IMG/VR virus record: IMGVR_UViG_3300031788_000094
Coordinates: 1 to 25,966 of that record
Reading direction: 5' to 3' (one strand)
DNA from: a virus
DNA length: 25,966 nt
Each line of letters begins with the position of its first letter. Within the stretch, counting starts at the first letter, position 1. The notes under the pieces were generated by a model that worked only from the letters and a program-made list of their open reading frames with translations, had not been told where the DNA came from and ran no database searches. This document shows positions 1-25,966 of the stretch, piece by piece. The position numbers were made by a program, and so were the translations under genes.

Positions 1-376
1 CAATGGGGTCAAGCTTTACTGTCGGCTTAGCGATTTCTTCTGGCTGAGTAGCTTCCTCTATCACTTCTGGGAAATACTCGTTGATGGCATATTTCCACTG
101 TTTTCCAAGCATCAATTGCCATTCTTTCAGCTTGCCGTCGTACTTGTATGGAGTGAGAACGCGTACAATCTGAGCAGATAAGAGATTAGATTTGATGTCC
201 TTTTCGTCGTAGCCCCTGGAAATGAAAGTGTTAACCAATGCATTCATAGCAGTCCGCATGTCCGATATCTTGTGATATGGATTGCCCTGCTTGTTTGTAT
301 GCTCTACTCCGTACTTCTTTTGCCAGGAGAGCAATAAATTGTACAGGTCGTCGCCTGTCAATACGTTATCTGACAT
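1..376 (-). CDS. Partial unknown phage protein (N-terminal 125 residues)
   Basis: An open frame starts with ATG at 376 and runs off the left edge without a stop, so only the N-terminal 125 residues are visible. It begins MSDNVLTGDDLYNLLLSW and is mixed charged and helical-looking. No catalytic motif, signal peptide or membrane segment can be seen. The last visible part is rich in Glu and Pro (around EEATQPEEIAKP) and looks like a linker to a further domain outside the window. The start lies 11 bases inside the end of the upstream gene on the same strand, as expected for co-translated genes. The function is not recognised. The reading frame itself is well supported by its length and overlap. 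Confidence 0.72.
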   Translation of the reverse strand, partial: MSDNVLTGDDLYNLLLSWQKKYGVEHTNKQGNPYHKISDMRTAMNALVNTFISRGYDEKDIKSNLLSAQIVRVLTPYKYDGKLKEWQLMLGKQWKYAINEYFPEVIEEATQPEEIAKPTVKLDPI

Positions 377-1301
377 ATTCTGGGCCGAGGTTCCTTAAAA
401 ATTTCTTAGCAATTGCAATTTCTTCTTCAAAAGTGGGATTGCTTTCGTTTTTTTCGATGAAATCAAAGAGAGTTTTGGCTTTTTCATCGTTCGTACTATT
501 TTTGAATATTCTGGCCTTTTTGTCAAACCTTATTTCTTGTTCCTTGAGTTGTAAAAGTTTCTCAGGGTTCATGTTGTGTTCTGACTCATGCGGGTCTAGC
601 CCTGCACCGGCAAGATCTACCAATGTCAAATTGCGCTGTTCGAGAGGAACTGCGACATACCAACTTCCAGCGAACTGAAATGGTTCTTCGATCTTAGCTT
701 TGGTTTTGTTTTTAATGGCCTTAAACGCCACGTTATCGAGGATCCTGAAGCCGTATAGCTGGTTATCCTCCAAAAGCTTGTAAATGTCATCAGGAGGCGA
801 CTTAGGCCCATAGAATGCAACGTACTCGTCAACCTTAAGACCTTTGATGTTCTTGGCCTTCTGACGACATACTCTGATAAGGTCATTCATGCGCTGCTTC
901 ATAAACATGGTGATAATAGCCATATTGCCATCTTTGATAGCTTGAGTGTCAGGCATTTGACCGTGATTCTTGTTCATGTAAGAAATACAAAAGTCTTCGT
1001 ACTTATCACGATTCTTAGTATCTGAAAACTCCATCAAGCCAATGAATTCTACGATAAATACCCTACTACTGCTAATGACATCGTCAACGCCAAACCCAAC
1101 CGTGGCAAACAGGTATTTGTATGTGTAGAAGGTATTGCGGGACATACGGTCAGCGATAGGATGGTAGACTTTAATTTCGGCTGGAGTAGGATTGTAGTCA
1201 ACCCTACGTAAATATTGGTGACGCAAGTAGCAAAGCTCAAAATCGTTCTTTGAATGGATCTTTCGTTTTTCTGCGGGTGGTCTGGTAACTGATTGTTTCA
1301 T
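366..1301 (-). CDS. Unknown protein with weak sigma-70 region 2 character
   Basis: This 311-residue soluble protein has a conserved-looking helical core at about residues 45-155. A segment reading GFGVDDVISSSRVFIVEF (69-86) is followed by a long helix ending in MNDLIRVCRQKAKNIKG. This resembles the 'G.d.eDl...' helix and the later basic helix of sigma-70 region 2, so a divergent phage sigma factor (compare T4 gp55) is possible. The C-terminal half (from about 170) is charged and matches nothing I know. I see no region 4 helix-turn-helix. It is the first minus-strand gene after the opposite-strand endonuclease, so it needs either its own promoter in 1302-1357 or read-through from uvsX. A clear ribosome binding site is lacking. 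The frame is secure; the function is only an inference. Confidence 0.8.
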   Translation of the reverse strand: MKQSVTRPPAEKRKIHSKNDFELCYLRHQYLRRVDYNPTPAEIKVYHPIADRMSRNTFYTYKYLFATVGFGVDDVISSSRVFIVEFIGLMEFSDTKNRDKYEDFCISYMNKNHGQMPDTQAIKDGNMAIITMFMKQRMNDLIRVCRQKAKNIKGLKVDEYVAFYGPKSPPDDIYKLLEDNQLYGFRILDNVAFKAIKNKTKAKIEEPFQFAGSWYVAVPLEQRNLTLVDLAGAGLDPHESEHNMNPEKLLQLKEQEIRFDKKARIFKNSTNDEKAKTLFDFIEKNESNPTFEEEIAIAKKFLRNLGPEYVR

Positions 1302-1357
1302 TGTATTATTTACATTCCATCCTTAGATATATTGTCTGAATAGCAATCTTCTTTATT
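1302..1357. other. 56-base gap between divergent genes
   Basis: This is the only place in the window where two genes diverge, so it should hold start signals for both the plus-strand endonuclease and the minus-strand gene ending at 366. It is very A+T-rich. On the plus strand there is a TTTACA (1309-1314) and a TATATT (1328-1333), but they are only 13 bases apart, too close for a standard sigma-70 promoter. No Shine-Dalgarno sequence precedes the endonuclease ATG at 1358, and the nearest AAGGA on the minus strand is about 19 bases before the ATG at 1301. I could not identify a convincing promoter. Confidence 0.4.
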
Positions 1358-1975
1358 ATGGAAGATAAAAAGTTTTACGTTTACGTACACAAAGATCCAA
1401 GAGACAATTCTGTCAGATATGTAGGAAAGGGCTGTGGAGACAGAGCCTGGAGATTAAAATGCAGAGTAGCCAAACACGGTTCTTGGATAGCATCTTTGGC
1501 TAACAAAGGTTTGATGCCAATAATTGAGGTGCTTGAGGGATTCGATAAAGAAGAAGACGCTCTGAATAAAGAAAAAGAACTAATAGAACATTTTACAAAA
1601 ATAAATCCCAAACTATGCAACATGATTGAGGCAGGAATAGGATGCCCATCAGGTGAAAAACATCCAATGTTTGGCACAAAACACAGCCCAGAAACTAGAT
1701 CAAAAATGAGTAAGTCAAGCTTAGGTAAGCCAAAATCTAAAAAGCATAGGGAAAACATCGGCCTAGGGAATAAAGGTAAAAAGAAAAGTCCAGAGACAAT
1801 AGCTAATAGAGTAGAAAAAGTCAACAAAAAGGTTGTGTGCATAGAAAATGGAGTTACCTATAAATCTGTAAAATGTGCGTCCACCGAGTTGGACGTTGAC
1901 CGTTCTTCTATCGTGCGAATCTGTAGGGGCAAACAGAAAACTTCTTGGAATAAGCTTACTTTTAAATATGCCTAA
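1358..1975 (+). CDS. GIY-YIG homing endonuclease with NUMOD3 and IENR1 modules
   Basis: This 205-residue protein has the GIY-YIG nuclease core at its N-terminus: YVYV (7-10), RYVGKG (20-25), the conserved Arg of the next helix (GDRAW), a Glu-rich helix (NKEKELIEHF) and the N..EAG.G turn. The middle carries NUMOD3-type DNA-binding repeats (HPMFGTKHSPETRSKMS, then SKKHRENIGLGNKGKKKS). The C-terminus is an IENR1/NUMOD1 helix-turn-helix beginning VVCIENGVTYKSVKCAS. The layout is that of free-standing phage homing endonucleases, which cut endonuclease-free alleles at nearby sites. It is the only plus-strand gene here. Its stop overlaps the recombinase stop by 4 bases in a tail-to-tail arrangement, and no ribosome binding site is visible, suggesting weak expression. 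Base composition is more A+T-rich than the neighbours. Confidence 0.93.
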   Translation: MEDKKFYVYVHKDPRDNSVRYVGKGCGDRAWRLKCRVAKHGSWIASLANKGLMPIIEVLEGFDKEEDALNKEKELIEHFTKINPKLCNMIEAGIGCPSGEKHPMFGTKHSPETRSKMSKSSLGKPKSKKHRENIGLGNKGKKKSPETIANRVEKVNKKVVCIENGVTYKSVKCASTELDVDRSSIVRICRGKQKTSWNKLTFKYA

Positions 1976-3021
1976 GAATTTTCATCTAATTTTCTTACAG
2001 CTTCAACTAAATCTTTAGCGAGCTTGGGATCATCTTTTATTGCTTGTGCTGCTTCCTTCTTTCCGTTGAATCTTTGTTCACCAAAGAAATAGGTCCTATT
2101 ATTTTCGGTTTTCATGATTCCAGCATTTTTAGCCAAAAAGAAAATCTCTTCATGTTGATTGATAATGCCTTTTTGGTAGTCCATGGTGAATACGCCGGAT
2201 CTACCCTGAGGACCAATAGAATTGGCTTCACATTTAACATATATGCGATGGCCTGTTAGTAGCTTGTTATCGCGTGCATCCTTAATATCTTCTTCAAAAG
2301 TTTTACCTTCTATATCAGCTTTGTCCTCTGCGGCACCCGCTCTTTTCAAAGAAACGAAATATTCAAAAGCATGCTTAACGGCCCATGACTCTGCCATTTT
2401 TTCCTTAGGACCATATTTGCCTGCGTCCAAATTTCCGCGCATTTGTGATGTAGCGATAAGTAAAATCTTGTTGCGTTTACAAAAAGGAACAAGTTTAGAA
2501 AGTCCAATTTGAACGGTCAAGGCGTGATCTCCAATAAGATGGTCACTGGAAGACTCTGCTCCTTCTCGTTTTACTCCCATAATATTGGTCAACGAATCTA
2601 CCGCGATCATCCGTAGAGGCATGCCATCTTGCACCATGACTTTTATATCGTTGTCCACACGATCAAATATTTCTTTTGGACTATTGGTATCGTAAATGAT
2701 CATTCTGTCTTGATCTATTTCTGGAAAAATCTTGCCTTGCAAGGCACCGCGCAGTTCCGTATTGAAAATAATAGCTATGCCTTCTGGATCACGTCTCTGC
2801 ATTTCAAGAACCATAGAATAAATGGATAGAGATTTACCGGCCTTCTGTTCCGAGAAGAACAAGACGGATGCATTTTTGGGTATACCATGTGACTTATTTG
2901 CGAAAATCCAATTAAAATATGGACTTGGCGTGTATAGACAATTTTCTGCCGCAAATGAATCGTACTTAGAGTCTACAGCATCATCATATGCGCGAAGCTG
3001 TTTTGTCCATTTATTTGCCAT
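1972..3021 (-). CDS. uvsX: UvsX/RecA-like recombinase
   Basis: This 349-residue ATPase has the RecA fold seen in phage UvsX proteins. The Walker A loop is SEQKAGKS (57-64), with Ser at the first position where Gly or Ala is usual. Walker B ends in the Asp of MIAVDS (137-143). ATSQMRGN around 190-197 carries the Gln that corresponds to the ATP-sensing Gln194 of RecA, followed by the DNA-binding loop region. The length is close to that of T4 UvsX (about 390) and RecA (about 350). By family it should form filaments on single-stranded DNA and drive strand invasion in recombination-dependent replication. It lies downstream of the single-strand binding protein and a candidate mediator. The start overlaps the preceding gene by 11 bases. 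The ribosome binding site is weak (GGTG about 8 bases upstream). Confidence 0.93.
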   Translation of the reverse strand: MANKWTKQLRAYDDAVDSKYDSFAAENCLYTPSPYFNWIFANKSHGIPKNASVLFFSEQKAGKSLSIYSMVLEMQRRDPEGIAIIFNTELRGALQGKIFPEIDQDRMIIYDTNSPKEIFDRVDNDIKVMVQDGMPLRMIAVDSLTNIMGVKREGAESSSDHLIGDHALTVQIGLSKLVPFCKRNKILLIATSQMRGNLDAGKYGPKEKMAESWAVKHAFEYFVSLKRAGAAEDKADIEGKTFEEDIKDARDNKLLTGHRIYVKCEANSIGPQGRSGVFTMDYQKGIINQHEEIFFLAKNAGIMKTENNRTYFFGEQRFNGKKEAAQAIKDDPKLAKDLVEAVRKLDENS

Positions 3022-3256
3022 CTTGTTTCACCACGATTTCGTCGTCGTAGAATGCTTGTTTGGGAGTTCCGTTAATAACTTGTAAAAACCTGTAGGGCTT
3101 TTCAATCTTTAGTAAATACTTCAATTTTTGCAAAAATCCGCTTCTGTCCACCGCGTAGTAAATATCCTCGCGAGGCCCATCCAGTGTTCCATCTGGATTT
3201 TTTATGTAAAACATCTTGCCTGCATATAATGCTTGGGCTTCTTCTCTACTTCCCAT
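3011..3256 (-). CDS. Small hypothetical protein between SSB and recombinase genes
   Basis: This 81-residue protein is not recognised. It starts MGSREEAQALYAGKMFYIKN and has a mix of aromatic and charged residues suggesting a small alpha/beta fold. There is no cysteine cluster, signal peptide or membrane segment. A strong Shine-Dalgarno sequence (AGGAG) sits 6 bases before the ATG. Its end overlaps the recombinase start by 11 bases, which suggests translational coupling to it. The position suggests a role near recombination, but nothing in the sequence proves one. Confidence 0.75.
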   Translation of the reverse strand: MGSREEAQALYAGKMFYIKNPDGTLDGPREDIYYAVDRSGFLQKLKYLLKIEKPYRFLQVINGTPKQAFYDDEIVVKQDGK

Positions 3257-3264
3257 GTTTTCTC

Positions 3265-3636
3265 CTAGATTTTCAAGACAAAGCTTGATGAATGCGCTGC
3301 GTGTAATTCTTCTTTCTTTTGTTCTTTGGGCAAAGGGCCAGCAAGAAATTCATTCGCCTTTTTGCTAAAGGCTTCTTTGAACTTTTCGATACTCATTCTT
3401 TGTTGATCTGGCGATTTTACTTGCTCAGCAGTATACGATTTGCCGAAACACATCTGTTGCCTGAGATCGTCTTCGCTGAGATGTGCGTATGGGTTGGCTG
3501 GATGTATTTCGTTTAGTCTCTTCTCCAGCTTGTCTAGTCGCATAAATATTTCATTAAGTTCTGCTTGAAGGTGCGACATTACGGTGCCAGCCGTATCTCC
3601 TGCACCAAGACTATTTACTAATCCGTTGAATGGCAT
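3265..3636 (-). CDS. Hypothetical protein with coiled-coil segment
   Basis: This 123-residue protein is not recognised. After a short Gly-rich start (NGLVNSLGAGDTAG) comes a heptad-like helix, LQAELNEIFMRLDKLEKRLNEI (about 23-44), which looks like a short coiled coil and suggests oligomerisation. The rest is polar and Lys/Glu-rich. The ATG at 3636 shares one base with the stop of the upstream gene (TAATG), with GGGGAA a few bases before it, so the two are probably co-translated. Confidence 0.75.
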   Translation of the reverse strand: MPFNGLVNSLGAGDTAGTVMSHLQAELNEIFMRLDKLEKRLNEIHPANPYAHLSEDDLRQQMCFGKSYTAEQVKSPDQQRMSIEKFKEAFSKKANEFLAGPLPKEQKKEELHAAHSSSFVLKI

Positions 3637-4175
3637 TATTTCTTCCCCTGAGTCACATGGTAGTCCGCACCAGACAGTCCGCTGCGGATAATCAAGTCCA
3701 TTTTCTTACGCATGTAGCGACACACGTTCTCGAACACTTTGATTTTGCCATCGAAGTTGTTCTCAAGCGCTTTAAGCTGATTTACCCTATCCAAACACAT
3801 TTGGTAATTAGGATCTCTGGCGATATAGGCCTTGCGCAGGTCAGCGTTGTCTTGCGTTTTCTTGATGTTATTGTCAATGAGATACTGGGGATAAAGGTCT
3901 AAAAGTATGTCTGCCTTCGCTTCTTCTAGGGCCTTCTCTGCAAAAACAATCTGATAGCCAATGGTCGATAGGTGCCTTTTCAGGTCCCTATAGGCTTCAT
4001 TGTAAGAATGTTCTAGATCGGCATAAGTGGAAGGATTGACGGTTTTAGCTTCAATAATCCTGGTCTCTGCATCTCTAATCTTTGTCACGTCCAAACGGAT
4101 TTCTGGTGCTGTCCTAAATGGAGGCAGCACCATGACTTGTCCTTCTGGAACGGCGACAGGCGAATTATCGCTCAC
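3636..4175 (-). CDS. Helical protein, candidate UvsY-like recombination mediator
   Basis: This 179-residue protein is almost entirely helical and charged. After a Pro-rich N-terminus, residues 30-100 form long helices. Residues 111-163 follow the pattern ADLRKAYIARDPNY then a long amphipathic helix ending VCRYMRKKMDLI. By eye this order (short helix, '.a...D...', long helix ending in an Arg/Lys-rich stretch) resembles the C-terminal part of T4 UvsY, which loads UvsX onto gp32-coated DNA. The gene lies between the SSB gene and the recombinase gene, which fits. The resemblance is weak and rests on memory; a general coiled-coil protein cannot be excluded. The start is GTG at 4175, supported by AAGGAG 5 bases upstream; no ATG lies near it. 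Confidence 0.82.
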   Translation of the reverse strand: MSDNSPVAVPEGQVMVLPPFRTAPEIRLDVTKIRDAETRIIEAKTVNPSTYADLEHSYNEAYRDLKRHLSTIGYQIVFAEKALEEAKADILLDLYPQYLIDNNIKKTQDNADLRKAYIARDPNYQMCLDRVNQLKALENNFDGKIKVFENVCRYMRKKMDLIIRSGLSGADYHVTQGKK

Positions 4176-4180
4176 CTGTT

Positions 4181-4186
4181 CTCCTT
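4181..4186 (-). promoter_or_regulatory. Shine-Dalgarno site deciding a GTG start
   Basis: AAGGAG on the minus strand lies 5 bases before the GTG at 4175-4173. This strong site fixes the non-ATG start of the candidate mediator gene. The sequence lies just past the SSB reading frame, overlapping its last bases. Confidence 0.7.
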
Positions 4187-5264
4187 AGCTCGGAATTCCC
4201 AAGCTAGCCAAGAATTCTTTATCGGACTGTTCGCTCACGGGTACGCCAGCAGCTACAGGCTTGGCAGCTTGCGGTGCGGGAGTAGACACAGCTTGAACAG
4301 GTGCGGGTGCAGGAGTCGGAGCTGGTGCAGATGCAGTCGTCACAACTGGTGCGGCAGCTACGGGTGCTGGTGCGGCTTGAGCTACAGGTGCGGCCTGGGC
4401 AGGTGCAGCTGGTGCATCTTGCGACTCGTCTTCTTCAATGATTTCTTCAACGTCAGCGGCAGCAGCTTGTCCGCCTTTAGTAAAGCCAAGGATTTCGTCG
4501 ATATTCGGCGAGATACCAGTGGTGATGTTGGATTCTCTCACGATCTGTTCGACTTGTTCAGCCGTAGGATACTTGAAGATACGATCCAATTGAGCAGCTT
4601 CATCTCCCAAACGATCTAAAACGTCATCCGACAAGTTATGTACGAAATCTTGTTCGACTTCGCCAACGCCTTCTACGTTGATCGTTTTCTTATAAACGGT
4701 CACTTTGAAGTTTGTTTCCATTGCAGAACCAGTGCGGTTGAACACAAAGAAGCGGCGATTCTCAAGACCAAGCGGGTCGATGTTCTTCTTGGAACGAAGT
4801 GCGTCGATTTCAGCTTTGAGGGCCAGATAAGCCTTGTGGCGAAGCTTCAATACGCCGATGTTGCCTTGCAAGTCGATGGCATTGACGTAGTGGTTGGCAT
4901 CCAAATTGTACAAGGACTTCTGTCCACCGACGAGTTGGAACAGCGCTTTTTGAGCTTTCTCATTCTTAGCAGCTTTAGCGGCTTCGAGTTGGCCTTTGAG
5001 CATTGCCAAACGATCATTGGCCGCATCCGGCACTTCGATCATTTTGGATTTGCGATTCTCAACCAAGCAGCTTTGGAATGGGCGCGATTTGCCAGCAGGA
5101 TTTTTGTACCCATAGTGTACTTTATAGTAAACACTCCAGCGACCGTCTTGTGCAAGACTTCCGATTGGGGGTAAGATTCCGAAGACGCTATCGCCATCTT
5201 TCAGTTTCCAGAATTTCTTCTGAGTTTGTCCATACTTCGCTTTTCCAATTTCGACTCGTGCCAT
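4185..5264 (-). CDS. gp32: gp32-like single-stranded DNA-binding protein
   Basis: The protein has 359 residues from the chosen start. The N-terminal third reads like a gp32-type OB-fold core: FWKLKDGDSVFGILPPIG, then WSVYYKVHYGYKN and a basic loop (GKSRPFQSC). The T4 gp32 zinc-binding Cys cluster is absent, since only one Cys is visible. A folded region of Lys and aromatic residues runs to about 250. Then comes an acidic stretch (DVEEIIEEDESQD), a long Ala/Pro linker of about 60 residues and a short end (SDKEFLASLGIPS) like the partner-binding tail of SSB proteins. By family it coats single-stranded DNA during replication and recombination. An upstream in-frame TTG at 5315 would add 17 basic residues, but the ATG at 5264 has the better ribosome binding site. 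It is followed by the candidate mediator and recombinase genes. Confidence 0.82.
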   Translation of the reverse strand: MARVEIGKAKYGQTQKKFWKLKDGDSVFGILPPIGSLAQDGRWSVYYKVHYGYKNPAGKSRPFQSCLVENRKSKMIEVPDAANDRLAMLKGQLEAAKAAKNEKAQKALFQLVGGQKSLYNLDANHYVNAIDLQGNIGVLKLRHKAYLALKAEIDALRSKKNIDPLGLENRRFFVFNRTGSAMETNFKVTVYKKTINVEGVGEVEQDFVHNLSDDVLDRLGDEAAQLDRIFKYPTAEQVEQIVRESNITTGISPNIDEILGFTKGGQAAAADVEEIIEEDESQDAPAAPAQAAPVAQAAPAPVAAAPVVTTASAPAPTPAPAPVQAVSTPAPQAAKPVAAGVPVSEQSDKEFLASLGIPS

Positions 5265-5268
5265 TTTA

Positions 5269-5275
5269 TTCCTCT
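5269..5275 (-). promoter_or_regulatory. Ribosome binding site deciding the SSB start
   Basis: AGAGGAA on the minus strand ends 4 bases before the ATG at 5264. No comparable site precedes the alternative in-frame TTG at 5315, which directly abuts the stop of the vWA gene. The 51 bases between the genes (5265-5315) are A+T-rich. They contain TTGAAA but no matching -10 box that I trust. Confidence 0.7.
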
Positions 5276-5315
5276 TATTTTTGTGTGTAGAAATCTGTTT
5301 AATTAAATCTTTCAA

Positions 5316-6086
5316 TTACTTGACTGTTGCTTTAGTACCAGAAGTCGTCGGTGCCGTAGTGTTATCCACGGTGACTTGATTGCTAGAACCAGTATTAGCC
5401 GGATCATAGAAATTAGTCAAGCCTTTTACTCCAAGACTGCGAGAATTCATGTAGTTCGTTGTAGCGTTTACATTCACTACTGAAGCGGCATATGCTCCAG
5501 GAACGCTTGCGTTGAAATTGACCATGTTACCGGCGAAGAATCCAAGCTGTTGAGATACCTTAGTAAGATCTTGATTTGCGCCAAGATACGAGAATGTCCA
5601 ACGTTTGCCGTCTTGTAATGATTTCACTCGCTCTGCAATTTGGCCAGCATTGAATTTCTTGGAAGCATTTTCTTGGCCGTCACTGATGATAACCATAAGA
5701 AATGACGTATTCTCTTCATCGGCTTCAGGCAATGCTTTAAGCGAATCAATAGTCTGTCCGATAGCATCGTACATAGCAGTTCCACCTTCGGGCTGGTACT
5801 GATTGTAATCAAGCTCTTTCAAGGAAGCTACGTCTTGATTGAAGAACAAAGGAGGGTTAGCGTTCGATGCAAAAGTTACAAGGCTAACCTTGGTGTCAAC
5901 TTCGGCAGCGCCTTTCTTGATTGCGCGAACTTGCTCATTGAACATGTCCACGGCCTCACGTTGGATGTACGACATCGAACCGCTGCTATCTAAAAGAATG
6001 GCGATACGTGTCTTAAGGCCTTCAAAGTATGTGGTCGTCGTTGTGGTAGTTACTACTGTTTTTTTAATTTTCTTTGCTTTAGCCAT
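5316..6086 (-). CDS. von Willebrand factor A (vWA) domain protein with intact MIDAS
   Basis: This 256-residue protein has a Lys-rich N-terminus, a run of seven Thr (13-19) and a vWA domain at about 25-200. All metal-site (MIDAS) residues are visible: DSSGS (33-37), the Thr of GGTAMYDAIG (103) and the Asp of ISDGQEN (136). It should therefore bind a divalent metal and an acidic ligand on a partner protein. There is no signal peptide or membrane segment, so it acts in the cytoplasm or in a virion. The C-terminal 50 residues are Thr/Ser/Asn-rich and probably disordered. A Shine-Dalgarno AGGAA precedes the ATG. It is third in a unit with the ParB-like gene and an unknown gene, followed by SSB. 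No MoxR-type AAA+ partner is present in the window. The role is unknown. Confidence 0.92.
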   Translation of the reverse strand: MAKAKKIKKTVVTTTTTTTYFEGLKTRIAILLDSSGSMSYIQREAVDMFNEQVRAIKKGAAEVDTKVSLVTFASNANPPLFFNQDVASLKELDYNQYQPEGGTAMYDAIGQTIDSLKALPEADEENTSFLMVIISDGQENASKKFNAGQIAERVKSLQDGKRWTFSYLGANQDLTKVSQQLGFFAGNMVNFNASVPGAYAASVVNVNATTNYMNSRSLGVKGLTNFYDPANTGSSNQVTVDNTTAPTTSGTKATVK

Positions 6087-6094
6087 TGTATTTC

Positions 6095-7222
6095 CTATTT
6101 ACGTTTTTTGGTGCAAATGTATTGCACGATTTTATCTGCCGCATTATCTCTAGAAACACTGTTCAAGATGTCCTTGGCTTGACGCTCAATTTGAGCATCT
6201 TTTTCTGTGATACGAAGTGCCAAATTCTTAGCTGTGAGGCCTGTAATATATTTACGACCGCTCAATCTGTCCCAAAGGATGAAGCCAAACAAGCTGGCAT
6301 TAGACATGATGGATCGTCCAGTAGCATTGAGTTTTACAGACTTATTCTTTGTGCCTGAATTCAAGTTATTAAGATTTCTGAATTGAAGATAAGTTTCGTT
6401 AACGTAGTCTAATGCTTCAGCAATTTCTTCTTTTTGTGTCTTTGTAACTTTTACGTCAAAATCTGCCTTAGATAATCCAGCGTCGTCGCTAACAACTCGT
6501 CGATCAAGAGAAATGTCTGCGTATGAGCTTTGTTTCACGCCAAGGTCCATTTGTCCGGTATATGCGTATACACAGCGAGCAATTGTGGTGTAAAATTTCT
6601 CTTGAACAGAAGTCTCTTTTTCCTGAAGATCCAAGATGTCTTGAATCAGTTTGCCTAATCCTAAGTCTGTGTTCAAGACCTTCTGACGCGAGCTATGTCC
6701 ATTGTTTGAGTTCAAGCCGCTATATACACGAATGAAGTCTTCTTTTGGAATTACGTGCAGAGATACTTCTTGGTCGAGTTCAGTGTTACTAAATCCACGA
6801 AAGCCATTAACCCCATCGTTTTTCATCAAGACGGCAGCGCTTCTATGGTGAGCATCGGCTTTCTTAAATAAGCCGTTGCCAAAATCTGCGATGGTAATGA
6901 TACCTAATTTATTTATGTCATAATTCGCAGCAATCGTTTTAACCTTGGAATTATTGAGTTTTCCATTTCCGCGATTCTTTTCATAGTCAACTACGTAGCC
7001 CTCTTTCATTCCAGAGATCAGGTCGCGTAATTTTACCGTAGCCAAAACAACTCCGTCTCCAACGTTGCTTACTGAATTAAAACGAAATCCAGTGAGGTTG
7101 GTAGGTACTGTGTCAGGAGAAACAGTCGGTGCTGTAGCTACAGGCGCAGCAGGAACGGTAGCCGGTGTAGGGTTTACAAAAGCTTCTTCATTAAAATTGT
7201 TCTTAAAGATTTTTCTAAACAT
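6095..7222 (-). CDS. ParB/Srx-like (DGQHR-type) domain protein
   Basis: This 375-residue protein has a basic N-terminus, then a Pro/Ala/Thr-rich linker (about 18-42). A domain follows (about 55-200) with the order typical of the ParB/sulfiredoxin fold: VKTIAANYDINKLGIITIAD, then a turn and DAHHRSAAVL (123-132). In the family this DG.HR-type motif forms a nucleotide-binding site; here Ala-His replaces Gly-Gln. The C-terminal half (about 200-375) is helical and not recognised. Related folds occur in ParB CTPases, in DNA-modification-associated DGQHR proteins and in some nucleases, so the activity cannot be chosen from sequence. AAGGA sits 8 bases before the ATG. The next gene upstream ends 3 bases away, so the two are co-transcribed. 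Confidence 0.82.
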   Translation of the reverse strand: MFRKIFKNNFNEEAFVNPTPATVPAAPVATAPTVSPDTVPTNLTGFRFNSVSNVGDGVVLATVKLRDLISGMKEGYVVDYEKNRGNGKLNNSKVKTIAANYDINKLGIITIADFGNGLFKKADAHHRSAAVLMKNDGVNGFRGFSNTELDQEVSLHVIPKEDFIRVYSGLNSNNGHSSRQKVLNTDLGLGKLIQDILDLQEKETSVQEKFYTTIARCVYAYTGQMDLGVKQSSYADISLDRRVVSDDAGLSKADFDVKVTKTQKEEIAEALDYVNETYLQFRNLNNLNSGTKNKSVKLNATGRSIMSNASLFGFILWDRLSGRKYITGLTAKNLALRITEKDAQIERQAKDILNSVSRDNAADKIVQYICTKKRK

Positions 7223-7225
7223 GGC

Positions 7226-8002
7226 TTATTCCTTACCTTTTAGGCTTGTTTTAATTGAATCCAATGCAGCTTTGACGGTTTCTTCTGTGGCTTCTTTGAG
7301 AGAAGCAGTAGCTAGATCTTTCAAGGCTTTAGAGCCCTTACCGGCCAATACTAACGATACTTTGTTGCCACGTTGATCGAGATCTTTAACTAAAGCTGTT
7401 ACTAGCTTCTCATCGCCAGTCGATAAAACGATAGTGGTAGTTTTTCCAGTGTGTCCGCGAAGGATTGCTTCGTCAAGGATAGAATTTACAGATTGGATTG
7501 CAACAATTTCAGCGCCCAATTGTTCGTTGATCGCTTGTTTTACGACTTCTGTAAAATCTGCTTTGTTATTCACAGTCTTGATATAGCGTTCTTTGAAGAT
7601 CAGTTGGTTGTACTGTGAAACGCCCAGTTCGTTCATCTTATCTTCAAGGTGACGACCCATAACGTCGAATAGATTCTGTACGCCTTCTTTGCCCAGATAA
7701 AGAGCAGGAGGAACGCGATTTGCGAGATCATTGTAGAATAGCTCAGGATCGGCAGAAAACAATTGGAAGGTTTTGGTAGCTACGCTTTCGAATTCAGTGC
7801 GTTGCGATCCAGACACGATAATGAACACGGCACTCTTGAGCAAATCAGAAAGATATTCAGCCTTGAGTCGGCTAAGTGCTTCAATCGCTTGGTTTTTACG
7901 ACCGCGACGACCGTTGAGAGTTTCCATCGGACCAGAGTTTACGTCCTCTTCCGCGAAGGGCTTTTGCACTTGAATTTCTTTCAGAACTTTCTCTAATGAC
8001 AT
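7226..8002 (-). CDS. Unrecognised protein, C-terminus faintly NYN/LabA-like
   Basis: This 258-residue soluble protein is not recognised as a whole. The N-terminal 45 residues are charged with a basic patch (NGRRGRKNQ). Residues 57-64 form a hydrophobic strand (SAVFIIVS). Residues 188-233 read TTTIVLSTGDEKLVTALV then a helix, RGNKVSLVLAGKGS and ALKDLA. This strand-GD-helix-'G..V.v' order is like the C-terminal half of NYN/LabA (DUF88) nuclease domains, but the second Asp usual after GD is replaced by Lys and the N-terminal 'D..N' is not seen. This is a weak inference. The start has an excellent AAGGAG 8 bases upstream and follows a possible promoter. It is probably the first gene of the unit leading into the ParB-like, vWA and SSB genes. 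Confidence 0.82.
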   Translation of the reverse strand: MSLEKVLKEIQVQKPFAEEDVNSGPMETLNGRRGRKNQAIEALSRLKAEYLSDLLKSAVFIIVSGSQRTEFESVATKTFQLFSADPELFYNDLANRVPPALYLGKEGVQNLFDVMGRHLEDKMNELGVSQYNQLIFKERYIKTVNNKADFTEVVKQAINEQLGAEIVAIQSVNSILDEAILRGHTGKTTTIVLSTGDEKLVTALVKDLDQRGNKVSLVLAGKGSKALKDLATASLKEATEETVKAALDSIKTSLKGKE

Positions 8003-8024
8003 GTATGTGTCTCCTTATGAGATG

Positions 8025-8054
8025 AATGTATCACGTTGGAACGTTTTTAGTCAA
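8025..8054 (-). promoter_or_regulatory. Possible sigma-70-type promoter
   Basis: Reading the minus strand, TTGACT (8054-8049) is followed after 18 bases by TACATT (8030-8025). These match 5 of 6 and 4 of 6 of the -35 and -10 consensus. Transcription would start near 8018, just before the AAGGAG (8016-8011) and ATG (8002) of the next gene. The gap 8003-8062 is the longest in the window, which supports a regulatory role. The -10 match is modest and the leader would be very short. Confidence 0.42.
8033..8044. promoter_or_regulatory. Palindrome within the promoter spacer, possible operator
   Basis: ACGTT-GG-AACGT is a perfect inverted repeat of two 5-base arms around a 2-base centre. It lies entirely inside the 18-base spacer of the possible promoter, where a bound dimeric regulator would block RNA polymerase. 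No other copy was noticed in the window. Its size is small enough for chance. Confidence 0.35.
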
Positions 8055-8062
8055 CGGATATT

Positions 8063-8875
8063 TTAATTACAGGCGTTTTTTTCTTGAGCGACCAATTTGC
8101 CAGTGGCAGTGGCAGCAGCTTGAGAAGTGCCAGTCATTTTCATACACATATTCTCACCACAAACCGGAACATCCTTACCTAACTCTGTTCTTGTAACGTC
8201 TTTGCCGTAGTTTGACATTGAAAGACGTTTTCCATCTTTATCCACCGCTCCAACTACTATCACGCGAGGATCGTCTTGTGCAGGGTAAAAGTGCATGTAA
8301 TCAAGGTTCACGCCCTCGTTACCAGCAGCGGCTACAAATTTTCCACCAGCATCCAAATACTCTTTAACTGCTTTAACTTCTTCATCATTTTTCATACTGC
8401 CGCCACCAGAATAATTGATGTAATCAGCATGAATATTTTTTGCGTAATTAATTGCTTGGATTGTTCCGCGCAGATTGGCTTCACCAAAATTATCTTCTTT
8501 GTAGTATTTCAAAATTACGAGACAATAGTTGACGCCAGTTTTAGATGCAAGCTCGTCAATGATACCTGCAATATGTGTCCCATGTCCATGTTTGTCAAGT
8601 GGAACGGGATCAGTAGTTCCAAATTTAGTTGTGGTCTCATCGCCTGAAAAATCTTTATGGCCAAATTTACAGAGCTTTACTTTCAGATCCATAGTGTCGA
8701 GGCCGAAACCAGTATCTATGACAGCCACAACGATTGGCTTCTTATCGCAATTCTTTTGCGGAGTCTTGACTATTGGTCTGTGCGGTCCTACTCTATGGGG
8801 TAGCGGCTTTACCGTTTCGGTATTGCAACATGAGAGGCTTAGGAACGCTGTGACTAGAATGAACGTAAATCTCAT
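8063..8875 (-). CDS. Secreted subtilisin-like serine protease (S8), probable lipoprotein
   Basis: This 270-residue protease has an N-terminal export signal (MRFTFILVTAFLSLSCCNTE). Cys16/Cys17 give a lipobox-like end, though it is not a perfect lipobox. The subtilase catalytic set is complete: Asp54 in VIDTG, His98 in HGHGTH, oxyanion Asn186 in AAGNEG and Ser251 in GTSQAAA. The chain is short for a subtilase and lacks an obvious long pro-domain: only about 30 residues lie between the signal and the catalytic core. Several further Cys (43, 68, 117, 239, 244, 269) could form disulfides in the periplasm. It lies between the polymerase gene and the accessory trio, 31 bases after the polymerase stop. 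Its substrate is unknown. Such an exported enzyme might act on envelope proteins or on exclusion of other phages. Confidence 0.93.
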   Translation of the reverse strand: MRFTFILVTAFLSLSCCNTETVKPLPHRVGPHRPIVKTPQKNCDKKPIVVAVIDTGFGLDTMDLKVKLCKFGHKDFSGDETTTKFGTTDPVPLDKHGHGTHIAGIIDELASKTGVNYCLVILKYYKEDNFGEANLRGTIQAINYAKNIHADYINYSGGGSMKNDEEVKAVKEYLDAGGKFVAAAGNEGVNLDYMHFYPAQDDPRVIVVGAVDKDGKRLSMSNYGKDVTRTELGKDVPVCGENMCMKMTGTSQAAATATGKLVAQEKNACN

Positions 8876-8906
8876 TCTTTTACAATATTACAATTTGGGA
8901 CTACTG

Positions 8907-11900
8907 TCAAGTCTCTACTACTACTCTCACGATAGACAAGTCCTTCTTATCCACCTTCTTCCTAAAAAAGACTGTAGCTATAGCGCCTTTCTTTAGTGTC
9001 TCAGGATAAAGCAGCTTTCCTGTCTCATATTCAGGCCATAGGACCTTTTCTGAAACATAGCCATCGGCGTCAAGTATCAATTTGAGAGCACGCTTAGTTC
9101 CACCAGAATACGAGAATTCTTTGGCCTGAATGATAAAGCAGGTTGACGCAACGTAGATATCTTTGGCCAGACCTTCGCCAGGCAGTTCGTCTAAGCGTTT
9201 AAGCTTATCCCCGCCAATCAGAAGGGTATTGTAGCCCCTAGAGTTTATAACCATAGGAGTAGGCGTTCCAGCTAGCACTTTAGAGTGCCTGCGACCCAAG
9301 TCGAATAGGTTGATGGGCAGCGAAGGCAGCACGGCCTTTTTCATAGCTGCTTCTGCAATAGGCTGTAAGTTTATGTATCCTTCAGGTATCTTTCCTTCAT
9401 TAGGCTGAAGTTTCCTAACCGTTTTACCATCCTGCTGTGCTTTTTTTACTTTATCTGCGTACTTCTTACATTCCACTGTATCTTCATACATTTTGAGCTT
9501 TTCAAGTAGCCCCGTTCGCGGAGGAAAGAGGCTGTCGAGCACCCCGACATGAATGAGCTTGTGGCTAAGGCTATCACCAGCAACTTCTTTTTCCACGTAG
9601 TCTTTGATGTCGGCATATGGTCTCCCATTTACGATTGGGTCAATAGTAGCTTCGCCCATGCCACGAATTACTCCTAGCTTGGAACGAATTTTTTCGTTTG
9701 CGTAATCCACGACCATGAAATCGCCAGACAGATTAATGTCAGGAGGCAAAACCATGTCTTTAACATAGGGCCAGAAAGATCCTGTGATCTCCTGTTCTGA
9801 GGCGTTGGTGAGTATTGATGCCCACCATTCCATCGGATAGTAGTGCTTGAGAAACATACAAGCGTAGGTAATCAGTGCGTATTCAACTGCGTGAATGATC
9901 GAGAATCCGTAGCGACCAAAGGTGATCATTCGGTCCCAGATACCTTCTGCGACTTCAGGAGACACTTTTTTCAGTGCGCCTTCGATGAACAACGGCTTCA
10001 TTTTCATAAGCTCAGTCATCTTCTTTTTGGCCATATTCTCTCTGAGTAGCTCTGCGTCTTCACCTGAGAAGCCAGCTAAGTCACGAGCAATAGTTCCAAG
10101 TTGTTCTTGGAATGCCAAAATGCCAAACGTGTCTGGGAGCAGCGCTGCCATTTCAGGAATGTCAGGAGTAGCTTCGCCACGACGACGCATCATATATTCT
10201 TCGACCATGTTACGGCCAGTAGTCTCGTCGATAAAATCAAGAGGACCAGGGCGAACCAGAGCTAGCAACGTAGCCAAGTCCATTATATTTTTTGGAAGCA
10301 TGTCGATAACGTGTGGACGCATCGACGGAGTATTGATTTGAAAGAAAGTCTCAGTGAAACCTTCCCACACAGAAGTAAATACCTCGTGTTGTTCAGGTAG
10401 ATCCCAAATGTACATCTTTTTGCCGTTGTGACTGAAATCTCCGACTACATTCTTTTCGCCATGTTTCTTATTGATTAGGTCAAGGCAAATACGAATGTCT
10501 TTAAGCTGTTTTACGACTAGGAAGTCATACTTGATGAGGCCAGCCGCTTCACACTCTTTGGTTTCATACTGAGTGATGTTTCCTTCTTTTGTAGGAATTA
10601 CATCGCTAATAGGAACGTCAGACAAAACGAATGCGCAAGGGTGCTTAGAAAATGCACGGGTCAAGCCCATGGCCTTAGATACAATTTCCCACTCCTTAGG
10701 ACGCTTCTGTGCGTATTCTTGAAGCTCAGTAGATTGCTCGATCAGACCTGGAATGTGCTCGCCATCAGTGTCCTCATATCCAAACACGTAGTCGCGGTCT
10801 GATACGCCCTGTGGAGGGCTTCCGAAGCCTTTAGTCAGGACTTCAATCTCAGGGTCAACCTTACCAAAGAAGTAGCGATTGGTGTCCTTGATGGCGCTCT
10901 TGAGGCGAATAGTAGTACGAGTAGAGATGCGAGCAGCTTTATTTCCCCAGCGACCATATAAGTAGCCAGATTTGCCGTCTTCGCCGGTCAATAAATCAGA
11001 ACTCTCCAAATCCACGTCGATATCTGGCAATTTCTTACCTTTAATACGGACCATGGAGAAGAATCGTTGAAACGGCAAGTCATATTTGAATGGGTCAACG
11101 TGCGTAATGCCAGTGATGTAGCATAGCAAAGATCCACCGGCAGAACCACGTCCTGGGCCTGTAAGCTGGCCTTGCTCTTTATAGTGGTTGAGTACGTCAC
11201 GAATAGGTAGGAAATAAGGCGATAGATCGTATATTCCGTTGCTGTGAATGACCGCTAATTCTTCTTTTAGGCGAGCCATATACTTAGGATCGTCCCATTT
11301 CATTCGGCCAGTCTCTTTGGCAATTTTCATCAGTTCTTGAATTGCAGAACCTTCAGACTTAGCTAAGCGCCAGTCGTATTTGAGCTTAAATCCATCGTAA
11401 TTTTTAGCCCAGGACTCATTACCAGATATGATACCGTCTACGTCGGCGGGATTGAAATCCATGATGTTGACTAAATAGTCGCCAACTTCTTGGGTGGTTT
11501 TCATGTGTAGATTAGGTTGAAGTTTATTGTTTCCCTCTAATCTCATAGTTTGAACTATTTTATCGCTTTTATGTGAATAATACGCGTAGTCGGTCACTAA
11601 GATGTTTATGTTTTCTTTTCTAGCAAGAGCTAAAAGAAACCTGTTCGATTTAAGAGTGACGTCTATTCCTAACGGCAGGAAACCCTTGTGCAGCTTTACG
11701 GAATCAACGTCTTTGTTTATATTATAAAAGGACATTTCTTTGGACAAAGACTTTATATGGGAATGTCCCTTACGTTCAATTAAATCGAATGCCTTGATGC
11801 ATCTAGCCCTATCGGTAGTAACAGTATCGTTAGCCATTAACGCGTCTTTGGTTCCATCTACATATTTTATTTCTACGACCTGACTCCATTTTTTTGTCCA

Positions 11901-12443
11901 GGGTTCTACCAATAATGCCACATATAGATTTTTACCAAAGATCTTTTTCAGTTCTAGCAATATGTTTTGGCCTACGTCGGCGCGGCCAGCTAACATAGGT
12001 TTAGAAACCATGTCGTGGATTCCACCAAGAACACAGTCCACGTCGTATTTCGCTATTTCTTTTAAGTGAGACCATGACCAGAGTTGACGAGCTTCTTCGT
12101 AAAGCTCAATAGTAGGGAAATCTATGCGACTTACCATCTTAACCAAAGCCTGATAGGATTCTTGATTTTTACAGTAAATCGTAGCGGTAAAATATTTACA
12201 ACGATCCGCCTCTGTACCGGATATGAACGGACAATTGCTGTCTTTAAAATAAATCTCAATTCCAGGTATGAACTTCAAATTGTTTTTCTTACAGAGTTCA
12301 TAGGCCTTAATAGTAGACGAAAGGTGGCCATGACAAGTCGCAGCAAAGTGGGTTCTTCCAAGTTCCTTGGCGGCTTTGATCAATGACAATAGGGTGCTTC
12401 CTGTTAATGGATCTTCTATATGGCAATGTGGAGAAACTTTCAT
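8907..12443 (-). CDS. dnaE: DNA polymerase III alpha subunit (C-family replicative polymerase)
   Basis: This 1178-residue protein matches E. coli DnaE (1160) in length. The N-terminal PHP domain (1-about 270) has PHCHIED, ATCHGH and IPGIEIY, but the usual TDH is TCH, so metal binding there may be partly lost. The palm has GPGRGSAGGS (429-438) and PDIDVD (473-478), with catalytic Asp476 and Asp478 and the third Asp640 in IKYDFL. The finger region has ILAFQEQLGTIARDLAGFS, RENMAKKKM and YGFSIIHAVEYALITYACMF, and is followed by a C-terminal part. All active-site aspartates are kept, so it should be the phage replicase. About 115 residues between the active-site Asp pair and AFSKHPCAF are unlike my memory of DnaE. 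The ATG overlaps the HNH gene stop (ATGA). The upstream proofreading exonuclease and RNase H fit one replisome operon. Confidence 0.96.
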   Translation of the reverse strand: MKVSPHCHIEDPLTGSTLLSLIKAAKELGRTHFAATCHGHLSSTIKAYELCKKNNLKFIPGIEIYFKDSNCPFISGTEADRCKYFTATIYCKNQESYQALVKMVSRIDFPTIELYEEARQLWSWSHLKEIAKYDVDCVLGGIHDMVSKPMLAGRADVGQNILLELKKIFGKNLYVALLVEPWTKKWSQVVEIKYVDGTKDALMANDTVTTDRARCIKAFDLIERKGHSHIKSLSKEMSFYNINKDVDSVKLHKGFLPLGIDVTLKSNRFLLALARKENINILVTDYAYYSHKSDKIVQTMRLEGNNKLQPNLHMKTTQEVGDYLVNIMDFNPADVDGIISGNESWAKNYDGFKLKYDWRLAKSEGSAIQELMKIAKETGRMKWDDPKYMARLKEELAVIHSNGIYDLSPYFLPIRDVLNHYKEQGQLTGPGRGSAGGSLLCYITGITHVDPFKYDLPFQRFFSMVRIKGKKLPDIDVDLESSDLLTGEDGKSGYLYGRWGNKAARISTRTTIRLKSAIKDTNRYFFGKVDPEIEVLTKGFGSPPQGVSDRDYVFGYEDTDGEHIPGLIEQSTELQEYAQKRPKEWEIVSKAMGLTRAFSKHPCAFVLSDVPISDVIPTKEGNITQYETKECEAAGLIKYDFLVVKQLKDIRICLDLINKKHGEKNVVGDFSHNGKKMYIWDLPEQHEVFTSVWEGFTETFFQINTPSMRPHVIDMLPKNIMDLATLLALVRPGPLDFIDETTGRNMVEEYMMRRRGEATPDIPEMAALLPDTFGILAFQEQLGTIARDLAGFSGEDAELLRENMAKKKMTELMKMKPLFIEGALKKVSPEVAEGIWDRMITFGRYGFSIIHAVEYALITYACMFLKHYYPMEWWASILTNASEQEITGSFWPYVKDMVLPPDINLSGDFMVVDYANEKIRSKLGVIRGMGEATIDPIVNGRPYADIKDYVEKEVAGDSLSHKLIHVGVLDSLFPPRTGLLEKLKMYEDTVECKKYADKVKKAQQDGKTVRKLQPNEGKIPEGYINLQPIAEAAMKKAVLPSLPINLFDLGRRHSKVLAGTPTPMVINSRGYNTLLIGGDKLKRLDELPGEGLAKDIYVASTCFIIQAKEFSYSGGTKRALKLILDADGYVSEKVLWPEYETGKLLYPETLKKGAIATVFFRKKVDKKDLSIVRVVVET

Positions 12444-13042
12444 TTTTTTGCCTTTTGAAATTCAGCAATTCTAATAGCATGTTCGATAAAATCTTTTTCT
12501 GTTCTATCTAACTTCATTTCATTGCAAGCGACGCAGCACGGGACGCTATTGTCTTCTGTGTATCCAATGGAATTGTCAAGTCTATCTATACGATTAACCA
12601 TTATCCATGATCGTTCTACATTATCTGAGGTTACGCCGTATAGATCGCTACCGCCCGCGTACCGATTATATGGCAAAGGCTCAGAGCCACAATGATGGCA
12701 ATTGTTAGATACGATCTGTTTGAACCGAACATAGGTAATTTCAAAAGAATAGTTCCTGTTCATAGCGCCAGATCTGATTTGGGAATATAGATGGCCAAAA
12801 GAGGCTTCTCCATTTGGCGATCCGTGTAGTTGTCTGTTCGTATCTTTTAGAAGACACCCACAAGATTTCGTCTTCTTGGATATTAGTTGGCTTCTCTCTA
12901 CCGTTTTTAGTGACCCACATTCGCATAGGCATTCATAGTAATCGCGTTTGCGACCATTTGTAATTTTTACCGTAGGATGGCCAACAACTACCAACCTGTT
13001 AAATTTAGATCCGATTATTAATTCTAGTCTACTCGTTTTCAT
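12440..13042 (-). CDS. HNH homing endonuclease
   Basis: This 200-residue protein has a zinc-binding N-terminal module common in phage HNH enzymes: FNRLVVVG, then CLCECG (38-43) and SCGCL (60-64). The C-terminal HNH domain has CHHCG (115-119), NRIDRLDNSIGYTEDN (150-165), CCVACN (169-174) and His188 in DFIEHA. By family it makes a nick or double-strand break at a homing site, probably in the neighbouring polymerase gene of related phages. It is on the same strand as its hosts. It overlaps the small upstream gene by 14 bases and the polymerase start by 4 bases (ATGA), so the polymerase may be translated by coupling to it. The ribosome binding site of the HNH gene itself is weak. Confidence 0.92.
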   Translation of the reverse strand: MKTSRLELIIGSKFNRLVVVGHPTVKITNGRKRDYYECLCECGSLKTVERSQLISKKTKSCGCLLKDTNRQLHGSPNGEASFGHLYSQIRSGAMNRNYSFEITYVRFKQIVSNNCHHCGSEPLPYNRYAGGSDLYGVTSDNVERSWIMVNRIDRLDNSIGYTEDNSVPCCVACNEMKLDRTEKDFIEHAIRIAEFQKAKK

Positions 13043-13193
13043 CTAACTCTTTTTTAGTTGTACGTTTTCGATCACGTCTTTCGATGCGATTCGTTATCTT
13101 TTTAGTCGTTTTACCTGGAGGCGCACAACTATATGGTCTTTTGGACCATGTTTCCCATCCTGGATCCTTGGAGCCTTTCTTGCTTCTACTCAT
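13029..13193 (-). CDS. Small basic protein of the 'SRSKKGSKDPG' type
   Basis: This 54-residue, strongly basic protein starts MSRSKKGSKDPGWETWS and ends in an Arg/Lys-rich helix (NRIERRDRKRTTKKE) with an acidic tip. I recall similar small proteins (SRSKKGSKGPG.. followed by PGK..KK.THR.ER) in many phages without a known function. The charge suggests nucleic-acid or ribosome binding. The ATG at 13193 overlaps the upstream stop as ATGA, which is why I prefer it over an in-frame upstream start at 13211. Its end overlaps the HNH gene. Confidence 0.75.
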   Translation of the reverse strand: MSRSKKGSKDPGWETWSKRPYSCAPPGKTTKKITNRIERRDRKRTTKKELDENE

Positions 13194-13564
13194 TTTTGCT
13201 GAGCGCCACATTTTCTACAGTAGGTCTCAGTACTGTGCAGACCAGTATATGTTTCCCACGAGTGAGAACAAATAGGGGAAACCTTCAATTGATTTGCCCA
13301 TTCAATTCTATCGCACGAGACAGTTCCGTCTGGGTGTCCACTAAAAAATACTTGACCGTCAGGCACTAGGCTTCCAGGTTTCACTTCGTCAAATCCAGCC
13401 GACTCCACAAAAATGTAATCGACGCACGAACTATTGTCGCATCCAAATCCGACTACTTTGCCATCAACTGGGAACAGATCAATCATGGCCTTGAAAAGGT
13501 CTTTCTTGATCCCGCCGCTGCGATGGAAAGCCATTCTAGAAAATGGTAAACGGACTACTCTCAT
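13190..13564 (-). CDS. Hypothetical protein with C-terminal zinc-ribbon-like motif
   Basis: This 124-residue protein is not recognised. The C-terminus reads CSHSWETYTGLHSTETYCRKCG, giving a C.H spacing followed by C..C, typical of a small zinc-binding knuckle. Other Cys (CDNSSC near 42-47 and SCDRIEW near 83) may form a second site. The basic start (MRVVRLPFSRMAFHRSG) precedes a folded middle. It is coupled by ATGA overlaps both to the upstream exonuclease and to the downstream basic protein, so it belongs to the replication operon. Nucleic-acid or protein binding is only a guess. Confidence 0.76.
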   Translation of the reverse strand: MRVVRLPFSRMAFHRSGGIKKDLFKAMIDLFPVDGKVVGFGCDNSSCVDYIFVESAGFDEVKPGSLVPDGQVFFSGHPDGTVSCDRIEWANQLKVSPICSHSWETYTGLHSTETYCRKCGAQQK

Positions 13565-14199
13565 TCTGCCTCTAACAGCGAAATCAAATCTTGGCTTGCG
13601 CCAGCCGATTCTTTCTTGGATTTCATAATTTCGATCATTTTTTTATACACATCGATAGTCATTAGAGTATCTTCTTTCGCATTATGAGCAGCACGCTTTG
13701 GCAGGTTGAGGAAATCAACCACAGAGCCAAGGTTGCCCAGGTCAGACGGCCACCAGCCAGAGTCCTTCATAAGCCACACGATAGGGTTTGTGTCTATGTT
13801 ACGGTAATGGCAGTACTTTTCCCATTCTTCTCTAGGCATGATGTACTGGAAAATGTACCCTAAGTCGAAAGGAATATTGTGGCCCATGGGGATCAGATTG
13901 CTATAACGGCCATTCTTTTTTAGGTGTTTTTTGAGCATAGCGGCGATCTGTGTCGCAGCTTCAGAGTATGTAATCGTAGTGGGATCTTCCAGATGTTCTT
14001 GTAGGTTGATGCCGTTGACCTTCATAGCGCCAGCCTCAGTAATAGGCAAGCGGTCATTATCAGGCTTGAGCTTCAGGTCTAATTCGTCAAGAATCTTGAA
14101 GTTTTCATCGGCCACGGAAATATAAATGGTTAGAAGATCGCTGGTCTGTGGATTTAATCCGCCAGTCTCAGTATCTAATGGAATCATCAGTTTACTCAT
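13561..14199 (-). CDS. dnaQ: DnaQ-like DEDDh 3'-5' exonuclease
   Basis: This 212-residue exonuclease has all three motifs of the DEDDh family: ExoI with Asp9 and Glu11 in PLDTETGG, ExoII with Asp112 in GHNIPFDLGYI, and ExoIII with His172 and Asp177 in AHNAKEDT. The size matches the E. coli epsilon catalytic domain plus a short tail. In this operon, next to a C-family polymerase without its own exonuclease motifs, it most likely proofreads for that polymerase. The last ten residues (SQDLISLLEAE) form a hydrophobic tail that could contact a polymerase or clamp, which is speculative. It is coupled by ATGA overlaps to RNase H upstream and the zinc-ribbon-like gene downstream. A degradative RNA or DNA exonuclease of the same fold cannot be excluded. 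Confidence 0.92.
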   Translation of the reverse strand: MSKLMIPLDTETGGLNPQTSDLLTIYISVADENFKILDELDLKLKPDNDRLPITEAGAMKVNGINLQEHLEDPTTITYSEAATQIAAMLKKHLKKNGRYSNLIPMGHNIPFDLGYIFQYIMPREEWEKYCHYRNIDTNPIVWLMKDSGWWPSDLGNLGSVVDFLNLPKRAAHNAKEDTLMTIDVYKKMIEIMKSKKESAGASQDLISLLEAE

Positions 14200-14837
14200 T
14201 TCTTGACCTCAATACGGAAGTAGCTACCGTCTTGCATTTGACCTTTTAGGCTATCGGTAAATCGGGTAGTCCAAAGATTTGTGCCAGGAGCACATTGCTC
14301 ATCTGTGGCGTGTTTATACGCCTTAGTTACCATATCGTACAATACAGCGTCATTAATTGCAACACTTAAATTTACAGCCACGGTGCGTCGATTCTTTTTC
14401 GGAGTTTCTTTGGTGCCTTTCCTGGCCCAACCAGCTAACTTGTCACATCTTTCGTTGTGTTCGTCGCCGTCATGACCTTTCACCCATCGAGTTTTAGCTT
14501 GTAATCTTTTCACAAGATAGCTAAGCGCCTCGAACTTTTTCATTTTCTTTTTCTGTTTGAATTTGTTGGTGCCATCGGCCCAGCCAAGAATGATCTGGCT
14601 ATCCGATACGAGTTCTACTTCATACTCACGGCTATGGTAGTCGCTTGCGGATACCATTTTAAGAACATAGGCTAAGCCCATGATGGCCGCTTCCAGTTCA
14701 GCATCGTTGTTGGTAGCGTTCTCGATGCGACCAGAGCCTTCTTGGACTTTGATGCCATCTTGAACAATGACCCATCCATAACCTCCAGGCCTCGTTGCAA
14801 TGGTTGCGCTTCCGTCAGCGTATACTTCGATTTTCAT
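14196..14837 (-). CDS. rnhA: Ribonuclease HI
   Basis: This 213-residue protein has the type 1 RNase H core in its first 140 residues. The catalytic set is complete: Asp8 in YADGSA, Glu47 in TNNDAELEA, Asp79 in VSDSQ, His122 in VKGHDGD and Asp132 in RCDKLA. A basic handle-like stretch (KFKQKKKMKKFE) lies between, as in E. coli. It should remove RNA from RNA-DNA hybrids, including Okazaki primers. Residues 141-213 are an extra C-terminal domain beyond the usual length of about 155; I do not recognise it. The gene starts with an ATGA overlap with the small gene upstream and ends with an ATGA overlap with the exonuclease. Confidence 0.95.
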   Translation of the reverse strand: MKIEVYADGSATIATRPGGYGWVIVQDGIKVQEGSGRIENATNNDAELEAAIMGLAYVLKMVSASDYHSREYEVELVSDSQIILGWADGTNKFKQKKKMKKFEALSYLVKRLQAKTRWVKGHDGDEHNERCDKLAGWARKGTKETPKKNRRTVAVNLSVAINDAVLYDMVTKAYKHATDEQCAPGTNLWTTRFTDSLKGQMQDGSYFRIEVKK

Positions 14838-15064
14838 TCGTTATCTTCAACTTCCAACATGTCATCACGAAGCATTTGAACGGCCTCTTTGTAGACCTTC
14901 TCAACTTCTTCTTCTGTCATCATCAGCAAACGTGCAATGACAGAGCTTTCAACGCCTTCAGAATTTTTTAGTGTGAATTTATTTAACGAATTATCTAGCT
15001 TTGGGCAACAAATGTAGTCTTCTTCTGTTGCAATCCTATGTTGGATTTCTGCTTTGTCGATCAT
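14834..15064 (-). CDS. Small acidic hypothetical protein
   Basis: This 76-residue acidic protein is not recognised. It has one CC pair (YICCPKLDN) and an acidic C-terminal helix (TEEEVEKVYKEAVQML). The ATG lies 29 bases inside the end of the upstream gene, and its stop overlaps the RNase H start (ATGA). The tight packing on both sides supports a real gene, though nothing shows its role. Confidence 0.68.
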   Translation of the reverse strand: MIDKAEIQHRIATEEDYICCPKLDNSLNKFTLKNSEGVESSVIARLLMMTEEEVEKVYKEAVQMLRDDMLEVEDNE

Positions 15065-15440
15065 CTTTTCTCCCGAAATCTACTTCTATCACTCTAGAGC
15101 CCTGAATAGACATTGCGTGGAGATGTCTCTCTCTGCATTCTTCCATAAATTTTCTGGCTTGTTCCGTAGAGTGTTCTAGGCTGTTCCTGTTTATTTTCAG
15201 CATAGTCAAATTATTGTGCAGTTTCACCAAATCATCTTTGGCTCTCTTGTATTCTACCGCAATTGTTATGATATGTCTAGCTTTTAATATGGAAATATTT
15301 TCTTGAAGATTTTTCTTAACATGCTCTACTAACGCGATTTCATTGCACGTTTTGAAAACGTGAGCCTGTAATGCCTCGAATCTGTCCGAGGCATCCTTGA
15401 ACTCTTTTTCAGTTATGTTTAGGTCCACGAGCTTGTTCAT
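15036..15440 (-). CDS. Hypothetical coiled-coil protein
   Basis: This 134-residue protein is predominantly long helices with heptad-like spacing (about residues 8-100, for example VEHVKKNLQENISILKAR) and a polar C-terminal end. No enzyme motif is visible. The ATG is 3 bases after the stop of the GIY-YIG gene. Its last 29 bases overlap the next gene. The function is not recognised; oligomerisation or a structural role is all the helices suggest. Confidence 0.72.
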   Translation of the reverse strand: MNKLVDLNITEKEFKDASDRFEALQAHVFKTCNEIALVEHVKKNLQENISILKARHIITIAVEYKRAKDDLVKLHNNLTMLKINRNSLEHSTEQARKFMEECRERHLHAMSIQGSRVIEVDFGRKDDRQSRNPT

Positions 15441-15443
15441 GGA

Positions 15444-16103
15444 TCATTGTCCGGCTCTAAAGAATTTTAGGCCCTTAGTTTGCTTTTGCAGCCCTCTAAG
15501 GCATTGACTAATTGCGTCTTGGCTTAACGATAATTTTATCGATGCTTCTTTTATCGTAGAGAAAAACATGCCATTTGAGCACATGATCGGAGACGATCTG
15601 TATTTCCTGATACGGAATTCTGGTTTTTCATCTTTAGATTTCCAAAACTGAAGGTTCTTTACTGTTATGTTTTTACCGGAAAGAACCAAGCAAATTGCCG
15701 ATTCGCTAGAACCAATATCCAAAGCAGCCTCTTTTATAGAGGCGTATGTTTTTCCGTTAGAACAAACAATCTCTGTTGGTCGCCCATGATGTGTAGTTCC
15801 GCCGTCTCCGCCTTCAGTCATATTTTTTAATTTCGGATTTATTTTTTTATAGTACGCTATCCAAAATATTTCTCTGGAATTGATGTTTTCTTTTGAAATA
15901 CCGCTTTCTAGTATCTGCATGATAGGTTGTTTGCTTTTCGATTTTAAAGAAATAATCCACGATTTTTTCAATGATTTTTTCGCATTAATATTTACGTGTG
16001 CATAGTATCTTTTTTTAGGATTAGTAGATTTTCCAATATAATATTGCAATCCAGTAGCCGGATCACACAGCGCGTATACAGAAAAAGTTTTATTTTTTAT
16101 CAT
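15444..16103 (-). CDS. GIY-YIG homing endonuclease with two IENR1 repeats
   Basis: This 219-residue protein has an N-terminal GIY-YIG nuclease: VYAL (9-12), YYIGKS (21-26), the conserved Arg32, Glu in NSREIFWIAYY, and the NMTEGGDGG turn. The C-terminal half carries two tandem IENR1/NUMOD1 DNA-binding repeats, each starting with a 'CSNG..' strand (VCSNGKTYASIKEAAL and MCSNGMFFSTIKEASI). It lacks the NUMOD3 repeats of the enzyme at 1358. The coding sequence is clearly more A+T-rich than its neighbours, a common sign of recent arrival. The ATG overlaps the stop of the A1-like gene (ATGA) with AGGA just upstream, so it depends on the host operon for expression. By family it homes into nearby genes of related phages. 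Confidence 0.93.
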   Translation of the reverse strand: MIKNKTFSVYALCDPATGLQYYIGKSTNPKKRYYAHVNINAKKSLKKSWIISLKSKSKQPIMQILESGISKENINSREIFWIAYYKKINPKLKNMTEGGDGGTTHHGRPTEIVCSNGKTYASIKEAALDIGSSESAICLVLSGKNITVKNLQFWKSKDEKPEFRIRKYRSSPIMCSNGMFFSTIKEASIKLSLSQDAISQCLRGLQKQTKGLKFFRAGQ

Positions 16104-17749
16104 TTTTTCCTATTTATTCGCCATTTTCCGCCAATAGAATTTATGAGTTGCCGTTGACCATTAGGATAAATTAATGCAGAGCAATGCATCCAGCTGCTCG
16201 CACCGACGTTGTATCCCAAATCAAAAAGACTAGAAGTTCCAACCTGGTATACTCCACGTAATATCCCAGGAGTGTGGCTGTGCGCTATTACGCAACGACC
16301 ATAGGCGTTTTCCATATTTGCTTTACTGCCTCTAGATCCATTGGGACCTTTATCGCCATGGCTTCCGAGTTCTATTCCCGCTATTTTATAATCTTCGTCC
16401 CTATCTAAGAACTGGATTTTGTTCCAATTTTTTAGCTTATAGCATTCTCTTAGGCCTTCTTTTAAGGCGTCTAATCCATCTACCAACCTATCCGCCAGCT
16501 TGCAACCAATTTGAAAATTTAAGGCATCGTACTTAAAGCGACCCTCTTCTAACCATCGACTGAGGAATTCGTCGTGATTACTTTTAACAATGACACCTTT
16601 CTTGACACTTTTATGTGACAAAATTCGATCTAACTGTTCGCCTGTTACTCGTAACTCATCGGAAAGACTCAATAATCCGCGTTTCGAGTGACGTGCCCTG
16701 AGCACGATATTATGTTGTTCGTGATGTGAAATACTCTTTCCATTGAATAGGTCGTGAAAGAAAACCTCGTCAACGCCCATAGATTCGATAATTTCTTCCC
16801 ACGCACTGATAGCAGTGTCGTCGTGCTCTCCAGCGTGGTAATCGCCCATTACGAGCTTAGGAGTGACCTTGCGCGGCTTGTTGTCTCCGATGTAGTAGAA
16901 GCCATGGTGACATACGCCACCTTCAAGATCGGCCTGGATCTGAGTAAAATGGTAAATTTTATCATCTTCAACCTCAACGATCAAAGCGCCAACAACATGG
17001 TCGTGCTCAGCTATATAAGCAGTACGCAGGGAATTGCCCTGTGTCGAGCTATAGTTGGCCACAGTGCATGCACCTGTACTCATCCTAGCATGAGGATACT
17101 TAATGTTGGAAACTGGGTCATATTCAAGACTCTGCTTTGGAGAAGCAAAAATGAAGCTGCCTTTGCCTTGGCAAATTCTACCCAAGCCAGTAGTAGGATT
17201 GATCTGCTTGGCATTGATGCGCAGGCTAGAAATTCGTATATTAGAATTCAAGATAGTGGATTCAAAGATGAATTGGTGATCCTTCAATTTTTCATCGAAA
17301 TGCCACTCGATTTCGTTGTCCAAATTATGTGCAGGATCGTGTGAAGGTAATATTAAAATCTTAGCTTTAAGCTCTGACGATAAAAAGCTAAGTGTTTCCA
17401 TGAACTTAGGGTGTGCCCATTGTCCATTAACAGCCGTGGTAACAATAAACGTTTTGTGTTTCTTGATATCTTTGGCTAATTTAGCTCTGGCTTTCGAGGA
17501 AGTGAAATTATTCTCTTCGATGATTCCATGAAACGCTTCGGGAAACATCATTTTTGCAGCAATACGTAGGCCTGTAATGTTGACAAAATGGTGCCGGATT
17601 TTGTCTCGTGTAATACCTACCAGAGCCAAATCGTTTCTAGTTGGAAACATGTTCTTTTGTTGAACAATTTGCACGTATGCTTCAGTTAGTTCACGTTTTA
17701 GGGTAGACTCGTCCGGTTCTACCCGTTTAGGCTTCTGTTTCTTGCTCAT
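16100..17749 (-). CDS. Large metallophosphoesterase, likely T5 A1-family DNA nuclease
   Basis: This 549-residue protein has calcineurin-like phosphoesterase motifs in its C-terminal half: GDYHAGEHD (302-310), FHDLFNG (331-337), SNHDEFLSRW (390-399), GSHGDKGPNGS (462-472) and AHSHTPG (489-495). Together they supply the usual Asp, His and Asn metal ligands. The N-terminal 70 residues look like a basic, helix-turn-helix-like module (PTRNDLALVGITRDKIRHHF). Length and motif order fit the A1 protein of phage T5, which is needed for host DNA breakdown early in infection. That assignment is from memory of the family. A different nuclease or phosphatase role remains possible. The gene has GGGAAA before its ATG, and its stop overlaps the GIY-YIG start. 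Confidence 0.88.
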   Translation of the reverse strand: MSKKQKPKRVEPDESTLKRELTEAYVQIVQQKNMFPTRNDLALVGITRDKIRHHFVNITGLRIAAKMMFPEAFHGIIEENNFTSSKARAKLAKDIKKHKTFIVTTAVNGQWAHPKFMETLSFLSSELKAKILILPSHDPAHNLDNEIEWHFDEKLKDHQFIFESTILNSNIRISSLRINAKQINPTTGLGRICQGKGSFIFASPKQSLEYDPVSNIKYPHARMSTGACTVANYSSTQGNSLRTAYIAEHDHVVGALIVEVEDDKIYHFTQIQADLEGGVCHHGFYYIGDNKPRKVTPKLVMGDYHAGEHDDTAISAWEEIIESMGVDEVFFHDLFNGKSISHHEQHNIVLRARHSKRGLLSLSDELRVTGEQLDRILSHKSVKKGVIVKSNHDEFLSRWLEEGRFKYDALNFQIGCKLADRLVDGLDALKEGLRECYKLKNWNKIQFLDRDEDYKIAGIELGSHGDKGPNGSRGSKANMENAYGRCVIAHSHTPGILRGVYQVGTSSLFDLGYNVGASSWMHCSALIYPNGQRQLINSIGGKWRINRKK

Positions 17750-17766
17750 ATTGTTTCCCGTAGTTA

Positions 17767-18420
17767 TTACGATTCGGAGGCTGGGCTTGATTGCGGAGCA
17801 GAATCGTTACTTGCATCAGTAGAAGATTGCTCGGCTTGCGGAGCAGCGGGTGCGGCTTCTACTGCCGGTGCGGGAGATGCTTCCGGTGCAGCTTCGGGAA
17901 CGGCCTGTACTGCGGGAGCAGGTTTAGCTACGCTATAAGCTTCTTGAAGTTCAAATTTTACTTTGCCTTCTTGGAACTCAACGGTATCTCCGGTTTTTGC
18001 ACCTTTGATTTTGTTGCGTAATTCTTCTTGCAAAGCTCCCAAAACGAACTGTAATCGTGGGTTTAAGACCTTTCCGGTATCATCGACTTCGCGGCCAACT
18101 ACGAAATTGTCGTCACCGACAGGCTCAGTAGTCGCTACCAAAGTGCCAGCTGCGATCAGTTGGTCAACTCGGGTTTTCAACTCGGTCACGTTGTTTTCGA
18201 CCATGATGTTTCCGATCACGTCGTCATTCAGTTCGCCACCGCGCTGAATAGCTTTTACAATTGCGTCGATCTTGTTGCCAAGGAGCTTGATAGCTTCTTT
18301 GCAGGTCATAAGATCTCGGCCCATCATATCGCCAGACTGAAACATTCCCATTACACCGCGTTCGAGATCTTCGATGCGCTGTACTGCTGTCCGTTTTTGA
18401 TTTTGTTGTTGTTGTTCCAT
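17767..18420 (-). CDS. Hypothetical protein with Ala/Pro-rich tail
   Basis: This 217-residue protein is not recognised. After a Gln-rich start (MEQQQQNQ) come helices with coiled-coil character (about 10-95). A small beta-type region follows (about 95-165), including KTGDTVEFQEGKVKFELQ, with a 'GD.V.f' pattern reminiscent of FKBP or GreA-type C-terminal folds. Residues from about 168 on are an Ala/Pro/Glu tail and then a Ser-rich end, likely disordered. A good AGGAG precedes the ATG. The similar low-complexity linker in the SSB suggests a shared style of flexible tail, not a shared function. Confidence 0.78.
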   Translation of the reverse strand: MEQQQQNQKRTAVQRIEDLERGVMGMFQSGDMMGRDLMTCKEAIKLLGNKIDAIVKAIQRGGELNDDVIGNIMVENNVTELKTRVDQLIAAGTLVATTEPVGDDNFVVGREVDDTGKVLNPRLQFVLGALQEELRNKIKGAKTGDTVEFQEGKVKFELQEAYSVAKPAPAVQAVPEAAPEASPAPAVEAAPAAPQAEQSSTDASNDSAPQSSPASES

Positions 18421-18432
18421 TATTTTCTCCTA

Positions 18433-19395
18433 TTACCGTTTGGTATTAATTGCATTCATAATCATTTGCATTTGCGGGTGAGCGGAGGCTTCCTGCGCTC
18501 GTTGCGTATACACAGCATTCAAGTGCTCTTGAGTAGGCATTGGCTGAGCATTCGGATTCTTAACCGTGCGTCCAGTCCTAAGAGCAATCTGCCTGTTTCT
18601 CTCGATGATCTGTTCAGCAGTCAAAGAGTTAAGTTCTTCATTGGTGAGATACTTCTGATTGGGGTCAAAAACCGTATTGATTTCTTCTAACGAAACGCCA
18701 GTCTCATCTAAAATACGTTGTACGGCATCGCTAACCTTAGCACGCTTTACTGGTGCTGCCGCTGACTTCTGCAAGGGCCTTGGTGCAGGCTTAGACTGCT
18801 GTGCCTGTGGGCGAGTCGATCCTTTGACCGAAATAGCGTTGACAGTGTTCTTACGCTGTACTGGCTGTGCAGATACGGTGAACGGCTCTGCTTCTTGGCT
18901 TGCGCCTTTGGTCGCAGTGCTGGCCAACATCTTAAGGACTTCAACTTCGAGTGCGTTAAACGGGAATGCTCCAGCTGGGAACGAAGCTTCTTTCGAAGGC
19001 TCTTGTCTCATACCAAGCATGATTTCCATGCGTTCTTTGGCGAAATTACGAATCTCACGAGTAACATTTGCAACGGCTTTTTCGTCATAACCAGAGTTAG
19101 CAAATAGGTCACTGTTCATAACCATTTTGTACAAATTACCCTGTTCCAAGCGAAGGCTTGCATCGCTCAAAATTTCTGAGTAGTCTTCTTCTTCGGAAGC
19201 TTCTTCTGATTCTTCTTCATATACGGGCTGTTCAGTAGGCAGTTGAACCGTAGGAGCAACAGGCAATTGACGACGAGTAGGCGTAGCGTTTGCTTGCTGT
19301 ACTTCTGTCATTCCACCAGGGGTAGCTGTCTCAGCTTCTTCAGGCATATCCCTGAAGCTATCTGATGCGTTATCTTCGTCCATGTAATTACTCAT
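18433..19395 (-). CDS. Hypothetical acidic protein with disordered regions
   Basis: This 320-residue protein is not recognised. The first 75 residues are acidic and low complexity, ending in a Glu/Ser cluster (EEESEEASEEEDYSE). A conserved-looking helical segment at about 78-130 reads LRLEQGNLYKMVMNSD, then a helix ending MEIMLGM. A Pro/Gln/Lys linker (about 195-225) leads to a C-terminal helical part (225-320) with KVSDAVQRILDETGVSLEE. There is no membrane or signal sequence. The ATG shares one base with the resolvase stop (TAATG), so the two are co-translated. A scaffold or adaptor role is possible but not shown. Confidence 0.78.
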   Translation of the reverse strand: MSNYMDEDNASDSFRDMPEEAETATPGGMTEVQQANATPTRRQLPVAPTVQLPTEQPVYEEESEEASEEEDYSEILSDASLRLEQGNLYKMVMNSDLFANSGYDEKAVANVTREIRNFAKERMEIMLGMRQEPSKEASFPAGAFPFNALEVEVLKMLASTATKGASQEAEPFTVSAQPVQRKNTVNAISVKGSTRPQAQQSKPAPRPLQKSAAAPVKRAKVSDAVQRILDETGVSLEEINTVFDPNQKYLTNEELNSLTAEQIIERNRQIALRTGRTVKNPNAQPMPTQEHLNAVYTQRAQEASAHPQMQMIMNAINTKR

Positions 19396-20000
19396 TATTT
19401 CATCCTACGTAGACAGTAGCAATACCCTAGTAAGAGGGATTCTGCTGCGTCTTCATCCTTTTTAAGCAATGGCTTTTTTAGGAACTTTCCAAAAGTCTCG
19501 TTCGCTATGCGAATTGCGACGTGTTTCCTAGTAACTCTACCTATGCGTTTGCCGTTTTCGTCATACGCTATAGATGTATCATGCTTGTCTTTATATGCCT
19601 TGACAGCTTTGTTTCGCTTTCTCTCAGCATCGTTCATCAACACGCCAGTCTCAGTCTTCCAAGTGCCTGACATGATGTACACAGCTTTTATCTTACTCTC
19701 TTTTATGTAACTTGCAACTAAATAATGAATCCATTCTAATATTTTTTGCGTGTAAGCCGACTTGCTGTTCGACGATGTTTCTTCTATCACTAGAGTGTCA
19801 GGTTTGTACTTCTGAATCAGTGTAAAAATTGCATCGTAACACTGATGAGCCCAATCCAAATAATTCTCTGGATACATTCCCAGTGGCTCTTTGAGTTGGG
19901 TATTTTGACCGTACTCAATCAGAGTCAAATCTTTACCATCTAAGGTGAAGAATGCGTATCCAGTTTTAGTTGACATATCTAGAGAGAGAATTCTTTCCAA
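19395..20000 (-). CDS. ruvC: RuvC-like Holliday junction resolvase
   Basis: This 201-residue protein has the RNase H-fold motifs of RuvC nucleases: Asp8 in ILSLDMSTKTGYA, Glu73/Glu74 in LVIEETSS, and the acidic C-terminal site DEDAAESLLLGY (182-193). These supply the metal-binding acids that cleave four-way junctions. It probably resolves recombination intermediates before packaging, replacing the T4-type gp49. The start must be the TTG at 20000: the first internal ATG is residue 9 and would remove the catalytic Asp8, and the codon just upstream is the TAG of the preceding gene. AGGGA lies 3 bases before the TTG, giving close stop-start coupling. Other RuvC-fold nucleases remain an alternative. 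Confidence 0.88.
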   Translation of the reverse strand: MERILSLDMSTKTGYAFFTLDGKDLTLIEYGQNTQLKEPLGMYPENYLDWAHQCYDAIFTLIQKYKPDTLVIEETSSNSKSAYTQKILEWIHYLVASYIKESKIKAVYIMSGTWKTETGVLMNDAERKRNKAVKAYKDKHDTSIAYDENGKRIGRVTRKHVAIRIANETFGKFLKKPLLKKDEDAAESLLLGYCYCLRRMK

Positions 20001-20273
20001 CTATCCCTGCTTCAGGATGAATGACGAACTACTCTGTTGCCTGTCAATCCTGTCTGCTTCTAATAGCAATTGTGCGCGTAAATGGGCGTATGCGTCTACT
20101 AATTCATAGGGTAGCATTTGAACGCCATAGTTTGCGTATACATGCTCGCCAATGGAGATTTCCATGTAGCCTTCGTTGCTTCGTTTGAAAACCAGCGGCT
20201 TGTCGGGCGTTGTTAGCCCAACAAGTTTGTCGAGCGTGGCCATCATAATTTGCAAACCAGATTCGTCGCCCAT
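20001..20273 (-). CDS. Small hypothetical protein before the resolvase
   Basis: This 90-residue protein is not recognised. It seems to have a beta-type middle (KPLVFKRSNEGYMEISIGEH) and an alpha-helical C-terminal part (YELVDAYAHLRAQLLLEADR). There are no Cys or membrane segments. The ATG shares one base with the upstream stop (TAATG), and its TAG abuts the TTG start of the resolvase, so it is translated with both. The fold and role are unknown. Confidence 0.72.
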   Translation of the reverse strand: MGDESGLQIMMATLDKLVGLTTPDKPLVFKRSNEGYMEISIGEHVYANYGVQMLPYELVDAYAHLRAQLLLEADRIDRQQSSSSFILKQG

Positions 20274-20569
20274 TATCCGCCCTTAGACTCGATCTGTTGG
20301 AGCAAATACTTAGTCTTCGATGCTACGTCTTTCTTCACGTCACGGTAGGGTGCGCCAAGTTCTTTCAATTCTGCTTTTGCGGTTTGAAGTGCTTCGTCGT
20401 TTTGTTTTGCTTCTTCTGATTCAGACAAAGCTTTAGCAAAACCAGCGATGCGGTTCTTCAATGCTTGAACGTCTAAACGGTCAACTTCATTGACGAATTC
20501 GGGGAATTCTTTGCGGAATTTTTCTTCAGGAGTCATTTTCTCTTTGGGGGAACGAAAACCTTTTGCCAT
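20273..20569 (-). CDS. Small helical hypothetical protein
   Basis: This 98-residue charged protein is almost entirely helical. It starts MAKGFRSPKEKMTPEEKF, contains EFPEFVNEVDRLDVQALKNR, and ends KYLLQQIESKGG. No catalytic motif is visible. AAGGA lies about 10 bases upstream of the ATG. It is not recognised by function. Its regular helix pattern and tight placement (one-base overlap downstream, 4-base gap upstream) support a real gene. Confidence 0.74.
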   Translation of the reverse strand: MAKGFRSPKEKMTPEEKFRKEFPEFVNEVDRLDVQALKNRIAGFAKALSESEEAKQNDEALQTAKAELKELGAPYRDVKKDVASKTKYLLQQIESKGG

Positions 20570-20573
20570 GTGA

Positions 20574-20798
20574 TTAGTCCTTTAGTGCGCGTGACGATTC
20601 GCTAACGGTTACAGGTTTGGGGAATGCAAGTCCAACGAAAAACAAGCCAATTGATCCAGTGCCCAAGATGCTAGCAACCGTAGTCAAACGGACGATGCTT
20701 TCTGGGTTGTGGCCAAAGAGTGCGGTGCCAATGCCTAGCGTGGTAGCGCCCAGCACTAAAGCTGCCGATGTAAGCAGAACATACGATTTTGTATCCAT
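20574..20798 (-). CDS. Small membrane protein with two transmembrane helices
   Basis: This 74-residue protein has two hydrophobic stretches long enough to span a membrane: about residues 6-28 (YVLLTSAALVLGATTLG) and about 40-60 (TVASILGTGSIGLFFVG). A short polar loop joins them, and the C-terminal tail is hydrophilic. It should sit in the inner membrane. A holin-like or exclusion role is possible by size, but there is no lysis gene next to it, so I leave it unassigned. GGAG precedes the ATG by 5 bases. Confidence 0.75.
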   Translation of the reverse strand: MDTKSYVLLTSAALVLGATTLGIGTALFGHNPESIVRLTTVASILGTGSIGLFFVGLAFPKPVTVSESSRALKD

Positions 20799-20799
20799 T

Positions 20800-21147
20800 T
20801 TATCTCCTATAGTCGAATACGACTGATTTTTTTAAAACTTCATTCTTAGTCAAAAACGAAACAAATGCCTCTATCAAAAAGAAGTGAGGCTCGCGGCCAG
20901 ATGACACTTCTCTACCAGAGAGCCTGATAGGAAAGGCCCGCTTTACGTATTCCTGAGAGGCAATACTGAGCATCAACTCGAAATCCTTTAACGTAATAAG
21001 CTGTGGCTCAGGAGTCAAAGATTTCTCTTCTGCTAACTGCTTCTTAAGGTCTTCAATTTCGTCCATCAAACCTTTAACCGTAGCGTAGGCCACTGCTTGG
21101 TTTGACGTGTATAAATGTGAAAGAAGCTTGTCGGCGCTGGTACTCAT
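20800..21147 (-). CDS. Hypothetical protein coupled to gp46
   Basis: This 115-residue protein is not recognised. An N-terminal helical part (to about 45) contains IEDLKKQLAEEKS, a short coiled coil. A mixed region follows (PQLITLKDFELMLSIAS). The end has basic and aromatic residues (REPHFFLIEAFVSFL). The ATG overlaps the stop of the gp46-like gene (ATGA), so it is probably co-translated with it. No direct evidence of function. Confidence 0.74.
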   Translation of the reverse strand: MSTSADKLLSHLYTSNQAVAYATVKGLMDEIEDLKKQLAEEKSLTPEPQLITLKDFELMLSIASQEYVKRAFPIRLSGREVSSGREPHFFLIEAFVSFLTKNEVLKKSVVFDYRR

Positions 21148-23201
21148 GCTGATTTCTCGATCTTGCTTACTAGGCCGTCTCTGACTACTATGAGTCGATC
21201 TTGCACCATTTGTTTTACTTCTGAGTTGTGATCCACTATAACTATCTTCTTGTTAGTATTGGAGTTTTTAAGAACTTCCAGGGCCATCTCGATCTCTACA
21301 GGTCCAAGTCCAGTGAAGGGTTCATCCAAGATAAACAGGTTTATTCCCTTGCCAGATTTTGACTCGATAAAGTCGATAACTGCCAAATCAACCGCTATGT
21401 CTACCGCAGATCTTTCTCCGCCAGACAGACTTCTGATGGGTACGGCTTCTTCGCCATCCATCCCAATAACAGCATTCACTTCTTCTTTGACTTTGCCATC
21501 TTTGGTCTCTTTTGTACCATCGAATTGTATAGTAGCATTACTCATATTAGGAATGCAACGAATAATTTTAGTCGCACGGTCGCCAATCGAGTTGAGAGCA
21601 TCGTCGAAAGAATACGAGAGAAATGTTTTGATGGCTTTCTTGGTATCTTCTGCAAGCGACAGATCGTTTGAAATGTTTACAAGATTGAGTTGATGTTCAG
21701 CGATCTTGCTGCCGTAGGTGTGTTCTTTAGTTTTTAGAGAGTCAAACGTGTTTTGGTATCTAAGTCTCGCATCGTCGTAGGCCTTAAACTTAGCAACGGC
21801 CTGTTCAAAAACTCTGCTTTGCAAGTCAACGTTGTTTCGATATTGTTCCAGTTCACGATTGGCTCTTGTAGCAAACTCAGTAGTTCTTTGTGTAAACTTT
21901 GCAATCTCCGCACTGTTTGCGGAGTTTTGACGAGCAATGTCCGCATCACCCTTGAGCTTCTCAGCCAAATGGTTAGCGTGAGCCTCTCTAAGCTGTTCGT
22001 TAAGGCCTGGCATCTCAGGAGGAACCTTGCCTTGGTCTTGACCCTCTAGCTCTGTAGCTTCGTAGTTCAATGTTTCTAGATCGGTGACAGCTTTAGTTCC
22101 AGCGTCTATGATTATCTTTAGTCGAAGTATCTGAGTCAGTCTTTCGCGTTCTTGTGCGCTATATTGCTCTGTCACCCAGGTCTGCTCGCAGGTAGGACAT
22201 ATTGCAGCACGGATCTTCTTGATTTCGTCTGCTAACCTTACAGTCTCTTGGCGTGCGCCATATGCCGATACGACAGCGGCTTCAGCATCTTTACGAGCTT
22301 GCTTATTCTTGGCAACGGCAGTACGAACAGCTGCAATTCTATCTTTATCTGCTTGAAAAAGGGCATTCAGTTGTTGATTGAGGCTTAGAATTTCGTCGGA
22401 ATATTTGTCTAGATTGGTCCTGTCGAATGGGACGACCTTAGTATTAGGACGTTCCTTTTCTAACTCATTGCCTCTCTCAATCCAAGAGAGGTTGGCAAGT
22501 CTGTGGCTTTCTGACGCCTCGTCCAGTTTCTTCTTGAGGCTAAGGATCATTTCCTGATCTACTTCTTTAACAGGAGGAAGTCCAAGTGCTTCGATGGCAT
22601 CTCTAGTAGCTTGCAGGCCTTGAATTTGACCGTCAAGCAAGGATTGTTCACTGGCTTTCTTAGCAGTTAGATCCTTTATTTTTGTGTCTTCTGCGTCATC
22701 AAACTTTCTAAAGATGGATAGGTCTAAACAGTCTATCAAGAATTCGTGCTTTTGGGAAGCGGTCATGTCGATAAAAAAACCGCCTTCCTTTTGTCGTTTG
22801 TGTAACAGCTTTCTGAAGATCTTTCTGGGCATACCAAGAATCATGTCGATCTTTTCTTCGGCCAACGCGCTGCTACCTTCCGTAACAGTGTCGCCAATTT
22901 TCACTCTGAGCTTTTTACCTCTAGTGATTTCGACTTTCTCGCCATTCCATAGGAATGAGCCAGAAACGACCATGTGTTCTTCTGAATATCTGCATTGTAG
23001 TACGGTGGATGGAATATCGTTTAGACCAAGGAGATAGTCCAAAGCGTTGAATAAGGTACTTTTGCCTGAACCACTGGAACCTCCAGTGTTATTGTTCAAA
23101 GCGTCTACCTGAATGAATTGGCTTAGCGATGCGAAGTCTACGGTCTGTTCTTCAACGAACCTACCGATTCGCTCTAAGCTCATGCCGAGTAAATCTAGCA
23201 C
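21144..23201 (-). CDS. gp46: Rad50/SbcC-like ATPase of the recombination nuclease (T4 gp46-like)
   Basis: This 685-residue protein has the full SMC/Rad50 layout: Walker A GSSGSGKS (41-48), long coiled-coil arms (about 165-330 and 345-525) joined by a zinc hook CPTC (335-338), signature SLSGGERS (591-598), Walker B LFILDE (622-627) and the H-loop His658. With the gp47-like nuclease near the right edge it should form an Mre11-Rad50-type complex that resects DNA ends for recombination. The Walker A loop is preceded by an unusual Asn-rich stretch (ALNNNTGG) where Rad50 proteins usually have G.NG. The start is GTG at 23201, overlapping the upstream stop as TAGTG, with AGGGAA 5 bases before it. The downstream ATG at residue 7 is possible but lacks a ribosome binding site. 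Confidence 0.95.
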   Translation of the reverse strand: MLDLLGMSLERIGRFVEEQTVDFASLSQFIQVDALNNNTGGSSGSGKSTLFNALDYLLGLNDIPSTVLQCRYSEEHMVVSGSFLWNGEKVEITRGKKLRVKIGDTVTEGSSALAEEKIDMILGMPRKIFRKLLHKRQKEGGFFIDMTASQKHEFLIDCLDLSIFRKFDDAEDTKIKDLTAKKASEQSLLDGQIQGLQATRDAIEALGLPPVKEVDQEMILSLKKKLDEASESHRLANLSWIERGNELEKERPNTKVVPFDRTNLDKYSDEILSLNQQLNALFQADKDRIAAVRTAVAKNKQARKDAEAAVVSAYGARQETVRLADEIKKIRAAICPTCEQTWVTEQYSAQERERLTQILRLKIIIDAGTKAVTDLETLNYEATELEGQDQGKVPPEMPGLNEQLREAHANHLAEKLKGDADIARQNSANSAEIAKFTQRTTEFATRANRELEQYRNNVDLQSRVFEQAVAKFKAYDDARLRYQNTFDSLKTKEHTYGSKIAEHQLNLVNISNDLSLAEDTKKAIKTFLSYSFDDALNSIGDRATKIIRCIPNMSNATIQFDGTKETKDGKVKEEVNAVIGMDGEEAVPIRSLSGGERSAVDIAVDLAVIDFIESKSGKGINLFILDEPFTGLGPVEIEMALEVLKNSNTNKKIVIVDHNSEVKQMVQDRLIVVRDGLVSKIEKSA

Positions 23202-23449
23202 TATTCTTCCCTATAATTCTTATCTGATCTTTTTTGGTTGATCTCAACGATATCGGGTATGATTTCTACTGCTCTGGCCTGAAGGCCATTGTCTACTGTT
23301 ATCTTAGATGAATTCGTGGGAGAAGACAAGAGCTTTTTCATTTGTTTTTCGCACTTATCACAAATAATAAAGGCAGGTACATCCTTCACCTGCCGATAAT
23401 ATTTCGTTTTAGAATTTTTACATTCGCACTGATAAGCAATGAGGGGCAT
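23201..23449 (-). CDS. FmdB-like small zinc-ribbon protein
   Basis: This 82-residue protein begins MPLIAYQCEC, then CDKCEKQMKKLLSSP. The Cys at 8, 10, 30 and 33 form a zinc ribbon of the type seen in FmdB-like regulatory proteins, except that the first pair is C.C, not C..C. The tail (VDNGLQARAVEIIPDIVEIN) is polar and seems to be extended. FmdB-like genes are widespread in phages with unknown roles. It sits between the protease and gp46 genes and shares the TAGTG junction with gp46, so it may help regulate or bind that complex. That is only position-based. Confidence 0.82.
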   Translation of the reverse strand: MPLIAYQCECKNSKTKYYRQVKDVPAFIICDKCEKQMKKLLSSPTNSSKITVDNGLQARAVEIIPDIVEINQKRSDKNYREE

Positions 23450-23450
23450 A

Positions 23451-24344
23451 TTATTTCAGCATGTCGTTTTGCAGGATAGCACAGAGACTTTTTACTTTCA
23501 CTTTTTCAGGTGATTCGCAAACAGACTCAAGCTTCTGCATCATTTCTTCTGATCGCTTCGCGCCGCCAGGGAACAGGTTGACCACATTTGTGGGCTTCGT
23601 GTAGTTCAGCTTGTGGGCTTCTTTGGTCAGGAAATTGCGGACGTATTCGTAAGGAACGGTCCATGCGTATCCAAACTCGCCAGAACCAGCGAAAACAACA
23701 CCCGCAAGTTCGCCTTGCTCGTTGTACACTGCACTGCCGCTCGAACCAGACATAATCGTAGCCGTGACTAATACTGAATCGTATTGCTTAATGATCGGCA
23801 GTCCGCCTAACATCACACAGTACATAGTCTTGTCAGGGTCAGCCATGTCTTCGTCGGAGCACGGTTTGAATCCAGTCAAGATAGCGATTGTTTGTCGTCC
23901 AGAGAAGTGTCCAACGGTTTTGACATTGGGATACAAGGCTGGATGGCCAGAGATAAGGGCTAATTCGTAATATGCTACTGGAGGACGGCTAGCGAGCTTT
24001 GCTCCGCCTTGCAGATCGCCAGACACTTTAAGTAGACATAAATCGTGCGTTTCAGACTTCTTATACTCAGTAACCGTAAAAGTACCGGCAACGCCTGCGA
24101 CTTTTCCGCCCTCTTCAACCACACCACAAACGTGGGAGTTAGTAAGGACTAGCGAAGAACTTGGACTGGACTTCAGGATGATACCTGTTCCACCATGATT
24201 TCCTGCCATGTTTGTAACTTTTACACTATTTGCTGTAGCATCGTGCGATACGTCTGACTGCGCGTTTTGTTTTGGCTGTACGGACGTACATGCGGACAAC
24301 GCCAGCACTGCTACTAACAGTGTCTTTTTTACTAGGGAAATCAT
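23451..24344 (-). CDS. Trypsin-like serine protease, exported lipoprotein
   Basis: This 297-residue protein has a clear lipoprotein signal: basic start (MISLVKK), hydrophobic core and lipobox LSAC with Cys19, so it should be anchored in the periplasm or outer membrane. The trypsin-fold catalytic triad is visible: His71 in TNSHVCG, Asp101 in HDLCLLKV and Ser202 in GSSGSAVY. GTGIILKS before the His and GELAGVVFAG after the Ser are typical of the DegP/S1C type. No PDZ domain follows; the last 60 residues are charged with several Cys. It lies between the gp47/HTH genes and the FmdB-like gene, in an otherwise cytoplasmic recombination cluster. A strong AAGGAG, partly in a small hairpin, precedes the ATG. 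The substrate is unknown. Confidence 0.93.
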   Translation of the reverse strand: MISLVKKTLLVAVLALSACTSVQPKQNAQSDVSHDATANSVKVTNMAGNHGGTGIILKSSPSSSLVLTNSHVCGVVEEGGKVAGVAGTFTVTEYKKSETHDLCLLKVSGDLQGGAKLASRPPVAYYELALISGHPALYPNVKTVGHFSGRQTIAILTGFKPCSDEDMADPDKTMYCVMLGGLPIIKQYDSVLVTATIMSGSSGSAVYNEQGELAGVVFAGSGEFGYAWTVPYEYVRNFLTKEAHKLNYTKPTNVVNLFPGGAKRSEEMMQKLESVCESPEKVKVKSLCAILQNDMLK

Positions 24345-24362
24345 ATAACTCCTTTAAGTTAT
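24345..24362 (-). promoter_or_regulatory. Small hairpin overlapping the protease ribosome binding site
   Basis: On the minus strand ATAACT and AGTTAT form a perfect 6-base stem around a 6-base loop (TAAAGG). AAGG of the AAGGAG Shine-Dalgarno sequence lies in the loop and the last AG lies in the stem. The ATG follows directly after the stem. An A+U-rich 6-pair stem is weak, so any effect on translation would be mild. The whole 20-base gap before the protease gene is taken up by it. Confidence 0.35.
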
Positions 24363-24364
24363 TG

Positions 24365-25021
24365 TTATTTTTTCTCTTCTTCGCGTCTCAAATCGGCGTA
24401 GTGTTTTAGCACGTCGCCAATGGCCTTCTGTTTGGGCGTAATCTCAATCTGGTTGTCGCTATTGCGAGTAACCGTTGCGCCTTCACCTAAATTCAACCCA
24501 ATGAGTGGACCTTTATCCTTGGGCGCTTCTGCTGTAGACTTCTGCAAAAGTTCGATAGTCTTCATATACCGATCAATCTCTTTCAAGTTGATCTGGTCTG
24601 AAAACTCTTCGTTGTTCGTTTCCAAATAACGAGTGATCTTGTGACCAATCTTCTTCTGCCACATTTGCGCTAACTGCAATAAGAAGTCTTGACTCTGTAG
24701 CTTGGCTTCCATCACACGACGTTTCATGTGGTCAGCCAATTCCACCATGTACTCTTTTCTTATATCACACCAATTCAATTTGTGCGAGAAATACATAACA
24801 ATAACACGGTCAGTACGGGTAATTGTCGAAATCTGATCGTAAGTTTTACCAGAAAGGTAAAGCTCCATCATTTTTCCGATCTTAGTTTCATCAACGGCAG
24901 AGACTCCAGGCAAACCTGAGTCAATGTATTTTTGAACTTTTTTCATGGACTCATCAGAGATGTCGGTCATCTTGATGGTATCCACTACTATGTCTGGCAA
25001 ATTGCTATTTTCGTCGCTCAT
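24365..25021 (-). CDS. Helix-turn-helix protein, possibly terminase-small-subunit-like
   Basis: This 218-residue protein has an acidic N-terminus, then a helix-turn-helix-like region at about 47-82: KIGKMMELYLSGKTYDQIST then a turn and VIVMYFSHKLNWCDIR. Long helices follow (about 88-160). The C-terminus has a charged tail ending ADLRREEEKK. The order HTH, helical body, tail is like phage small terminase subunits and other phage HTH proteins, but no large terminase gene is near, so a transcription or DNA-binding role is equally possible. It is coupled by ATGA to the gene upstream and lies 20 bases before the protease gene. Confidence 0.82.
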   Translation of the reverse strand: MSDENSNLPDIVVDTIKMTDISDESMKKVQKYIDSGLPGVSAVDETKIGKMMELYLSGKTYDQISTITRTDRVIVMYFSHKLNWCDIRKEYMVELADHMKRRVMEAKLQSQDFLLQLAQMWQKKIGHKITRYLETNNEEFSDQINLKEIDRYMKTIELLQKSTAEAPKDKGPLIGLNLGEGATVTRNSDNQIEITPKQKAIGDVLKHYADLRREEEKK

Positions 25022-25404
25022 TTCTTACTCTTGTAGGCGGACTTTCCGTCAATGTACACTTCTATCACGAGATCTTTCCAGAACAATGTTCGGAGAGCCC
25101 CTTCCAGAGCGGCAAAGCGAACGTCAAGTCTCTCATTGAAGGAGCCCTCTCTTAAAGAGAGGTAGTAGGTGATACTATTGCTCCTGATCGGAGCGTTGAC
25201 AGTCAAATTGTTGTCTTTATCGACCAAAGCATCTGCTTGGTGAGACAGATCGTATTCAACTTTGGCTTCTCTTACGCCATCGAAGAAAAGGAAAGGATAC
25301 ATTTTCATGTTCTTTTCATGCATTTCTGAAATCTTGCCGGACACCAGAACCAGTTTGGCCATGTCCTTTACGATATTTGCGGCATTATCATCTGATGATT
25401 CCAT
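25018..25404 (-). CDS. Hypothetical protein between gp47 and the HTH gene
   Basis: This 128-residue protein is not recognised. It has an acidic start (MESSDDNAANIVKDM) and a mixed alpha/beta body with strands around SITYYLSLREG and DLVIEVYIDGK. There is no signal peptide, cysteine motif or catalytic pattern. The ATG lies 17 bases inside the end of the gp47-like gene, and its stop overlaps the next start as ATGA. It is thus translated with the recombination genes. Confidence 0.74.
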   Translation of the reverse strand: MESSDDNAANIVKDMAKLVLVSGKISEMHEKNMKMYPFLFFDGVREAKVEYDLSHQADALVDKDNNLTVNAPIRSNSITYYLSLREGSFNERLDVRFAALEGALRTLFWKDLVIEVYIDGKSAYKSKK

Positions 25405-25966
25405 TATCCCTCATATATTTCAGCAACTTAGGCCTGCGCTCTACATCGCATGAGTATAGGTTTGTCATAAAATCCTGGAAGTCTCTTCCAGGCTTGCGCT
25501 CTGTCTTGTTGGCCCTATCTGTGATCTTCGTAGACAGACTAACGGTGCCCTTGAGCACTTTCTTTTGGTCGCCTACCCATTGAGATGAGCCAATCAATTC
25601 GATATTGACCTTGCACCCGCTAGGAATCGCAGGAAGGTCCTTCCCTTCTTCCCAGACTAGGCTAACGATCTTTGTTACTACGCCAGCGGTGCGAATCAGC
25701 GTTTCATTGACGATAGCACCAGTAATATCGTCGTGTTCATACAGCCAGATACCCTTGTCTTCGTTTGCGTCAGACAGGCTATCCCATTTAGGAGTGCCAG
25801 GATGGATTATAGTTTTTCCATCGGCAACACATTTTTGATGGGCATGAATATGTCCTGAGATGATGAGATCGAAGGGGATTGGACTTGGGTCAATTCCTTC
25901 TGGGTCGTAGGTGCCGGACTCGAACTTAGATGTGCTAAAGGACTGATGACAGATGAGAACCTTGGA
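25388..25966 (-). CDS. gp47: Mre11/SbcD-like nuclease, C-terminal part (T4 gp47-like)
   Basis: An open frame with no stop extends to the right edge, so the N-terminus is missing; 192 residues are visible. An in-frame TTG at 25597 is not the true start. The fragment starts SKVLICHQSF, which corresponds to the late His motif of Mre11 nucleases, then FDLIISGHIHAHQ (about 32-44) with the GHIH metal-ligand motif. A strand-rich segment follows with IIHPGTPKWDSLSD and KGIWLYEHDD, the usual end of the nuclease domain. The last 60 residues are basic, as expected for the Rad50-binding part. By family it is the partner of the gp46-like ATPase in resecting DNA ends. The early catalytic motifs lie outside the window. 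Confidence 0.88.
   Translation of the reverse strand, partial: SKVLICHQSFSTSKFESGTYDPEGIDPSPIPFDLIISGHIHAHQKCVADGKTIIHPGTPKWDSLSDANEDKGIWLYEHDDITGAIVNETLIRTAGVVTKIVSLVWEEGKDLPAIPSGCKVNIELIGSSQWVGDQKKVLKGTVSLSTKITDRANKTERKPGRDFQDFMTNLYSCDVERRPKLLKYMRDNGIIR

Follow-up and report, generated by a model that had tools for sequence, protein, structure and literature searches.

Background

To our knowledge, exported proteases are no usual part of phage gene sets. The HtrA/DegP/DegQ proteases share with the enzyme reported here the trypsin fold, the same triad motifs and action outside the cytoplasm (fold and location being predicted for the phage enzyme), and the staphylococcal Spl proteases and V8 (glutamyl endopeptidase) resemble it in being single-domain secreted enzymes of the trypsin fold. 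Phages of the Bacillus SPO1 type encode proteases with an S8 domain, and the superinfection-exclusion lipoproteins Ltp, Llp and Cor are phage-encoded and exported; the known lipoproteins of this kind are binders and, unlike the enzyme described here, Ltp, Llp and Cor are not proteases. We have analysed a stretch of 25,966 nucleotides of viral DNA (IMG/VR record IMGVR_UViG_3300031788_000094, here called the window), for which a sequence-only reading had proposed an exported lipoprotein protease of the trypsin type, and have compared it with related phages.

An exported trypsin-type protease encoded between gp47 and gp46

The protease gene occupies exactly positions 23451..24344 on the minus strand, starts with ATG, encodes 297 aa and is preceded by a Shine-Dalgarno sequence (AAAGGAG, 24349..24355, minus strand) at 4-5 bases from the startcodon. 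The N-terminus of the protein, MISLVKKTLLVAVLALSAC-TS, consists of a positive n-region, a hydrophobic h-region and an LSAC lipobox with Cys19 (24288-24290), the signal peptide and lipobox together covering 24288..24344 (minus strand), and our export-signal screen placed a hydrophobic segment at residue 8, with a hydrophobicity of 2.5, a net charge of +2 and the LSAC motif. The product has the sequence features of a bacterial lipoprotein, lipidation itself being a prediction. Residues 52-216 match Pfam Trypsin_2 (E 1.5e-11, 45.7 bits versus a cut-off of 27.6), and the catalytic residues are His71 in LTNSHVC (codon 24132..24134), Asp101 in HDLCLL (24042..24044) and Ser202 in GSSGSAV (GSSGS; 23739..23741), all on the minus strand. 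In the family-profile alignment the triad positions coincide with those of DegP/DegQ and the Spl proteases: His71 aligns with the His motif of both groups, Asp101 with the DegP/DegQ Asp motif, and Ser202 with the G-x-S-G motif of DegP and Spl-type proteases. Open reading frame, signal screen and Trypsin_2 match thus agree with the sequence-only reading, which had described a lipoprotein with an LSAC lipobox and a complete His-Asp-Ser triad. The AlphaFold model (mean pLDDT 84.2) has a beta-rich core at residues 40-230, with only approximately 60, mostly helical residues following the protease domain, and a search with domain profiles gave no match to a PDZ domain, as had also been stated. Purifying selection acts on the gene (dN/dS 0.09 versus L001; dS is saturated in pairs deeper than this one). 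It is well supported that the protein is exported and equipped as a serine protease, and its conservation suggests that it would be active.

The protease gene lies between the genes for the two halves of an Mre11-Rad50 complex, confirming the position originally given, in the order gp47 - 128 aa - 218 aa - protease - FmdB-like 82 aa - gp46, with all genes on the minus strand. The gp47/SbcD-like gene (25388..25966, PHROG_100 E 1.4e-8) is represented by its C-terminal part and runs off the window, and is followed by the 128-aa gene (25018..25404), which is conserved in the phages sharing this arrangement, and the 218-aa gene (24365..25021), which forms the upstream flank of the protease slot. 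The downstream flank is a zinc-ribbon gene of 82 aa (23201..23449, PHROG FmdB-like E 0.0015), present in most of these phages, and then comes the gp46/SbcC-like (Rad50) gene (21144..23201, PHROG_77 E 3.6e-45). As these genes are all co-directional and tightly packed, they probably form one operon. The counterparts of the 128- and 218-aa genes in Myxococcus phage Mx1 are located directly 5' of the terminase large subunit gene, and the profile of the 218-aa family matches the Mx1 gene at that position with E 7.5e-20, which makes a terminase small subunit the probable identity of the 218-aa protein. An operon containing such a gene would not be purely early, and together with the sigma-factor-like gene found upstream in relatives this lends no support to the suggestion that the protease acts early in infection.

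Several other genes were observed around this cluster. In Mx1 the FmdB-like and gp46 genes are immediately preceded by a GroEL gene, and GroEL-like chaperonin genes are also present in relatives (L001:2310-4082, L020:3175-4890 and L194:3145-4860); in L020 and L194 the chaperonin gene immediately precedes the trypsin gene. Relatives also have genes for small lipoproteins close to gp47 or gp46 (L001:7340-7582, L004:2276-2518 and L005:8724-8963), which could encode outer-membrane spanin partners. Elsewhere in the window there is a GIY-YIG-type homing endonuclease-like ORF at 1358-1975, with matches to NUMOD3 and a PHROG homing endonuclease family, a second one recognised by eye only at 15444-16103, and at 16100-17749 a 549-aa protein whose GDYH and SNHDE-like motifs hint at a phosphoesterase, although it has no Pfam match at E 0.1.

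Conservation of the trypsin family

The alignment of 22 family members contains 35 invariant residues, among them the triad (22/22) and the cysteines at positions 73, 103, 162 and 176, which could pair in disulfides once the protein is outside the cytoplasm. All 22 likewise keep a segment for export or anchoring at the N-terminus, as a lipobox in six and as a hydrophobic anchor or signal in the others, so that homologues lacking signal or triad, which had been named as evidence that would speak against an exported protease, were absent from this set. Apart from the position next to gp46, the family was found in 13 distinct phages of other kinds. There was no relative in approximately 50,700 named phages and no cellular relative when 84,980 genomes of bacteria and archaea were scanned by pattern, a type of scan which distant relatives can escape. 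The best single-sequence matches of the window protease are the Spl/V8 enzymes (best E 0.009), and its sequence relatives of solved structure are Spl/V8 and DegP/DegQ proteases, all of them distant. Matches of the trypsin to PADLOC models were weak and probably reflect the shared fold only, and an identity as anti-phage defence protein was rejected.

One position, two unrelated exported proteases

Profile scans of IMG/VR with gp46 and with the trypsin family gave 29 distinct phages, including the window, which have this gene arrangement and in which the slot was covered. Each of these has exactly one exported serine protease in the slot, which is of the trypsin type in nine (the window, L001, L004, L018, L043, L045, L176/177, L178 and L191/193) and of the ClpP fold in the other 20; none of the 29 has both enzymes and none has neither. 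The alternative enzyme is a ClpP-fold (S14) protein with an N-terminal signal (Pfam CLP_protease E 2.4e-14), which matches ClpP structures with E-values down to 6.7e-20 (A4 against 1y7o), and in which Ser and His coincide with those of the active site of ClpP, with mostly Glu at the Asp position. A genome scan with A4 found only distant ClpP-like matches. Among the ORFs of at least 200 aa in loci L021-L051 (31 loci, n=230) an export-like N-terminus was detected in 29/29 slot proteases versus 1/201 others, the single exception looking like a false positive (p 5e-36, which is indicative only, since several loci are near-copies and not all are independent).

Phages keeping the slot have gp46 proteins which are only 33-68% identical, and in the gp46 tree the trypsin phages appear in three places, requiring three changes, and well-supported branches make at least two of these unavoidable. 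This suggests that selection keeps proteolytic activity outside the cytoplasm and not one particular fold. Replacement by an enzyme of unrelated fold also argues for a more generic proteolytic role than the narrow substrate range which the absence of PDZ domains had been taken to imply. The sequence-only reading missed this exchange, as it did the link with endolysins in other phages described below.

Co-occurrence with an S8 protease

The second exported protease proposed for the window proved real: an S8 subtilase with a lipoprotein-like signal is encoded at 8063..8875 on the minus strand (Pfam Peptidase_S8 E 1.5e-25), with the Asp-His-Ser motifs DTG, HGTH and GTSQA, and adjoins its upstream neighbour, a DnaE-type DNA polymerase gene (8907..12443, minus strand, Pfam DNA_pol3_alpha E 1.5e-46). 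Its lipobox is less canonical (..LSLSCC..), and relatives have LISC, LMSC, ISGC, LAGC, LLGC or an ordinary signal. The trypsin-type gene and the S8 gene are the only window ORFs of at least 70 aa passing the export-signal screen, apart from an overlapping ORF of no standing on the opposite strand (25605-25838). Downstream of the S8 gene, at 5316-6086, is a VWA-domain protein with relatives among functionally uncharacterised phage families (phrog_7371, E 5e-38).

The pairing of exported proteases is widespread beyond the window. An S8 gene carrying an N-terminal signal adjoins DnaE in those group members that were checked. All eight group records of at least 150 kb (G002, G003, G008, G014, G017, G022, G023 and G037) contain S8, the group records lacking it being mostly fragments. 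Seven of the 13 distinct phages with trypsin elsewhere also have S8, versus 0/30 control phages of similar total length, a comparison which is supportive and not exact because the control contigs were mostly shorter. In one phage the S8 and trypsin-type genes are adjacent and overlap by four bases (L190:4276-5852), and in another they are approximately 2 kb apart (L182).

Possible roles of the exported proteases

The reading we favour, with a little less than even confidence, is that the exported slot protease serves envelope breakdown at lysis, as part of a two-protease periplasmic system. It was ranked first because the only three endolysins (family phrog_7) detectable in the 21 trypsin phages, those of L183, L189 and L192, all lie within 1.3 kb of the trypsin gene, the three distances being 141, 494 and 1241 bases, although the chance figure for this proximity was worked out after these three cases had been seen. 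Small membrane proteins flank the trypsin gene in several phages, two of them, just downstream in L019 and L186, with weak matches to Rz spanins (E 1e-5 to 5e-5), and the solved relatives of the fold include the periplasmic DegP/DegQ. On the other hand, the cases are few, with three endolysins and weak spanin matches, and Mx1 manages without either protease. In the window's own group no recognised lysis gene was seen beside the slot, which is situated in a recombination/terminase-like operon, and a search of the group genomes for an amidase gave no match. A recurring family of proteins of approximately 165 aa, which combine charged repeats with a membrane segment at the N-terminus and are encoded near the trypsin gene in three phages (L183:4378-4884, L182:5779-6300 and L192:966-1457), is possibly spanin-like.

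If, as we infer, the enzyme is active and the host diderm, the host would export and lipid-anchor a serine endoprotease which would then work in the periplasm on host envelope proteins. The phage lineage keeps two exported serine proteases, the slot enzyme, with trypsin and ClpP folds interchangeable, and the S8 subtilase. Acting beside the endolysin, they would degrade or loosen envelope proteins and in this way bring about successful lysis and release of virions. That an unrelated fold has repeatedly taken over the slot, and that S8 is there as a partner, suggests that generic envelope proteolysis matters. The proposal that the phage may reshape the host periplasm is a reasonable deduction. 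A Bdellovibrio-like predator was also considered as host, as such cells live by exported proteases, and no evidence for one was found.

More tentatively, the S8 protease and the trypsin-fold or exported ClpP-fold slot enzyme may constitute a two-enzyme module for periplasmic proteolysis, kept by a lineage of large phages and by several unrelated phages and needed for productive infection, for instance for envelope breakdown beside or instead of spanins. Repeated replacement by an unrelated exported protease at a fixed position is natural evidence that extracytoplasmic proteolysis is useful to a phage, and raises the question which envelope component must be cut for phage success.

A role in periplasmic turnover or quality control, in which a DegP-like phage enzyme clears damaged periplasmic proteins after host shut-off or recycles amino acids, is rather unlikely but a serious rival. 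DegP and DegQ are among the closest solved relatives, and phage GroEL is found in relatives, next to the trypsin gene in two of them. Lacking an unfoldase, a ClpP-fold enzyme would have peptides or unfolded chains as its main substrates, which suits clearance, but there is no PDZ domain, and turnover leaves the proximity to endolysin genes in three phages unexplained.

Slightly less likely again, and likewise a serious rival, is superinfection exclusion, with the anchored protease cutting, in the periplasm, either a receptor or the tail proteins of an incoming phage and so closing the cell to other phages. Some known superinfection-exclusion proteins are lipoproteins encoded by phages, for example Ltp from phages of Streptococcus thermophilus (PMC3952083). 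Exclusion is also in line with the six lipobox-containing family members and with the location of the window-group gene away from known lysis genes. However, the exchange with a ClpP fold and the presence of S8 as a partner are more readily explained by generic digestion than by cutting of a specific receptor, the known exclusion lipoproteins act by binding, and the PHROG match to Cor (E 0.058) covers the signal region only.

That the protease is an incidental passenger from a host, with no steady phage function, would fit the frequent uptake of host genes by phages and the commonness of trypsin-like proteases in bacteria, but is very improbable and close to refuted: the slot is empty in 0/29 phages and its enzyme is swapped and not lost despite the divergence of gp46, selection on the gene is purifying, and the genome scan gave no cellular relative, although a distant one can be missed; we rejected it on slot conservation and swapping. 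A head-maturation protease, to which the ClpP-fold alternative does show matches in the libraries, is the least probable of all and was rejected, since a segment for export or anchoring is present in every member and, in several of the same genomes (e.g. G002 and G014), a further ClpP-family gene is located outside the slot.

Comparison with known systems

Despite the similarity in fold, the window enzyme was rejected as a DegP orthologue: it has no PDZ domain, is by prediction lipid- or membrane-anchored, and scores 19 bits with the NCBIfam DegP-family model, far below the cut-off of 416.2. The Spl and V8 enzymes differ from it in being soluble, Gram-positive and not phage-encoded, and are distant in sequence. 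ClpP (S14) shares its fold and the Ser-His pair with the alternative slot enzyme, which differs from it in being exported, in a C-terminal extension of approximately 100 aa and in the mostly Glu-occupied Asp position; both are unrelated to the trypsin-type enzyme of the window. With regard to the second protease, the S8 enzymes of the Bacillus SPO1-like phages are approximately 35% identical to that of the window and belong to another phage lineage and host. Mx1, the nearest named phage, has gp47, the 128/218-type genes, gp46, FmdB-like, GroEL and DnaE (33.5%) in common with the window lineage, whereas it is without both exported proteases. No description of such a protease slot or arrangement was found in the literature searched, and while the component folds are known, the way in which they are arranged and the exchange between unrelated exported proteases appear to be new.
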